A DNA stretch of 64,000 nucleotides. Source: Microbacterium sp. zg-B185. GTDB taxonomy: Bacteria; Actinomycetota; Actinomycetes; Actinomycetales; Microbacteriaceae. The stretch covers positions 1,736,001 to 1,800,000 of the forward strand of contig NZ_CP126739.1 in NCBI RefSeq assembly GCF_030246885.1, read 5' to 3'. The translations under genes and the position numbers were made by a program. The notes below the pieces were generated by a model that made no database searches, was not told the DNA's origin, and was given only the letters and a program-made list of their open reading frames with translations. Shown here one piece after another: positions 1 through 64,000 of this stretch (its first letter is position 1; every line of letters starts with the position of its first letter).

Positions 1-1656
1 GTACGAGCGGATGGCGATCGCATCCTTGCCGTCGACGGAGACCAGGCCGGGACGCTTGACGACCACGCCGGTGCCGAGGATCGCCGACTGCGGCAGGAAC
101 ACCACGGGGGTGTCGAACAGCGCGCCGCGCGAGCCCGTGTTCGTCAGCGTGAACGTCCCGCCGGCGAGCTCGTCGGGCTTGAGCTTGTTGCTGCGCGTGC
201 GGGCGGCCAGGTCGGCGATCTCGTGCGCGATCTGGGCGATGTTCTTGGATGCCGCATCCCGCAGGACCGGTGTCAGCAGTCCACGCTCGGTGTCGACCGC
301 GATCGAGAGGTTCTCGGACGGCGGGTAGACGATCTGATCGCCGTCCACCGTTGCGTTGACGACGGGGTTCGCCTGGAGCGCTTCGGCCGCAGCCAACGCG
401 AAGAAGGGCAGGAACGAGAGCTTGTCGCCGGTCTTGGCCTGGAAGTCCGCCTTGACGGCGTCACGCAGGGAGGCGAGCTTCGTGACGTCCACCTCCACGA
501 CGGTCGTCAGCTGCGCGGTGGACTGCATCGACGCCACGGCGCGCTCGGCGAGCACCTTGCGCAGACGCGACATCGGCTGAGTCGTGCCGCGGAGCGGCGA
601 GATCTCGACGGTGGCCGGGGCCGGGGCCGGGGCCGAGGGCGCCGGCGCCGCAGCCGCGGGGGCAGCCGCGGTCTCGGCGGCCTTGAGCACGTCTTCCTTG
701 CGGATGCGTCCGCCGACGCCGGTGCCGGTGACCGTGGAAAGATCGACGCCCTGCTGCTGGGCCAGTCGGCGAACGAGTGGCGTGACGTAAGCCGTCACGT
801 CCGAGTCGTCCGCGGCAGCCGGTGCGGATACCGCCGGTGCGGCTGCCGGCGGCTCAGGGGCAGGGGCTGTCGGTGCGGCTGCGGGCGCCGCCGGGGCAGG
901 CGCTGCCGGTGCAGGGGCGGGCGCTGCCGGTGCCGGTGCCGGGGCAGGCGCTGCCTGTGCAGGGGCAGGAGCCTCAGCCGGCGCGGGAGTCTCAGCCGGC
1001 GCGGGCGCGACCTCTTCGGCCGCGGGTGCGCTGTCGCCGATGCGGGCGAGCGGCGAACCGACGGCCACCGTCTCGTCCTCCTGCACCAGGATCTCCTGGA
1101 GGACTCCGGCGTACGGTGAGGGGATCTCGGTGTCGACCTTGTCGGTGGAGATCTCCAGAAGAGCCTCGTCCACCGCGACACTGTCACCGACGTTCTTCAG
1201 CCACCGCGTCACGGTGCCTTCGGTCACGCTTTCGCCGAGCTCGGGCAGTACCACGTCCTTGCCTCCCGCGGCAGGCGCGGCTGCTGCGGCCGCGGGGGGA
1301 GCTTCGGCATCGGCAGCGGCAGCGGGAGCGTCGGCGGCCGGAGCGGCCGCGGGTGCAGCAGCCGGCTCGGCAGGCTGTTCGGCGTCCGCCGGGGTGGCGT
1401 CCGGTGCGGGCGCGGACCCGGGCTCGCCGATCTTGGCCAGGATGGCGCCGACCTCGACGGTCTCGTCCTCCTGCACCAGGATCTCTTCGATCACACCGCT
1501 GACCGGGGAGGGGATCTCGGTGTCGACCTTGTCGGTCGAGATCTCCAGCAGTCCCTCGTCCGCCTCGACGGTGTCGCCGACGTTCTTGAGCCAGCGGGTG
1601 ACCGTTCCCTCGGTGACGCTCTCGCCGAGCGCGGGGAGGACGACGGAAGTGCTCAT
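1..1656 (-). CDS. sucB: Dihydrolipoamide acyltransferase (E2 of 2-oxo acid dehydrogenase), 3' end cut by window edge
   Basis: Transfers acyl groups from E1 to CoA through swinging lipoyl arms. The 552 visible codons show two lipoyl domains (about residues 1-78 and 131-208), each with the STDKVDTE lipoylation motif (Lys43 and Lys173). Long Ala/Pro linkers follow, then a peripheral-subunit-binding domain (about 290-325), then the start of the catalytic acyltransferase domain. The catalytic His motif lies beyond the edge. The ATG at 1656 has an AAGGAGT ribosome site. lpdA (E3) lies just upstream in the same direction, so E2 and E3 form one unit. In actinobacteria this E2 often serves both pyruvate and 2-oxoglutarate complexes, so the substrate cannot be fixed from sequence. 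Confidence 0.95.
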
Positions 1657-1729
1657 GTGCAGGACTCCTTCAGAATGCCGATGTCGTTCCTAGCTTAGTG
1701 ATGCGGTGGTGTGCTCGCGCCGCGAGCGG

Positions 1730-3103
1730 TCAGAGCGCGTGCAGGGGCTTGCCGGCCAGGGCGAGGAACGCCTCGCCGAGGGCCTCGCTCTGGGTCGGAT
1801 GCGCGTGGATGAACGGCGCGATGTCTTCGGGGTGCGCCTCCCAGCCGACGGCCAGCTGCCCCTCGGTGATGAGCTCGCCGACCCGGTCGCCCACCAGGTG
1901 GACGCCGATCACGGGCCCGTCCTTGCGCCGGACCACCTTGACCAGCCCGGCCGTGCCGAGGATCTCGCTCTTGCCGTTGCCGGCCAGGTTGTACTCGTAG
2001 GAGACGATCCCCTCCGCGCCGTCGGCGGCCACGGCCTGAGCCTCGGTGAGGCCGACCGAGGCGACTTCGGGGTGGCTGTAGGTGACCTTGGGGATCTGTG
2101 TGTCCGGAACCAGGACCGGGTGCAGCCCCGCGATCTCCTCGGCCACGAAGATGCCCTGCTGGAATCCGCGATGGGCCAGTTGCAGCCCGGGGACGATGTC
2201 GCCGACGGCCCACACGTGCTCGGCGCCGGTGCGGAGTCGCTCATCGGTCGTGACGTAGCCGCGATCGAGCACGACGCCGCTTTCCTCGTAGCCGAGCCCG
2301 GCCGTCACCGGCCCGCGGCCGACGGCGACGAGCAGATAGTCCGCGTCGAAGGACGTGCCGTCCTCGAGCGTCACGGTCACGGCATCGTCGGTCTGCGTCG
2401 CACCGGCGAAGCGCACGCCCAGCGAGGAGGCGATGCCGCGCTTGCGGAAGGCGCGCTCCAGCGCCTTGCTCATTGCGACGTCCTCGTTCGGGACGAGGTG
2501 ATCCAGCGCCTCGACGATCGTCACCTCGGCACCGAACGAGCGCCAGACACTGGCGAATTCGACGCCGATGACGCCACCACCGAGGATGATGACGCGCTCG
2601 GGGATCTCGCGCAGCTCCAGCGCCTGCTCACTCGCGAGGATCCGGCCGCCGATCTGCAGGCCGGGCAGCGTGCGGCTGTAGGACCCGGTGGCGAGCACCA
2701 CTTCGGTGCCGCGGTAGAGGTCGTCTCCGACCCGGACGGCGGGTCCGGGCTCGAGGTGCCCCTCACCGGCCACGACGGTGATGCCGCGCGCCGTGACCAG
2801 ACCCTGCAGCCCCTTGTACTTCTTCGCGACGATCCCTTCCCGGTAGGCCCGCACTCCGTCGGCGTCGATGCCCTCCAAAGAGGCGCGGATGCCCATGCTC
2901 CAGGCATCGCGGGTCACGTCGGCGACCTCAGCCGCGTGAAGCAGAGCCTTCGTCGGGATGCAGCCGCGATGCAGGCAGGTGCCGCCCACTTTGTCCTTCT
3001 CGACGAGCGCGACCGACTTGCCCAGCTCGGCGGCACGCAGCGCAGCCGCGTAGCCGCCGCTGCCGCCACCGAGGACGACGATGTCGAAGCGGTGCTCGGT
3101 CAT
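1730..3103 (-). CDS. lpdA: Dihydrolipoyl dehydrogenase (E3)
   Basis: A 457-residue flavoprotein that reoxidises dihydrolipoamide with NAD+. The FAD dinucleotide fold GGGSGG is at residues 12-17, and the redox disulfide is Cys43/Cys48 in GGTCLHRGC. A second nucleotide-binding GGG motif sits mid-protein, and the C-terminal HAHPTQSE segment carries the catalytic His-Glu pair. Its ATG overlaps the TGA of pepA (ATGA at 3100-3103), so translation is probably coupled. sucB follows after about 73 bases. Length and motifs are standard for E3. Confidence 0.97.
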   Translation of the reverse strand: MTEHRFDIVVLGGGSGGYAAALRAAELGKSVALVEKDKVGGTCLHRGCIPTKALLHAAEVADVTRDAWSMGIRASLEGIDADGVRAYREGIVAKKYKGLQGLVTARGITVVAGEGHLEPGPAVRVGDDLYRGTEVVLATGSYSRTLPGLQIGGRILASEQALELREIPERVIILGGGVIGVEFASVWRSFGAEVTIVEALDHLVPNEDVAMSKALERAFRKRGIASSLGVRFAGATQTDDAVTVTLEDGTSFDADYLLVAVGRGPVTAGLGYEESGVVLDRGYVTTDERLRTGAEHVWAVGDIVPGLQLAHRGFQQGIFVAEEIAGLHPVLVPDTQIPKVTYSHPEVASVGLTEAQAVAADGAEGIVSYEYNLAGNGKSEILGTAGLVKVVRRKDGPVIGVHLVGDRVGELITEGQLAVGWEAHPEDIAPFIHAHPTQSEALGEAFLALAGKPLHAL

Positions 3104-4578
3104 CGCGCCTCCTCACCGGCGATGAAGCGGATCAGCGAGCGCACGGTCGCTCCGGTCGGTCCCTTGTCGGTGAAGCCGTAGCCGCTGCCCTTGTTCATCC
3201 CGACACCGGCGATGTCCAGATGCACCCACGGGATGCGCGCGGCATCCGCGTCGTCCGAGACGCGGCCGACGAAATGTCTCAGGAACAGTCCGGCGAACAA
3301 CGATCCGCCCGCCGGGTCTCCGATCTTGGCGTTCTGCAGATCCGCGATGGGGGAGTCCAGCTCATCGACCATGTGCGCCGGGAGCGGCAGCTGCCAAGCC
3401 AGCTCGCCGGCCTGCTCGGCTGCCGAGAGGTAGGCCGCGACAGCGGCATCCTCGCCCATCACGCCGGTATGCCGGGTGCCGAGGGCGGTCGTGATCGCAC
3501 CGGTGAGGGTGGCGACGTCGACGATGACGTCGGGGTGCTCGCGGCTGGCGGCGGCGAGCCCGTCGGCGAGGACGAGACGCCCCTCCGCGTCGGTGTTGAG
3601 CACCTCGACGGTTGTGCCGTCCAGCATCCGCAGAACATCGCCCGGGCGGGTGGCCCGGCCGGAGGGCATGTTGTCCGCGATGCACAGCCATGCGGTGACG
3701 TGTACCGGCAGCCCCAGAGTGGCCACGGCCCGCAGGACGCCCAAAGCCGTGGCGGCGCCGCACATGTCGTATTTCATACCCACCATGGACGCCGCCGGCT
3801 TCAGCGACAGCCCGCCGGTGTCGAACGTGATGCCCTTGCCGACGAGAGCGACATGCCGCGACGCGCCGGCCGGCGCGTAGTCCAGGCGCACCAGACGCGG
3901 CGGGCGGTCCGATCCCTGTCCGACACCCAGGATGCCGCCGTAGCCGCCGTCGCGCAGCGCCGTCTCGTCGAGAATCTCCACGCTGACCGGCAGATCCGCC
4001 ACTGCCGCGGTCGCGCGGTCGGCGAAGTCGGCGGGTCCGAGCCATTCGGCCGGGATGGAGACGAGGTCCTTCACCAGCGCCACCGCATCGGCGGCCGCCG
4101 CGATCGCAGCCAGTTCGCCATCTGCCGCGGCTGCCGCACCGTGTACCACGACGCGTGCCGCGCGCGGTTTGGGCGCCTCGGACTTGTAGCCCTCGAACCG
4201 GTAGCCGCCGAGCGAGGCGCCCTCGGCCGCTGCGCGCCAGAGGTCCGCACCGTCGGCGAGGACGGCGACGCTGACCGTGTCGAAGCCGGTGAGGGTGCGG
4301 ATGCCGGTGCCCACGGCGTCCCGGACCGCCGCCGCGTCCGGCTTCGCGCCGATCCCGACCACGGAAAGCGGAAGTGCTGTGCTCTCCGGCGCGTAGACGC
4401 GCTGGTAGGAGGATGCCGCGCCGGTGAAGCCGACCGCGGCCAGTGCCGCTGCGAGCCCGGGCCAGTCCTCCAGCTGGGGGCCTGCGTCGGAGTCCAGGGC
4501 AGGAAGCGCCAGCAGGATGGCGTCCGCCGGGGACTCTCGGATCGGATCGGTGCTGAATTCGAGGTCAGGGAACGACAT
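3100..4578 (-). CDS. pepA: Leucyl aminopeptidase (M17 family)
   Basis: A cytosolic metallo-aminopeptidase of 492 residues for peptide turnover. The family signature NTDAEGRLVLADG starts at Asn328 and the metal and catalytic Lys248 lies in GKGITFDTGG. The frame stays open to 4674, but that would run into the divergent PAC2 gene. The ATG at 4578 has AGGA eight bases upstream and begins at the usual family start, so it was chosen; ATG 4587 is possible. The gene overlaps lpdA by four bases. Confidence 0.93.
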   Translation of the reverse strand: MSFPDLEFSTDPIRESPADAILLALPALDSDAGPQLEDWPGLAAALAAVGFTGAASSYQRVYAPESTALPLSVVGIGAKPDAAAVRDAVGTGIRTLTGFDTVSVAVLADGADLWRAAAEGASLGGYRFEGYKSEAPKPRAARVVVHGAAAAADGELAAIAAAADAVALVKDLVSIPAEWLGPADFADRATAAVADLPVSVEILDETALRDGGYGGILGVGQGSDRPPRLVRLDYAPAGASRHVALVGKGITFDTGGLSLKPAASMVGMKYDMCGAATALGVLRAVATLGLPVHVTAWLCIADNMPSGRATRPGDVLRMLDGTTVEVLNTDAEGRLVLADGLAAASREHPDVIVDVATLTGAITTALGTRHTGVMGEDAAVAAYLSAAEQAGELAWQLPLPAHMVDELDSPIADLQNAKIGDPAGGSLFAGLFLRHFVGRVSDDADAARIPWVHLDIAGVGMNKGSGYGFTDKGPTGATVRSLIRFIAGEEAR

Positions 4579-4660
4579 GGACTCCATCCTAGGTTCGGCC
4601 CCTGTCGCTCTGTTCGCTCTGAGCGGGATGCGCGTGGCCCGCGCCACGGGGCGTGGCTCG

Positions 4661-4666
4661 TAGCAT
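4661..4666 (+). promoter_or_regulatory. Candidate -10 element (TAGCAT) for a leaderless PAC2 transcript
   Basis: TAGCAT is followed by six bases and then the ATG of the PAC2 gene, with no ribosome site between. This is the TAnnnT-N6-start layout seen at many genes of this window. No -35 hexamer is evident. Confidence 0.5.
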
Positions 4667-4672
4667 GGGTGC

Positions 4673-5596
4673 ATGGCTCAATCCGCTCCGCTCTACGAGC
4701 GCGTGGCATCCGCTCCGCCGATTCCACGAGGGCTGCCGCTCGTGATCGCGCTCACGGGTTTCACCGACGCCGGCAGCGCGGTCAGCCGCATGGTCGATTA
4801 CTTCCGCGACGACCTGGAGCCCACGCCGTTGGCCGTCTTCTCCAATGACGTGCTCCTGGACTACCGTGCGCGACGCCCGCTGATCTCCTTCGACCAGGAC
4901 CACCTCACCGATTACCGGCCGCCGCGGCTGGAGCTCTCGTTCGCACACGACTCGCTCGGTCAGCCCTTCCTGACCCTCGCCGGCTACGAACCCGACTTCG
5001 CGTGGGACTCGTTCACCGACGCCGTGCTCGACTTCGCCGCGGCGTACGACGTGAAGTCCGTGACATGGGTGCACGCGATCCCCATGCCCGTCCCGCACAC
5101 CCGGCCGATCGGGACCACCGTCAGCGGAACCCGCAGCGAGCTCACCGAGGCGCATTCGGTCTGGCAGCCGCACACCCAGGTGCCGGCCACGGCGGGGCAT
5201 CTCCTCGAGTACCGATTCGCGGAGGTAGGCGCCCTGGTCGCCGGCTTCGTGCTGCTCGTGCCCCACTATCTCGGCGACACCGAGTACCCGGCGGCCGCCC
5301 TCGCTGGACTGGACAGCCTCACCGTCGCGACGGGGCTCGTCTTCGCCGGCGACGACCTGCGTGAAGAGAACCGGGACTACCTGGCCAAGGTGGACGAGCA
5401 GGTCGCCGGCAGCGATGAGCTCTCGCGCATGGTGCAGGGACTCGAGGAGCGCTACGACTCGTACATGGCCGGCTCGACGCTCGCATCGCCGATGATCCAC
5501 ACCGGCGATCTGCCCAGCGCCGACGAATTGGCGGCAGAGCTGGAGAGGTTCCTCGCGACCCGGCCTTCCGGTGACGACGAGAAGCGCGGAGCCTGA
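4673..5596 (+). CDS. PAC2 family protein
   Basis: A 307-residue protein of the PAC2 (proteasome assembly chaperone 2-like) family, widespread in actinobacteria and of unproven function. The N-terminal half shows the family pattern IALTGFTDAGSAVSRM, followed by the WVHAIPMPVPHTRP segment, which lies at the family's usual internal position. The C-terminal part is polar and helical. No signal peptide is visible, so it is probably cytosolic. It is divergent from pepA and stands alone before the sigA promoter region. The start at 4673 is preceded by TAGCAT rather than a Shine-Dalgarno sequence, suggesting a leaderless message. Confidence 0.85.
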   Translation: MAQSAPLYERVASAPPIPRGLPLVIALTGFTDAGSAVSRMVDYFRDDLEPTPLAVFSNDVLLDYRARRPLISFDQDHLTDYRPPRLELSFAHDSLGQPFLTLAGYEPDFAWDSFTDAVLDFAAAYDVKSVTWVHAIPMPVPHTRPIGTTVSGTRSELTEAHSVWQPHTQVPATAGHLLEYRFAEVGALVAGFVLLVPHYLGDTEYPAAALAGLDSLTVATGLVFAGDDLREENRDYLAKVDEQVAGSDELSRMVQGLEERYDSYMAGSTLASPMIHTGDLPSADELAAELERFLATRPSGDDEKRGA

Positions 5597-5739
5597 GCCG
5601 GGCGGAATGCGCACGGCGCCCAGCGCGTTGTATCCGCAGTGTCGGTCGCATCGTCGGATGTGTTCGAGGGATGTGCGACAATAGATGACCTGGCCCGTTG
5701 TCAACCAGCTCCGTGAGGCAATCTCTGCAGAGTTGGGAC

Positions 5740-5768
5740 TTGACAAGGGTCTTACTAGTGTCCGAAAT
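5740..5768 (+). promoter_or_regulatory. Candidate sigA promoter region (TTGACA -35)
   Basis: In the 219-base gap before sigA, a consensus TTGACA lies at 5740-5745. Seventeen bases downstream the -10 position reads CGAAAT, a poor match. Another possible -10 (GACAAT) lies near 5678. The site is plausible but the exact promoter is not settled. Confidence 0.35.
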
Positions 5769-5815
5769 CTACCGGGGGACCGACGACACACGTTCCCGCT
5801 GGTGAAAGGCGAACC

Positions 5816-7275
<1,460 letters not shown>

Positions 7276-7276
<1 letters not shown>

Positions 7277-7971
7277 TGGCAGAGGCCAACGCGGGAAAGG
7301 CGCTCAGCGTCGAGATCGACGGCACCTCCTACGCGCGCATCCCCATCCGGACGCGCGTGGTCATGCCGGGAGACGACTTGGACGCCTTCATCCGCGAGTA
7401 CGCGGCCGACATCGTGCAGCCCGGTGATCTGTTCTTCGTGACGGAGAAGATCGTGGCCATCACGCAGGGACGCTCCTACCCGCTCGAGGACATCCAGCCG
7501 CGGCGTCTGGCGCTGTTCCTGTCGAAGTACGTCACGCGCACGCCCTACGGCATCGGTCTCGGCATGCCCGAGACGATGGAGATGGCCCTTCGCGAGTGCG
7601 GAACCCCGCGCATTCTGTTCGCCGCGGCCGTCTCTGCCATCACCAAGGCGCTCGGGCGCAAGGGCGACTTCTACCGCATCGCCGGGGACAAGGCCCGCGC
7701 GATCGACGGTCCCACCAGCGGCACCATCCCCCCGTACAACAGGGCGGTCGTGCTGGGTCCCGAGCGTCCGCGCGCGGTCGCCCAGCATCTGAAGGATCTC
7801 CTCGGCGGCGTCCCCGAGGTGGCGGTCGTGGACATCAACGACCTCGGCGGCAACATCCTCGGCTCTACGCTGGACAGGGCCGGCGAACGGCGCCTGGTCG
7901 AGATCCTGAAGGACAACCCGCTCGGTCAGGGCCACCAGTCCACGCCGCTGGGTGTGGTCCGCGCCGCCTAG
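7276..7971 (+). CDS. Coenzyme F420-0:L-glutamate ligase-like (CofE-fold) protein
   Basis: A 231-residue protein resembling the CofE family, which joins glutamate to the F420 lactyl tail by GTP-dependent amide formation. The family-like stretches are MPGDDL near residue 33, then GDLFFVTEKIVAITQGR and later GDFYRIAGDKARAIDGP. No other F420 gene is in the window, so a true F420 role is unproven. A different amide-ligase or regulatory role is possible. The ATG overlaps the sigA TGA by one base, and the stop codon shares the CTAG at 7968-7971 with the convergent ATP-grasp gene. Confidence 0.7.
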
Positions 7972-8990
7972 AAGCCGATCGCGGCGCGATACCGCGGCTT
8001 GTGGCCGGTGCGGATGCCGGTGACACTGGGTTTGTTCTCGTAGACGCCGGCGCCCCAGTTGCCCTCCACGAGCACGGGCCCTTCGGGTGTGACCACGACG
8101 TCCCAGCCGACGTACTGCACCTGGGGCACCACGCGGGCCACGCGGTCGATGAACGCGCGCACCTGTTCCATCATGGGCAGCTGGAACTGATCGATGACGA
8201 ACCCGGAGTCGGGGTGGGCGGCGTAGACGTGTCCATGGGAGTCGTATCCCGGCCCGACAGCGCGGCCGTCGTCGTCGAGCATCGTGTAGAAGCCGCCGAA
8301 GGTCATCTGATCACTCACGGCACCGCGTCCGAACTTCTGCGCCATCGCCAGGATGTGCGTCTTCTCGCCGTCGAAGAACGCGGTGATGCGGGTGGTGTTG
8401 ACCGTCCCAGGACACACCGCGGCCAGGGCGGCATGCTGCTGGATCACCTCTTCGACCAGCAGCTCGCCGCGCGCGAGCAGGCCACGGTGGAAAGCCGCCC
8501 AGTCCTCGATCTCGGCGGCGTGGTAGCGGTGCACACCGGTCCCGGCCTGTCCGACCGGCTCCTTCGTCACGATGGTGCCCAGGCGCTCCGTGAACGCGCG
8601 GACCCGTTCGGCGTTGTCCTCCTCGACGACCATCCACTCCCGATGCAGGTACTCGCTGAAGACACGGTCGAATTCGATCTTGTCCTGGAAGATGTGCCGG
8701 AACGCCGGATCGTCGTACTTCTGCGAGAGCTGGTTGGACACCGGGTGCGTCATGTAGGTCGCGCGCTCCGCGCGGCTGAGGGCGGCGAAGTCGTAGTCGA
8801 TGTAGTCCTGGAACCCCACGTTGCGCAGGCCGGCCTGCCAGAGCATGTCGACGACGATCGCGGGGGTCCATTTGCCGTGCTGGGCGGAGGCTTCCTTCGC
8901 ACGGTCCAGAACGGAGCCGACGTCGATGCGGCGTGCGCGGCCGGCGAGATAGCGAAGGCGGGGCGCGAGGCCGAGGCCTGGAGAGGGCAT
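7968..8990 (-). CDS. ATP-grasp family protein (sugar-transfer-associated type)
   Basis: A 340-residue ATP-grasp ligase-like protein. The fold is suggested by the nucleotide-binding strands around GTIVTKEPVGQAGTGVHRY and ELLVEEVIQQH. The C-terminal segment GWDVVVTPEGPVLVEGNW matches the metal-binding Glu/Asn end of ATP-grasp domains (the VEGN motif). Such enzymes form amide or ester bonds with an acyl phosphate intermediate; the substrate is unknown. It is convergent with the CofE-like gene and divergent from the racemase pair, starting only 45 bases from it. An involvement with D-amino acids or the cell wall is inference from position only. Confidence 0.75.
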   Translation of the reverse strand: MPSPGLGLAPRLRYLAGRARRIDVGSVLDRAKEASAQHGKWTPAIVVDMLWQAGLRNVGFQDYIDYDFAALSRAERATYMTHPVSNQLSQKYDDPAFRHIFQDKIEFDRVFSEYLHREWMVVEEDNAERVRAFTERLGTIVTKEPVGQAGTGVHRYHAAEIEDWAAFHRGLLARGELLVEEVIQQHAALAAVCPGTVNTTRITAFFDGEKTHILAMAQKFGRGAVSDQMTFGGFYTMLDDDGRAVGPGYDSHGHVYAAHPDSGFVIDQFQLPMMEQVRAFIDRVARVVPQVQYVGWDVVVTPEGPVLVEGNWGAGVYENKPSVTGIRTGHKPRYRAAIGF

Positions 8991-9022
8991 GCGTGCTCCG
9001 GGGTGGGGGACAGGACCCCGGA

Positions 9023-9028
9023 TAGTCT
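9023..9028 (+). promoter_or_regulatory. Candidate -10 element (TAGTCT) for the racemase pair
   Basis: TAGTCT is followed by seven bases and the GTG start at 9036, with no ribosome site, which fits a leaderless transcript. The 45-base spacer to the ATP-grasp gene must hold promoters for both directions. Confidence 0.5.
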
Positions 9029-9035
9029 AGATGGC

Positions 9036-9761
9036 GTGACCTTCGGCATCCCTGGACGCGCGTCGTCCGACGCGGGCACGGGTGCGCGCACCGCCCCGGT
9101 GGCGCGGATATCCCGCGGCGCGGTGGAGCGGAATCTGCGCGCGGTCCTGGCCAGTGGGCGTGGCGGCGTCATCGACCTGCGGGCGGATGCGTGGGGCCAC
9201 GGCGTGGACGTGGTCGCGCCGATCGCACTGCGAGCGGGCGCCGCCGCTCTTCTGGTCGACGACGTCGCCGCGCCGGACCTGGACGGCGTCATCGACGCTG
9301 CGCGCCGGCTTGACAGCGGCGTGGCCACCGCGCCGGAGGCGGTGTACGGGCTGACTCCCGGCTTCACACCGGTGCTGAGCCTGAGCGGGTGGGTGCTGAG
9401 CCTGAAGCGCCTCCGCGCGGGCGAGGGCGTCTCCTACGGCTTCACCCATCGTGCGATCGCGGACACCACGGTCGCGCTGGTCACCGGCGGCTACGCGCAG
9501 GGGATCGTGCGCGCCCTCGGCAATGCGGCCTCGGTTGTGATCGCCGGAGAGCGGCATCCGATCGTCGGTCGGGTGGCGATGGATGTCTGCGTGGTGGACG
9601 TCGGGTCGGCGCGGGTTCGCCGGGGCGATGAGGTCCTGTTCTTCGGCGACCCCGCCGACGGCGCGCCGGCTCTGACGGAATGGACGGCGGCGACCGGGCT
9701 GAGCGCGGCCGAACTCGTCACCGCTGTCGGCCTGCGCGCCGGACGGGAGTACACGCCGTGA
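9036..9761 (+). CDS. Short alanine-racemase-like subunit keeping the catalytic Tyr domain but lacking the PLP Lys
   Basis: A 241-residue protein, against about 370 for normal alanine racemase. Residues 22-75 match the first part of the PLP barrel, but the lysine motif reads LRADAWGHG, so Arg49 replaces the PLP-binding Lys. The middle of the barrel, which carries the usual Arg136, His166 and Arg219 (Geobacillus numbering), is missing. The C-terminal domain is intact: GVSYGFTH carries Tyr134 (catalytic Tyr265 equivalent), GGYAQG carries Tyr153 (Tyr284 equivalent) and GRVAMD carries Met181 (Met312 equivalent). The GTG at 9036 is the only plausible in-frame start. Its stop overlaps the next racemase gene by four bases. 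Alone it should be inactive; it may pair with that product. Confidence 0.85.
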   Translation: MTFGIPGRASSDAGTGARTAPVARISRGAVERNLRAVLASGRGGVIDLRADAWGHGVDVVAPIALRAGAAALLVDDVAAPDLDGVIDAARRLDSGVATAPEAVYGLTPGFTPVLSLSGWVLSLKRLRAGEGVSYGFTHRAIADTTVALVTGGYAQGIVRALGNAASVVIAGERHPIVGRVAMDVCVVDVGSARVRRGDEVLFFGDPADGAPALTEWTAATGLSAAELVTAVGLRAGREYTP

Positions 9762-10801
9762 CCGCGCCAGAACTGCAGGTCGACCTGGACGCGCTGGCCG
9801 CCAACATCGCGGTCGTCCGAGCGCGGGTCGCCCCGGCGCAGCTCATGCTCATCGTCAAGGATGACGCCTACGGACACGGCCTGACGGCGGTGGTGACCAG
9901 AGCTGCGGCCGAGGGCGTCGTCTGGTTCGGCGCGTTCGACGTGCGCGAGGCGCTTCGGACCCGCGCCGCGGTCGGCCCCAAGGCCCGCGTCTTCTCGTGG
10001 CTCACCGTCGGGGCGGACGAGATCACTGCGGCCCTGGCCGCGGACATCGACCTCGGGGTCGGCGACGCCGGCTTCCTGGAAGACATCGCGGCCGCGGCAC
10101 GCACGGCCGGCGCGCCTGCCCGGGTGCACTTGAAGATCGACACCGGCCTGCACCGCAACGGCATCCGTCCGGAGGAGTGGGACGCGATCCTCGGCCGGGC
10201 GCAGGCCCTCGCGACCGAAGGCCTGCTGCGCGTCGTCGGTGTCTGGAGTCACATCGCCGAAGCGAGCGACGCGGAGGACGACACCGCGCGTGCCCTGTTC
10301 GAGGACGCGGTCACGGCGGCGGAGGCGGCGGGATTCGCGCTGGACGTGCGCCACCTGTCCGCCAGCGCCGCCTCGTTCGCCCGGCCGGAGTTCCGCTACG
10401 ACCTCGCCCGGGTCGGGGCGTTCTGCTACGGCATCCGTCCCGCCGGCGGACCCGGTCAGGACGAGCTCGGCATCCGTCCGGTCGCCTCGCTCGTCGCGAC
10501 GGTCACGCACGTCGCGGACTACGCCGTCACGCTCGGCGTCGGCTCGCTGCACGGACTTCCCTCGACGCTTGCCCAGCATGCCCACCTCGAGGTGGCCGGA
10601 GACCGTCGCGAGGTTCGGCACGTCGGCGCGACCCACACGATGGTCGCGCCCTGGCGCGGGGCTGCGGTGGGGCAGCGGGTTGCCGTCGTCGGTCCGGACG
10701 GGACGTCGGCGACCGATCTGGCCGAGACGATCGGCACAGTCGGCGAGGAGCTCCTGGTGCGCGTGTCGCCGCTGGTGCGGCGGGCGTATCCGGGCCGGTA
10801 G
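9758..10801 (+). CDS. alr: Alanine-racemase-like subunit with intact PLP barrel but degenerate C-terminal domain
   Basis: A 347-residue PLP barrel protein. VKDDAYGHG holds Lys34 (PLP Schiff base, Lys39 equivalent) and Tyr38. KIDTGLHRNG holds Lys126 and Arg133 (Lys129 and Arg136 equivalents), WSHIAE holds His165, LSASAAS holds Ser203, and ARVGAFCYG holds Arg218 (Arg219 equivalent). In the C-terminal domain the VSYGxTY, GYADG and GRxCMD motifs are absent; the region reads GVGSLHGLPSTLAQHAH, so the second-subunit tyrosine is missing. The final VRRAYPG resembles the usual racemase end. The GTG start overlaps the preceding gene (GTGA at 9758-9761). The losses mirror those of the preceding protein, which points to a heteromeric racemase. 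The amino acid substrate is not certain. Confidence 0.88.
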   Translation: MTAPELQVDLDALAANIAVVRARVAPAQLMLIVKDDAYGHGLTAVVTRAAAEGVVWFGAFDVREALRTRAAVGPKARVFSWLTVGADEITAALAADIDLGVGDAGFLEDIAAAARTAGAPARVHLKIDTGLHRNGIRPEEWDAILGRAQALATEGLLRVVGVWSHIAEASDAEDDTARALFEDAVTAAEAAGFALDVRHLSASAASFARPEFRYDLARVGAFCYGIRPAGGPGQDELGIRPVASLVATVTHVADYAVTLGVGSLHGLPSTLAQHAHLEVAGDRREVRHVGATHTMVAPWRGAAVGQRVAVVGPDGTSATDLAETIGTVGEELLVRVSPLVRRAYPGR

Positions 10802-10804
10802 GAC

Positions 10805-11026
10805 TCAGACGGACTCGAGCAGTCGAGCCGTCTCGTCGTGCCAGCTGGTGGCCATCGACCGCAGCTTCTCTTCGTACTTGCGACCGTGGTGGGCGCAGAA
10901 CAGCAGCTCGCTGCCGTTGACCTCGGCGGCGATGTAGGCCTGTGCTCCACACGAGTCGCACCGGTCCAGCGCGGTCAGGCGGTACTCGAGGACGGCGGGC
11001 TCGGTCGGTGTCGAAAGCGTGTTCAT
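10805..11026 (-). CDS. Small zinc-ribbon-like protein (DUF7455 type)
   Basis: A 73-residue conserved actinobacterial protein. The motifs RCDSCGAQA and LFCAHHGRKYEE give a CxxC plus CxxH set typical of a bound zinc. The ATG at 11026 has a strong AGGAGGA site. It ends three bases after the convergent racemase gene. The function is unknown; a regulatory or RNA polymerase-linked role has not been shown. The family name is from memory and less certain than the gene itself. Confidence 0.8.
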   Translation of the reverse strand: MNTLSTPTEPAVLEYRLTALDRCDSCGAQAYIAAEVNGSELLFCAHHGRKYEEKLRSMATSWHDETARLLESV

Positions 11027-11188
11027 CTCGGGTCCTCCTCGTAAGCGTCGCTCGTCTCGATCCCTTGCGGGTCCTCACATACAACCACGCGATCCATGGG
11101 GGAATGCCCGGAAGCCATCACATTTCGCTCAGCGCGTACGCGCGGCCCGTTCCCCGTGTCTGTGCATAGGGCTCCCGACCACCGCGGA

Positions 11189-11194
11189 TACGCT
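11189..11194 (+). promoter_or_regulatory. Weak candidate -10 element (TACGCT) for parE
   Basis: TACGCT ends eight bases before the GTG at 11203, and no ribosome site is visible. The spacing is slightly longer than at other leaderless candidates here. Confidence 0.3.
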
Positions 11195-11202
11195 TGACGA
11201 TT

Positions 11203-13272
11203 GTGACCTCCGAGTATTCCGCCCACCATCTGCAGGTGCTGGAAGGACTCGAAGCGGTCCGCAAGCGCCCGGGCATGTATATCGGCTCGACCGACTCTCG
11301 CGGTGTCATGCACTGCCTCTGGGAGATCATCGACAACTCTGTCGATGAGGCGCTGGGCGGGCACGGCAGTCGCATCGACGTGATCCTGCACAGTGACGGC
11401 AGTGTCGAGGTCCGTGACCGGGCACGCGGCATCCCGGTGGATATCGAACCGCGCACCGGCCTGTCCGGGGTCGAGGTGGTGTTCACGAAGCTGCATGCCG
11501 GCGGCAAGTTCGGCGGCGGCTCGTACGCGGCATCCGGCGGCCTGCACGGTGTCGGTGCCTCCGTCGTGAATGCGCTCTCCGCGCGACTGGACGTCGAGGT
11601 GGACCGGGGCGGCAAGACCTGGGCGATGTCGTTCCATCGCGGCGAACCGGGTGTCTTCGCCAACGGCAGCCCGGAATCGGCCTTCACACCCTTCGAGGAC
11701 CGCAGCGAGCTGCGCGTGGTCGGCAAGGTGGCCAAGGGCGTCACCGGCAGCCGGATCCGTTACTGGGCGGATCCGCAGATCTTCACGAAGGATGCCGCGT
11801 TCCACCTCGACGAACTGGAGCAGCGCGCGCGGCAGACGGCGTTCTTGATCCCCGGTCTCGAGATCGTCATCCGCGACGAGCGCGGGGACGAGCCGGTCGA
11901 GAACTCCTACCGCTTCGACGGCGGGATCTCGGAGTTCGCGGAGTTCCTCGCGCCCGATGCGCCCATCACCGACACGTGGCGTCTGACCGGCACCGGCACG
12001 TTCACCGAGACCGTCCCGGTCCTGCAGCCCACCGGCGCGATGGTTCCCACCGAGCTGGCCCGGGAGTGCGTCGTGGACATCGCGCTGCGCTGGGGAATCG
12101 GCTACGAGACGGTGCAGCGGTCCTTCGTCAACATCATCGCCACGCCGAAGGGCGGTACGCACCAGGCCGGGTTCGAGCTGGGCCTGATGAAGGTGCTCCG
12201 CTCGCAGATCGAGCAGAACGCGCGCCGGCTCAAGGTGGGCAACGACAAGATCGACAAGGATGACATCCTCGCGGGTCTGACCGCCGTGCTGACCGTTCGT
12301 CTGCCGGAGCCGCAGTTCGAGGGCCAGACGAAGGAGATCCTCGGTACGCCCGCCGTCCGCCAGATCGTCGCGAATGTCGTGGCGTCGGAGCTGGCCGCGA
12401 AGTTCGCCTCGACCAAGCGCGACGACAAGTCCCAGGCCGCGCAGCTGCTGGACAAGATCGTCTCCGAGATGAAGGCGCGCATCTCCGCCCGCACGCACAA
12501 GGAGACGCAGCGCCGCAAGAACGCGCTGGAGTCCTCGTCGCTGCCGACGAAGCTGGCCGACTGCCGCACCAACGACGTCGCCTCCTCGGAGCTGTTCATC
12601 GTCGAGGGCGACTCCGCGCTGGGCACGGCCAAGCTCGCCCGCAACAGCGAGTATCAGGCGCTGCTTCCCATCCGCGGGAAGATCCTGAACGTGCAGAAGG
12701 CCTCGGTCAGCGACATGCTCTCCAACGCCGAGTGCGCCGCGATCATCCAGGTGATCGGCGCCGGCTCGGGACGCTCGTTCGACCTGGACGCCGCCCGCTA
12801 CGGCAAGATCATCCTGATGAGCGATGCCGACGTCGACGGCGCGCACATCCGCACCCTGCTGCTGACGCTGTTCTTCCGGTACATGCGGCCGCTGATCGAC
12901 GACGGCCGCGTGTACGCGGCCGTGCCGCCGCTGCACCGCGTGATCGTCACGAACCCCGGCACGAAGCCGAACGACACGATCTACACCTACAGCGAGCAGG
13001 AGCTGCACGCCCTGCTGGCCAAGCTCACCAAGGCGGGCAAGCGCTGGCAGGAGCCCATCCAGCGCTATAAGGGCCTCGGCGAGATGGATGCCGATCAGCT
13101 GGCGACCACGACGATGGACCGCGCCGGACGCGCCCTGCGGCGCGTGCGGATGACGGATGCCGAAGCGGCGGCATCCGTCTTCGAACTGCTCATGGGCAAC
13201 GACGTCGCTCCGCGCAAGGAGTTCATCATCGACTCCAGCGACCGCCTGGGCCGCGAGCGCATCGACGCCTGA
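11203..13272 (+). CDS. parE: Type IIA topoisomerase subunit B (topoisomerase IV ParE-like)
   Basis: The ATPase subunit of a second type II topoisomerase. The GHKL ATP site is seen in DNSVDEALGG and GGLHGVGASVVNALS, and the TOPRIM metal site in LFIVEGDSA and MSDADVDGAHIR. The C-terminal YKGLGEMDADQLATTTMD is typical. The start was set at GTG 11203 (MTSEYSAHHL, 689 residues); an in-frame TTG lies at 11194. The partner A subunit is convergent at 13748-16204 rather than in an operon. Since gyrBA of actinobacteria usually sits at the origin, this pair is called topoisomerase IV-like; enzyme type is inferred, not proven. Confidence 0.92.
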   Translation: MTSEYSAHHLQVLEGLEAVRKRPGMYIGSTDSRGVMHCLWEIIDNSVDEALGGHGSRIDVILHSDGSVEVRDRARGIPVDIEPRTGLSGVEVVFTKLHAGGKFGGGSYAASGGLHGVGASVVNALSARLDVEVDRGGKTWAMSFHRGEPGVFANGSPESAFTPFEDRSELRVVGKVAKGVTGSRIRYWADPQIFTKDAAFHLDELEQRARQTAFLIPGLEIVIRDERGDEPVENSYRFDGGISEFAEFLAPDAPITDTWRLTGTGTFTETVPVLQPTGAMVPTELARECVVDIALRWGIGYETVQRSFVNIIATPKGGTHQAGFELGLMKVLRSQIEQNARRLKVGNDKIDKDDILAGLTAVLTVRLPEPQFEGQTKEILGTPAVRQIVANVVASELAAKFASTKRDDKSQAAQLLDKIVSEMKARISARTHKETQRRKNALESSSLPTKLADCRTNDVASSELFIVEGDSALGTAKLARNSEYQALLPIRGKILNVQKASVSDMLSNAECAAIIQVIGAGSGRSFDLDAARYGKIILMSDADVDGAHIRTLLLTLFFRYMRPLIDDGRVYAAVPPLHRVIVTNPGTKPNDTIYTYSEQELHALLAKLTKAGKRWQEPIQRYKGLGEMDADQLATTTMDRAGRALRRVRMTDAEAAASVFELLMGNDVAPRKEFIIDSSDRLGRERIDA

Positions 13273-13273
13273 G

Positions 13274-13289
13274 CCCGCGCTCGCGCGGG
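13274..13289 (+). terminator. Small GC hairpin after parE
   Basis: CCCGCG and CGCGGG form a 6-bp stem around a CTCG loop two bases after the parE stop. No T tract follows, so termination is uncertain. Confidence 0.4.
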
Positions 13290-13340
13290 TGTATTCGCGC
13301 CGTGGGTGTGCGGTTGCTCGCGTCTCGGCGCCTCATTCTG

Positions 13341-13670
13341 CTCGCCTGTCGCACTCTGCGGCTCACACCGCGCTTGGTGACAGGGAAGCCCTGGCCCGGC
13401 GTCGCGGCGTTCGCGACTCGATCGACCTCGTCCGCTCGCCTGTCGCACTCTGCGGCCCCGCCCGCACTTCGGGACAGGGGAACCCTTGCCCGGCGTCGCG
13501 GCGTTCGCGACTCGATCGACCTCGTCCGCTCGCCTGTCGCACTCTGCGGCCCCGCCCGCACTTCGGGACAGGGGAACCCTTGCCCGGCGTCGCGGCGTTC
13601 GCGACTCGATCGACCTCGTCCGCTCGCCTGTCGCAATCTGAGGCTCCGCCCGCACCTCGGGACAGGGGAG
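13341..13670. repeat. 94-bp tandem repeat, about 3.5 copies, between parE and parC
   Basis: Copies start at 13341, 13435, 13529 and 13623, exactly 94 bases apart. The copies at 13435 and 13529 are identical over 94 bases. The first is diverged and the last is partial (ending near 13670). Each full unit has GTCGCG-GCGTT-CGCGAC (a 6-bp stem with a 5-base loop) and paired CCTGTC/GACAGG arms, so transcripts could fold on either strand. The array fills most of the 475-base gap between the two convergent topoisomerase genes, which otherwise holds no credible gene. The reading frames through it are open only because of the repeat period and GC content. Confidence 0.95.
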
Positions 13671-13747
13671 CCGAGTTCACCCGCACAGTCGGATCACCGC
13701 CGATGCCACGTGACGGCCGCCGCCACGGTAGGCGGTACCGCGCGCGG

Positions 13748-16204
13748 TCAGCGGACGGCGGTGCCGACCGCGGCGATGACGCCCTCGAGCGGCTGGCCCG
13801 AGGCATCCCGTTTCGCGCCGGGCTCCGGGAGGGAGCGCGTGGCACCGTCCGCGCCGACGGCACGCGGCTCTGTGCCGACCCAGCCGAGGGTCAAGGTGTC
13901 CTCGCCCTTCAGGAAGCGCTGCGCGCGCACACCGCCGGTCGCACGCCCTTTGGCGGGGAACTCTGCGAAGTCCGAGACCTTCCCGGTGACGGCATCCGCA
14001 CCGGCCAGGGCCTGCGTGCTGCCCGCGAGCGTCACCACGAACACATCCGTCGCATCGGCGTCCACGACGTTGAAGCCGATGACCCTCTCACCGGGCGCCA
14101 CCCGGACACCGGCCATGCCGCCCGCCGACCGGCCTTGCGGCCGCACCGAGGCGGCCTCGAAGCGCAGCAGCTGCGCATCGGAGGTGATGAAGACGAGCTC
14201 GCTGTCGTCGGGGGCGGATGCCGCACCCACGACGCGATCGCCGGGCTTGAGCGCGATGATCTCGGCGTCCTGCTTGGGGCCGATCTCACTCGCAGCGACG
14301 CGCTTGACGATGCCCTGCGCAGTGCCCAACGCGATCGTCGGGGACTCCACGAGTGGAACCAGCGCGACGACGTGTTCGTCCTTGCCGAGGGAGAGATAGT
14401 GGTCTGCCCGCGTGCCCGCGGACAGCTGCACGGAATTGCCGGGCACCGAAGGCAGATCCACCGGCGAGAAGCGGATGAGGCGTCCCGCAGTGGTCACGGC
14501 GCCGATGTCGCCGCGGCTGGTGGTGTCCACGTGGGAGCGGACGGCATCGTGCTTGGAACGGCGCGCGGGCGGCACGATCCCGCCGTTGGGGACATCCGCC
14601 GTCATCTCGGCGCGCACCATCCGCCCGGTCGCGGAGAGGAAGACGCGGCACGGCGCGTCCGAGATCTGCAGGTCCGCGACGGCGGCGGCGCTGCGCGATC
14701 GCGGCTGGACGGGTCCGCCGTTCAGCAGAAGCGTCCGGCGCGGCGTGCCGTACGTGTCGGCGGCGATGCCGAGCTCCTTGGCGACCTGCCCGCGCAGCAG
14801 CACGTCGCTGCCCAGGAGCCGCTCGAGTTCGGCGATCTCCGCCTTGAGGGAGTCGCGCTCGGTCTCCAGCTCGAGGCGGGAGAACTTCGTGAGCCGACGC
14901 AGACGCAGCTCGAGGATGTACTCGGCCTGTGCGAGCGAGAGGTCGAAAACCTCCTGCAGTCGCGTCCGTGCCTGCTCGCCGTCGTCCGAGGCGCGGATGA
15001 CCTGGATGACCTCGTCGATGTCGACGATCGCGATGAGGAGGCCTTCGACCAGGTGCAGTCGCTCCTGCTTGCGGGCCAGCCGGTACCGGCTCCGGCGCGT
15101 CACGACCTGCAGACGGTGATCGAGGTACACGCGGAGCAGTTCGCGCAGACCCAGGGTCCGCGGCTGCCCGCCGACCAGCGCGACGTTGTTGATGCTGAAC
15201 GAGTCCTCGAGGGGGGTCAGCCGATACAGGTGCTCCAGCACGGCCTGCGGATCGAAACCGGTCTTGATCGCGATGACGAGGCGGAGCCCGTGGTGGCGGT
15301 CGGTGAGGTCGGTGACATCGGCGATGCCCTGCAGCTTCTTGGCCTGGACGGCATCCTTGATCTTCTCGATGATCCGCTCCGGGCCGACCAGATACGGCAG
15401 CTCCGTGACGACCAGCCCGGTACGACGCGGCCCGAGCGATTCGATCGCGACCTTCGCGCGGGTGCGGAAGCTGCCGCGCCCGGTCGTGTACGCGTCCTTG
15501 ATGCCGTCTAGACCCACGACGACCGCGCCCGAGGGCAGATCCGGCCCCGGAACGAACTCCATCAGGTCCTCGACCGTGGCGTCCGGATTCTCCAGGAGGT
15601 GGATGGCGGCGCCGATGACTTCGACGAGGTTGTGCGGCGCCATGTTGGTCGCCATGCCTACCGCGATGCCGGTCGCGCCGTTGACCAGAAGATTCGGATA
15701 GGCCGCGGCCAGCACCTCGGGCTGCTGGAACTGGCCGTCGTAGTTGGGGATGAAATCGACGACGTCCTCATCCAGGCCCTCGGTGAGTGCGAGCGCCGCC
15801 GGGGCCAGTCGCGCCTCGGTGTAGCGCGGCGCGGCCGGACCGTCATCCAGCGAGCCGAAATTGCCGTGGCCGTCCACCAGCGGGACCCGCAGCGAGAAGG
15901 ACTGCGCGAGCCGGACGAGAGCGTCGTAGATGGGAGCGTCGCCGTGCGGGTGCAGCTTTCCCATCACCTCGCCCACGACCCGGGCGCTCTTGACGTGGCC
16001 GCGGTCCGGTCGCAGACCCATCTCGGCCATCTGGTACAGGATGCGACGCTGCACCGGCTTCAGCCCGTCGCGTGCGTCCGGCAGCGCGCGCGAGTAGATG
16101 ACCGAGTAGGCGTATTCGAGGAACGAGCCCTGCATCTCGGCGGAGACGTCGACGTCTTCGATGCGCTCCTCGGCGGGCGAGGATCCTGTGGGCGATGCGG
16201 GCAT
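13748..16204 (-). CDS. parC: Type IIA topoisomerase subunit A (topoisomerase IV ParC-like)
   Basis: An 818-residue DNA breakage-reunion subunit. The N-terminal winged-helix region has [18 protein letters not shown], and the catalytic tyrosine lies in [11 protein letters not shown] coiled-coil tower precedes a C-terminal beta-propeller with repeats such as [11 protein letters not shown] and [11 protein letters not shown]. The QRRGGKG-type GyrA box is not seen, which favours ParC over GyrA. The ATG at 16204 (MPASPTGSS) has GAGG ten bases upstream; longer in-frame starts would overlap the divergent phosphodiesterase gene. The partner is parE, read toward it. Confidence 0.9.
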
Positions 16205-16269
16205 GACGATGTGGCCTCGGGAGACGGCGGTCGGAGAGGGGCTCCCGCCGGTGTGCGAGACTGGCCCCG

Positions 16270-17394
16270 ATGTCACTCAGCCTACCCGCGGAGCCGCGAC
16301 GAGCCCGCAGCCTCACCGGTGTCGCGCCGCAGATGATCGCCGCGCTGGATGGCACGTCGGACTGGTTCGCCCCGGCCCGCAGCGTCATCGTTTTCGTCAT
16401 CGACGGACTGGGCGCCGCCAACCTCGGCGCGCGCGCCGGCCATGCCCGGTTCCTGTCCTCGGCCGCGTCGAAGAAGGATGTCGCGCGCACCGTCTTCCCG
16501 TCCACCACCGCCTCCGCGCTGACCAGCCTGCTGACCGGAGTCCGACCGGGCGAGCACGGGATCGTCGGGTATCGGGTGCTCGACCCGGACAGCGACCACG
16601 TCCTCAATCAGCTGCGCGGCTGGGACACGGACGGTCTGGATATCGCGTGGCAGCGCGCGGAGCCGCTCACCGAGCGGCACGCCGCCGGTGGCCGGCCGTC
16701 GTTCATCGTCTCCAAGGGGGAGTACGCCGGCACCGGGTTCACCACGGCGATCATGCGCGGTGCCCAGTTCGTCGCTGTGGAAGACCTCGCCGAGCGCACC
16801 CGGACCGCCGCCGACCTGGCAGCGCGCAACCCCGGGGCGTTCGTCTACGTCTACGCGCCGGATCTGGACGCGATCGGTCACAAGCGCGGGTGGCAATCCG
16901 ACGAGTGGGTGGCAGCGCTGGAGCGGGTGGATGCCGCGTCCCGCATCCTGTCCGACGCGCTCGCTCCCGGTACCGGTGCGGTCATCACGGCCGACCACGG
17001 CATGGTCGACGTCCCCCGACATCGGCACGTGCTCCTGACCGACGACGACGATCTGCTCGACGGAGTCCGTCACATCGGCGGGGAACCCCGGATGCTGCAC
17101 CTGTACGCCGAGCCCGGTATGTCTGAGGACCTGCTCGGAAGGTGGACGGAATCCGAATCGGACCGCTCGTGGGTGCTCTCGCGCAGCCAAGCGGTCGACG
17201 CGGGTCTGTTCGGTCCGGTGTCCACCGACGTGCTGCCGCGGATCGGCGACGTGCTGGTGGCGGCGCGTGCCGGGATCGCCTACTACGACGACCGGCTCGA
17301 GGACAAGGGCGCCCAGCGGATGGTCGGGCAGCACGGATCGCTCACCGACGAGGAGCGGACCGTGCCGCTCATCCGACTCGGCGCGTTCGCCTGA
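16270..17394 (+). CDS. Alkaline phosphatase superfamily protein (nucleotide pyrophosphatase/phosphodiesterase type)
   Basis: A 374-residue metal-dependent phosphoesterase. Metal ligands are visible in [13 protein letters not shown], the nucleophile region [15 protein letters not shown] (Thr), the [12 protein letters not shown] segment (Asp/His) and ITADHGMVD (Asp-His). The final His is in MVGQHGSL. No signal peptide is seen, so it appears cytosolic, unlike many relatives. It is divergent from parC with 65 bases between, and ends eight bases before the convergent sepH. The substrate is unknown. Confidence 0.85.
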
Positions 17395-17402
17395 CCGACG
17401 GT

Positions 17403-18443
17403 TCAGTCGTCGCTGCGTGCCCCGAACACGATCTCGTCCCACGACGGCATCGACGGCCGGCCCTTGCGCCGACCCGCGGCCTCGGCCACGGCCGATTGCT
17501 GCTCGTCGTCATGCTCGCGCGTCTGCTCCGCGTCGGCGCGCGGGGTCTCGTCATACCCGGGCTCGAGTGCGTCGAAAAGCGCCACGGGCGCATGCGGGCG
17601 GGCGGAGGGCAGCTCCTCCGTGCCCGGCAGCGGCTCCCGCTGGCCCCGGCGTCGGCGGAGCGCTTCGAGCAGATCTGCCGTCTCCGAGGACGTGACCGGC
17701 ATCGCGGTCGCGCGTTTCATGGCGGCCTCCTGCACGGCCGGCGCCACCGGCTCACGCAGATCGGGGGATTCCATGTCCGCCTCGGGCATCCGCCGCGGAC
17801 CGAAGGCGCCGCTGTCGAAGCGCGTGTCGTCCTTGGCCGGTGACGCGTCGAGCGCGCGGAGCCGGGGGATCAGCCCCTCAGGCAGGGAGCCCTGCCGGGA
17901 GAGTTGAATCGCGTCCGCGTTCAGCGGCGACAGCGTGCTGCGCCGGGGGTCGAAACCCCAACGCGCGTCGTGGTCGACCTCGTTCGCGGTGAACTCCAGC
18001 TTGACGATCCAGCCGCCGGGGCCCTTCCAGCTGGTCCAGCGCTCACCCGACGCGCCGGCCTCGGCCAGCTTGGCGCGGACTGCGCTGCCGAAAGTGGGGT
18101 GGATATCCGGATCGAGTTCGGCGCCGAGGAGAACGGGAACGGCCAGGGCCTGTCCGACGACGTGCTCGCGTTCGGCGAGCACCGGTCCCTCGAAGCGTGC
18201 GATGTCCTCGACGCGCGCGCCGAGCAGAGCGGCGACCTCGTCGGCGGACATGCCCGCGCGGATGTGCGATTGGATCTCGCGCGGGCTGGGCCGCACGGTC
18301 TGCGGATCGCCGTCGCGTTCCCTGCGCGCTTTGCGCAGCTCGACGCGCAATACGTCATCGACGGGGAGCGAAAACCGCTCACCCGACTCGGTCACCAGGA
18401 CGAGCACCTCGTCCTCGGTTCCGATCACTTTGAGCTGTTCCAT
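17403..18443 (-). CDS. sepH: Septation protein SepH
   Basis: SepH (DUF3071) promotes FtsZ assembly in actinobacterial division. The 346-residue protein has the conserved N-terminal domain (about 1-190), including RPSPREIQSHIRAGMSADEVA, a helix-turn-helix-like segment. A disordered acidic linker follows, and then the conserved C-terminal tail RKGRPSMPSWDEIVFG. The ATG at 18443 has GGAGGGG eight bases upstream; the open frame continues to 18572, but that part lacks family similarity. Divergent from the DUF4193 gene. Confidence 0.92.
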   Translation of the reverse strand: MEQLKVIGTEDEVLVLVTESGERFSLPVDDVLRVELRKARRERDGDPQTVRPSPREIQSHIRAGMSADEVAALLGARVEDIARFEGPVLAEREHVVGQALAVPVLLGAELDPDIHPTFGSAVRAKLAEAGASGERWTSWKGPGGWIVKLEFTANEVDHDARWGFDPRRSTLSPLNADAIQLSRQGSLPEGLIPRLRALDASPAKDDTRFDSGAFGPRRMPEADMESPDLREPVAPAVQEAAMKRATAMPVTSSETADLLEALRRRRGQREPLPGTEELPSARPHAPVALFDALEPGYDETPRADAEQTREHDDEQQSAVAEAAGRRKGRPSMPSWDEIVFGARSDD

Positions 18444-18655
18444 GCGAAAAGCCCCTCCGATCCAGCGGTGTGCGCCCATGGTTACACAGCGGTTGCCATA
18501 CGACGGGAATATCTCTCGCGCGCCGCGAGTTTCACGGCACGCAGGACCCGGAACCGACAGTGCATTTGCCAAATGAGTTCAGGTCGTGCAAACTATCGCC
18601 GCCCCGACAGGGTCAGTGCACGCAAGCTATTCCCCGGAAGTTGAGACGTTTACGC

Positions 18656-18949
18656 ATGGCCACGGATTACGACGCCCCCCGCAAGACCGAAGATGACAGC
18701 GAATCGATCGAGGCGCTCAAAGAGCGCGTCCCCGACAAGCTGTCCGGATCGGTCGACGCGGAAGACGCCGACAACCCCTCGGGGTTCGAGCTGCCGGGTG
18801 CGGACCTCTCCGACCTCGAGCTGGATGTCGTCGTACTGCCCGCCCAGGAGGACGAGTTCACCTGCGTGAGCTGCTTCCTGGTCAAGCACCGCTCGCAGCT
18901 GGATCACGAGGACTCCGACGGTCCTATCTGCCGGGAGTGCGCGGCGTAG
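18656..18949 (+). CDS. DUF4193 family protein
   Basis: A 97-residue actinobacterial protein with an acidic N-terminal half and two Cys pairs, FTCVSC and ICREC, that probably bind zinc. It begins MATDYDAPRKTEDD, the family's usual start. The 210-base gap to sepH holds its promoter; TTGCCA near 18562 followed by AAACTA is a possible but weak pair. The function is unknown. It lies in a conserved block with sepH and dut. Confidence 0.88.
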   Translation: MATDYDAPRKTEDDSESIEALKERVPDKLSGSVDAEDADNPSGFELPGADLSDLELDVVVLPAQEDEFTCVSCFLVKHRSQLDHEDSDGPICRECAA

Positions 18950-19421
18950 CCTGCGCGCGCCGCAGCGCGGCCGCCAGCCGGTCCGGCGTCCGCGTGGAGA
19001 TGACCCAGGACGGCGCCGGATCGTCCGGGTCGGTGATCGCGACGATCACCAGGCCGTCGATCCCCCCGCGGATGACGTGCCACGATCTCGGGTTCAAACC
19101 GGGGCCGCGCGCGTTGCGGGCTTCGTCGCCGGTGAGGATCGCGACATCGCCGGTCAAGGCGACGTCGATGTGCGCGCGCCCCGCGGTCAGGACTCCGTCG
19201 CGGACCTCGACCACCGGGGAGCCTGCGACCAGCAGCCAGATGAAGCACACCCCGATCGCCGCTCCGGCGACCAGCGCGAGTGTCGTGTCGAACGGCGAGA
19301 GCACCAGAGCTGCCATCGGGGCGACGACGGCTGCGCTTGCGATCACCCACAGGGACGGGCTGAGTCGTTCTCGGTAGCGGGTGACGGAATTGCCGCGGGC
19401 GCCGCTCGCTGTCTTCTGCAT
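18924..19421 (-). CDS. DUF3093 family membrane protein
   Basis: A 165-residue protein with two close transmembrane helices near the N terminus (VIASAAVVAPMAALVL and LALVAGAAIGVCFIWLL), followed by a soluble domain with conserved GPGLNPRSWHVIRGGI and DPDDPAPSWVISTR. It is one of the conserved actinobacterial genes beside dut. The start could be ATG 19421 or ATG 19430; neither has a well-spaced ribosome site. Its 3' end overlaps the end of the DUF4193 gene by 26 bases on the other strand. Function unknown. Confidence 0.83.
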   Translation of the reverse strand: MQKTASGARGNSVTRYRERLSPSLWVIASAAVVAPMAALVLSPFDTTLALVAGAAIGVCFIWLLVAGSPVVEVRDGVLTAGRAHIDVALTGDVAILTGDEARNARGPGLNPRSWHVIRGGIDGLVIVAITDPDDPAPSWVISTRTPDRLAAALRRAQATPRTPGR

Positions 19422-19427
19422 TACCCT
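19422..19427 (+). promoter_or_regulatory. Candidate -10 element (TACCCT) for leaderless dut
   Basis: TACCCT is followed by six bases and the dut GTG at 19434. The divergent DUF3093 start is at 19421 or 19430, so this -10 lies at or inside that gene's first codons. Confidence 0.45.
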
Positions 19428-19433
19428 CATTGC

Positions 19434-19886
19434 GTGGCTGAAACTGTGGACGTCCCCATTATCGCCCCCGACGTCCCGGTGTACGCGCACCCCGGGGACG
19501 CCGGAGCTGATCTCGTCTCGACCGAGGCGCTGCGGCTGGAGCCCGGTCAGCGCGCACTCGTCGGCACCGGCGTGCGGATCGCGCTGCCGGACGGCTACGT
19601 CGCCTTCGTGGTGCCGCGCAGCGGCCTGGCCACCAAGCACGGGATCACGATCGTCAACAGCCCCGGCACGGTCGACGCCGGCTATCGCGGCGAGCTCAAG
19701 GCGACGCTGTTGAACACCGATCCCGAGCACGCCTACGACATCGCCGTCGGCGACCGCATCGCGCAGCTGATCGTGATGCCGGTGTCGAGGGCGAACTTCA
19801 TCCCGGTCGAGGCATTACCCGACAGCGCCCGTGGGGACGCCGGCTTCGGCTCGACCGGGTACCAGAAGAACGGAGTCCCCTCATGA
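19434..19886 (+). CDS. dut: dUTP diphosphatase
   Basis: Trimeric dUTPase that converts dUTP to dUMP and keeps uracil out of DNA; 150 residues. All five motifs are visible: HPGDAGADL (motif 1), PRSGLATKHGI (2), GTVDAGYRGEL (3), GDRIAQLIV (4) and the C-terminal RGDAGFGSTG (5). The GTG at 19434 gives the usual length. The stop overlaps the DUF3710 start (ATGA), and that gene in turn overlaps the DUF3159 gene, so all three are one coupled operon. Confidence 0.96.
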   Translation: MAETVDVPIIAPDVPVYAHPGDAGADLVSTEALRLEPGQRALVGTGVRIALPDGYVAFVVPRSGLATKHGITIVNSPGTVDAGYRGELKATLLNTDPEHAYDIAVGDRIAQLIVMPVSRANFIPVEALPDSARGDAGFGSTGYQKNGVPS

Positions 19887-20482
19887 CAGACCCGACACCC
19901 TCGGACGCGCCCACCGGCGGATCTCTCGCCGATCGCGCCACCGCCGGACCCTTCGACGAAGCCGAGGCGAACCCGGTGCGGCCCTACATCGACCTGGGCG
20001 GCATCAAGATCCTGCCGCGCGAGGGTCTGAACCTCCGCCTGGAGGTCGAGGAGCAGACCAAGCGCATCGTCGCGGTCGGGCTCGACTACGCCGGCTCCAC
20101 GCTGCAGGTCCAGCCGTTCGCGGCACCACGCAGCACGGGGCTGTGGGCAGAGACCCGGGAACAGATCAAGGCGCAGATCCGCCAGCAGGGTGGCCGCGTC
20201 GAGGAGCGCGAAGGCCCTCTCGGCGCAGAGCTGCTCGCCGAGGTCCCGGTCTCGGCCGGTCCCGACGGCGCCGCCGACAAGCGGCTCGCGCGCTTCGTCG
20301 GCGTGGACGGACCGCGGTGGTTCCTGCGCGGCGTGATCGGCGGCGCCGCCACCGGCGACGTGGAAGCAGCGGGCCAGGTCGAGGATCTGTTCCGCTCCAT
20401 CGTCGTGGTGCGGGGCGGGACCCCCATGCCGCCGCGTGATCTGATTCCGCTCCGGATGCCGGCCACGCCGGGAACGGCATGA
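19883..20482 (+). CDS. DUF3710 family protein
   Basis: A 199-residue soluble protein found next to dut across Micrococcales. Conserved parts include YIDLGGIKILPREGLNLRL, the RSTGLWAETREQIKAQI segment and RWFLRGVIGG. It overlaps dut and the next gene by four bases each (ATGA). No catalytic motif is recognised and the function is unknown; the tight coupling suggests it is made in fixed proportion with its neighbours. Confidence 0.88.
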   Translation: MTDPTPSDAPTGGSLADRATAGPFDEAEANPVRPYIDLGGIKILPREGLNLRLEVEEQTKRIVAVGLDYAGSTLQVQPFAAPRSTGLWAETREQIKAQIRQQGGRVEEREGPLGAELLAEVPVSAGPDGAADKRLARFVGVDGPRWFLRGVIGGAATGDVEAAGQVEDLFRSIVVVRGGTPMPPRDLIPLRMPATPGTA

Positions 20483-21240
20483 CCGACGCGCCGCGTCCGC
20501 AGGCGGGGAACGATCCTGAGGACGCCGCCGCGCGCTCCGAGCCGAGCGCTTCCGACGTGCTCGGTGCAGCGCTGGGCGGCGCGGCCAAGCGGGCGGGGCT
20601 GGATCCGGCGGAAGGCGCAGCCACCGGCCATGTCGTCTGGCGTGCGATGGGCGGCTGGCGCGGCATCCTGGAATCCGTCCTGCCGAGCCTCGTCTTCGTC
20701 GTGGCGTTCACCGTCTCGTACGACCCCGGCACGCAGGCCGGGAACCTGTGGCTGTCGCTCGGCCTTTCGGTGGGTCTGGCGGCGATCTTCACCATCATCC
20801 GACTGGTCACCAAATCGCCGCCGTCCGCCGCGATCGGCGGACTGCTGGCCACCGCGGGCGCGGCGGCGCTGGCGCTGTGGACCGGACGCGGCCAGGACAA
20901 CTTCGTCCTGGGATTCTTCACGAACGCCGCGTACGGCACGGCCTTCCTCGTCTCGGCGGTCATCGGCTGGTCGCTGATCGGCATCGCGGTGGGCTTCCTG
21001 ATGGGCGAAGGAACGCGCTGGCGTGCCGACAAGCGCAAACGGCGGGTGTTCTTCTGGCTCGCCCTCGCCTGGGGCGCGCTGTTCGCCGTCCGCCTCGCCG
21101 TTCAGCTGCCGCTGTATTTCGCCGGGGATGTGACGGCGCTCGGAACTCTGAAGCTGATCATGGGGCTGCCCCTTTTCGCACCGCTCGTGGCCGTCACATG
21201 GCTCGCGGTGCGCGCACTCTATCCGCCAACCTCCAAGTGA
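20479..21240 (+). CDS. DUF3159 family integral membrane protein
   Basis: A 253-residue protein with about six transmembrane segments, including LPSLVFVVAFTVSY, SVGLAAIFTIIRLV and the FFWLALAWGALFAVRLAVQL region. The family is an actinobacterial membrane protein of unknown function. A hydrophilic N-terminal 50 residues precede the membrane part. It ends the dut-DUF3710-DUF3159 operon; the gap after it carries the aconitase operator palindrome. Confidence 0.88.
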   Translation: MTDAPRPQAGNDPEDAAARSEPSASDVLGAALGGAAKRAGLDPAEGAATGHVVWRAMGGWRGILESVLPSLVFVVAFTVSYDPGTQAGNLWLSLGLSVGLAAIFTIIRLVTKSPPSAAIGGLLATAGAAALALWTGRGQDNFVLGFFTNAAYGTAFLVSAVIGWSLIGIAVGFLMGEGTRWRADKRKRRVFFWLALAWGALFAVRLAVQLPLYFAGDVTALGTLKLIMGLPLFAPLVAVTWLAVRALYPPTSK

Positions 21241-21243
21241 TAT

Positions 21244-21267
21244 ATTTATCTTGACATCAAGATAAAT
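21244..21267. promoter_or_regulatory. Perfect 24-bp AT-rich palindrome upstream of acnA (candidate operator)
   Basis: Two 11-base arms (ATTTATCTTGA and its exact complement) flank a CA centre. The centre contains TTGACA, which could also act as a -35 box. It starts four bases after the DUF3159 stop and lies about 108 bases before the acnA start, in otherwise GC-rich sequence. Size and symmetry fit a dimeric winged-helix (MarR-type) repressor site. A MarR regulator (TamR) is known to control aconitase in Streptomyces; identity with that site is not checked. Confidence 0.75.
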
Positions 21268-21374
21268 TTGCCTGCCACGCGGTAAGGCTGGCCTCACTAG
21301 CCAGTGCTGCCGGTGACGGGGAAGATGGGGAGTGCCGGGCCTTGCAGCTCGCTCCGCCGACGAAGGAGACACAC

Positions 21375-24209
<2,835 letters not shown>

Positions 24210-24216
24210 GCGCAGA

Positions 24217-24253
24217 GCGGAAGGGCCGGGTGCCATGCGCCCGGCCCTTCCGC
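24217..24253 (+). terminator. Hairpin terminator after acnA
   Basis: A perfect 14-bp stem with a nine-base loop starts eight bases after the acnA stop (core GGAAGGGCCGGG and its complement). There is no T tract, as is common in actinobacteria. Confidence 0.8.
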
Positions 24254-24268
24254 CGTCCCGGCCGCGGG

Positions 24269-24274
24269 TAGACT
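24269..24274 (+). promoter_or_regulatory. Candidate -10 element (TAGACT) for dxs
   Basis: TAGACT lies just after the acnA terminator. A start about seven bases on would give a leader of about 30 bases that includes the dxs ribosome site AAAGGAG. Confidence 0.4.
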
Positions 24275-24310
24275 TTCCAGGACCCTGCCATGGCTCGGAA
24301 AGGAGCACGA

Positions 24311-26272
24311 ATGTCGCTGCTGTCGTCCGTGTCCGGACCCCGGGACCTCGATGCGCTGAGCATCGAGCAGCTGGGACAGCTCGCCGACGAGATCCGTGAC
24401 TTCCTCATCGAGAACGTCTCCCGCACAGGCGGTCACCTGGGCCCCAACCTCGGGGTGGTCGAGCTGACCATCGCGATGCACCGGGTGTTCGACTCCCCGA
24501 ACGATCCGATGATCTTCGACACCGGTCATCAGTCCTACGTGCACAAGCTGCTGACCGGTCGCCAGGACTTCACCGGGCTGCGTGCCCGCGGGGGACTGGC
24601 CGGCTACCCGCAGCGGTCGGAGAGCCCACACGACGTGGTCGAATCCTCGCACGCCTCCAGTTCGCTCAGCTGGGCCGACGGAGTCTCGCGCGCACTGACG
24701 CGGACCGGACGCCTGGACAGGCATGTCGTCGCCGTCGTCGGTGACGGAGCCCTCACCGGCGGGATGACCTGGGAAGCGCTCAACAACATCTCCGACGACA
24801 ACGACCGCAACCTGGTCATCGTCGTCAACGACAACGGCCGATCGTATGCGCCGACCATCGGCGGCATGGCCCGCTACCTCAACCGCGTGCGCACGGCCGA
24901 CAGCTACCGCACCCTGCATCAGAGCTCGGACTCGTTCGCCCGACGGCTGGGCCCGGCCGCGCGCGCCTTCTACCGTGGGGTGCGAGGCGGAACGCATGGC
25001 TTCCTGTCGCGCTTCACGAACAACGCCGCGCTCTATTCGAATCTGGACATCAAATACCTCGGCCCCGTCGACGGCCACGACCTGCCCGTGCTGCTGGAGA
25101 CACTGCAGCTGGCGAAGGATTTCGGCGCGCCTGTCATCGTGCACGCGATCACCGAGAAGGGCCGCGGGTACCAGCCGGCCCGGGATGATGAAGCCGACCA
25201 GTTCCACGCCGTGGGTCGCATCGACCCCACCTCCGGCGAGCCGGTCGGCGCGTCCTCCGCCACAGCGTGGACCGACGTCTTCGCAGAAGAACTGGTCGCC
25301 GTGGGGGAGGAGCGCCCCGAGATCATCGGCATCACGGCGGCGATGCTGCGTCCGACCGGGCTGCTTCCGTTCGCCCAGCGCTTCCCCGATCGCGTCCTCG
25401 ACGTCGGCATCGCCGAGCAGCACGCCGTCGCATCTGCGGCGGGGCTGGCATACGGCGGATTGCACCCCGTGGTGGCGCTCTACGCGACGTTCATGAATCG
25501 TGCCTTCGATCAGGTGATGATGGATGTCGCGCTGCACCGCGCGGGCGTCACATTCGTCCTGGACCGGGCCGGAGTGACCGGGCCGGACGGTCCCAGCCAT
25601 CACGGGATCTGGGATCTGGCGATGCTGCAGCTCGTGCCGCACATCCGCATCGCCGCCCCGCGCGACGCGGAGCGGCTTCGCGAGGAGCTGCGCGAAGCGG
25701 TCGGCGTGGAGGATGCACCCACCGTCGTGCGGTTCCCGAAGGGCACGGTCAGCCCTACGCTGCCGGCGCTGGAGCGCCTTCGCGACGGCGTGGACGTGCT
25801 CGTTCGATCCGACGCGCAGGACGTGCTGATCGTGGGCATCGGCCCGATGGCGCATCTTGCGGTCGACGTGGCGCGCCGGCTCGGCGCGCAGGGGATCGGG
25901 GCCACCGTCGTGGACCCGAGGTGGGTCGTCCCCGTGCAGCCGTCCATCGTGGAGCTGGCGGCATCCCATCGCCTGGTGATCACCATCGAGGACGGGATCC
26001 GCGTGGGCGGCATCGGAACGCGCGTACGGCAGGTGCTGCGCGAAGCCGGGGTGGACACCGCCGTGGACGAACTGGGGCTCCCCGACGAGTTCATCCCGCA
26101 CGCGACGCGGGAGCAGATCCTGGAGGATGCCGGGCTCACGCCCGCGAAGATCGCGCAGGACGTGGTATCGCAGGTGCTGGGCACCCGCATACCGGTGGCG
26201 CGCCCGACCGAGCAGCATCCCGATTGGATGGCCGGCGTTCCCACGCCCGACGACGAGGTGCGCGACGCGTAA
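24311..26272 (+). CDS. dxs: 1-deoxy-D-xylulose-5-phosphate synthase
   Basis: First enzyme of the MEP isoprenoid pathway: joins pyruvate and glyceraldehyde 3-phosphate using thiamine diphosphate. The 653-residue protein has the N-terminal SRTGGHLGPNLGVVELT, the ThDP motif GDGALTGGMTWEALNN, the pyrimidine domain with DVGIAEQHAV and DRAGVTGPDGPSHHG, and a C-terminal transketolase domain. The ATG at 24311 has AAAGGAG six bases upstream. It is monocistronic between two hairpins. Confidence 0.96.
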   Translation: MSLLSSVSGPRDLDALSIEQLGQLADEIRDFLIENVSRTGGHLGPNLGVVELTIAMHRVFDSPNDPMIFDTGHQSYVHKLLTGRQDFTGLRARGGLAGYPQRSESPHDVVESSHASSSLSWADGVSRALTRTGRLDRHVVAVVGDGALTGGMTWEALNNISDDNDRNLVIVVNDNGRSYAPTIGGMARYLNRVRTADSYRTLHQSSDSFARRLGPAARAFYRGVRGGTHGFLSRFTNNAALYSNLDIKYLGPVDGHDLPVLLETLQLAKDFGAPVIVHAITEKGRGYQPARDDEADQFHAVGRIDPTSGEPVGASSATAWTDVFAEELVAVGEERPEIIGITAAMLRPTGLLPFAQRFPDRVLDVGIAEQHAVASAAGLAYGGLHPVVALYATFMNRAFDQVMMDVALHRAGVTFVLDRAGVTGPDGPSHHGIWDLAMLQLVPHIRIAAPRDAERLREELREAVGVEDAPTVVRFPKGTVSPTLPALERLRDGVDVLVRSDAQDVLIVGIGPMAHLAVDVARRLGAQGIGATVVDPRWVVPVQPSIVELAASHRLVITIEDGIRVGGIGTRVRQVLREAGVDTAVDELGLPDEFIPHATREQILEDAGLTPAKIAQDVVSQVLGTRIPVARPTEQHPDWMAGVPTPDDEVRDA

Positions 26273-26305
26273 CCGGCAGTCTCGGCATCCCTCGCCGCAA
26301 CGCAC

Positions 26306-26336
26306 AGCGCCCGTCCTCACAACGAGGACGGGCGCT
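26306..26336. terminator. Bidirectional terminator between dxs and fadJ
   Basis: A perfect 13-bp stem (core GCGCCCGTCCTC) with a five-base loop ACAAC lies between the two convergent genes and can serve both. Confidence 0.85.
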
Positions 26337-26350
26337 TGCGTGCGCAGGCT

Positions 26351-28510
26351 CTATCCTGCGATCCCCTTGATCATCGGGTGATGGAAGGTGTCGCCGAAGA
26401 CACGCTCGGAGGCACCCTCGCGGTCCAGGTAGGGCGAGGCCCCACCATCGATGAACGGCCAGGCCGCCCCGAGGATCAGGCACAGGTCGATATCCTCGAC
26501 CGCGGGGACGACCCCCTCGTCCAGCATCAGCTTGATCTCCTGCGCCAGACCGTCCTGCACCCGGCCGAGGATCTCGGCTTCGGTCGCGGGCGTGGAGCCG
26601 ACGGCGCCCTTGAGCACCTTCTCGGCCGCCTTGGTCCATCCGGTGACCCTGCCGTTCTTGTCCTTCTCGACCACGTCGGGAAGCTCGGCGAGCCGGTGGA
26701 AGTTCTCCGACGCGAAGAACCGCCCGGGGAAGGCGTGCGCCATCGTGTCCTGCACGTGCGCGGCGACCTTCCAGCCGACCAGATCGATGAGCTGGAACGG
26801 GGTCATCGGCAGCCCGATCGGCGCAAACGCCTTCTCGACGGTCAGCAGCGGAGTGCCCTCGTAGATGGCCCGCGCGGCTTCGCCCATCACCTTGGCCAGC
26901 AGACGATTGACCACGAAGCCCGGGGCGTCGGCGGTCAGGACCGCGCTCTTGCCGAGCCCGCGGGCCACGACGAACGCGGTCGACAGGGCGGCATCGGTGG
27001 TCTGCGGCGTCGTGACGATCTCGATCAGGGGCATGACGGCGACCGGGTTGAAGAAGTGGAAGCCCACGAGCCGCTCTGGGTGGGCCAGCTTCGCGCCGAT
27101 CTCCTCGACGGAGAGCGACGAGGTGTTCGTCGCGAGGATCGTGTCATCGGCGACGATCTTCTCGATGTCGCCGAAGACCTGCTGCTTGACGCCGACCTCT
27201 TCGAACACGGCCTCGATGACGAAGTCGCAGTCCGCGAACTCGGCCTTGTCGGTGGTGCCGCGAACGAGGGCACGGAGACGGTTGGCCGCATCGCCGTCGA
27301 GCCGGCCCTTGGCCTCGAGCTTGCCGATCTCCTCATGGATGGAGGCGATCCCCTTGTCCACGCGCGCCTGGTCGAGGTCGGTGATCAGCACGGGAACCTG
27401 CAGTTTGCGCAGGAACAGCAGCGCGAACTGGCCGGCCATGAGCCCGGCGCCGATGATGCCGACCTTGGTGACCTTCTTCGCGAGTGCCTTGTCCGGTGCC
27501 CCGACGGGCCGTTTCGCACGCTTCTGCACCAGATCGAACGCATACATCGACGCGGCGAACTGGTCGCCGGTCACGAGTTCGGCCAGCGCCTCGTCCTCGC
27601 GCGCGAAGCCTTCCGCCTTCGTGCCGCTCTTGGCCTTGTCGAGCAGCTCGAGCGCCGCGTACGGCGATCTGGGAATCAGACCGATCCGGCTCTCCAGCAT
27701 GCCGCGGGCCATCTTGATCGCGATCGGCCATTTCGTGAGGCGTTCGATCTTGCCCGGCTCCTGCTTGCGGTCGACCTTGATCTTGCCGCCGAGCACCCCG
27801 TCCGCCCACTTCAGCGAGTCCTCGAGGTAATTCGACGCGGGGAAGATCGCATCGACGATGCCGTAGTCGAAGGCCTGCGCCGGCTTGAGCATTCGGTTCT
27901 GCTTGAGCGGATTGGAGATGACCACCTCGAGCGCATTCTCGATGCCGATCAGGTTGGGCAGCAGGTACGCGCCTCCCCACCCGGGGATGATGCCGAGGAA
28001 CACCTCCGGCAACGCGATGGCGGCCGCCGACGCATCCACCGTGCGGTAGGTCGAGTTCAGCGCGATCTCGAGCCCGCCGCCGAGGGCGAGCCCGTTCACG
28101 AACGCGAACGACGGGACACCGAGCTCGGAGAGCCTGCCCAGCACCGAGTGTCCGAGCTGCGCGACCAGCCGCGCGGTCTTCTTGGACTCCACGCGGCTGA
28201 TGTCGGACAGATCCGCTCCGGCGGCGAGGATGTACTGCTTGCCGGTGATCCCGACCGCGTGGATCTCGCCGGCCGCCGCACGGGCCTTCAGCCCGTCAAG
28301 GACGGTGCCGAGCTCCTTCAGGGTGGACGGCCCGAGTGTGTTCGGGCGAGTGTGGTCGCGGCCGTTGTCCAGCGTGATCAGTGCGAGCACCTTTCCCGAG
28401 CCGAGGCGGATGTCGCGTGCGCGGGAGTGAGTGACCACCTCTCCGTCGGCGAGGGCGTCCAGGGGCGAGAAGTCGACCTTCGCGTACTGATCGGATGCGG
28501 TGCTGGTCAT
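26351..28510 (-). CDS. fadJ: Fatty acid oxidation multienzyme: enoyl-CoA hydratase / 3-hydroxyacyl-CoA dehydrogenase
   Basis: Trifunctional-type beta-oxidation protein of 719 residues. The N-terminal crotonase domain (about 1-300) has FVNGLALGGGLEIALNS and PEVFLGIIPGWGGAYLLP with the catalytic Glu pair. The 3-hydroxyacyl-CoA dehydrogenase part starts at VGIIGAGLMAGQFA (NAD site) and has the catalytic His and Glu in GFHFFNPVAVMPLIEIV. The ATG at 28510 (MTSTASDQYA) was chosen; the open frame beyond runs into the thiolase gene. It is 11 bases downstream of the thiolase gene, which supplies the last step, so the two form an operon. Confidence 0.94.
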   Translation of the reverse strand: MTSTASDQYAKVDFSPLDALADGEVVTHSRARDIRLGSGKVLALITLDNGRDHTRPNTLGPSTLKELGTVLDGLKARAAAGEIHAVGITGKQYILAAGADLSDISRVESKKTARLVAQLGHSVLGRLSELGVPSFAFVNGLALGGGLEIALNSTYRTVDASAAAIALPEVFLGIIPGWGGAYLLPNLIGIENALEVVISNPLKQNRMLKPAQAFDYGIVDAIFPASNYLEDSLKWADGVLGGKIKVDRKQEPGKIERLTKWPIAIKMARGMLESRIGLIPRSPYAALELLDKAKSGTKAEGFAREDEALAELVTGDQFAASMYAFDLVQKRAKRPVGAPDKALAKKVTKVGIIGAGLMAGQFALLFLRKLQVPVLITDLDQARVDKGIASIHEEIGKLEAKGRLDGDAANRLRALVRGTTDKAEFADCDFVIEAVFEEVGVKQQVFGDIEKIVADDTILATNTSSLSVEEIGAKLAHPERLVGFHFFNPVAVMPLIEIVTTPQTTDAALSTAFVVARGLGKSAVLTADAPGFVVNRLLAKVMGEAARAIYEGTPLLTVEKAFAPIGLPMTPFQLIDLVGWKVAAHVQDTMAHAFPGRFFASENFHRLAELPDVVEKDKNGRVTGWTKAAEKVLKGAVGSTPATEAEILGRVQDGLAQEIKLMLDEGVVPAVEDIDLCLILGAAWPFIDGGASPYLDREGASERVFGDTFHHPMIKGIAG

Positions 28511-28521
28511 CGTCGCGCTGC

Positions 28522-29730
28522 TCACTTCTTCCGCTTGCCGTTGTAGAAGGGGTTCTCCCAGATGACCGAGCCGCCCTGTCCGAGACCGACGCACATGGCG
28601 GTCAGACCGTAGCGCACGTCCGGACGCTCGGCGAACTGCGCCGCGAGCTGGATCATCAGACGCACACCGGATGCCGCCAGGGGGTGTCCCAGCGCGATCG
28701 CGCCGCCCCACTGATTGACGCGGGGGTCGTCATCCGCGATTCCGAAGTGGTCAAGGAGCGAGATCACCTGGATGGCGAACGCCTCGTTCAGTTCGAACAG
28801 GCCGATGTCCTCGATGGTCAGGCCCGCCTTGCGCAGCGCCTTCTCGGTGGACGGGATCGGGCCGATGCCCATGATCTCGGGCTGCACTCCGGCGAACGCG
28901 AACGAGACGAGCTTCATCTTCGGCGTCAGTCCGAGCTCCTTCACGGCGGTGCCGCCGGCCAGCAGCGACATCGTCGCGCCGTCGGTGAGCGGCGACGACG
29001 TCCCCGCCGTCACCCGACCGTGCGGGCGGAAGGGCGTCTTCAGCCCGGCGAGACCCTCCATCGTGGTCTCCGGACGCCGGCCCTCGTCCTCGGTGGCCAA
29101 CCCCCACGTACCGTCGGCGTCCTTGATCGCCACCGGCACCAGGTCGGGCTGGAACTTGCCGGCCTCATAGGCGGCCTGCACCTTGTGCTGACTGAGCATT
29201 CCGAACCGGTCGGCGCGCTCCTTGGTCAGGTCGGGGAAGCGGTCGTGAATGCGCTCGGCGGTGAGACCCATGTTCAGGGCGTCCGCACTGACGAGCTTCT
29301 CGGCGACGAACCTCGGGTTCGGGTCGACGTTGCTGCCGTCCAGCGGGTGGCGACCCATGTGCTCGACGCCGCCCGCCAGGGCGAGGTCGTACATGCCCAT
29401 GCCGATGGATCCGGCCATCGTGGTGACGCTGGTCATCGCCCCCGCGCACATCCGGTCGATCGCGAAGCCGGGCACCGTCACGGGCAGGCCGGCGAGGATC
29501 GCCACGGAGCGGCCGAGGGTCAGGCCCTGGTCACCTGTCTGCGAGGTCGCGGCGATCGCGACGTCGTCGATGCGCTCCGCGGGAACGTTCGGGTTTCGCT
29601 CCATGAGCCCGATGCTCGCCTTGACCGCCAGGTCGTCGGCTCGGGTGTTCCAATACATGCCCTTCTCGCCGGCGCGCCCGAAGGGCGTACGCATACCATC
29701 GACGAAAAAGACGTCCGAGATCTCGGCCAC
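28522..29730 (-). CDS. fadA: Acetyl-CoA C-acyltransferase (thiolase)
   Basis: Thiolytic cleavage of 3-ketoacyl-CoA, 402 residues. Nucleophile Cys95 is in DRMCAGAMTS, the His in NEAFA, GGAIALGHPLAASG carries a further catalytic His, and the second Cys is in AMCVGLGQGG. The GTG start at 29730 has GGAGGC upstream, and a TAGGCT box (29758-29763 on the complement) could be the -10 with a leader of about 20 bases. First gene of the thiolase-fadJ operon. Confidence 0.95.
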   Translation of the reverse strand: MAEISDVFFVDGMRTPFGRAGEKGMYWNTRADDLAVKASIGLMERNPNVPAERIDDVAIAATSQTGDQGLTLGRSVAILAGLPVTVPGFAIDRMCAGAMTSVTTMAGSIGMGMYDLALAGGVEHMGRHPLDGSNVDPNPRFVAEKLVSADALNMGLTAERIHDRFPDLTKERADRFGMLSQHKVQAAYEAGKFQPDLVPVAIKDADGTWGLATEDEGRRPETTMEGLAGLKTPFRPHGRVTAGTSSPLTDGATMSLLAGGTAVKELGLTPKMKLVSFAFAGVQPEIMGIGPIPSTEKALRKAGLTIEDIGLFELNEAFAIQVISLLDHFGIADDDPRVNQWGGAIALGHPLAASGVRLMIQLAAQFAERPDVRYGLTAMCVGLGQGGSVIWENPFYNGKRKK

Positions 29731-29802
29731 TCTGCCTCCGTAATTAGGGATGATCTCAGCCTAGGAGGCGGGTCGAAAGGCCCGGTATCGGTTGGGTCGA
29801 AC

Positions 29803-31002
29803 CTACGAAGCGTTCTCCGGGTCCGGAGCAGGGCTTTGCACGGATTGCACAAAGGCATCCGCGATCAGCTGTGCAGTCTGCGCAATCTGCCACGGGCGAG
29901 CGCCGAGTTCGGCCAACATCTCGCCGACGGATGCCGCGGTCAGAGGCACCGGAGGCGCCCAGGCCACCCGCCGCAGCAGTTCGGGCGTGAGCAGGTTCTC
30001 GGTGGGCATCGTGAGTTCTTCGGCGCGCGCCTCGACGACCGGTCGTGCGGCCTTCAACCGCGCGTCCGCCTCGGGATTGCGATCAGGCCACGCGCGCGCA
30101 GGCGGGATCGAATCCCCACCGCTCGCGCGCTCGAGCGGGAGATCGGGGTCGGCGCGTCCGGCCTCGAAGGCGGCCCACCATCTGTCCAGCTGAGTCCGGC
30201 TCGCCCGGCCGGTGAACTCCTTGATCTGCGCCAGCTCTTGCTTGCTCTTCGGGTCGGCGATGAGCGCCGCGAGCAGTGCACGGTCGGGAACGAGACGGCC
30301 CGGCGAGACATCCTGCTCTCGTGCGTAGTCCTCGCGCGCCGTCCACAGCGCCCGTGCGACGGCGAGCGCCCGGCGGCCCCGGACGGCGTGCAGCCCGCTG
30401 AGACGCCGCCACGGCTCTTCCCGTGCCGGCTTCGGGATGCGATCGAGCACGGCGCGGAACTCCTCCGCCGCGAACTCCGTCTTGCCCTGTTCGGCGAGTT
30501 CGGCGACCAGCACGTCTCGCACGTCGACGAGATGCTCGACATCCAGCGCCGCATACTCGAGCCAGGACTGCGGGAGTGGGCGAGTGGACCAGTCCGAGGC
30601 GGAGTGCGCCTTGGCCAGGCTGATCCCGAGCGTGTCCTCCACGACGGCGCCGAGCCCGACGCGCGCGTGACCGAGCAGCCGTGCGGCCAATTCGGTGTCG
30701 AAGATGGTCTCCGGCTCCAACCCGAGCTCACGCAGCGAGGGCAGATCCTGGCTGGCGGCGTGCAGGACCCATTCCACCGAGCCGATCGCCTCTTGCAGCG
30801 CGCTGAAGTCTCCGACGGCGGGCGGGTCGAACAGGAACACGCCGGACCCGCGGCGGAACATCTGGACGAGATAGGCGCGCTGCGAGTAGCGGAAGCCCGA
30901 GGCGCGTTCCACATCGACGGCGACCGGGCCGGTTCCGCCGGAGAGCCTGGCGACGGCATCCGCGTACCCGGCGGCGTCGGTGATGACGGTGTACTCAGCC
31001 AC
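29803..31002 (-). CDS. rnd: Ribonuclease D family protein (DEDD exonuclease with HRDC domain)
   Basis: A 3'-5' exoribonuclease of 399 residues. The exonuclease metal ligands appear as VAVDVERA (Exo I), HAASQDLPSL (Exo II) and YAALDVEHL (Exo III). An HRDC domain follows at about 210-295. The C-terminal 100 residues form a helical extension common in actinobacterial members. The GTG start at 31002 lies inside the 3' end of the DUF3000 gene (8-base overlap), so the two are co-translated. Confidence 0.9.
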   Translation of the reverse strand: MAEYTVITDAAGYADAVARLSGGTGPVAVDVERASGFRYSQRAYLVQMFRRGSGVFLFDPPAVGDFSALQEAIGSVEWVLHAASQDLPSLRELGLEPETIFDTELAARLLGHARVGLGAVVEDTLGISLAKAHSASDWSTRPLPQSWLEYAALDVEHLVDVRDVLVAELAEQGKTEFAAEEFRAVLDRIPKPAREEPWRRLSGLHAVRGRRALAVARALWTAREDYAREQDVSPGRLVPDRALLAALIADPKSKQELAQIKEFTGRASRTQLDRWWAAFEAGRADPDLPLERASGGDSIPPARAWPDRNPEADARLKAARPVVEARAEELTMPTENLLTPELLRRVAWAPPVPLTAASVGEMLAELGARPWQIAQTAQLIADAFVQSVQSPAPDPENAS

Positions 31003-31585
31003 GCGCAGCCTTGCGCGAGCCGAGCACAGCGATGTCCTCGGAGCCCGGCGGCAGACCGGCGAGCATGCACACCAACTCGGACCAGGCCTCCACGTGCGGC
31101 CTCATGCTGCCCTCGGGCGTCCAGGATGCGCGCAGCTCGATCTGCGCGCCGTCGCCTTCCGCGGCCAGCCCGCCGAAGCCCTTCGAGAGGGTCTTGGTCG
31201 CGGTGCCTGAGGCGGAGTGGTAGCGGGCGTGTCGGGAATCCAGGGCGTCCATCAGCCACGACCATGCCACATCCGCCAGGAGCGGGTCCACACCGATGTC
31301 AGGTTCCAGCGGCGCCTGTGCGAAGCACACGATGCGCCACGCACCGCCCCACGGTTCCGGCTCGTCCGGGTCGTGGAGCAGGATGAACCGCCCCGTCCCG
31401 TACGGCGAGTCCACGCCCTCCTGCTCCGGGCGGACGTCGCCGGCCAGGGCGATGCACTCGGGTGCGAGACCGGCCGGCGCGGGGATCTCCCGGACCGAGA
31501 GATCACTGCGGAACACGGTCGATCGCAGGTCCGCCGTCGCACGCTCGAACGACGGCGGCTCGGTCGGGGGACGATGGGCAGCCAC
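30995..31585 (-). CDS. DUF3000 family protein
   Basis: A 196-residue conserved actinobacterial protein of unknown function, always seen near RNase D. Conserved stretches include GRFILLHDPDEPEPWGG and VDPLLADVAWSWLMDAL. The GTG at 31585 has no ribosome site but is preceded by TAGTCT and six bases on the complement, fitting a leaderless message. It overlaps rnd by eight bases. Confidence 0.87.
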   Translation of the reverse strand: MAAHRPPTEPPSFERATADLRSTVFRSDLSVREIPAPAGLAPECIALAGDVRPEQEGVDSPYGTGRFILLHDPDEPEPWGGAWRIVCFAQAPLEPDIGVDPLLADVAWSWLMDALDSRHARYHSASGTATKTLSKGFGGLAAEGDGAQIELRASWTPEGSMRPHVEAWSELVCMLAGLPPGSEDIAVLGSRKAARG

Positions 31586-31591
31586 GCCGAA

Positions 31592-31601
31592 AGACTAGAG
31601 T
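31592..31601. promoter_or_regulatory. Overlapping divergent -10 elements between DUF3000 and hydrolase genes
   Basis: The ten bases AGACTAGAGT contain TAGTCT on the minus strand (six bases before the DUF3000 GTG) and TAGAGT on the plus strand (nine bases before the hydrolase ATG). The two promoters cannot be occupied at once, so expression of the two operons is probably mutually exclusive at any moment. Confidence 0.5.
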
Positions 31602-31610
31602 GGGGCCCCA

Positions 31611-32816
31611 ATGGTCGTCTTCAGGCGCGCCGCGATGCGCGGTGCCTCTTCTCCCGCACTCCTTCTCGGAGTCAAGGCCGCGCTCACCGTGATCAGCGCC
31701 GCCTTGGCCGTCGTGCTCTCCGCGCTCACGGTGTTTTCCCTGCGCATCGCACGCCGCGTCGTCACGCCGGCCGTGCGGGTGGCGGACACCCGGATCCTCT
31801 CGCTGGACACCGCGGCCCAGACCATCACCCTGGCCCGCACACCGGACACCGAGCTGCCGGGCAGATACGGCCTCTTCACCGATGGCACCGAGAGCTACGT
31901 CAAGCTCGGCTCCGTCCTGGCCGAGGACGCCACCAGCGTCAAACGCAAGCTGCTGACCCACATCGGCACGCAGACCCGCATCTCACCGGATGCGGCCTTC
32001 AGCGGGTGGTACTACGACCAGCCGGGGGAGTTGCACCTCCCCTTCACCGCAGAGCTCATCGGATCCAGCGTCGGACCGTGTCCGGCGTGGCTGTTCCCCG
32101 CCGGCGACGGCGAGGTCTGGGTGATCCAGGTGCACGGGCGCGGCACGACCCGAGCCGAATGCCTCAGGGCGGTACCGGTCTTCCACGCCCTGGGCATCAC
32201 CTCGCTGGTGGTGTCCTATCGCAACGACGGCGAGGCGCCGCGCAGCCGCACCGGTACGTACGCGCTGGGGGCGACCGAGTGGCGGGACGTCGATGCCGCT
32301 GTCGGTTTCGCCCGGCGCCGCGGAGCCCGCCGGATCATCCTGATGGGTTGGTCGATGGGCGGCGCCATCGCCCTGCAGCTCGAGCTGAACTCCGCACACC
32401 GCGAAGCGATCGCGGGACTGATCCTGGAGTCCCCGGTCGTGGACTGGCGGGCCGTCCTGGGGTACCAGGCCAAGCTGATGCGGCTCCCCGCCGCCGTCAC
32501 CGGCATCGCGATCGGCGCGCTGAAGACGGAGTGGGCGACGCCCATGACGGGCGTCGGTGCGGCGATCCCCTTCGACCGTCTGGACGTGGTCGCCCGCGCA
32601 TCCGAGCTGCGGCATCCGATCCTGATCCTGCACAGCGACGATGACGGCTTCGTCCCGTCGGACGCGTCCCACGACCTCGCGCTGGCACGGCCGGATCTGG
32701 TCGAGATGCAGGTCTTCGAGGTGGCGCGCCACACGAAGCTGTGGAACTACGACCAGGAGCGGTGGAGTCAGAGCATCCGCGGTTGGCTGGAGCGTCAGGG
32801 ACTGACCGCGTCCTGA
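31611..32816 (+). CDS. Alpha/beta hydrolase with N-terminal membrane anchor
   Basis: A 401-residue protein. A hydrophobic helix at about residues 18-45 (ALTVISAALAVVLSALTVF) should anchor it in the membrane with the catalytic domain outside, or act as a signal. The hydrolase fold shows VWVIQVHGRG (oxyanion strand), the nucleophile elbow LMGWSMGGAIALQ (Ser), the Asp in LILHSDDDGFVPSD and the His in EVARHTKLWN. Esterase or peptidase activity is likely; the substrate is unknown. Divergent from DUF3000. Confidence 0.85.
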   Translation: MVVFRRAAMRGASSPALLLGVKAALTVISAALAVVLSALTVFSLRIARRVVTPAVRVADTRILSLDTAAQTITLARTPDTELPGRYGLFTDGTESYVKLGSVLAEDATSVKRKLLTHIGTQTRISPDAAFSGWYYDQPGELHLPFTAELIGSSVGPCPAWLFPAGDGEVWVIQVHGRGTTRAECLRAVPVFHALGITSLVVSYRNDGEAPRSRTGTYALGATEWRDVDAAVGFARRRGARRIILMGWSMGGAIALQLELNSAHREAIAGLILESPVVDWRAVLGYQAKLMRLPAAVTGIAIGALKTEWATPMTGVGAAIPFDRLDVVARASELRHPILILHSDDDGFVPSDASHDLALARPDLVEMQVFEVARHTKLWNYDQERWSQSIRGWLERQGLTAS

Positions 32817-32837
32817 CCGCCGCAGCGGCGACTTCGG

Positions 32838-33287
32838 TCAGGCAGCGCGCTTGGCGGCGACCTGGCGCTTGGCACGCCGGAGCATGCCGCTCATGCCGGC
32901 GATGCGCAGCGGGGAGACGGCCCGGGTGAGGCCGATGCTCTGCGGGAAGTCGTCGGGGATCGCGAGCACCTGATCGGCCGTCAGCCCGGTGATGCCCTGG
33001 ACCAGGATGCTGGCGAATCCGCGCGTGGTGGGCGCCTCCTTGGGTGCGGTGGCGTGCATGGCGACCGTGCCATCGTCGTCCACATCGATGACGATGTAGA
33101 CGGGGGACTGGCACTCCGCCACGCGCTCGCGCAGCTCCGGGTGCTCGTCGAACCGAGACGGTACGGCGGGCAGCTCGTTGGAGAATTCCAGCAGTAGCTG
33201 CAGGCGGTCGGCTTCAGGCAGCTCGAGGAACTCGTCGCGGATCTCCGCGAGAGAGTCGGGCAGAACGTGCGTGGTCATCTCCTCCAT
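32838..33287 (-). CDS. sufE: SufE family cysteine-desulfurase sulfur acceptor
   Basis: A 149-residue SufE-like protein that accepts persulfide sulfur from a SufS-type desulfurase. The acceptor Cys lies in ERVAECQSPVYIV, with the conserved ATAPKEAPTTRGFASILV and LTRAVSPLRIAGM segments. It follows the sulfurtransferase gene by 42 bases in the same direction, a sulfur-transfer pair common in actinobacteria. The start may be ATG 33287 or 33278; ribosome spacing is poor for both. Confidence 0.9.
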   Translation of the reverse strand: MEEMTTHVLPDSLAEIRDEFLELPEADRLQLLLEFSNELPAVPSRFDEHPELRERVAECQSPVYIVIDVDDDGTVAMHATAPKEAPTTRGFASILVQGITGLTADQVLAIPDDFPQSIGLTRAVSPLRIAGMSGMLRRAKRQVAAKRAA

Positions 33288-33329
33288 CTTCCCACGGCCC
33301 GATCCGACCCGGACGGATCGCGAGATCGC

Positions 33330-34229
33330 TCAGGCCGGAAGGCTCCCAGGCTCGGGGCCGATCACGATCGGCACGCGCACCGCGCTGCCCCACTCCGTCC
33401 ACGACCCGTCGTAGTTGCGGACGTTGTCGAACCCGAGCAGATGCCGCAGGACGAACCAGGTGTGACTGGAACGTTCTCCGATCCGGCAGTACGCGATGAC
33501 GTCGTCGCCGTCGGAGAGGCCGACCTCGCCGCGATAGATGGCGTCCAGCTCCGCGCGCGGCTTGAAACCGCCGTCTGGCGCCACCGCGCGCGCCCAGGGC
33601 ACGCTCTTGGCCGTCGGGATGTGTCCCGCCCGCAGCGCCCCCTCTTCGGGGTAGGCCGGTGCGGTGGTCCGCGTTCCGTCGTACTCCTCCGGGGAGCGGA
33701 CATCGATCAGCGGCTCGCCCAGGTGCGCGAGTACATCGTCCTTATAGGCGCGCAGACTGCTGTCATCGCGCGCGACGACGGGATAGTCCGTCGGCTGCCG
33801 GGTCGGCGCATCGGTGGTGATCGGGCGACCTTCCGCGATCCACTTGTCGCGGCCGCCGTCCAGCAGCCGGACGTCCTCGTGGCCGAACAGTGAGAACACC
33901 CAGAGCGCGTAGGCGGCCCACCAGTTGTTCTTGTCGCCGTAGATGACGATCGTGTCGTCGCGCGAGATGCCCTTGCGGCTGAGCAGCTTCGCGAAGCCCT
34001 CGCCGTCCACGTAGTCCCGGACCACCGGGTCGTTCAGCTCGGTATGCCAGTCGACTTTGACCGCGCCGGGGATGTGGCCGGTCTCGTAGAGGAGGACGTC
34101 CTCGTCGGATTCGACCACGACGAGGCCGGGCTCGTTCAGGCGCGCCTCCAGCCACTCGCCGGTGACGAGACGCCCCGGTTCGGAGTACTCGGCGAACTTG
34201 GGGGATGACGTGTCGAAGTCGACGGGCAC
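33330..34229 (-). CDS. sseA: Rhodanese-type sulfurtransferase (two domains)
   Basis: A 299-residue thiosulfate/mercaptopyruvate sulfurtransferase. The N-terminal rhodanese domain (about 1-140) is inactive-type with [15 protein letters not shown]. The C-terminal domain has the active loop [12 protein letters not shown] with the catalytic Cys, after [12 protein letters not shown]. The GTG at 34229 is preceded by GAGGAGC. With sufE it forms a two-gene unit for sulfur transfer. Confidence 0.93.
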
Positions 34230-34349
34230 CGGGGCTCCTCGGTCGGGGTGGCGGGATGGACGGCGTAGGGTGGGACCGTCTCTCCGAGCCTAGATTCCCG
34301 GGCGCGGGAGCGCACACACTCCGTAAGACCCCGACACAGGATCAGCAGG

Positions 34350-35384
34350 ATGACACCCACCGCGACCCGCACGGGAATCGTTCACCTCACCGAACTCGCC
34401 CCGCAGATCTCGGGTGCGGAAATGGTCGCCTCGCTGGTGCCTCCGCCGCAGTTCACCGACGCGACGTTCGAGTCGTATCGCGCCGACCCGGCGTATCCGT
34501 CACAGCAGGACGCGAAGGACGCGCTGATGGCGTTCTCCGGCGTCGCTGCGCCGGCGGCGCGGACCGGCCTGTTCCGGCGAGCCAAGAAGGGGCCCGAGCT
34601 CAAGCCGGGCGTCTACCTGGATGGCGGGTTCGGTGTCGGCAAGACGCACCTCCTGGCATCGATCTATCACGCGATGCAGGCTCGCCGGAAGTACTTCGGT
34701 TCGTTCATCGAGTACACCGCGCTGGTCGGGGCACTCGGATATCAGAACACCGTCGAGCTGTTCCGCGGCTCCGATCTGCTCTGCATCGACGAGTTCGAGC
34801 TGGACGATCCCGGCGACACGATGGTCATGACACGGCTGCTCGCCGAACTCGTGGCATCCGGCACGCGGCTGGCCGCGACATCCAACACTCCGCCGAACGC
34901 CCTGGGCGAAGGGCGTTTCGCCGCGCAGGACTTCCTGCGGGAGATCCACGCGATGGCCGCGAGCTTCCAGACTCAGCGCATCGACGGCACCGACTACCGG
35001 CATCGCGCCCTGGATGGACATGCCGCCGTGCTCACGGTGGCCGACTACCAGGCGACGATCGCGGGTGCCGCCACCACCGGCCTCGTTTCGGACGATGCCT
35101 TTCCGGCACTCGTGGCGCACCTGGCGACGGTGCATCCCTCGCGGTACATCCGTCTGATCGACGGCCTGTCGCTGGTCGGCTTGCGCGACGTCGCGCCGCT
35201 GACCGATCAGTCCGCGGCCCTGCGCTTCGTCGCGTTCATCGACCGCGTCTACGACGCTCAGTTGCCGATCAGAGCCACGGGGGAGAGCCTCGATCTGGTC
35301 TTCCCCGAGGAGATGCTCGCCGGCGGGTACCGCAAGAAGTACCTGCGCGCCATCTCGCGGCTGATCGCCTCGACTCTCGACTGA
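34350..35384 (+). CDS. zapE: Cell division protein ZapE (AFG1-like ATPase)
   Basis: A 344-residue AFG1-family P-loop ATPase; in proteobacteria ZapE acts on the Z ring. The Walker A motif is GGFGVGKTHLLASIYH, Walker B is LLCIDEFELDDPGD, and the sensor region has LAATSNTPPNALGEGRF. No signal peptide or membrane helix is seen. The ATG at 34350 was chosen; CAGG lies just upstream. It is divergent from the sulfurtransferase gene. A division role in actinobacteria is inferred from the family. Confidence 0.9.
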   Translation: MTPTATRTGIVHLTELAPQISGAEMVASLVPPPQFTDATFESYRADPAYPSQQDAKDALMAFSGVAAPAARTGLFRRAKKGPELKPGVYLDGGFGVGKTHLLASIYHAMQARRKYFGSFIEYTALVGALGYQNTVELFRGSDLLCIDEFELDDPGDTMVMTRLLAELVASGTRLAATSNTPPNALGEGRFAAQDFLREIHAMAASFQTQRIDGTDYRHRALDGHAAVLTVADYQATIAGAATTGLVSDDAFPALVAHLATVHPSRYIRLIDGLSLVGLRDVAPLTDQSAALRFVAFIDRVYDAQLPIRATGESLDLVFPEEMLAGGYRKKYLRAISRLIASTLD

Positions 35385-35453
35385 GCCTCATCCGCTGATT
35401 CACGTCGAGTTCTCACGCCGGCGAAACGTGATGTTTACGCTGAGCGACCTCGC

Positions 35454-35469
35454 GTAACAGACGCGAAAC
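35454..35469 (+). promoter_or_regulatory. GlnR-like box upstream of amtB
   Basis: GTAAC-N6-GAAAC at 35454-35469 matches the half of the actinobacterial GlnR consensus gTnAC-n6-GaAAC. It lies 120-135 bases before the amtB start. The partner pair expected 22 bases away is not well conserved (GTTTAC at 35433 is off register). Confidence 0.5.
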
Positions 35470-35588
35470 ACGACCTGCCCGTCGCCGGAAACCCCCGCTC
35501 GTCAGACTGGCCTGGCCCGAACAGCCGCGACCCGACTCCGCGGCGGCCTCGGGCCACTGAGTAACACGACACATGGATGAGGACTCTC

Positions 35589-36809
35589 ATGGATAGCGGA
35601 AACCTGGCCTGGTCTGTCGCTGCGACAGCACTAGTGCTCTTTATGACACCGGGCGTGGCCTTCTTCTACGGCGGCCTCGTCAAGGCGAAAAGCGTCGTCA
35701 GCATGATGATGATGAGCTTCGGGGCACTGGGCCTGGTGAGCGTGCTCTGGATCCTCTACGGGTTCAACATGAGCGCGGTCGGCTCCCCGTGGGCATTCGC
35801 CGGCAACCCCTTCTCCGACTTCGGCCTGGCCACGGCCGACAGCGACACGCTGGTCGGCGTCGCGTTCGGCGCGACGTTCGCGATCATCACCGTCGCGCTC
35901 ATCTCCGGTGCCATCGCGGACCGGGCGAAGTTCGGCGCGTGGCTGATCTTCGCCGGTGTCTGGGTCACGCTGGTGTACTTCCCGGTCGCCGCATGGGTCT
36001 GGGGCGGCGGCTGGATCATGAGCCTCGGCGAGACCTTCGGCTTCTCCACGAGCGTCATCGACTACGCCGGTGGAACCGCAGTCCACATCAACGCCGGCGC
36101 CGCAGCACTGGCCCTGGCGCTCGTGCTGGGCAAGCGCATCGGATTCCAGAAGGGCATCCACAAGCCGCACAACGTTCCGCTGGTCATGCTCGGCGCGGCG
36201 ATCCTGTGGTTCGGCTGGTTCGGCTTCAACGCCGGCGCCGAGGGCACGTTCAACCTGCTCGGCACCGAGGACTCCAGCGTCGGTCTCATCGTGATCAACA
36301 CCATCGGAGCAACCGCGGCTGCCATCATCGGCTGGCTCATCGTCGAGAAGCTCAAGGACGGCAAGGCGACCTCTGTGGGTGCCGCCTCGGGCGCCGTCGC
36401 GGGCCTCGTCGCGATCACCCCGGCCTGCGCGAACCTCGCACCCGGCTGGGCGCTCCTGCTCGGCGTGGTCACCGGCGCGGTGTGCGCACTGGCGATCGAG
36501 CTGAAGTGGAAGCTCGGCTTCGACGACTCGCTCGACGTGGTGGGCATCCACCTCGTCGGTGGTCTGATCGGAACCGTCTACCTCGGCTTCTTCGCCACGG
36601 ATACCGGCCTGTTCCTCGGTGGCGGCTGGGAGCAGTTGGTCCTCCAGGTCATCGCCGCACTCGGGGTCATGGTCTACTCCTTCATCGTCGCGCTGCTCAT
36701 CGGCTTCGCGATCGAGAAGACCATGGGCTTCAGGGTCAAGAACGAGGATGAGATCGCCGGCGTCGACACCGTGGTGCACGGCGAAGAGGGCTACGCCCTC
36801 GTCGACTGA
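35589..36809 (+). CDS. amtB: Ammonium transporter
   Basis: Amt/MEP channel of 406 residues with about eleven transmembrane helices. Family signatures include MTPGVAFFYGGLVKAKSVVS, the DYAGGTAVHINAGAAAL segment with a pore His, FGWFGFNAGAEG, and the second pore His in DVVGIHLVGGLIGT. It was started at ATG 35589, which has GAGGA six bases upstream; ATG 35577 in frame is less well placed. The GlnR-like box upstream suggests induction in nitrogen limitation. No glnB/glnK gene follows; the next gene is unrelated. Confidence 0.95.
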   Translation: MDSGNLAWSVAATALVLFMTPGVAFFYGGLVKAKSVVSMMMMSFGALGLVSVLWILYGFNMSAVGSPWAFAGNPFSDFGLATADSDTLVGVAFGATFAIITVALISGAIADRAKFGAWLIFAGVWVTLVYFPVAAWVWGGGWIMSLGETFGFSTSVIDYAGGTAVHINAGAAALALALVLGKRIGFQKGIHKPHNVPLVMLGAAILWFGWFGFNAGAEGTFNLLGTEDSSVGLIVINTIGATAAAIIGWLIVEKLKDGKATSVGAASGAVAGLVAITPACANLAPGWALLLGVVTGAVCALAIELKWKLGFDDSLDVVGIHLVGGLIGTVYLGFFATDTGLFLGGGWEQLVLQVIAALGVMVYSFIVALLIGFAIEKTMGFRVKNEDEIAGVDTVVHGEEGYALVD

Positions 36810-36828
36810 CCATCATCAGCACAGTGCA

Positions 36829-36854
36829 GGGCGTCGCGGGCAGCCGCGGCGCCC
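36829..36854 (+). terminator. Hairpin terminator after amtB
   Basis: An 11-bp stem (GGGCGTCGCGG with CCGCGGCGCCC, one G-T pair) and a GCAG loop lie 20 bases after the amtB stop. Confidence 0.75.
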
Positions 36855-36879
36855 TTCGCTGTGCCCGGCGGACGGCGCC

Positions 36880-36885
36880 TAGTGT
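36880..36885 (+). promoter_or_regulatory. Candidate -10 element (TAGTGT) for the PemK-like gene
   Basis: TAGTGT is followed by six bases and GTG 36892 without a ribosome site, as expected for a leaderless message. Confidence 0.45.
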
Positions 36886-36891
36886 GAAGCC

Positions 36892-37413
36892 GTGACCGAA
36901 CCCCGAGGCATCCTCAGCGCCCTCAAGCGCCTGTTCCGACCCGCGCGAGCGCCCGAGCCGATCCGCTCACGAGCGGGGACACCCGGACAGGATGCCGCCA
37001 CCGCGACCATCGAGATCGAACCCCCCTCCGCGAGAGGGTTGCGGATCAGCTATGCGCCCGACCGGGACGGCGAACCGGATGCCGGGGAGATCGTCTGGAC
37101 GTGGGTGCCGTACACCGAGAACGACGGCCGCGGCAAGGACCGCCCGGTGCTGGTGATCGGTCGGCAGGCCGACCGATCACGTGTCTTCGCGGTGCGGCTG
37201 ACGAGCAGATCGCACGACGGGGACCGGGACTTCCTCAGCATCGGCGCGGGTCCGTGGGATGCCCAGGGGCGAGCCTCATGGGTCGACATCGATCAGATCT
37301 ACAGCGTGCACACCGACGGCATGCGACGCGAGGCATCCGCGCTGGATCGCGAGCGGTTCTCCCGCGTCGCCGACGCGCTGCATCACCGATACGGCTGGGA
37401 GGTGGAGAGCTGA
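36892..37413 (+). CDS. PemK/MazF-like protein without visible antitoxin
   Basis: A 173-residue protein. The first 65 residues are polar and unlike MazF. From about residue 66 the MazF-type SH3-like barrel begins with GEIVWTWVPYTENDGRGKDRPVLVIGR, followed by LTSRSHDGDRDFLSIG. The family includes sequence-specific endoribonuclease toxins. Upstream is a terminator and downstream are tRNA genes, so no antitoxin gene accompanies it. It may be a non-toxic housekeeping member common in actinobacteria. Leaderless start likely. Confidence 0.75.
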   Translation: MTEPRGILSALKRLFRPARAPEPIRSRAGTPGQDAATATIEIEPPSARGLRISYAPDRDGEPDAGEIVWTWVPYTENDGRGKDRPVLVIGRQADRSRVFAVRLTSRSHDGDRDFLSIGAGPWDAQGRASWVDIDQIYSVHTDGMRREASALDRERFSRVADALHHRYGWEVES

Positions 37414-37425
37414 ACCTGCGGTCCG

Positions 37426-37501
37426 TGGTGGGCGATACCAGACTCGAACTGATGACCTCTTCCGTGTGAAGGAAGCGCGCTACCAACTGCGCCAATCGCC
37501 C
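37426..37501 (-). tRNA. tRNA-Val(CAC)
   Basis: A full cloverleaf on the complement. The acceptor stem GGGCGAT pairs with ATCGCCC, the D-arm contains GCGCAGTTGGTAGCGC, and the anticodon loop is TTCACAC with anticodon CAC. The T-arm contains GTTCGAGTC. The CCA end is encoded. Confidence 0.95.
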
Positions 37502-37650
37502 ATGACCTTGCGGGGTCGGCTTCCGAGCCTACCGGATGCGCCGGGCTCCGACGAACGCCCGGGGCAGGTGACACGCGCGAGCTCCGCGTGGTTTTGCACG
37601 GCGCCGTGCATCGGCTAAAGTCATGGAAGTGCCCGGAGCAATCCGGAAAC

Positions 37651-37723
37651 GCGGATGTAGCGCAGTTGGTAGCGCACAACCTTGCCAAGGTTGGGGTCGC
37701 GAGTTCGAGTCTCGTCATCCGCT
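37651..37723 (+). tRNA. tRNA-Gly(GCC)
   Basis: The acceptor stem GCGGATG pairs with CATCCGC, the anticodon stem CAACC/GGTTG encloses loop TTGCCAA (anticodon GCC), and the T-arm has AGTTCGAGTCT. CCA is not encoded. Confidence 0.95.
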
Positions 37724-37778
37724 CGAGTGTTGGGTCCCTCTCCGGAGGGACCATGGCACGTGGGGTCAAACCACACGC

Positions 37779-37852
37779 GGTGGCGTGGCCGAGCGGCTAG
37801 GCACCGGCCTGCAAAGCCGTTTACACGGGTTCGAATCCCGTCGCCACCTCCA
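37779..37852 (+). tRNA. tRNA-Cys(GCA)
   Basis: The acceptor stem GGTGGCG pairs with CGCCACC, the anticodon loop CTGCAAA carries GCA, and the T-arm has GGTTCGAATCC. A CCA end is encoded at 37850-37852. Confidence 0.95.
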
Positions 37853-37877
37853 CTCACAACTGAACAGCCCTGCACGG

Positions 37878-37949
37878 GCGCGATTGGCGCAGCGGTAGCG
37901 CGCTTCCCTGACACGGAAGAGGTCACTGGTTCGATCCCAGTATCGCGCA
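37878..37949 (+). tRNA. tRNA-Val(GAC), probable island attachment gene
   Basis: The acceptor stem GCGCGAT pairs with ATCGCGC, and the anticodon stem CTTCC/GGAAG encloses loop CTGACAC (anticodon GAC). The T-arm has GGTTCGATCCC. The last seven bases belong to a direct repeat that recurs at 46174, the pattern left by integration into a tRNA end. Confidence 0.95.
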
Positions 37950-37980
37950 CAGAGAAAAACCCCCGGGATCCCGGGGGTTT
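37943..37980 (+). repeat. Left direct repeat (candidate att site) at the tRNA-Val end
   Basis: It runs from the tRNA-Val acceptor 3' strand through the terminator. It matches 46174-46210 with one base missing in the A run and one C/A mismatch. The shared core begins TCGCGCACAGAGAAAA. Confidence 0.7.
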
Positions 37981-37981
37981 T
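37956..37981 (+). terminator. Intrinsic terminator of the tRNA cluster
   Basis: A perfect 12-bp stem built on AAAACCCCCGGG with an AT centre, ending in TTTT. This is the strongest rho-independent signal in the window. Confidence 0.92.
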
Positions 37982-38030
37982 CTCGTTTCCGGGCCATCGC
38001 AATAGGGCGATCTTCGCGCAACTTTCGCGT

Positions 38031-38860
<830 letters not shown>

Positions 38861-38873
38861 CGGTCGCTCCGCT

Positions 38874-39017
38874 TTGAAGGTCTACGTTCGCGACGCCCAC
38901 GCGGCCGGCGTGTACCTGCAGCCCGGCGACACGATCCTCACGCGCGCGGAGAGACTCGGCCAGATCTTCACGGACATCGTCGCGGGTAAGCGCTCCGATA
39001 CCGAAGACCTGAACTGA
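38874..39017 (+). CDS. Possible 47-residue peptide or gene remnant
   Basis: From a TTG at 38874 a 47-codon frame reads MKVYVRDAHAAGVYL, then LQPGDTILTRAERLG and ends TEDLN. It has balanced protein-like composition, and begins 13 bases after the DUF1345 stop. There is no ribosome site and the family is not recognised. It could be the tail of a lost gene. The surrounding 38861-39132 holds nothing else visible. Confidence 0.25.
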   Translation: MKVYVRDAHAAGVYLQPGDTILTRAERLGQIFTDIVAGKRSDTEDLN

Positions 39018-39132
39018 TCCTCGACGTGAGTGTGAGGCTGGCCGCGGCGCAGTCCTGCGACCGGACCGGACATGCTGGCGCTGGCGGCGAGGTACGCAAC
39101 GACCGGAATCGCCACTCTCGAGACGGCGATGG

Positions 39133-41250
39133 TCATCCCCGGAGCGCGAGGGTGAACGGAAGGACCGCGGTCGCCCCGGCTCGGCGCAGCTCACGCGCCG
39201 CGACCGTCACCGTCCACCTGCTGTCGACGAGGTCGTCGACGAGCAGCACGGGACCGGTCGGAACGGCCAGGGCGGCCGCGCTGAACCGCTCCCAAACCCC
39301 GGCGAGCCGGAAGGCGCTGTTGCCGCCCGGCCCGCCGCTGGGCCCGCCCTCCACCAGGTCCAAGGCTCCCAGCATCGGCATCCGCCCAATGTCGGCGATT
39401 CCGCGCGCCAGGGAGTCCACGAGCTGCGGCCTCGATCGGGAGGGCATCGCCACCACGGCGACCGGACGCTCGGCCCACCCCCAGCCGGCCAGCACTCGGA
39501 CGCAGGCGGCGAGCACGTTCGGCGGGATCGGGCTGTCCGCGGCGCCTGCCGCGAACATCTCGCGCAGGGTTCCACCCCATCCGAGGTCGGTCAGCCGGGC
39601 AAGCGCCCTGCCTTCGTCGGCCTGCTCCTCAGCGAGGATGCGGCCACGAACGGGCACGCCGAGCCGGTCGGCGCCGGTCGGCCACTGTCGCCTCGGTTCG
39701 AGCGGCACGCCGACACGGTCGAGGGCGGCGGATGCAGCTTCCGTGGCGTCGTCGCCGATCGCGGTGGGAAACCACGCTCCGGCGCAGTTGTCGCAGCGTC
39801 CGCACGGCGTCGCGGTGTCGTCGTCCAGGGAGCGCTGCAGAAAATCCATGCGGCACGAGGTGGTCTCCTCGTACTCGATCATGTGCTGCTGCTCGGCGAC
39901 GCGTTCCGCGGCGATCCGTCGGTAGCGGTCCTCGTCGTACGTCCACGGTCGGCCGGTCGCCATCCATCCGCCCCGCACGCGGGCGACCGCCCCGTCGACA
40001 TCCAGCACCTTCAGCAGCAGCTCCAGCGGCGTGCGCCGGATGTCGACCATGGCCTCCAGGGACGGCGTCGACAGCGGGCTTCCCGCGGCCGAAAGGGCCG
40101 AGAGCACGCGCTCGGCCCGGTCTCGGTCGGGCATCGACGCGGTGGCGAAGTAGTGCCAGATGTCGCGATCTTCGACGCCGGGAAGGAGGAGCACATGGGC
40201 GGAGGCGGTGGCGCGCCCTGCGCGGCCGACCTGCTGGTAGTACGACACCGGCGATGAGGGCGCACCGAGATGGATGACGAACCCGAGGTCGGGTTTGTCG
40301 AATCCCATGCCCAGAGCGCTGGTGGCGACGAGGGCTTTGACCCGGTTGTCCTTCAAGAGCGACTCGGACTCCTCGCGTTCGTCCGGATCGGTCTGACCGG
40401 TATACGCACGCACCTCGTACCCGCGGTCGCGCAGCAGCCGGGCCGTGTCGTTGGCCGCCGCAACGGTGAGCGTGTAGATGATTCCGGAGCCGGGGAGCTC
40501 GCCGAGATGGCTGAGAAGCCACGCGAGTCGGGTCGGCGCGTTCGGCAGGCGGAGCACGCCGAGCCGCAGCGACGTGCGAGCGAGGGCCCCGCGGATGATG
40601 AGGACCTCGGATGAGCCGGTGCTCTCGTCGGGCACGCCGAGCTGCTCGGCGACATCCGCCACGACGCGGCTGTTGGCGGTCGCGGTCGTCGCCAGCACCG
40701 GGACGCCCGCGGGTATGCGCGCGATGAGGTCGCGAAGTCGTCGATAGTCGGGGCGGAAGTCGTGACCCCAGTCGCTGATGCAATGTGCCTCGTCGACGAC
40801 GAGAAGCCCGATCCGTGCCACCAGCTGTGGCAATTGCTCGTCGCGGAACGATGGGTTGTTGAGTCGCTCGGGAGAGACCAGCAGCACGTCGACCTCGTCG
40901 CGGTCGAGCTGCGCAAGCACATCAGCCCACTCGTGCGCGTTCGTCGAGTTGATCGCGACTGCCCGCACACCCGCTCGCTGCGCCGCGGCGATCTGGTCCC
41001 GCATGAGCGCCAGGAGGGGCGAGACCAGCACGGTGGGCCCTGCGCCGCGCCGGCGCAGGAGCAGGGTCGCGACGAAGTAGACCGCCGACTTCCCCCACCC
41101 GGTGCGCTGCACCACGAGCGCGCGGCGGTGACCGTCGACGAGGGCATCGATGGCCTCGAACTGGCCGTCGTGGAAGTCGGCGTCGTCGCGCCCGACGAGG
41201 GCGCGCAGGACATCGAGTGCCTCTGTCTGCGTGGGCGTCGTCAAGGTCAT
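39133..41250 (-). CDS. RecQ-family DNA helicase fused to a C-terminal phosphoribosyltransferase-like domain
   Basis: A 705-residue protein. The SF2 helicase motifs are QRTGWGKSAVYF (Walker A), VDEAHCISDWGHDFRPDY (DEAH and the RecQ aromatic-rich loop), ATTATAN (motif III) and YYQQVGRAGRA (motif VI). A four-Cys zinc site follows near residue 475 (SCRMDFLQRS and CGRCDNC). After about residue 580 the sequence changes to a ComF-like phosphoribosyltransferase pattern: VAVVAMPSRSRPQLVDSLA, then PVLLVDDLVDSRWTVTVAA near residue 670, a PRPP-loop-like motif. The usual HRDC domain is absent. The ATG at 41250 was chosen by family start. It lies in the putative island. Confidence 0.88.
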   Translation of the reverse strand: MTLTTPTQTEALDVLRALVGRDDADFHDGQFEAIDALVDGHRRALVVQRTGWGKSAVYFVATLLLRRRGAGPTVLVSPLLALMRDQIAAAQRAGVRAVAINSTNAHEWADVLAQLDRDEVDVLLVSPERLNNPSFRDEQLPQLVARIGLLVVDEAHCISDWGHDFRPDYRRLRDLIARIPAGVPVLATTATANSRVVADVAEQLGVPDESTGSSEVLIIRGALARTSLRLGVLRLPNAPTRLAWLLSHLGELPGSGIIYTLTVAAANDTARLLRDRGYEVRAYTGQTDPDEREESESLLKDNRVKALVATSALGMGFDKPDLGFVIHLGAPSSPVSYYQQVGRAGRATASAHVLLLPGVEDRDIWHYFATASMPDRDRAERVLSALSAAGSPLSTPSLEAMVDIRRTPLELLLKVLDVDGAVARVRGGWMATGRPWTYDEDRYRRIAAERVAEQQHMIEYEETTSCRMDFLQRSLDDDTATPCGRCDNCAGAWFPTAIGDDATEAASAALDRVGVPLEPRRQWPTGADRLGVPVRGRILAEEQADEGRALARLTDLGWGGTLREMFAAGAADSPIPPNVLAACVRVLAGWGWAERPVAVVAMPSRSRPQLVDSLARGIADIGRMPMLGALDLVEGGPSGGPGGNSAFRLAGVWERFSAAALAVPTGPVLLVDDLVDSRWTVTVAARELRRAGATAVLPFTLALRG

Positions 41251-41488
41251 GCCCTCAACCCTGCCGCATGTCACCGACGTGGTGCCCGGCCGCACTCAGC
41301 CCGAACGGCACGTCGAGGCCTTCGTGACCGTGGCGGATCTATTCGATCGGCGGCGCGCTACGCCCCGACGACATCCTTCTACCCGAGGATGCCTTTGATT
41401 AGCCCGGGTCGAACGTGCCTCGAGTGCGAAGCCGGTCCTTTAGCGTGAATGGCCCCGAATCGTCGACGATCGTTTCGTAGATGGGACC
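41251..41488. other. Non-coding spacer upstream of the RecQ fusion
   Basis: No credible gene or RNA is seen in these 238 bases. They must hold the promoters of the divergent RecQ and small membrane protein genes, but no clear -35/-10 pair stands out. Confidence 0.5.
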
Positions 41489-41776
41489 GTGAGGTCTATC
41501 GAGGAAGGGGTGCGTATCGCTGCAGACGTGAGCGGCTCAGCGATCTTCGTCCTCCTGTGGGCGATTGCTGCGATCGGGATGGGCGCATTCTTCGCCCTGC
41601 GCCCTTTCGCGCTGGAGCGCACGGCCTCCCACTTGGGTCAGCGGATCGGCTACACCGAGCGGACAGGACGACTGCAGGTCCACCTCAACCGTATTGCTGG
41701 CCTGATGTTCGTGATCATCGGGGTCGTGCTGGTCCCCCTCGTCATCGTGGGAGTCTTGCCGCCCGGAGGTGCCTGA
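41489..41776 (+). CDS. Small membrane protein with two transmembrane helices
   Basis: A 95-residue protein with helices at about residues 18-38 (AIFVLLWAIAAIGMGAFFAL) and 69-88 (LMFVIIGVVLVPLVIVGVL), joined by a basic loop. The GTG at 41489 gives this length; a second GTG at 41513, with AGGAAGGG close upstream, would start at MRIAADVSG. Family not recognised; resembles small DUF6199-like membrane proteins only in size. It sits inside the island. Confidence 0.6.
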   Translation: MRSIEEGVRIAADVSGSAIFVLLWAIAAIGMGAFFALRPFALERTASHLGQRIGYTERTGRLQVHLNRIAGLMFVIIGVVLVPLVIVGVLPPGGA

Positions 41777-41859
41777 GGGCACGCCGATAGAAAGGCCTCG
41801 CAGACCGACCGCACGCCGGTCGACTACCGCGCAGTTTCGAACACCGCCACACTGGGGCG

Positions 41860-42723
41860 ATGGTGGGCACGCGGCTCGTTTCGACGAGCGCAGGGGCGGT
41901 GGAGATCCTGCACGTGCCCGGGGACAGGTCAGCGGTGCTGTTCTTTCCCGGTGGTCATTGCCGCGCGACCACGGACTGCGGGCGGAGCTTGTATGCCGGG
42001 TTGGGCCACGAGGTCATCTCGTTCTCACGTCCCGGCTATGGCGGTACCCGGGTTGGCCGGCTCACCGCTGCGGAGTTCACCCCGCTGGTGGGGGAGGTGT
42101 GTGAACAGCTCGGGATTTCCTCGGTCGCTGCCTCTGTGGGGGTTTCGTTCGGGGGACTGCAGGCGGTGCACGTCGCTGCTGGCGGCGGGCCGACCGTGCA
42201 GCGCCTGATTCTTCACAGTTGCGCACCCTCGACCAAGCAATACCCCGACACCCGCGCAGAGGCGCTCCTCGGCCCGGTGGTGTTCTCGCCTCTCTTGCAG
42301 GGTGCGGTCTGGGGCTTGGTGCGAAGTGTCGTGCGGTCCGACGCCGGGTTACGAATGATGTTGTCCCAGCTATCGAGCCTCCCCACCAGCCAGTGGTGGG
42401 ATCAGATGAGTGTGGCCGACAAGGATGAGGCCCAGAGCCTGTTCCGTGCCATGCGCTCGGATTCCGGCTTCACGAATGACCTGCGCCAAGCGCATCCCCG
42501 CGGGGCTGACGCGCGGCGTAAGGCGATGTCAGCCGTAAAGTGCCCGACCATGGTGACGGCCTCCAGAAGCGACGGTGGGGTGTCGTTCACCCATGCGGAG
42601 GACTTCGCGCGCGTCATCCCCGACGCCGACCTCGTCGAACTCAGTTCCCCAAGTCACCTCTTCTGGATCGGCTCGCAGAAGACCCAACTGATGTCGACTC
42701 TGCATTCCTTCATCCAAGATTGA
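41860..42723 (+). CDS. Alpha/beta hydrolase
   Basis: A 287-residue soluble hydrolase. The oxyanion segment is AVLFFPGGHCRATTD, the nucleophile elbow is SVGVSFGGLQAVH (Ser in GVSFGG), and the likely catalytic His is in SSPSHLFWIG near the C terminus. The ATG at 41860 follows CACACT and six bases, a weak leaderless pattern. The substrate is unknown. Base use is less GC-biased at third positions than in core genes, in line with island membership. Confidence 0.8.
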   Translation: MVGTRLVSTSAGAVEILHVPGDRSAVLFFPGGHCRATTDCGRSLYAGLGHEVISFSRPGYGGTRVGRLTAAEFTPLVGEVCEQLGISSVAASVGVSFGGLQAVHVAAGGGPTVQRLILHSCAPSTKQYPDTRAEALLGPVVFSPLLQGAVWGLVRSVVRSDAGLRMMLSQLSSLPTSQWWDQMSVADKDEAQSLFRAMRSDSGFTNDLRQAHPRGADARRKAMSAVKCPTMVTASRSDGGVSFTHAEDFARVIPDADLVELSSPSHLFWIGSQKTQLMSTLHSFIQD

Positions 42724-42860
42724 CGGCTGGCACCCAGCGCCCCTTCGCGATTAAACCGCGCCGGCGTCCCGCCCGGAAGCCGGTCCGTCACCGCGACGCT
42801 GTAACGCGTTCGAGCACCGTTACTCAGCCCGAGTTGTGCCCGCACGGGATCCGCTATCGG

Positions 42861-43529
42861 TTAGATCCGGTTCTCGTGGCGTTTGGGCTTGAGGCGTTCG
42901 GGGGCGTCGATGACGGGGATCCATTCGCAAGTGAAGGACCCGGTGTAGCCGAAGAGGAACCCGAACCGGTCGTTGTGGACTTCCAGGTCGACGTGAAACG
43001 TGTTGGTTCGCTCGTCGAATGATTCCCTGAGGCGTGCGCGCCCGCTGAAGATCATGGGGAAACGGAAGGCGATCGGTCCTTCGTAGAAACGTTGAGCGTC
43101 AGAGGTGAGGATGAGCGCTCCGGTCTCATCGACGGTCAGGGCGAGGTCGACGGCGAGGTGCTGGTGGGTGCCGAGGTAGTCCACAATGCGCCCGTCCGCG
43201 AGCACCATCGTCGCGTCGAATCGGCTTCGGTGGTCGTTGATCGTGTACTCGCGCACGAAGGTGACAGTCTCTCGACCGAACGGGTCCCGATACGGATAGT
43301 TCTCGATGATGAACGGGATGTCGGTGCCGGTGTCCGGGATCAGGATGTTGCGGAGCCGTCCGATCTGCAGGAAAGGGACCGTCCACCAGGGTCCGCGTCG
43401 GATCTGGGTCATTGTCCCGAGACCGACGCACGCTTCACCCCGGTCGACTCCGACCCCGAAGCGGCGTTGCAACATCGGGTGCAGACGCTCAAAATCCCTG
43501 CCCATGGCTTCCTCGAAGATGGAACTCAT
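42861..43529 (-). CDS. DUF4166 family protein
   Basis: A 222-residue protein starting SSIFEEAMGRDFERLHPML, the family's typical N terminus, with VPFLQIGRLRNILIPD and SFTCEWIPVIDAPE. The family often occurs with membrane or lipid genes; the function is unknown. Its start overlaps the upstream SRPBCC gene by one base, so the two are co-translated. The 137 bases to the convergent hydrolase gene hold no gene. Confidence 0.8.
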   Translation of the reverse strand: MSSIFEEAMGRDFERLHPMLQRRFGVGVDRGEACVGLGTMTQIRRGPWWTVPFLQIGRLRNILIPDTGTDIPFIIENYPYRDPFGRETVTFVREYTINDHRSRFDATMVLADGRIVDYLGTHQHLAVDLALTVDETGALILTSDAQRFYEGPIAFRFPMIFSGRARLRESFDERTNTFHVDLEVHNDRFGFLFGYTGSFTCEWIPVIDAPERLKPKRHENRI

Positions 43530-44158
43530 CAGATAGCCGCCGGGTCGGGCAGTGTCGCGAGCGTGGGCGGCGCGTCACGAAGGTGATCGTCGCGTCGGGA
43601 CCCGCCCAACGGTGCGCGGCGGCAGCGGGATGCCCGTGGCCTGCCCGGGTTCCAGAACCACAGGATGCTGTGCACGGGCCATCTCTCGGGCTCTTCCCCG
43701 CATTCGATCCAGATGCGGAGGCGGTCGAAACTCCACGCGGTCGCCCACCCCAGCAATGGTCGGGCCACCTTGTCGAGGAGGCGTCCCCATCCGGGCGTGT
43801 AGTCATACCCCGTGGTGAACCGTGTTCGTTCGCCCTCCACGGGCGCATACCGCCAATACCCGCGACCGCTACGGATTGGCGAGAACCGATCTGTGGTCGA
43901 GAACCGCAATGCCGAGGTGCGGGTTCCATCGGGTCGTGATCGCTCACCGAGGCTTACGCCCACCCCGGCAACCGTGTGGAACGGGACCCTGCGGGTGTAA
44001 GCGAAGCTCGTTGCGCCGTGCTCGTCAGTGCCGGCGGGCCGGATGCTGGAGAAACGGAGATCCCACCGGCCGTGCTGCTCAGCATGCTGGGTTACGTCCC
44101 ACACCTGTTCGAGAGGTGCGTCGATCTCGACCTCCACGAAGATGCCTCGATGCGCCAC
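43529..44158 (-). CDS. SRPBCC-fold protein
   Basis: A 209-residue START/polyketide-cyclase-like protein. The N-terminal strand-helix IFVEVEIDAPLEQVWDVTQ and the RWDLRFSSIRPAG segment are characteristic of SRPBCC ligand-binding cups. The last 35 residues are Arg-rich and look unstructured. The GTG at 44158 is used as start. Together with DUF4166 it forms a two-gene unit, possibly binding a hydrophobic ligand; no substrate is known. Confidence 0.78.
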   Translation of the reverse strand: MAHRGIFVEVEIDAPLEQVWDVTQHAEQHGRWDLRFSSIRPAGTDEHGATSFAYTRRVPFHTVAGVGVSLGERSRPDGTRTSALRFSTTDRFSPIRSGRGYWRYAPVEGERTRFTTGYDYTPGWGRLLDKVARPLLGWATAWSFDRLRIWIECGEEPERWPVHSILWFWNPGRPRASRCRRAPLGGSRRDDHLRDAPPTLATLPDPAAI

Positions 44159-44286
44159 CCTCCGAGGCTAACCAGTACGCTCCGTTCACACACATTCGCC
44201 CCTCGGGAGGATCCGCTTGCGGATCGCGCGCGAAGCGCTTCAGCAGTCAGCTATGCGGGGCGTCGGGTGTCCCGCGAAATGCTAAA

Positions 44287-44492
44287 CAGTTCGAGTCCGA
44301 CCTAATCCGGATGCGCACCCGCGAAGGCATGGCCGTCGCCAAGGCCAAAGGTCGCCTCCGCGGTAAGGAGCCGAAACTCTCGGCTGCGCAAGAGAGACAT
44401 CTGGTGAACCTGCACCGCCACGGAACCCACACCATCCGCGATCGCGGAGCTGTTCGGCGTCGCACGTTCCACGGTCTACCGGGCCCACCCAA
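44287..44492 (+). pseudogene. Serine recombinase (resolvase/invertase) C-terminal fragment, frameshifted
   Basis: The frame from 44287 reads FESDLIRMRTREGMAVAKAKG and continues RLRGKEPKLSAAQERHL, the E-helix and linker of Tn3-type resolvases. After GTHTI the frame shifts; the next frame gives IAELFGVARSTVYRA, the helix-turn-helix end. The catalytic N-terminal half is absent. This is a dead recombinase. Confidence 0.8.
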
Positions 44493-44605
44493 CGTAATCG
44501 AGCGCGGCTACGCGCGCTTGAAGCAGTGGCGCGGCCTCGCCACCCGCTTCGACAGCACGCCGTCATCTACCGCGCCGCCGTCGTCCTAAAACGCCGTCAT
44601 CGCCT
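44492..44605 (+). pseudogene. IS5-type transposase C-terminal fragment, frameshifted
   Basis: The sequence reads NVIERGYARLKQWRGLATRFD, the C-terminal signature of IS5-family DDE transposases. A frameshift then leads to AVIYRAAVVL, and the frame is lost soon after. It directly abuts the recombinase remnant. 44606-44693 holds nothing recognisable. Confidence 0.75.
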
Positions 44606-44693
44606 GGGGACAGAGGTTGAGCGACGCTCCTGGTGCCTCGGCCAAAGAAGAGCGAGGGGAGCGAATAGTCAATGGGGAGCCGGATAGCGACGA

Positions 44694-44924
44694 CTAGGCT
44701 CGTGCTGCCTCGGGCGACTTCAACTTGGCCTTGATGGCTGCGAATGCCGCGGACCAACCGCTTACCAAAGCTGCTGCCGTCGCGCTGGCTGCGGCCATCT
44801 GAGCGCCGGACTCGTTGACGGCCGCGAATCCGAACCAGACTGTGGCCGCAATGATCCCAGTAATCGCGATGCCGGAGATCAGTCGCAGTGCCGGGCGCAA
44901 TCGCGGAGCGCGATGATTCTGCAC
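44694..44924 (-). CDS. Small single-pass membrane protein, hypothetical
   Basis: A 76-residue protein with one or two hydrophobic stretches (LISGIAITGIIAATVWFGFA and SATAAALVSGWSAAFAAI) and a basic N terminus. The GTG at 44924 has AAGGGGGAAA just upstream, which decides the start over an in-frame TTG at 44939. No family recognised. It lies between transposase remnants, so horizontal origin is likely. Confidence 0.5.
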   Translation of the reverse strand: MQNHRAPRLRPALRLISGIAITGIIAATVWFGFAAVNESGAQMAAASATAAALVSGWSAAFAAIKAKLKSPEAARA

Positions 44925-45173
44925 ACTTTCCCCCTTCAAGCGTGACGACTATGAACCTCAGGATTCAACTGCACCACACTCGTACCGGTTTTGTATCCCC
45001 TCAAGACGGATCCTGCGTCACTAGCCCGACAAGGGCGCCGACTCGAAGGAACTTTTCGTCAGAGCTCCACGAGATCCTCGACGGTGTCCAGGACGGCTCC
45101 ACGCGACGACGGGGTCTTGACCGTATACGCGACTACAGGTGTGCCGGGCGCTGGCGACCTAGGGCGAGTCTCC
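44925..45173. other. Non-coding spacer in the island
   Basis: About 250 bases with no credible gene, hairpin or RNA signature on either strand. Confidence 0.45.
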
Positions 45174-45611
45174 CTAATGCACGATTGGTCGGTGGCCCAG
45201 GGATGCTTGGAAGCGAACGAGATATCCGTCGGGGTCCGTGACGAGGAATTGGGTGACTCCGGCTTCGTCGAGGTCTCCGATGCGGTACCACTTCGTCTCG
45301 GGCGGCATGAATAGCGGGTAGTTGGCGTCGCGAAGTGACGTGAGAATTGGGTCAACGGTTGGGACGCTGATCTGGAAGTTGATTCCTCGTCCGAGTGGCG
45401 GTTCCAGCGGCGCGGTGATCCAGTTTCGCCCGACGCCGCGCTGCTCGAGCATGATGTGCGCGGAGCCTAGCGAGACGTAGGCGAAGCCCTCCTCGGGGCG
45501 CTGATAGTCGATCTCGAACCCGCAGAGCCCGCACCAGAATTGGATGCTCTTCAGCGTGTCGCGGACCAGCAGCTCGGGTACGAGTGCGGGGTCAGCCCCA
45601 GAAGAGTTCAT
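45174..45611 (-). CDS. VOC-family (glyoxalase/bleomycin-resistance-type) protein
   Basis: A 145-residue protein with two beta-alpha-beta-beta-beta modules. Visible parts are PELLVRDTLKSIQFWCGLCGF, FAYVSLGSAHIMLEQR and the second-half EAGVTQFLVTDPDGYLVRFQ. It resembles bleomycin-binding proteins that sequester the drug, but residue-level evidence for binding is lacking. The ATG at 45611 was chosen by family length. It is flanked by a transposase remnant. Confidence 0.82.
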   Translation of the reverse strand: MNSSGADPALVPELLVRDTLKSIQFWCGLCGFEIDYQRPEEGFAYVSLGSAHIMLEQRGVGRNWITAPLEPPLGRGINFQISVPTVDPILTSLRDANYPLFMPPETKWYRIGDLDEAGVTQFLVTDPDGYLVRFQASLGHRPIVH

Positions 45612-45615
45612 CCAC

Positions 45616-45830
45616 TCATCGTGACAGACTGTCCAACCGACGCAGCCAGAGGGTGATTGCACGGAGGACGGCACCGCCGCGGTAGGTGGGCGCGAGTTTG
45701 TCATAACGGGTCGCGAGACCACGCCATTGCTTCGTGTCGTTGAAGCCGCGTTCGACGACATTGCGACCCTTGTAGTCATCGTGGTCGTAGCCGAGGCGCG
45801 GGCCCTTCACGCTGTCGCCTTTTCGGGAGA
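45616..45830 (-). pseudogene. IS5-type transposase C-terminal fragment
   Basis: On the complement the frame reads YKGRNVVERGFNDTKQWRGL and continues ATRYDKLAPTYRGGAVL, typical of the C terminus of IS5-family transposases. The catalytic DDE core upstream is missing, so only the tail survives. It is a different IS from the fragment at 44492. Confidence 0.8.
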
Positions 45831-45893
45831 GAGAAGATGCCTATACCCGGAAGGTTTTGCGGGAAGGCTGGAGGGGCCCTCCTGGGATCGGCT

Positions 45894-46052
45894 CTACGAC
45901 TCCGTCGGCTTGCTGGCGTAAAGAAGGCGGCGCAGTTCGTTTGCCGGCGCTGAGCCTGAGATGATCAGTGCCGCCAGGTGCTGTGCTTCCTCCTCTGCTG
46001 CGCCTTCGTTTGTCACGCCGTCTTTGCTCAGGCCGAAGCCGTTTATGCTCAT
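45894..46052 (-). CDS. Possible 52-residue hypothetical protein
   Basis: From ATG 46052 the complement gives MSINGFGLSKDGVTNEGAAE, then a helical EEEAQHLAALIISG and the end RRLLYASKPTES before TAG. GAGAG lies eight bases before the ATG. Composition and codon use look protein-like. It is too short for family assignment; it could be a relict cargo gene near the right end of the island. Confidence 0.4.
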   Translation of the reverse strand: MSINGFGLSKDGVTNEGAAEEEAQHLAALIISGSAPANELRRLLYASKPTES

Positions 46053-46173
46053 GCGCTTCACTCTCAGAGTCGTGGTTGTTCACCCGGCACGTCCCCGCCA
46101 TGCGGTGTTCGCGTTGTACGCGTTGCCGGCCTGTCCGATGGACGCCTCGTCGATCTTGATGACCTTGACCACC

Positions 46174-46210
46174 TCGCGCACAGAGAAAACCCCCGGGATA
46201 CCGGGGGTTT
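46174..46210 (+). repeat. Right direct repeat (candidate att site)
   Basis: It repeats 37943-37980: TCGCGCACAGAGAAAA, then CCCCCGGGAT, one mismatch, and CCGGGGGTTT. No tRNA gene precedes it here, so the tRNA-derived part has no local explanation. Confidence 0.7.
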
Positions 46211-46218
46211 CTGTTTTT
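46187..46218 (+). terminator. Terminator hairpin in the right repeat
   Basis: AAACCCCCGG and CCGGGGGTTT form a 10-bp stem with a GATA loop; CTGTTTTT follows, giving a U-rich tail. It lies downstream of the DUF2510 gene only on the opposite strand. Confidence 0.75.
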
Positions 46219-46224
46219 CGGGAT

Positions 46225-46506
46225 TCACCTGCCGGGAACCGGCGGCGGTGTTGTCCACTGCTGACCGTTCCAATAGCGACGGCCCTGGCTGGAGTCGTAC
46301 CAGCCTGCCGGCGCAGAGGGACCCGGTCCGCCACCGAGCGTCGGGCGACCGCGTTCGGCATCAGCAAGAAGGATGCCGTTCTTCACGGCGGTACGCATGA
46401 TGAGATATCCGATCCACAGCACCAGCGCGATGGTGCCGAGGTACAGAACGATCCCCAGGACGATGAAGGCGAAACCGGCAGCGACGCCGGGGCCGTAGTC
46501 ATCCAT
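46225..46506 (-). CDS. DUF2510 membrane protein
   Basis: A 93-residue protein. A transmembrane helix spans about residues 8-38 (GFAFIVLGIVLYLGTIALVL), and the C-terminal DUF2510 motif reads APAGWYDSSQGRRYWNGQQW. The ATG at 46506 has GAAAGG nine bases upstream; the longer frame to 46650 was rejected because it covers the divergent gene's start. The domain is common in actinobacterial surface or membrane proteins; function unknown. Confidence 0.8.
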   Translation of the reverse strand: MDDYGPGVAAGFAFIVLGIVLYLGTIALVLWIGYLIMRTAVKNGILLADAERGRPTLGGGPGPSAPAGWYDSSQGRRYWNGQQWTTPPPVPGR

Positions 46507-46568
46507 TCGACGGTGCCTTTCGTTGAAGTCTCGCCAACGTAGCGCGGATGCTCGTGGAACACTGGACC

Positions 46569-47531
46569 ATGGCTGACCTCGACCGCACCGGCGCGGGGGA
46601 GGATGGGGCGCCCTCGTCGTTCCTGGCTGGATTGGCGGCCCAGCTCGCACGCGTCGAGAAGTTCAAGGACATCCTGGACCCGGCGGCAGTGCGCCGGGGG
46701 AGTCGCCTCGTCACGGAGTTCTTCCGCGAGCGCAGGGACGCGCTTCGCCACGCAGCGGGGCTTCCGGCCGGACCGGGAAGTTCCGCCCTGGGCAGGCGAC
46801 TGGCCGCGCAAGACCTGGCTCGTTCGCGCGACGTGCCGCTTGCGGTGTACTCCTACTGGAACACCGGTGCGCACGACGCTCCGGACATCGTCCGCGCGTG
46901 CACCGCCCAACTCCAACGGATGCATCCCGGCGTTCGACTCCTGGATGCTGTCAGCGTGCGGGAGCTGATCGACATCCCCTCGCGCATCCACACCGTCCTG
47001 GAGCGCGACCGTCCTGCACACTTCGCCGATTACGTGCGGAGCGCGCTCCTGGACCGTTACGGCGGGATCTGGGTCGACGCGACCTGCTGGGTGCCCCGCC
47101 CGCTCGGCGAGGTGATCCGACCGCTCCTGAGCGGGGGCGTGCTCTACCCGCGCTGGGCCACCGGACAGATCGGCAATTGGTTCATCGCGGCCGTCCCCGG
47201 CTCGCTCGTCATCCGGCTGCAGCGCGCGGCGCTGGAGATGTGGTGGGCAGAGCGGGACGATCTGCCGGACTACTTCCTCTACCACCGCATCTTCGAGGCC
47301 CTGCGGGCACTGATCCCCGAGTTCCGTGGTCAATGGTCCGAGGCCGGCCATCTCTCGAGCGCGTCCAGCCACGTCCTCCAGCTGAGCATGATGGAGCCCT
47401 GGTCTGCCGACGTGGCAGGAGTGATCGACCAGATCTCCATCGTGCAGAAGCTCAGCTACAAATACGATCCCGCATCCGTGCCGGCCGGCTCGATCCTCCA
47501 GCACCTCCTCACCACCCGCCGCCTGACCTGA
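46569..47531 (+). CDS. Capsular-polysaccharide-synthesis-type glycosyltransferase
   Basis: A 320-residue protein resembling the capsular polysaccharide synthesis family of GT-A glycosyltransferases. Key segments are VPLAVYSYWNTGAHDAPDIV (nucleotide-binding first strand) and the HFADYVRSALLDRYGGIWVD stretch, which carries the DxD-like region and is the family hallmark. The start may be ATG 46569 or 46548; neither has a ribosome site. It stands alone, not in a polysaccharide cluster, so the polymer it acts on is unknown. Confidence 0.8.
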   Translation: MADLDRTGAGEDGAPSSFLAGLAAQLARVEKFKDILDPAAVRRGSRLVTEFFRERRDALRHAAGLPAGPGSSALGRRLAAQDLARSRDVPLAVYSYWNTGAHDAPDIVRACTAQLQRMHPGVRLLDAVSVRELIDIPSRIHTVLERDRPAHFADYVRSALLDRYGGIWVDATCWVPRPLGEVIRPLLSGGVLYPRWATGQIGNWFIAAVPGSLVIRLQRAALEMWWAERDDLPDYFLYHRIFEALRALIPEFRGQWSEAGHLSSASSHVLQLSMMEPWSADVAGVIDQISIVQKLSYKYDPASVPAGSILQHLLTTRRLT

Positions 47532-47537
47532 TGGGAT

Positions 47538-48053
47538 TCACCGCTCGTCGCTCCGGCAGTTCGCGCCGCGGGCCGTCTGAATGGAGGTGGCGAGCGGGCA
47601 CGATACGTGAAGCCACGACGAGCGCTCACCGGCGAACATGTCCTCCGAAAGATCGACGAACATCTCGATGCCGCCGCCCGGGAGCGCCCGGAAATACGTC
47701 GTGACGGGATCTCCCTCGACAGTCGGTGCGGTCACCACCAGCTCCGCCCCGGCCGCACCCGCACCGTCGACGCAAGCGATCGCGTCCGCCGGCGTCTGCT
47801 CGCCCTGGGTCAGCTCCACGGTTCCGCAGGATGGCAGCGGGTCACGCTGCCTGAATGCCGGCGGCCCGGGATCGAAGAGGTCGTCGACGTCGACGCGGAG
47901 CTCCTCGACGACGGTGTCAGCGGGCATGGTCGACCCCTCGTGCGGACGTGCCGCCCCGCTGGGGGAGCATTCCGCCAGGAACGCGCTGACCGCGACGACC
48001 ACCGTGACGACCTTCACCGCAGCACCGGCGCACATCGCACAAGATTCCGGCAC
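47538..48053 (-). CDS. Putative secreted protein or lipoprotein
   Basis: A 171-residue protein. From GTG 48053 (AAGGGAAG upstream) an N-terminal hydrophobic stretch VKVVTVVVAVSAFLAEC ends in a Cys that could be lipidated, although LAEC is an imperfect lipobox. The mature part has three more Cys (LPSCGTVEL, AIACVDGAG and SCPLAT), suggesting disulfides outside the cell. No family recognised. An alternative start at GTG 48017 would give a more classical signal peptide. Confidence 0.6.
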   Translation of the reverse strand: MPESCAMCAGAAVKVVTVVVAVSAFLAECSPSGAARPHEGSTMPADTVVEELRVDVDDLFDPGPPAFRQRDPLPSCGTVELTQGEQTPADAIACVDGAGAAGAELVVTAPTVEGDPVTTYFRALPGGGIEMFVDLSEDMFAGERSSWLHVSCPLATSIQTARGANCRSDER

Positions 48054-48145
48054 GGTGCTTCCCTTGTCCACTCGCACCTCTGCCGGAATGCGAGGCGTGG
48101 GCTGGGGAACGCCCCCGGCGCAGTCTGGCAATCGCAGTCTGGCAA

Positions 48146-49504
48146 TCAGAAAGGTGCGGGTTGAAGGTCGCATTCCGGGTCAGGGGCGAAGGCCACCGTG
48201 CTGACCGGGATGTCGGTGTAGGTCCGGCCGGTGGGGCTGGTCCATTCCAGAACACCGCCGCCCCGCTGTCGGACCCGCCATGCGGTGTGGTGTTTCAGGG
48301 AATGATGTCGACGGCACAGGTGCGCCAGGTTCTGCGCCGTGGTCGGGCCGCCGGTGGCATGGTCGACGGTGTGGTCGGTGTCGCACCGGCGAGCCGGCAT
48401 GCGACATCCGGGAAAGCGGCAGTGCTGATCGCGGACGCGCAGGTGCCGGCGCAGCTCTTCGCCGGGCCGGTACCGGTCCACGGCCAGCACCTCACCGGTG
48501 ATGGGGTGCGTGAGGACGCGGTCCCACCCGGGGGCGTTCGCGGTCAGGATCCGGGCGGTCTCGGCATCGATCGGGGAGTGCCCCTCCAGCATCCCGATCT
48601 CGAACGGGTCGGCGACAGCGTCGCCGATCAGCGTCAGCACGGGAACGGTCACGGTCACGCTGGCGTGGACTGCGGCCAGTCCGGTCGGCCCGGTGTGCGC
48701 GGTCGGATCGGTGGCCAGCAGCAGGTCTGCGAAGATGTCCGCCCGCAGCTCATCGACACCCCGGGTGTCGACCTCTGCGCGGCTCGGCACGGCCTCGCCC
48801 CAGCCACCCCCCGCGGGTTGCACCGCATCGGCGGGGCCGACCGGATCGCGACCGTCTTGGACGGCATGGGCGAGCTGGGTGAGGCGGTCCCGGATGCCGT
48901 GGGCGATCACCGACGGGACGATCCCGTGCACCTCGGACATCGCATCATCAAGGTCGGTGACCCACACGCGCCGCTGCCCGCGGGCGCGACGATGCCGCTG
49001 ATCGATGGTGGACTCCGCGAACCACTCGGCACGTCGTTTCGCGACCGGGGCAAGCCTCGACGCGGACTCGGTCTTGGCGAACTCCAGCACAGACCCTTCG
49101 AACTCGGCCCGCAGCTCCGGCCGGTCGATCACCGTTCCGGCCATCACGATGATCCGGGCGTGGGCGGCCGAGATCTCACCGGCCGCGAGCGCCGCCAGCG
49201 TCTCGCGGTATCCGCCGACCAGGGCGGCGGCCTCACCCAGCCGGCGCTGCACGGACCGGTCGCTGACGCGCCATACCGCCCCGATCTCCGCCGCGACCGA
49301 CCGATACGGGAACTCCGCGGCACTGGTCGCTGCCGGGTCCTCTTCGGCCGCCCAGTCCGCCGCGATCCGCTGGGCGTCCGCCAGCAGCTGTGCCTCCACC
49401 GCCTGCAGCCGCGCCATCTCCCGCCGCGCGTCCGCCAGCTGCGGCAACAACGTCGCCAACCGCGCATCCGCCCGCTCTTTCGCGGCGATCGCGGGGCTGT
49501 TCAT
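48146..49504 (-). CDS. HNH endonuclease with DUF222 domain
   Basis: A 452-residue protein of the actinobacterial DUF222/13E12-repeat type. The DUF222 region covers about 30-300. The C-terminal HNH nuclease has zinc Cys in HCRFPGCRMPARRCDTDH, then the HATGGPT turn and LAHLCRRHHSLKH. These genes occur in many copies in Micrococcales and have features of selfish or variable genes; the target is unknown. The ATG at 49504 is chosen; the ribosome site is weak. Confidence 0.9.
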   Translation of the reverse strand: MNSPAIAAKERADARLATLLPQLADARREMARLQAVEAQLLADAQRIAADWAAEEDPAATSAAEFPYRSVAAEIGAVWRVSDRSVQRRLGEAAALVGGYRETLAALAAGEISAAHARIIVMAGTVIDRPELRAEFEGSVLEFAKTESASRLAPVAKRRAEWFAESTIDQRHRRARGQRRVWVTDLDDAMSEVHGIVPSVIAHGIRDRLTQLAHAVQDGRDPVGPADAVQPAGGGWGEAVPSRAEVDTRGVDELRADIFADLLLATDPTAHTGPTGLAAVHASVTVTVPVLTLIGDAVADPFEIGMLEGHSPIDAETARILTANAPGWDRVLTHPITGEVLAVDRYRPGEELRRHLRVRDQHCRFPGCRMPARRCDTDHTVDHATGGPTTAQNLAHLCRRHHSLKHHTAWRVRQRGGGVLEWTSPTGRTYTDIPVSTVAFAPDPECDLQPAPF

Positions 49505-49647
49505 GTATCCATTCTGACCGGGGCCACCGACATCCGGCACGAGGAGCACGACGCCCGGAACGGCCTCACCGGAGCGTCCGGAGCGCCTCTCCCGCTAGCG
49601 TTGACGCCGGACCTGAAGCCGCCCCCGAAGCCGGAAAGGAGAGCCGC

Positions 49648-50313
49648 ATGAGCGAGCTCGCCGACCGCATCCGGGCTGCCCTGCATTCCGCAGCGGACCC
49701 CACCCGCGCGGCCGGGCAGCAGGCGTACATGAAATCGACGATCCCGTTCCGCGGAGTGCGCCTGCCCGATGTGCGGCGCCTCACGCGGGCGGCGGTGGAA
49801 TCGGCGGGGGCGGCTGACCCGGCGGCACTTCGGGATGCCGCCCGGGAGCTGTGGGACGACGCGGAGTATCGCGAGGAGCGTTACGCGGCGGCCGCCCTCC
49901 TGGCCGTGGACGGCGCCGCTGCCGACGCGGCCGTCGTGCCGATCATCGAGCACATGGTGCGGACCGGAAGGTGGTGGGACTACACCGACGAGCTCTCGCA
50001 CCGCCTCGCCGCTCTGCACGATCGCGAACCCGCCGCCACGGCCGATCTCGTGCGGAGGTGGAGCACCGATCCCGACATGTGGATCCGGCGGATCGCGATC
50101 ATCTCGCAACTGGGCAGGCGCGATCGCGTCGACCTCGATCTGCTCGCGGCGGTGATCGAGCCGAACCTCGCCGACCGCGAGTTCTTCATCAGAAAGGCGA
50201 TCGGCTGGGCGCTGCGGGAGTGTGCGCGGGTGCATCCGGAATGGGTGCGCGCCTACGCCGAGACGCACGAGCTGAGCCCGCTCAGCCGGCGTGAAGCGCT
50301 CAAGCACCTCTGA
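49648..50313 (+). CDS. DNA alkylation repair protein (AlkD-like)
   Basis: A 221-residue HEAT-like-repeat DNA glycosylase family member. AlkD-type segments are KSTIPFRGVRLPDVRRLTR, the ERYAAAALLAVD helix pair, RWWDYTDELSHRL (the conserved Trp-Asp region) and DREFFIRKAIGWALREC. The ATG at 49648 has GGAAAGGAGA upstream and TAGCGT at 49596 may be the -10. It removes alkylated purines in characterised relatives. Confidence 0.9.
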   Translation: MSELADRIRAALHSAADPTRAAGQQAYMKSTIPFRGVRLPDVRRLTRAAVESAGAADPAALRDAARELWDDAEYREERYAAAALLAVDGAAADAAVVPIIEHMVRTGRWWDYTDELSHRLAALHDREPAATADLVRRWSTDPDMWIRRIAIISQLGRRDRVDLDLLAAVIEPNLADREFFIRKAIGWALRECARVHPEWVRAYAETHELSPLSRREALKHL

Positions 50314-50324
50314 CGCACCGCAAC

Positions 50325-50330
50325 TAGACT
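50325..50330 (+). promoter_or_regulatory. Candidate -10 element (TAGACT) upstream of the thrS leader
   Basis: TAGACT is followed by seven bases and an ATG at 50338. A second TAnnnT (TAGCCT, 50435-50440) lies nearer thrS and may be its own -10. Confidence 0.4.
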
Positions 50331-50337
50331 GGGACGC

Positions 50338-50403
50338 ATGGGATTGCGCGTTTCGCCGACTGCGACCGTCGTCGCGGCCGGGACGCGAACGCTCGGCGCC
50401 TGA
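50338..50403 (+). CDS. Possible 21-residue leader peptide upstream of thrS
   Basis: A short frame beginning MGLRVSPTATVV has four threonine codons in 21 (codons 8, 10, 16, 18). It starts seven bases after a TAGACT box. Immediately after its stop, CGGGCG and CGCCCG (50405-50426) form a hairpin with a ten-base loop. The arrangement resembles a translation-coupled attenuator that would sense charged tRNA-Thr, but Thr enrichment is modest and chance is possible. Confidence 0.35.
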   Translation: MGLRVSPTATVVAAGTRTLGA

Positions 50404-50467
50404 GCGGGCGGGGCGCCACGCGCCCGAAGCTGAGTAGCCTTGATCCGAGCCACCCCTGGAGAGTCCC

Positions 50468-52486
50468 TTGACTGACGCCGCCCTCCCGCCGGACGTGACC
50501 TATCCCGCCGACGGATTCGCCCTCTTCCCCGACCGCTCCGTCGTCGCGCTGCGCGTCAACGGTGAGCTGAAGGACCTCGCCACCACGGTCACGGAGGCCG
50601 ATTCCGTCGAACCCGTGGCGATCGACAGTCCCGACGGTCTTGCGATCCTGCGCCACTCGGCGGCGCACGTGCTCGCCCAGGCGGTGCAGCGGATCAACCC
50701 GCAGGCCAACCTGGGCATCGGCCCGCCGATCACCGATGGGTTCTACTACGACTTCGGCGTGCAGGAGCCGTTCACGCCCGAGGATGTGAAGGCCATCGCC
50801 AAGGAGATGCAGCGCATCATCCGCGAAGGCCAGCGATTCGTGCGACGGGTCGTCAGCGACGAGGAAGCACGGGCCGAGCTGGCCGCGGAGCCGTTCAAGC
50901 TGGAGCTGATCGGCCTGAAGGGCGGCACCGGCTCGGGCAAGGAAGCCGCCGAAGGCGCCTCCGTCGAGGTGGGCGCGGGCGAACTGACGATCTACGACAA
51001 CGTGAACCGCGACGGCGACGTCGTCTGGAAGGACCTGTGCCGCGGTCCGCACTTGCCGAGCACCCGGCTGATCGGCAACGGCTGGGACCTGACCCGCATC
51101 GCCGCCGCGTACTGGCGGGGCAGCGAGAAGAACCCGCAGCTGCAGCGCATCTACGGCACGGCGTGGCCGTCGAAGGACGAGCTGCGCGCCTACCAGCAGC
51201 GTCTCGAGGAGGCCGCCAAGCGCGACCACCGGCGTCTGGGCAAGGAGCTGGACCTGTTCTCGTTCCCCGACGAGATCGGCTCCGGCTTGTCGGTGTGGCA
51301 TCCGCGCGGCGGCATCGTGCGTCAGGAGATGGAGCAGCACGCGCTGCACCGTCACCGTGCAGCCGGCTACAGCTACGTGTACACGCCGCACATCACGAAG
51401 AAGGACCTCTTCATCGAGTCCAACCACCTGGTCACCTACGCCGAAGGCATGTTCCCGCCCATCCACATGGATGAAGAGCGGGACGAGAACGGTGAGATCA
51501 CCAAGCAGGGCGTGGATTACTACCTCAAGCCGATGAACTGCCCGATGCACATCCTGATCTACCGGGAACGCGCGCGCAGCTACCGCGATCTGCCGATGCG
51601 GCTCGCGGAGAACGGCACGGTCTACCGCAACGAGCTCTCCGGCGCCCTGCACGGCCTGACCCGCGTTCGCGGCTTCACCCAGGACGACGCGCATCTGTTC
51701 GTGACGCCCGAGCAGCTCGAGGGCGAGGTCGCCGACGTGCTGGAGTTCGTCCTGTCGCTGCTGCGCGACTTCGGGCTCAGCGACTTCGAACTGGAGCTGT
51801 CGATGCGCGACGACGAGAAGTCGAAGTGGATCGGCGATGAGGAGCACTGGGCCGAGGCGACCGACGCGCTGCGTCGCGTGGCCATGGCCAGCGGTCTGAA
51901 GCTCACCGAGGTCGCCGGCGAGGCGGCGTTCTACGGCCCGAAGATCGACCTGAAGGTCAGGGATGCGATCGGTCGCACGTGGCAGCTGTCCACCGTGCAG
52001 CTGGACTTCAACCTCCCGGAGCGGTTCGATCTCGAGTTCACGGACCGTGACGGGACCAAGAAGCGCCCGGTCATGATCCACCGCGCGCTGATGGGTTCGA
52101 TCGAGCGGTTCTTCGCGATCCTGCTCGAGCACTACGCCGGCGCGTTCCCGGTCTGGCTGGCACCCGTGCAGGTGGTCGGCATCCCCGTCGCCGAGGAGTA
52201 CGCGGACTATCTGAACGACGTGATCGTCGCACTGCGCCGCCAGGGCGTGCGCGCAGAGCTCGACGCCAGCGACGATCGCATGCAGAAGAAGATCCGCACG
52301 CACACGACGCAGAAGGTGCCGCTCCAGCTCATCGCGGGGGAGCAGGACCGTGCCGGCGGCACCGTGTCCTTCCGGTTCCGCGACGGCTCGCAGGAGAACG
52401 GCGTCCCGATCGACGACGCCGTGCAGCGCATCTTGACGTCCATCTCGACGAGGGTGCTGGTGAACACCGCGGAGGATCTGGCGTGA
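50468..52486 (+). CDS. thrS: Threonyl-tRNA synthetase
   Basis: Charges tRNA-Thr; 672 residues. A shortened N-terminal TGS-like part precedes the editing domain with [11 protein letters not shown] and the CRGPHLPST segment. The class II catalytic core has [20 protein letters not shown] (motif 2) and [19 protein letters not shown] (motif 3), and the anticodon domain begins near [16 protein letters not shown]. The TTG start at 50468 has GGAGAG upstream. Its stop overlaps the HIT gene (GTGA), so they are co-translated. Confidence 0.96.
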
Positions 52487-53025
52487 CAGACGATGCCGAG
52501 CTGGTGGATGCCGCCACGCTGGCCGGCGTGCCGGACGAGTTCCAGCGACTGTGGACCCCGCACCGGATGGCATACATCCAGGCGGGTCCGCAGCCGTTGC
52601 GGGACGCGTGCCCGTTCTGCGCCGCCCCGAAGATGTCCGACGAGGACGCGCTGATCGTGGCGCGCGGCGAGACGGCCTTCGTGCTGCTGAACCTCTACCC
52701 GTACAACTCGGGCCACCTGCTGGTGTGCCCGTACCGGCACATCTCGCAGTACGACGAGGCGACGGCTGAGGAGGTCGCCGAGATCGGCGCGCTCACGCAG
52801 CGCGGAATGCGGGTGCTGCGCGAGGTCTCCCGGTGCGACGGCTTCAACATCGGGATGAACCAGGGGCACGTCGCCGGTGCGGGCATCGACGGCCACCTGC
52901 ACCAGCACATCGTGCCGCGGTGGACGGCCGACGCGAACTTCTTCCCCATCATCGCCAAGACCAAGGCGCTGCCCCAGCTGCTCGGCGAGGTGCGCCGGGT
53001 CGTGGCCGACGCCTGGAACGCCTGA
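52483..53025 (+). CDS. HIT domain protein
   Basis: A 180-residue histidine-triad nucleotide-binding protein. [13 protein letters not shown] at the N terminus is a zinc-type Cys pair; the triad is in [11 protein letters not shown]. Such proteins hydrolyse or phosphorolyse dinucleotide or adenylyl substrates. In actinobacteria this gene regularly follows thrS; the four-base overlap implies coupled synthesis. A link to aminoacyl-adenylate metabolism is inference. Confidence 0.92.
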
Positions 53026-53034
53026 ACGCCCGGA

Positions 53035-53886
53035 TCAGCGGACGCGACGGACCCCGAACTGCATGCGCGGGTGCGCGTAGGCCTCCTGCGACTCGACGAG
53101 CTGCAGCTCGCGCTCACCGGACAGATGGGTGCGCTCCAGCAGGTCGAACACGCTGGATGCTGTCCGTGCCAGTGCATCCGCGGCATCCCCGCTGCGTCGG
53201 TAGTGGGCGGTGAACAGTGCCGCCGTCACGTCGCCCGACCCGTTCGCCTTCATCGGCAGCAGCGGGGTCTGGACGATCCAGGCACCGGTCTGGTCGACCG
53301 CGAGCATCTCGATGGTGTCGGCTTCGCGGTCCGGGCGCTCCACGCTGGTGACCAGCACGACCCGAGGGCCGGTGGCGCGCACGAGGTCCACCGCCTCCAG
53401 AGTCGATTCCAGAGTGTCGGGCTGCGTGTCGGTGAGGAAGCCGAGCTCGAACTGGTTGGGCGTGATGATGTCGGCCGCAGGAACGACCCGGTCGCGCAGC
53501 AGCACCGGGATCGCCGGTGCGACGAAGCATCCCGACTTCGCGTTGCCCATCACCGGATCGCAGGCGTACAGGGCGTCGGGATTGGCCGCCTTCACACGCG
53601 CGACGGCGTCCAGGATGACATCCGCGATGCCCTCGCCGCCCTGATACCCCGACAGGACCACATCGATCTGCCCCAGCACGCCCCGCTCCTCGATGCCGAC
53701 GATGATCTCGCGCACATCATCCGGACTGAGCATCGGACCACGCCACGAGCCGTAGCCGGTGTGGTTGGAGAAGGCCACGGTGTACACCGGCAGCACCTCC
53801 ACCCCGATCCGCTGGAGCGGAAAGACTGCGGCGGAGTTGCCGACGTGACCGTACGCGACGGCGGACTGGATCGAGAGGATCTTCAC
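53035..53886 (-). CDS. pdxY: Pyridoxal kinase
   Basis: A 283-residue ribokinase-type pyridoxal kinase that salvages vitamin B6. It begins with [19 protein letters not shown], has YACDPVMGN and [15 protein letters not shown], and the catalytic [16 protein letters not shown] motif reads [13 protein letters not shown]. The GTG at 53886 has GGAG ten bases upstream. It is divergent from pdxS-pdxT, so salvage and de novo B6 genes sit together. Confidence 0.93.
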
Positions 53887-53983
53887 CGCTCGATTCTCCA
53901 CCCATGCACCGGTCCTGCAGACCGCCGGTGGCCTGGTGCCTGCGGCGGAGAGCAACGCGGCGGCCCAACTAAGATCAGGAAGT

Positions 53984-54898
53984 ATGACTGACAGCACCAC
54001 ACCCGCGCCCTCATCCGCTCAGCACGGATCGAGCCGCGTCAAGCGCGGACTCGCCGAGATGCTCAAGGGCGGCGTCATCATGGACGTCGTCACAGTCGAG
54101 CAGGCCCGCATCGCCGAGGATGCCGGTGCGGTCGCGGTGATGGCGCTCGAGCGGGTTCCGGCCGACATCCGCGCGCAGGGCGGGGTGTCGCGCATGAGCG
54201 ACCCCGACATGATCGACGGCATCATCGAGGCCGTCTCGATCCCCGTGATGGCCAAGGCCCGGATCGGCCACTTCGTCGAGGCGCAGGTCCTGCAGCAGCT
54301 CGGCGTGGACTACATCGACGAGTCCGAGGTGCTCTCGCCCGCCGACTACGTCAACCACATCGACAAGTGGAAGTTCACCGTCCCGTTCGTGTGCGGTGCG
54401 ACCAACCTCGGCGAGGCGCTGCGCCGCATCAACGAGGGCGCGGCGATGATCCGCTCCAAGGGGGAGGCCGGCACCGGGGATGTCTCCGAGGCCACCAAGC
54501 ACATCCGCAAGATCTCGGGGGAGATCAACCACCTCCGCTCGCTGACGAAGGACGAGCTCTACGTCGCCGCCAAGGATCTGCAGGCGCCCTACGAGCTGGT
54601 CGCCGAGATCGCCGAGACGGGCAAGCTGCCCGTCGTCCTGTTCGTCGCCGGCGGCGTGGCCACCCCCGCGGATGCCGCGATGATGATGCAGCTGGGCGCG
54701 GACGGCGTGTTCGTCGGCTCCGGCATCTTCAAGTCAGGCAATCCGGCGGAGCGCGCCGCAGCGATCGTCAAGGCCACCACCTTCTACGACGACGCGAAGG
54801 TCATCGCCGAGGTCTCACGCGGCCTGGGCGAGGCCATGGTCGGCATCAACGTCACCGACCTCGCCGCCCCGCACCGCCTTTCCGAGCGCGGCTGGTAG
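53984..54898 (+). CDS. pdxS: Pyridoxal 5'-phosphate synthase, synthase subunit
   Basis: A 304-residue TIM-barrel subunit that builds PLP from ribose 5-phosphate, glyceraldehyde 3-phosphate and ammonia from PdxT. Key motifs: [18 protein letters not shown] (with the catalytic Asp), [34 protein letters not shown] (Lys) and RSKGEAGTG (second Lys). The ATG at 53984 has AGGA close upstream. pdxT follows after 25 bases. Confidence 0.97.
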
Positions 54899-54923
54899 CG
54901 GCGACCTCAGGCTGGGTCGGGGA

Positions 54924-55517
54924 ATGGCTGAGCGACCCCGCGTGGGCGTGCTCGCGCTGCAGGGCGACGTGCGCGAACACGCTCGCGTGCTGACCGATCT
55001 CGGCGCGGACGTCCTGCTCGTGCGGCGTCCGGATGAGCTGGCGGACGTGCAGGGGCTGGTGCTGCCGGGCGGCGAATCCAGCGTGATCGACAAGCTCTCG
55101 CGCGCGTTCGGAATGCAGCGTCCGATCCGCGACGCGATCGCTGCCGGCATGCCGGTCTACGGCACGTGTGCCGGACTGATCCTGCTGGCCGATCGCATCA
55201 CCGACGGCATCGAGGGGCAGGAGAGCTTCGGCGGACTCGACGTCACCGTGCAGCGCAACGCGTTCGGCGGTCAGGTGGAGTCCTTCGAGACCGATCTGGA
55301 CGTGCCGGTGCTCGACGGGCCGCCGGTCCACGCGGTCTTCATCCGCGCCCCCCTGGTGGTCGCCGTGGGGGCGGGGGTCCAGGCGATCGCCCGTCTCGAG
55401 GATGGCCGGGTGGTCGCGGTGCGTACCGACACCCTCCTGGGCACCTCCTTCCACCCCGAGGTGACCGGCGAACACCGCTTCCACAGCCTCTTCCTCGAGA
55501 CCGTACGGGCGGCCTGA
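54924..55517 (+). CDS. pdxT: Pyridoxal 5'-phosphate synthase, glutaminase subunit
   Basis: A 197-residue class I glutamine amidotransferase that feeds ammonia to PdxS. GVLALQGDVREHARVL starts the domain, LPGGESSVIDKL follows, the nucleophile Cys is in VYGTCAGLIL, and His-Glu are in TSFHPEVTGEHRFH. Length is normal. Operon with pdxS. Confidence 0.97.
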   Translation: MAERPRVGVLALQGDVREHARVLTDLGADVLLVRRPDELADVQGLVLPGGESSVIDKLSRAFGMQRPIRDAIAAGMPVYGTCAGLILLADRITDGIEGQESFGGLDVTVQRNAFGGQVESFETDLDVPVLDGPPVHAVFIRAPLVVAVGAGVQAIARLEDGRVVAVRTDTLLGTSFHPEVTGEHRFHSLFLETVRAA

Positions 55518-55574
55518 CGCACGGCGCGAGAGGACCGGCGCGCATCCGCGCACGTGACTGCGACCGCAGCCACG

Positions 55575-55580
55575 TAAACT
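55575..55580 (+). promoter_or_regulatory. Candidate -10 element (TAAACT) for leaderless yebC
   Basis: TAAACT, six bases, then ATG 55587. The GGGGGA between them is too close to act as a ribosome site. Confidence 0.5.
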
Positions 55581-55586
55581 GGGGGA

Positions 55587-56345
55587 ATGTCCGGCCACTC
55601 CAAGTGGGCGACCACGAAGCACAAGAAGGCGATCATCGATTCGCGCCGTGCCAAGTCGTTCGCCAAGCTCATCAAGAACATCGAGGTCGCAGCCAAGATC
55701 GGCGGCGCGGACCTCGCGGGAAACCCCACCCTTCAGGACGCCGTCCAGAAGGCCAAGAAGACCTCGGTTCCGATCGACAACATCAACCGCGCGGTCAAGC
55801 GCGGTGCCGGGCTGACCGGTGAGTCCGTCGACTATCAGACGATCCTCTACGAGGGCTACGGGCCGAATGGCGTCGCCCTCCTGATCGAGTGCCTCACCGA
55901 CAACCGCAACCGTGCGGCCGCCGAGGTGCGCACCGCGATGACGCGCAACGGCGGCACGATGGCCGACCCCGGCAGTGTCGCCTACAACTTCCATCGCAAG
56001 GGCGTGATCGTCGTCTCGGGCGAGGGGACCAGCGAGGACGACGTCATGCTGGCCGTCCTGGAGGCCGGTGCGGAGGAGATCGAGCCGCACGCGGAGGGCT
56101 TCGAGATCCTCACCGATCCGTCCGAGCTGGTCACGGTCCGCTCCGCGCTGCAGGAGGCGGGCATCGACTACGAGTCGGCGGACGTCGAATTCGTCCCGAC
56201 GCTGAAGGTCGAGGTGGACGCCGACACGGCGCGCAAGGTCTTCCGTCTGATCGACGCGCTCGAAGACAGCGACGATGTGCAGAACGTCTACAGCAACTTC
56301 GACCTGACCGCCGACGTGCAGGCCGAACTGGAAGCGGACGAGTAG
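55587..56345 (+). CDS. yebC: YebC/PmpR family translation or transcription factor
   Basis: A 252-residue protein with the conserved N terminus [20 protein letters not shown] and the [20 protein letters not shown] segment. The family has been described as a transcriptional regulator and, in several bacteria, as a factor that relieves ribosome stalling. It precedes ruvCAB, a very common order in bacteria. Leaderless start likely. Confidence 0.95.
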
Positions 56346-56399
56346 GCGACAACTGCCGCTCGCCGGGCGCGCCGTCGGCGCCCGCCGGTCGAGCCCGCT

Positions 56400-56405
56400 T
56401 AGCGT
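56400..56405 (+). promoter_or_regulatory. Candidate -10 element (TAGCGT) for leaderless ruvC
   Basis: TAGCGT, six bases (GGGGGA), then the ruvC GTG at 56412. Confidence 0.5.
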
Positions 56406-56411
56406 GGGGGA

Positions 56412-56972
56412 GTGACAGCCCTTCGCGTTATCGGCATCGACCCGGGCCTGACCCGCTGTGGCGTCGGCGTGGTCGATGTCGCCCGCGACCGGTCCGCGAC
56501 ACTGGTGCACGTCGGTGTCGTCCGCTCCGACCCGGGCCAGCCGATCGAACGGCGTCTCGCGACGATCGCCGCCGGCATCCGCGCCGTCATCGACCTGCAT
56601 GCGCCGACGGTCATGGCAGTGGAGCGCGTCTTCTCGCAGAACAACCGCCATTCCGTGATGGGCACGGCACAGGCGAGCGGCATCGCCCTGCTGATCGCGG
56701 GCGAGCGCGGGCTCGCGGCCACGACGCACACGCCGACCGAGGTCAAGGCCGCGGTGACCGGCTACGGCGCAGCCGACAAGCGCCAGGTGCAGGCGATGAT
56801 CGCCCGCATCCTGCGCCTGGACGAAGTGCCGCAGCCGGCCGACGCCGCCGACGCGCTCGCGCTCGCGCTCTGCCATGCGTGGCGCGGGGGCACGGCACAG
56901 GCTCCGACCGGCGGAACCCTCACGCCCGCGCAGCGCGCGTGGGCGGACGCGGAGCGCCTTGCCCGACGATGA
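56412..56972 (+). CDS. ruvC: Holliday junction endonuclease RuvC
   Basis: Resolves Holliday junctions; 186 residues. The four acidic metal ligands appear in VIGIDPGLTRCG (Asp), MAVERVFSQNN (Glu) and the C-terminal PADAADALALALCH (two Asp). The GTG at 56412 gives the usual N terminus. ruvA follows after 46 bases with its own candidate promoter. Confidence 0.96.
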   Translation: MTALRVIGIDPGLTRCGVGVVDVARDRSATLVHVGVVRSDPGQPIERRLATIAAGIRAVIDLHAPTVMAVERVFSQNNRHSVMGTAQASGIALLIAGERGLAATTHTPTEVKAAVTGYGAADKRQVQAMIARILRLDEVPQPADAADALALALCHAWRGGTAQAPTGGTLTPAQRAWADAERLARR

Positions 56973-56981
56973 GTGTGTCGG

Positions 56982-57012
56982 TCGAACAAAACTGCGAACA
57001 GCCTCGTAGGCT
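56982..57012 (+). promoter_or_regulatory. Candidate LexA-type box and -10 element for ruvA
   Basis: TCGAAC-N4-CTGCGA at 56982-56997 matches the actinobacterial SOS box TCGAAC-N4-GTTCGA at 10 of 12 positions. Ten bases later TAGGCT (57007-57012) lies six bases before the ruvA ATG. This suggests a separate, damage-inducible leaderless promoter for ruvAB. Confidence 0.45.
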
Positions 57013-57018
57013 CGTCGC

Positions 57019-57639
57019 ATGATCTCCTCCCTGCGCGGTCGGGCCGCCCACGTTGAGACCGACTCGCTCGTCCTGGAAGTCGGCGGCGTCGGGCTCACGA
57101 TCGCCGTTACCCCGCACGTCGCGGCGGCCACCGACGTCGGGGACGAGGTGTCCCTGCACACCCACCTCATCGTCCGGGAGGACGCGCTCTCGCTGTTCGG
57201 CTTCGAAAGCCGCGACGAGCTCCTCGTCTTCACCCAGCTGCTCAGCGTGACCGGAGTCGGTCCCAAATCCGCGCTCGGAGTCCTCGCCGCCCTGAGCGTG
57301 ACGCAGATCGCCGACGCGGTCGCCTCCGACGACGACGCGCCGTTCCGGCGCGTCTCGGGCATCGGCCCGAAGACGGCGAAGCTCATCGTCGTGCAGCTGG
57401 CCGGCAAGATCGCCGCCCCGTCGCCCTCGGGGGCTGGGCGTCGGGATGCCGCTCCCGATGTCGCCGCCCAGGTCATGCAGGCGCTGGTCGGGCTGGGCTG
57501 GAACGAGCGCGCCGCCGCCGAAGCCGTCTCCGCCGCCGCGGAGCAGGCCTCACCGGCTGAGCGGGCGGCCGTGCCGTCGCTGCTGCGCCTGACCCTGGCC
57601 ACCCTGGGCCCCGCCCGCAAGGAGCACGCCGGTGGATGA
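57019..57639 (+). CDS. ruvA: Holliday junction branch migration protein RuvA
   Basis: Binds four-way junctions and recruits RuvB; 206 residues. Domain I starts [25 protein letters not shown] (20-residue beta barrel), two helix-hairpin-helix motifs follow ([15 protein letters not shown] and [16 protein letters not shown]), and domain III is C-terminal after a flexible Ser/Pro linker. Its stop lies inside the ruvB start (8-base overlap). Confidence 0.95.
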
Positions 57640-58654
57640 CGTCCGCGACGCCGACGAGCCGGTCGACGACATCGAGCTGGCGATCGAGGGAGCACTGCGT
57701 CCGGCCTCACTGTCCGAGTTCGTCGGGCAGCAGAAGGTGCGCGGGCAGCTCCAGCTGCTGCTGGACGCCGCCCGCATCCAGCAGCGTCCGGCGGATCACA
57801 TCCTGCTGTCCGGACCCCCGGGGCTGGGCAAGACCACGCTGGCGATGATCGTCGCGCACGAGAGCGGCCGGCCGCTGCGCCTGTCCAGCGGGCCCGCGAT
57901 CCAGCACGCCGGCGACCTGGCGGCGCTGCTGTCCAGCTTGACGCCCGGTGAGGTCCTGTTCATCGACGAGGTGCACCGGATGGCCCGCTCCGCCGAGGAG
58001 ATGCTGTATCTGGCCATGGAGGACTTCCGCATCGACATCATGGTCGGGAAGGGTGCCGGGGCCACCAGCATCCCCCTGGACCTGGCGCCGTTCACGCTGG
58101 TCGGCGCCACCACCCGATCGGGGCTGCTGCCCAACCCGCTGCGCGACCGGTTCGGCTTCACCGGTCACCTCGAGTACTACGAGCCCGCCGAGCTGGAGCG
58201 GGTCATCGAGCGGTCCGCGGTGATGCTCGCGGTCGACCTGCCACCGGCCTCACGCGCCGAGATCGCCCGCCGGTCGCGGGGGACACCTCGGATCGCGAAC
58301 CGACTTCTCCGGCGTGTCCGCGACTTCATGATCGTGCGCGGTGGTGGTGGCGACACGGCGACCGTCGACGCCGCGTTGGACCTCTACGACGTCGACGCGA
58401 TCGGACTGGATCGCCTCGACCGCGCCGTGCTGGATGCCCTCGTGCGTCGCTTCGGCGGTGGCCCGGTGGGCCTGAGCACGCTCGCCGTGGCGGTCGGCGA
58501 GGAGCCGGAGACGATCGAGTCGGTCGTGGAGCCCTACCTCGTGCGGATCGGCTTCATCGGTCGCACGCCGCGCGGGCGCGTGGCGATGCCGTCGGCCTTC
58601 GCACACCTGGGCGTTCGGCAGGCAGACTCTGCGCTCAGATTCAATGATCTATAA
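57632..58654 (+). CDS. ruvB: Holliday junction branch migration ATPase RuvB
   Basis: A 340-residue AAA+ motor. Walker A is [17 protein letters not shown], Walker B is LFIDEVHRM, sensor 1 is [11 protein letters not shown], and the winged-helix DNA domain is C-terminal with [17 protein letters not shown]. It starts at GTG 57632 within ruvA. A TATAAT overlaps its stop codon and may drive the next operon. Confidence 0.97.
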
Positions 58655-58655
58655 T
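58650..58655 (+). promoter_or_regulatory. TATAAT -10 element overlapping the ruvB stop
   Basis: A full consensus TATAAT, rare at this G+C, covers the ruvB TAA. No good -35 is seen 17 bases upstream. It would give yajC a leader of about 75 bases that contains a GCGCCG-CAA-CGGCGC hairpin (58693-58707). Confidence 0.5.
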
Positions 58656-58737
58656 CGCTGGAGGCTCTCGCCTACCCTCCTCATGCAAGGCAGCGCCGCA
58701 ACGGCGCGCGCCTGATTCGAAAGGTGCTCTCGCCTCC

Positions 58738-59199
58738 ATGGACATCGCCACGTTCTTCGGCAATTACGGCCTCATCATCCTGCTGGTCGTCCTCCTCGTC
58801 TTCATGTTCTGGAGTTCGCGTCGGCGGATGCAGAAGCAGAAGACCGAGCAGGAGCAGAAGGCCCGCCAGACCGTTCCCGGCGCCGAGGTGCTGCTCCAGG
58901 GCGGTCTCTACGGCACCATCGTCGCCTTCGACCCGGAGAACCTCGACCAGCCCGCGCTCGTGGAGATCGCGCCCGGCGTCCAGATCAAGGTGCACAGCCA
59001 GGCCATCCTCCGCGTCGTGGACCCCGCCGAGGGCGTCGTGACCGAGGACGAGCTCATCGAGGCCGAAGAGAGCGAGGCCGGTTACATCGACGGCGTCGCC
59101 AGCGGTTCGATCAGCTCGATCAGCGACGACTACCGCGCGGCCGAACCGCTGCCGCCCGTCGACCCCGACACCGACCTGGACAACAAGCCCAAGGCCTGA
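58738..59199 (+). CDS. yajC: Preprotein translocase subunit YajC
   Basis: A 153-residue single-pass membrane protein that joins SecDF. The helix is at about residues 9-26 (YGLIILLVVLLVFMFW) followed by a basic region and the conserved VPGAEVLLQGGLYGTIVAFD. The C-terminal third is acidic and unstructured. It is followed 39 bases later by secD. Confidence 0.93.
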   Translation: MDIATFFGNYGLIILLVVLLVFMFWSSRRRMQKQKTEQEQKARQTVPGAEVLLQGGLYGTIVAFDPENLDQPALVEIAPGVQIKVHSQAILRVVDPAEGVVTEDELIEAEESEAGYIDGVASGSISSISDDYRAAEPLPPVDPDTDLDNKPKA

Positions 59200-59238
59200 C
59201 CCGCTCGCCCTCCCGGGCTCCCAGAAAGCTGACCCCTC

Positions 59239-60972
59239 GTGGCGACTTCCACCCCCGTCCGTCATGCCTGGCGCGCGCTGACCGGTCTTCTGATCGTCAC
59301 CGCGGTGCTGTTCGGCATCAACGCGCTCGGCGTCCATGTCTTCAAAGCCAGCTCGTGGACCCCCGAGCTCGCGCTCGACCTCCAGGGCGGGACGCAGATC
59401 ATCCTCGAGGCGCAGACCGCCGACGGGGCGGCGCCCTCGAACGAGCAGCTGAACCAGGCGGTCACGATCATCCGCCAGCGGGTGGACGCGTCCGGTGTCG
59501 GCGAGGCCGACGTGACGACCGAGGGCGGCCGGAACATCGTCGTCCAGATCCCCGGCCAGGCCGATGAGCAGACCCGCCAGCGGATCGAGGCCTCGGCCCA
59601 GCTCCAGCTGCGCGGGGTCCTTTACACCGGTCAGCCGGCGACGACATTCGTCGGCCCGGACGGCACGTCCACGCCGTTCCCGACGCCCGATCCTTCGCTG
59701 AACGCGACGCCGACGACCGAGCCGACGAACGGGAGCGATCCCGCGTGGATCACCGAGGCGCTGTTCGCGCAGTTCCAGGCCTACGACTGCGCGAACCCCG
59801 ACAACGATCCGGCGAACGCTCCCAAGGACCAGCCGCTGATCACCTGCGACGTGGACGGCACCGTCAAGTACATCCTCGGACCGGTGGAGCTGGACGGTTC
59901 GTCCATCTCGGACGCGACGTTCGGGCTGGAGCAGACGACCGGTCGCTGGGCCGTCAACATCAAGTTCGACGACGCGGGCACCAAGACGTTCGGTCAGATC
60001 AGTCAGCGGCTGTTCGGCGCGAACACGCCGCTGAACCAGTTCGCGTTCGTCCTGGACGGCAGTGTGCTCTCGGCCCCCTCGATGAACGCCATCATCCTCG
60101 GCGGCGACCCGAGCATCACCGGCAGCTTCACTCAGGAGACCGCCAAGACGCTCGCCGACCAGCTCAAGTACGGGGCGCTGCCGCTCAGCTTCGAAGTGGT
60201 CAGCTCGGACACGATCTCGGCGACCCTCGGATCGCAACAGCTGCAGATCGGCTTGATCGCGGGGCTGATCGGCCTGGCACTCGTGGCCATCTACTCCCTG
60301 ATCGTCTACCGCGCCCTCGGGATGGTGATCATCGCCTCCCTGATCGTGATGGGTGTGCTGACGTACGTCACCATCTGCATCCTGGCCTGGCGCATGGGCT
60401 TCCGCCTCTCGCTCGCCGGCGTCGCCGGCCTGATCGTCTCCATCGGCTTCACCGCCGACTCGTTCATCGTCTACTTCGAACGAATACGGGACGAACTGCG
60501 CGACGGCAAGTCCATCACCGGGGCGGTCGAGGACGGCTGGAGCCGCGCCAAGCGCACCATCTACATCTCGAAGTCGATCAACGTGCTCGCCGCCGTCGTG
60601 CTGTACATCCTGGCCGACGCCACCGTGAAGGGCTTCGCGTTCACCCTCGGTCTGACCACCGTCATCGACGTGCTGATCTTCATCCTGTTCACGCACCCGG
60701 TGATGCAGCTGCTCGCCCGCACGCGGTTCTTCGGTTCCGGTCACCCGCTCTCCGGCATGGATCCGGCAGCACTGGGAGCGGTGTACCGAGGGCGCGCGCA
60801 GTTCCGCGCACCGGCGGTCGCGTCGACCAAGACCGCGGCGGAACGACGAGCGTCCCGCTCACGCGGTGAGGCCGAACGGCGTCAGACCATCGCCGAGCGC
60901 AAACAGGCGGAGCTGGCCGAGCTTCCGGCCAGCGGCAAACCGTCCCCGCGCGAGAAGGAGGGAGAGCTCTGA
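59239..60972 (+). CDS. secD: Protein translocase subunit SecD
   Basis: An RND-type membrane protein that uses the proton gradient to finish export; 577 residues. The first helix (about 8-33) precedes the P1 domain starting ELALDLQGGTQIILEA, with a Pro/Thr-rich insert near 145-165. Helices 2-6 follow GLIAGLIGLALVAIYSLIVY, including GFTADSFIVYFERIRDELR. A basic C-terminal tail ends the protein. The GTG start at 59239 and the TGATG overlap with secF fit a coupled operon. Confidence 0.95.
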   Translation: MATSTPVRHAWRALTGLLIVTAVLFGINALGVHVFKASSWTPELALDLQGGTQIILEAQTADGAAPSNEQLNQAVTIIRQRVDASGVGEADVTTEGGRNIVVQIPGQADEQTRQRIEASAQLQLRGVLYTGQPATTFVGPDGTSTPFPTPDPSLNATPTTEPTNGSDPAWITEALFAQFQAYDCANPDNDPANAPKDQPLITCDVDGTVKYILGPVELDGSSISDATFGLEQTTGRWAVNIKFDDAGTKTFGQISQRLFGANTPLNQFAFVLDGSVLSAPSMNAIILGGDPSITGSFTQETAKTLADQLKYGALPLSFEVVSSDTISATLGSQQLQIGLIAGLIGLALVAIYSLIVYRALGMVIIASLIVMGVLTYVTICILAWRMGFRLSLAGVAGLIVSIGFTADSFIVYFERIRDELRDGKSITGAVEDGWSRAKRTIYISKSINVLAAVVLYILADATVKGFAFTLGLTTVIDVLIFILFTHPVMQLLARTRFFGSGHPLSGMDPAALGAVYRGRAQFRAPAVASTKTAAERRASRSRGEAERRQTIAERKQAELAELPASGKPSPREKEGEL

Positions 60973-61961
60973 TGCGTTCCATGAGTCAGCTCGGAAACGA
61001 CCTCTACACCGGCAAGACCTCTTTCCCGTTCGTCGGGCGTCGCCGTCTGTGGTTCATCATCGCGGCGATCCTGGTGATCGGCTCGGCGCTGGTTCCGCTC
61101 GTGCGGCCCATCCAGTTCTCGATCGAATTCACCGGCGGGTCCCAGTTCACGGTGACCAACGTCACCGCCCCGGACCAGCAGCTGGCCACCGAGGCTGTCC
61201 ACTCCGTGGTGCCCGATGCGACGACGAAGGTCACCACGGTCGGGGACAGCAACGTCCGCGTCCAGACCGACCAGCTGACGCCCGGCGAGACCCAGCAGGT
61301 GACCGACGCGCTGGCTGAGATCTACGCCGTTCCGGTCACCGAGGTGACCTCGTCCTTCATCGGGCCCAGCTGGGGCGCCGATGTCACCCGGCAGTCGCTG
61401 TGGGGTCTGGCGATCTTCCTCGCGCTGACCTTCCTGATCCTCGCCCTGTACTTCCGGACGTGGAAGATGTCGGCCGCCTCGATCATCGGCCTGCTCGACG
61501 TGCTCGTCATCACGGTCGGCGTCTACGCCCTCTGCGGATTCGAGATCTCCCCGGCGGCGGTCATCGGCTTCCTGACGATCCTCTCGTACGCGCTCTATGA
61601 CACGACTGTCGTGTTCGACAAGATCCGGGAGAACACGACCGAGGACGGCGAAGTGTCCGGCCGCACCTTCGGGGAGTCCGTGAACCTCGCGGTGAACCAG
61701 ACGCTGATCCGCTCGATCAACACGACCGTGGTGGCGATCCTGCCGACCGGTGCGATCCTGTTCATCGGCGCGCTGTGGCTCGGCGCGCAGACCCTCACCG
61801 ACATCTCGCTGGCGATCTTCGTCGGCACCATCGTGGCGGCCTACTCGACCGTGTTCGTGGCCGCACCGCTGTATTCGCTGCTGCGCGAGAACGAGCCGAA
61901 CATCAAGACACGCGACGCCCGCGTGCTGGCGGCGCGCGAACGTGCCGGGCAGCCGGTCTAG
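60972..61961 (+). CDS. secF: Protein translocase subunit SecF
   Basis: SecD partner, 329 residues, six helices. The P1-like region has SIEFTGGSQFTVTNV, and the membrane part has FLTILSYALYDTTVVFDKIRE (conserved SecF motif) and NQTLIRSINTTVV. Its ATG overlaps the secD stop by one base. Confidence 0.95.
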   Translation: MRSMSQLGNDLYTGKTSFPFVGRRRLWFIIAAILVIGSALVPLVRPIQFSIEFTGGSQFTVTNVTAPDQQLATEAVHSVVPDATTKVTTVGDSNVRVQTDQLTPGETQQVTDALAEIYAVPVTEVTSSFIGPSWGADVTRQSLWGLAIFLALTFLILALYFRTWKMSAASIIGLLDVLVITVGVYALCGFEISPAAVIGFLTILSYALYDTTVVFDKIRENTTEDGEVSGRTFGESVNLAVNQTLIRSINTTVVAILPTGAILFIGALWLGAQTLTDISLAIFVGTIVAAYSTVFVAAPLYSLLRENEPNIKTRDARVLAARERAGQPV

Positions 61962-62034
61962 ACCGGCCTCCCGGCGCGGCTGCCGCTGCTGGCCACGGGC
62001 ATAGGATTGACGGATCGGGGGAGGGGAGGAATCG

Positions 62035-64000
62035 ATGACCGAGACCGTTCCCCCCGCCCAGTCCTCGTCGCTGCGACGGCTCGTACCGCGCATCTTCTCC
62101 CGCTCGGCCCGGCGCGACGACGTCGAGCAGCTGCTTCGCACGGTGCGCACGCACCACCCCAAGGGCGATCTGTCGATCATCGAGCGTGCGTACACCGTTG
62201 CCGATCAGGCCCACTCCGGGCAGACCCGCCAGAGCGGCGAGCCGTACATCACCCACCCGCTCGCGGTCGCCCAGATCCTCGCCGACCTGGGGCTGGGTCC
62301 CAAGGCGATCGCCGCCGCGCTGCTGCACGACACGGTCGAGGACACCGCATACGCACTGGACACGCTGACGGCCGAGTTCGGCGACGAAGTGTCGATGCTG
62401 GTGGACGGGGTCACCAAGCTCGACAAGGTCAAGTACGGCGAGAGCGCGCAGGCTGAGACCGTCCGCAAGATGATCGTCGCGATGTCCCGCGACATCCGGG
62501 TGCTGCTGATCAAGCTCGCCGACCGCCTCCACAACGCTCGGACGTGGGGTTTCGTACCCCCGGAGAAGGCGCGCAAGAAGGCGACCGAGACGCTGGAGAT
62601 CTACGCTCCGCTGGCGCACCGGCTCGGCATCCAGACCATCAAATCCGAACTCGAGGATCTGTCCTTCGCGGTCATGCATCCCAAGCTGTACGCCGAGATC
62701 GAAAGTCTCGTCAAGCAGCGCACACCCCAGCGCGAGCAATACGTGCAGAACGTCATCGAGGCGGTGGACAGCGACCTGCGTGAGCTGCGCATCCGCGGAC
62801 GCGTGCTGGGACGGCCCAAGCAGCTGTACTCCGTCTACCAGAAGATGGTGGTCCGCGGCCGCGAGTTCGACGACATCTACGACCTCATCGGCATCCGGGT
62901 CCTGGTCGGCAGCGTCCGGGACTGCTACGCGGTCCTCGGCGCGATCCACGCGCGCTGGACTCCTCTGCCCGGCCGGTTCAAGGACTACATCGCGACGCCG
63001 AAGTTCAATCTCTACCAGTCGCTGCACACCACGGTGATGGGCCCGGGTGGGCGGACGGTGGAGATCCAGATCCGCACCAACGAGATGCACCAGCAGGCCG
63101 AGTACGGCGTGGCCGCGCACTGGAAGTACAAGGAACGCCTGATCGGCGGCAAGCCGGACGCGAAGTCGATGGACACCGACATGGCGTGGCTGGCCCACAT
63201 CTCCGACTGGCAGGCCGAGACGGCGGACCCGGGAGAGTTCCTGGACTCGCTCCGCTTCGAGATCGGCGCGAAAGAGGTCTACGTCTTCACGCCGAAGGGC
63301 CGGGTCATCGGCCTGCCCAGCGGCGCCACGCCGGTGGACTTCGCGTACGCGGTGCACACCGAGATCGGGCACCGCACGATGGGCTCGAAGGTCAACGGCC
63401 GGCTGGTGCCGCTGGAGACCGAACTGCAAAGCGGCGACGTGGTCGAGGTCTTCACCTCGAAGAACCCGGATGCCGGACCCAGTCAGGACTGGCTGACCTT
63501 CGTCAAGAGCACGCGTGCGCGCAGCAAGATCCGTGGCTGGTTCACCAAGGAGCGGCGCGAGGAGGCGATCGAGCAGGGCAAGGAGGCGATCGCCCGCGCG
63601 ATGCGCCGTCAGAATCTGCCCCTGCAGAGGCTGATGAGCCAGGACTCGTTCGCCGAGGTCGCGCAGTCCCTGAAGTACGAGGACGTCTCGGCGCTGTACG
63701 CCGCAGTGGGCGAGGGCCACGTCTCCACGCAGTCCGTGATCGAGAAGGTGACGGCGCTGGTCAGCGCGGACGACACCTCGACCGGACCGATCGACCTTCC
63801 GCAGGTGGGCCGGTCGCGAGCCCAGCGCGGCGGCGACTCCGGTGTGCTGGTGCGCGGAGCGCCGGACATCCTGGTCAAGCTCGCCAAATGCTGCACCCCC
63901 GTGCCCGGCGACGAAGTGGTCGGGTTCGTCACACGCGGCAGCGGCGTCTCGGTGCACCGCACCGACTGCACCAACATCAGCTCCCTGATGCAGGATCCGG
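62035..64000 (+). CDS. rel: Bifunctional (p)ppGpp synthetase/hydrolase Rel, 3' end cut by window edge
   Basis: Makes and degrades (p)ppGpp in the stringent response. The visible 655 codons show the HD hydrolase domain (AALLHDTVEDT), the synthetase domain with GRFKDYIATPKFNLYQSLHT (the RFKD form of bifunctional enzymes rather than the EFDD of RelA), the TGS domain from VYVFTPKGRVIGLPSG, a helical region, and a zinc-finger part with KCCTPVPGDEVVGFV. The C-terminal ACT domain lies beyond the edge. A GGGGAGGAA ribosome site precedes ATG 62035, and TAGGAT at 62002 may be the -10. Confidence 0.97.
   Translation, partial: MTETVPPAQSSSLRRLVPRIFSRSARRDDVEQLLRTVRTHHPKGDLSIIERAYTVADQAHSGQTRQSGEPYITHPLAVAQILADLGLGPKAIAAALLHDTVEDTAYALDTLTAEFGDEVSMLVDGVTKLDKVKYGESAQAETVRKMIVAMSRDIRVLLIKLADRLHNARTWGFVPPEKARKKATETLEIYAPLAHRLGIQTIKSELEDLSFAVMHPKLYAEIESLVKQRTPQREQYVQNVIEAVDSDLRELRIRGRVLGRPKQLYSVYQKMVVRGREFDDIYDLIGIRVLVGSVRDCYAVLGAIHARWTPLPGRFKDYIATPKFNLYQSLHTTVMGPGGRTVEIQIRTNEMHQQAEYGVAAHWKYKERLIGGKPDAKSMDTDMAWLAHISDWQAETADPGEFLDSLRFEIGAKEVYVFTPKGRVIGLPSGATPVDFAYAVHTEIGHRTMGSKVNGRLVPLETELQSGDVVEVFTSKNPDAGPSQDWLTFVKSTRARSKIRGWFTKERREEAIEQGKEAIARAMRRQNLPLQRLMSQDSFAEVAQSLKYEDVSALYAAVGEGHVSTQSVIEKVTALVSADDTSTGPIDLPQVGRSRAQRGGDSGVLVRGAPDILVKLAKCCTPVPGDEVVGFVTRGSGVSVHRTDCTNISSLMQDP

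Follow-up and report, generated by a model that had tools for sequence, protein, structure and literature searches.

The active site of alanine racemase (Alr) lies at the interface of two subunits, as PMC8142540 states. Alr (TIGR00492), represented by the solved structures of M. tuberculosis (1xfc/6scz) and S. lavendulae (1vfh), shares its fold and active-site residues with the pair of proteins analyzed here, designated P1 and P2. Whereas Alr is a homodimer with two sites, P1P2 consists of two different chains with complementary losses, which would form one site, and carries Glu in place of Tyr354. The Alr fold also acts on basic amino acids in the lysine and broad-specificity racemases (4dza, 4dyj and BsrV 7agz), which are homodimers, yet the sequences of P1 and P2 are closer to actinobacterial Alr than to these enzymes. 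PddB, a PLP-independent diaminobutyrate racemase of actinobacteria, makes a D-diamino acid by means of an unrelated fold. Duplicated enzymes whose copies depend on one another are known from trypanosomes, i.e., deoxyhypusine synthase and the AdoMetDC prozyme, and are unrelated to P1P2. Homologues of a further described system, the lipid II isoglutaminyl synthase MurT-GatD (5n9m, 6gs2, 6fqb), accompany the pair in many genomes of the Microbacteriaceae, a family known for its group-B walls. Literature searches listed nothing on an ornithine racemase in Microbacterium, on type-B peptidoglycan together with a racemase, or on the biosynthetic genes of the group-B peptidoglycan cross-bridge, while those for a heterodimeric alanine racemase gave either no hit or a few papers, among them the Alr paper cited above (PMC8142540).

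The window, i.e., the whole stretch of 64,000 nucleotides that was analyzed, contains the pair in a cassette with the order CofE-like gene, ATP-grasp, P1, P2 and DUF7455, bordered by putative sigA/rpoD-like and parE-like genes:

5816..7276, plus strand: gene for a sigA/rpoD-like sigma factor, bordering the cassette on the left
7276..7971, plus strand: CofE-like gene
7968..8990, minus strand: ATP-grasp (ATPgrasp_ST) ligase-like gene, divergent from P1
9036..9761, plus strand: P1, putative Tyr-donating racemase subunit of 241 aa, with Arg49 at the PLP-Lys position of Alr, and with Tyr134, Tyr153 and Met182
9758..10801, plus strand: P2, putative Lys-donating racemase subunit of 347 aa, with Lys34, Lys126, Arg133, His165, Ser203 and Arg218, and with Glu330 at the Tyr354 position
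9758..9761, plus strand: overlap of the P1 stop and the P2 start, four bases (GTGA)
10805..11026, minus strand: gene for a small DUF7455 protein, at the cassette border
11194..13272, plus strand: parE-like gene (topoisomerase IV subunit B), bordering the cassette on the right

The Alr fold was found for both P1 and P2, and the closest to each among solved structures and NCBIfam models was Alr itself. P1 matches the Ala_racemase_C family (109 bits), its barrel being mostly gone, while P2 matches the full Ala_racemase_N family (182 bits) and has a degenerate C-domain (22 bits, below the cut-off of 25); against TIGR00492 they score 103.5 and 140.1 bits, respectively, both below the curated single-chain cut-off of 168. 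Equivalent positions are named after the G. stearothermophilus enzyme and were mapped via the source genome's own alr. The initial annotation, which read the genes as an obligate heterodimeric alanine racemase, held that P1 has lost the PLP Lys (Arg49) and most of the barrel and has kept Tyr134, Tyr153 and Met181, which is accurate save for the Met, located at residue 182. Its account of P2, i.e., Lys34, Arg133, His165, Ser203 and Arg218 retained without the Tyr, is borne out by the alignment, as is the GTGA overlap by the coordinates; this overlap is common to 102 of 109 loci with both genes, start codons being taken closest to those in the window.

The division of residues between the two chains was followed across 80 named and 30 further loci; P1 was obtained from all 110 (101 distinct sequences) and P2 from 109, the P2 alignment comprising 107 closed rows (98 distinct). 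The equivalents of Tyr265 and Met312 are present in all 110 P1 rows (Tyr265 in 101 of 101 distinct ones), while the PLP-Lys column contains Lys in none of them (R 67, A 25, E 8, D 4, T 2, P 1, M 1, L 1 and one gap). In P2, the PLP Lys and the Arg136-equivalent are each found in 106 of 107 rows, with one gap, and the equivalents of His166, Ser204 and Arg219 in 107 of 107; the Tyr265-equivalent occurs in 0 of 107 rows and the Tyr354 column is Glu in every one. The PLP Lys and the catalytic Tyr are thus on separate chains in every pair read. A single TGA lies inside the P2 match in five genomes (G147, G004, G099, G092 and G030), the last of which has a 350-aa ORF at its locus (L017). Records named Planococcus sp. 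APC 4015 (L095) and Micromonospora sp. DT81.3 (P0169) contain Microbacterium-type racemase genes and are probably mislabeled or contaminated.

Relatives in which one of the two genes is missing, which the initial annotation considered damaging to its proposal, were not encountered among 149 Microbacterium genomes: both halves are present in 125 and neither in 24 (one of these, G046, being only 81% complete), and none has one alone, as tallied by best E-value from the P1 and P2 tables, with adjacency checked for part of the genomes. The 125 comprise 123 genomes with separate P1 and P2 matches, one with a fusion (G090) and one with a frameshifted pair (G091, L188:2089-4192), the assembly of the latter being 68% complete, so that error and decay are both possible. 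An obligate heterodimer which arose by reciprocal loss is well supported by the complementarity, by this all-or-none co-occurrence across 149 genomes, by natural fusions and by forms with a full-length partner.

With a probability of roughly 0.63, we consider P1P2 to be an obligate heterodimeric fold-III PLP racemase beside a peptidoglycan ligase, most likely making D-ornithine for group-B peptidoglycan. That the product is a D-diamino acid destined for the peptidoglycan bridge is suggested by the genes around the pair, by its distribution and by the Glu which P2 invariably has in place of Tyr354. P2 would bind PLP via Lys34 and supply Arg133, His165, Ser203 and Arg218, while the Alr-type C-domain of P1 would supply the second catalytic base, Tyr134, together with Met182, resulting in one active site per heterodimer, the second site of the homodimer being dead. 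L-Orn would be racemized between the two bases, Lys34 (P2) and Tyr134 (P1), and Glu330 of P2 may read the side-chain amine. The product would then be linked to D-Glu by the neighboring ligase, i.e., the ATP-grasp in the window and MurT with a glutaminase-dead GatD elsewhere, such that D-ornithine, or perhaps another D-diamino acid in other genera, would bridge D-Glu to D-Ala in group-B peptidoglycan. The D-Orn could instead come from alr or another racemase.

Natural fusions place both halves in one chain, as in G090, where a 531-aa protein scores 228 bits against TIGR00492 (cut-off 168). Among the 120 matches listed for this fusion, 13 are fused or judged to be so (P0003-P0014 and P0045), seven by reading of the sequence (P0004, P0009, P0011-P0014 and P0045) and six by length and coverage. 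The shorter ones (P0003-P0010, P0012 and P0013) measure 522-557 aa, while P0011, P0014 (Parafrigoribacterium mesophilum) and P0045 measure 731-734 aa and have a full-length first half, which in P0014 has Ser in place of the PLP Lys and retains the Tyr. The predicted structure of the G090 fusion (pLDDT 90.6, pTM 0.89) has a low-confidence linker at 164-174. Since single Alr chains align with the P2 half of this model alone, at TM 0.56-0.62 on the query, its high pTM hints at a confident predicted placement of the P1 half on the P2 half.

Beyond Microbacterium, a search of 299 Microbacteriaceae genomes from 85 genera returned adjoining P1-like and P2-like matches in many genera and, in many others, a single P2-profile match per genome, taken as alr, which means that many genera of the family are probably pair-less. 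From this search 40 loci were retrieved, selected because both halves matched side by side; 32 of them, from 28 genera besides Microbacterium, contain 33 pairs, and the Lys/Tyr split is complementary in 33 of 33. The other eight comprise six tandems of full-length complete copies, one fusion and the frameshifted locus of G091. At one extreme, P1 is a full-length chain in which the PLP Lys has been lost together with further barrel residues (L153 and L181; approximately 350 aa in L168 and L182), and at the other it is little more than the C-domain (L177-L180), all these lengths being approximate and the usual reduced form lying in between. Position 354 is Asp or Glu in all P2 proteins and in the second copy of all six tandems, which of the two is present varying among genera. 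At one locus, L168 (G370), a stretch of 10 kb contains two distinct racemase pairs together with two ATP-grasps. When 198 genomes of the order were searched with the P2 profile, nothing above 249 bits, the level of alr, was found outside the family, and the best 20 of 96 records in a plasmid search with P2 were distant Alr-type matches only, with less than 60% identity.

The genes beside the pair differ among genomes. The ATP-grasp occurs in 65 of the 80 named loci and MurT with GatD in 12, while three show neither within the retrieved stretch and none has both, the ATPgrasp_ST gene occupying the place which is held elsewhere by MurT and a GatD without Cys. Across the 149 Microbacterium genomes, MurT_C was detected in 28 and a strong ATP-grasp match in 120, with no overlap and with one genome (G044, 88% complete) having neither; as the MurT matches score low (31-45 bits against a cut-off of 25), the search may have passed over a distant MurT. 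The pair is present in 28 of 28 MurT genomes, two of which (G026 and G076) contain weak extra ATP-grasp matches. ATPgrasp_ST and MurT are thus mutually exclusive across the genus, as if the ATP-grasp had replaced MurT-GatD. The CofE-like gene, a relative of which gave a very weak match to the F420-0:glutamate ligase model (19 bits, cut-off 181), was seen in 11 cassettes without MurT, two of which, L212 and L218, lack the ATP-grasp too; it was not seen in the 12 cassettes of other genera with MurT. These 12 (L210, L211, L213, L214, L216, L217, L219-L223 and L225) are among 17 cassettes of other genera examined over 15 kb, of which L209 and L224 have ATP-grasps and L215 shows neither ligase. L212 and L218 are pair cassettes complete from sigA to parE with neither an ATP-grasp nor MurT, and they speak against a strict link between pair and ligase.

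The GatD encoded beside the pair differs from that of the MurT-GatD synthase at the catalytic position, an example being:

L187:3046-3885, minus strand: GatD without catalytic Cys, alongside 46 further cassette rows

The catalytic residue of GatD, Cys94, falls in the TICGGYQ motif of the alignment and is absent from all 47 readable rows (of 55 matches, some being one place fetched twice), and in many the His is absent as well. GatD homologues from other families of the order retain Cys and His in 27 of 27 cases, while the two readable Microbacteriaceae members in the same order-wide search lack the Cys and retain the His. Amidation with glutamine-derived ammonia is therefore unlikely.

Cassettes from seven of the 24 pair-less Microbacterium genomes (L200-L203, L205, L206 and L208) contain the CofE-like gene, one or two ATP-grasps and no racemase. 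That of Microbacterium sp. No. 7 (G121) also contains ectB (L205:8131-9426, minus strand), a diaminobutyrate transaminase gene linked to L-diaminobutyrate, scoring 589 bits against TIGR02407 (cut-off 552). The ATP-grasp of the pair-less cassettes with a single copy is of the type found in M. lacticum, M. flavum and M. laevaniformans (90%, 90% and 84% identity to that of G018, respectively), and is 53-56% identical to the ATP-grasp of the window. The M. lacticum clade, i.e., cluster II, presumably has L-Lys walls, and it fits a rule linking the pair to wall type solely via its ATP-grasp type and this presumed chemotype. These three species are placed in cluster II in PMC10757982. M. lacticum, M. 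laevaniformans, M. flavum, M. imperiale and M. arborescens are all missing from the 80 of 131 named pair loci covered, a coverage which makes their absence weak evidence.

The wall chemotypes were drawn from a few papers. Microbacterium walls contain D-Orn, L-Lys or Dab; D-Orn is given for M. galbinum and M. sufflavum as well as for the genus Paramicrobacterium (PMC10757982), and Orn for M. schleiferi (PMC10978784). Pair carriers, identified by record name and therefore possibly different strains from those studied chemically, include M. galbinum, M. sufflavum, M. schleiferi, M. testaceum, M. proteolyticum, M. oxydans, M. maritypicum, M. paraoxydans, M. hydrocarbonoxydans and M. enclense (L079), as well as Paramicrobacterium humi. 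The presence of the pair fits the wall in M. galbinum, M. sufflavum, M. schleiferi and P. humi; it does not in M. enclense, reported with L-lysine (PMC10757982), or in Rhodoluna lacicola, which has D-Dab (PMC4156110). The genome taken as R. lacicola (G158) returned one P2-profile match and two P1-profile matches, all at the level of alr, and this species appears to be without the pair. On this account the idea that the family requires the pair for each of its D-diamino acids was abandoned, as some of them can probably be made without it. M. enclense, R. lacicola and the pair cassettes without ligase speak against a simple rule.

Another possibility is that the pair is a heterodimeric racemase for a wall or cell amino acid other than ornithine, such as D-Lys, D-Ser, homoserine or Dab. 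The alternation of Asp and Glu at position 354 by genus may mean different substrates, a full-length Asp354 paralogue occurs in the genome taken as Clavibacter nebraskensis (G182), and the reported L-Lys of M. enclense is in line with such a reading; as the remaining named carriers with described walls have Orn (PMC10757982 and PMC10978784), we regard it as unlikely.

A heterodimeric alanine racemase, with the pair serving as a second or regulated source of D-Ala, would agree with the fact that, of the solved structures and NCBIfam models, those of Alr come closest to both halves. However, the source genome (G000) contains one normal alr, at about 2.8607-2.8618 Mb on the minus strand, with Lys and Tyr present, which scores 294 bits against TIGR00492 (cut-off 168) and has neighbors resembling acpS and tsaE. 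The initial annotation had itself named a full-length alr elsewhere as evidence against its reading, and because this gene is present the alanine racemase label is rejected, as far as alanine is concerned. Furthermore, the pair is absent from 24 of 149 Microbacterium genomes, Tyr354 is replaced by Glu throughout P2, and genes resembling D-Glu ligases adjoin the pair in most cassettes read, which leaves a role in D-Ala supply improbable.

Prozyme-type partners are known, and the loss of most of the P1 barrel would be in line with P1 being a non-catalytic or regulatory partner of a P2 that works without Tyr, perhaps in a different PLP reaction. Yet Tyr and Met are precisely what P1 retains, in 110 of 110 rows and in the 33 further pairs, and even where it is reduced to about the C-domain, so that this arrangement is very improbable. 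A decaying alr duplicate can be dismissed on selection and distribution: each half is indeed truncated or degenerate relative to Alr and the pair of G091 is frameshifted, but dN/dS over 10 locus pairs is well below 1 (0.12-0.41 for P1 and 0.14-0.28 for P2), such that neither resembles a decaying gene, while the identical split recurs in 28 further genera and fusions exist.

The proposed heterodimer would have originated by reciprocal loss after duplication. In a tree of barrel sequences, P2, the second copies of the tandems and Curtobacterium P0067 form one clade (100/98) apart from housekeeping Alr; within it P2 is divided into two groups, each of which also has complete copies, and the starred branches require at least two changes of the P2 label. 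At least two origins of the two-chain form are therefore likely, although one loss and one return would also explain these changes. A tree of C-domains, built on few columns, places all 44 P2 proteins in one group (99/91), and P1 with Alr and the first copies of the tandems (96/90, midpoint root), apart from P2 and the second copies; P1 as a single group is weakly supported (68/72). These positions indicate that the two chains probably had different parents, i.e., an Alr-like copy for P1 and a D/E354 paralogue for P2. The full-length tandem copies (L171, L174-L176, L183 and L184) were rejected as ancestors at the same locus: in the three of six viewed with 15 kb each (L226-L228) no cassette genes are seen, so they are relatives at another place.

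A broader proposal, which we put forward tentatively and at somewhat less than even odds, is that the sigA-parE segment is a group-B bridge module, in which the ligase, either MurT with its glutaminase-dead GatD or the unrelated ATP-grasp as a substitute, would join an amino acid, not ammonia, to the alpha-carboxyl of D-Glu and the two-chain racemase would supply the D-diamino acid. The two-chain form would have arisen at least twice by reciprocal loss, from a duplicated Alr-like copy keeping the Tyr and a D/E354 paralogue keeping the Lys, and would have shrunk stepwise to a bare C-domain and re-fused in several lineages.

Each of the two neighboring genes looks like half of a racemase, seemingly dead by itself and whole when joined with the other; the cell-wall genes around them suggest that the pair makes D-ornithine which is built into the walls of these bacteria. 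Complete tandem copies, a full-length partner without Lys, a truncated partner, a bare C-domain and re-fusion constitute a natural series, which shows how an obligate heterodimer can develop from a homodimer whose active site is shared, and candidate genes can now be named for the cross-bridge of group-B peptidoglycan.
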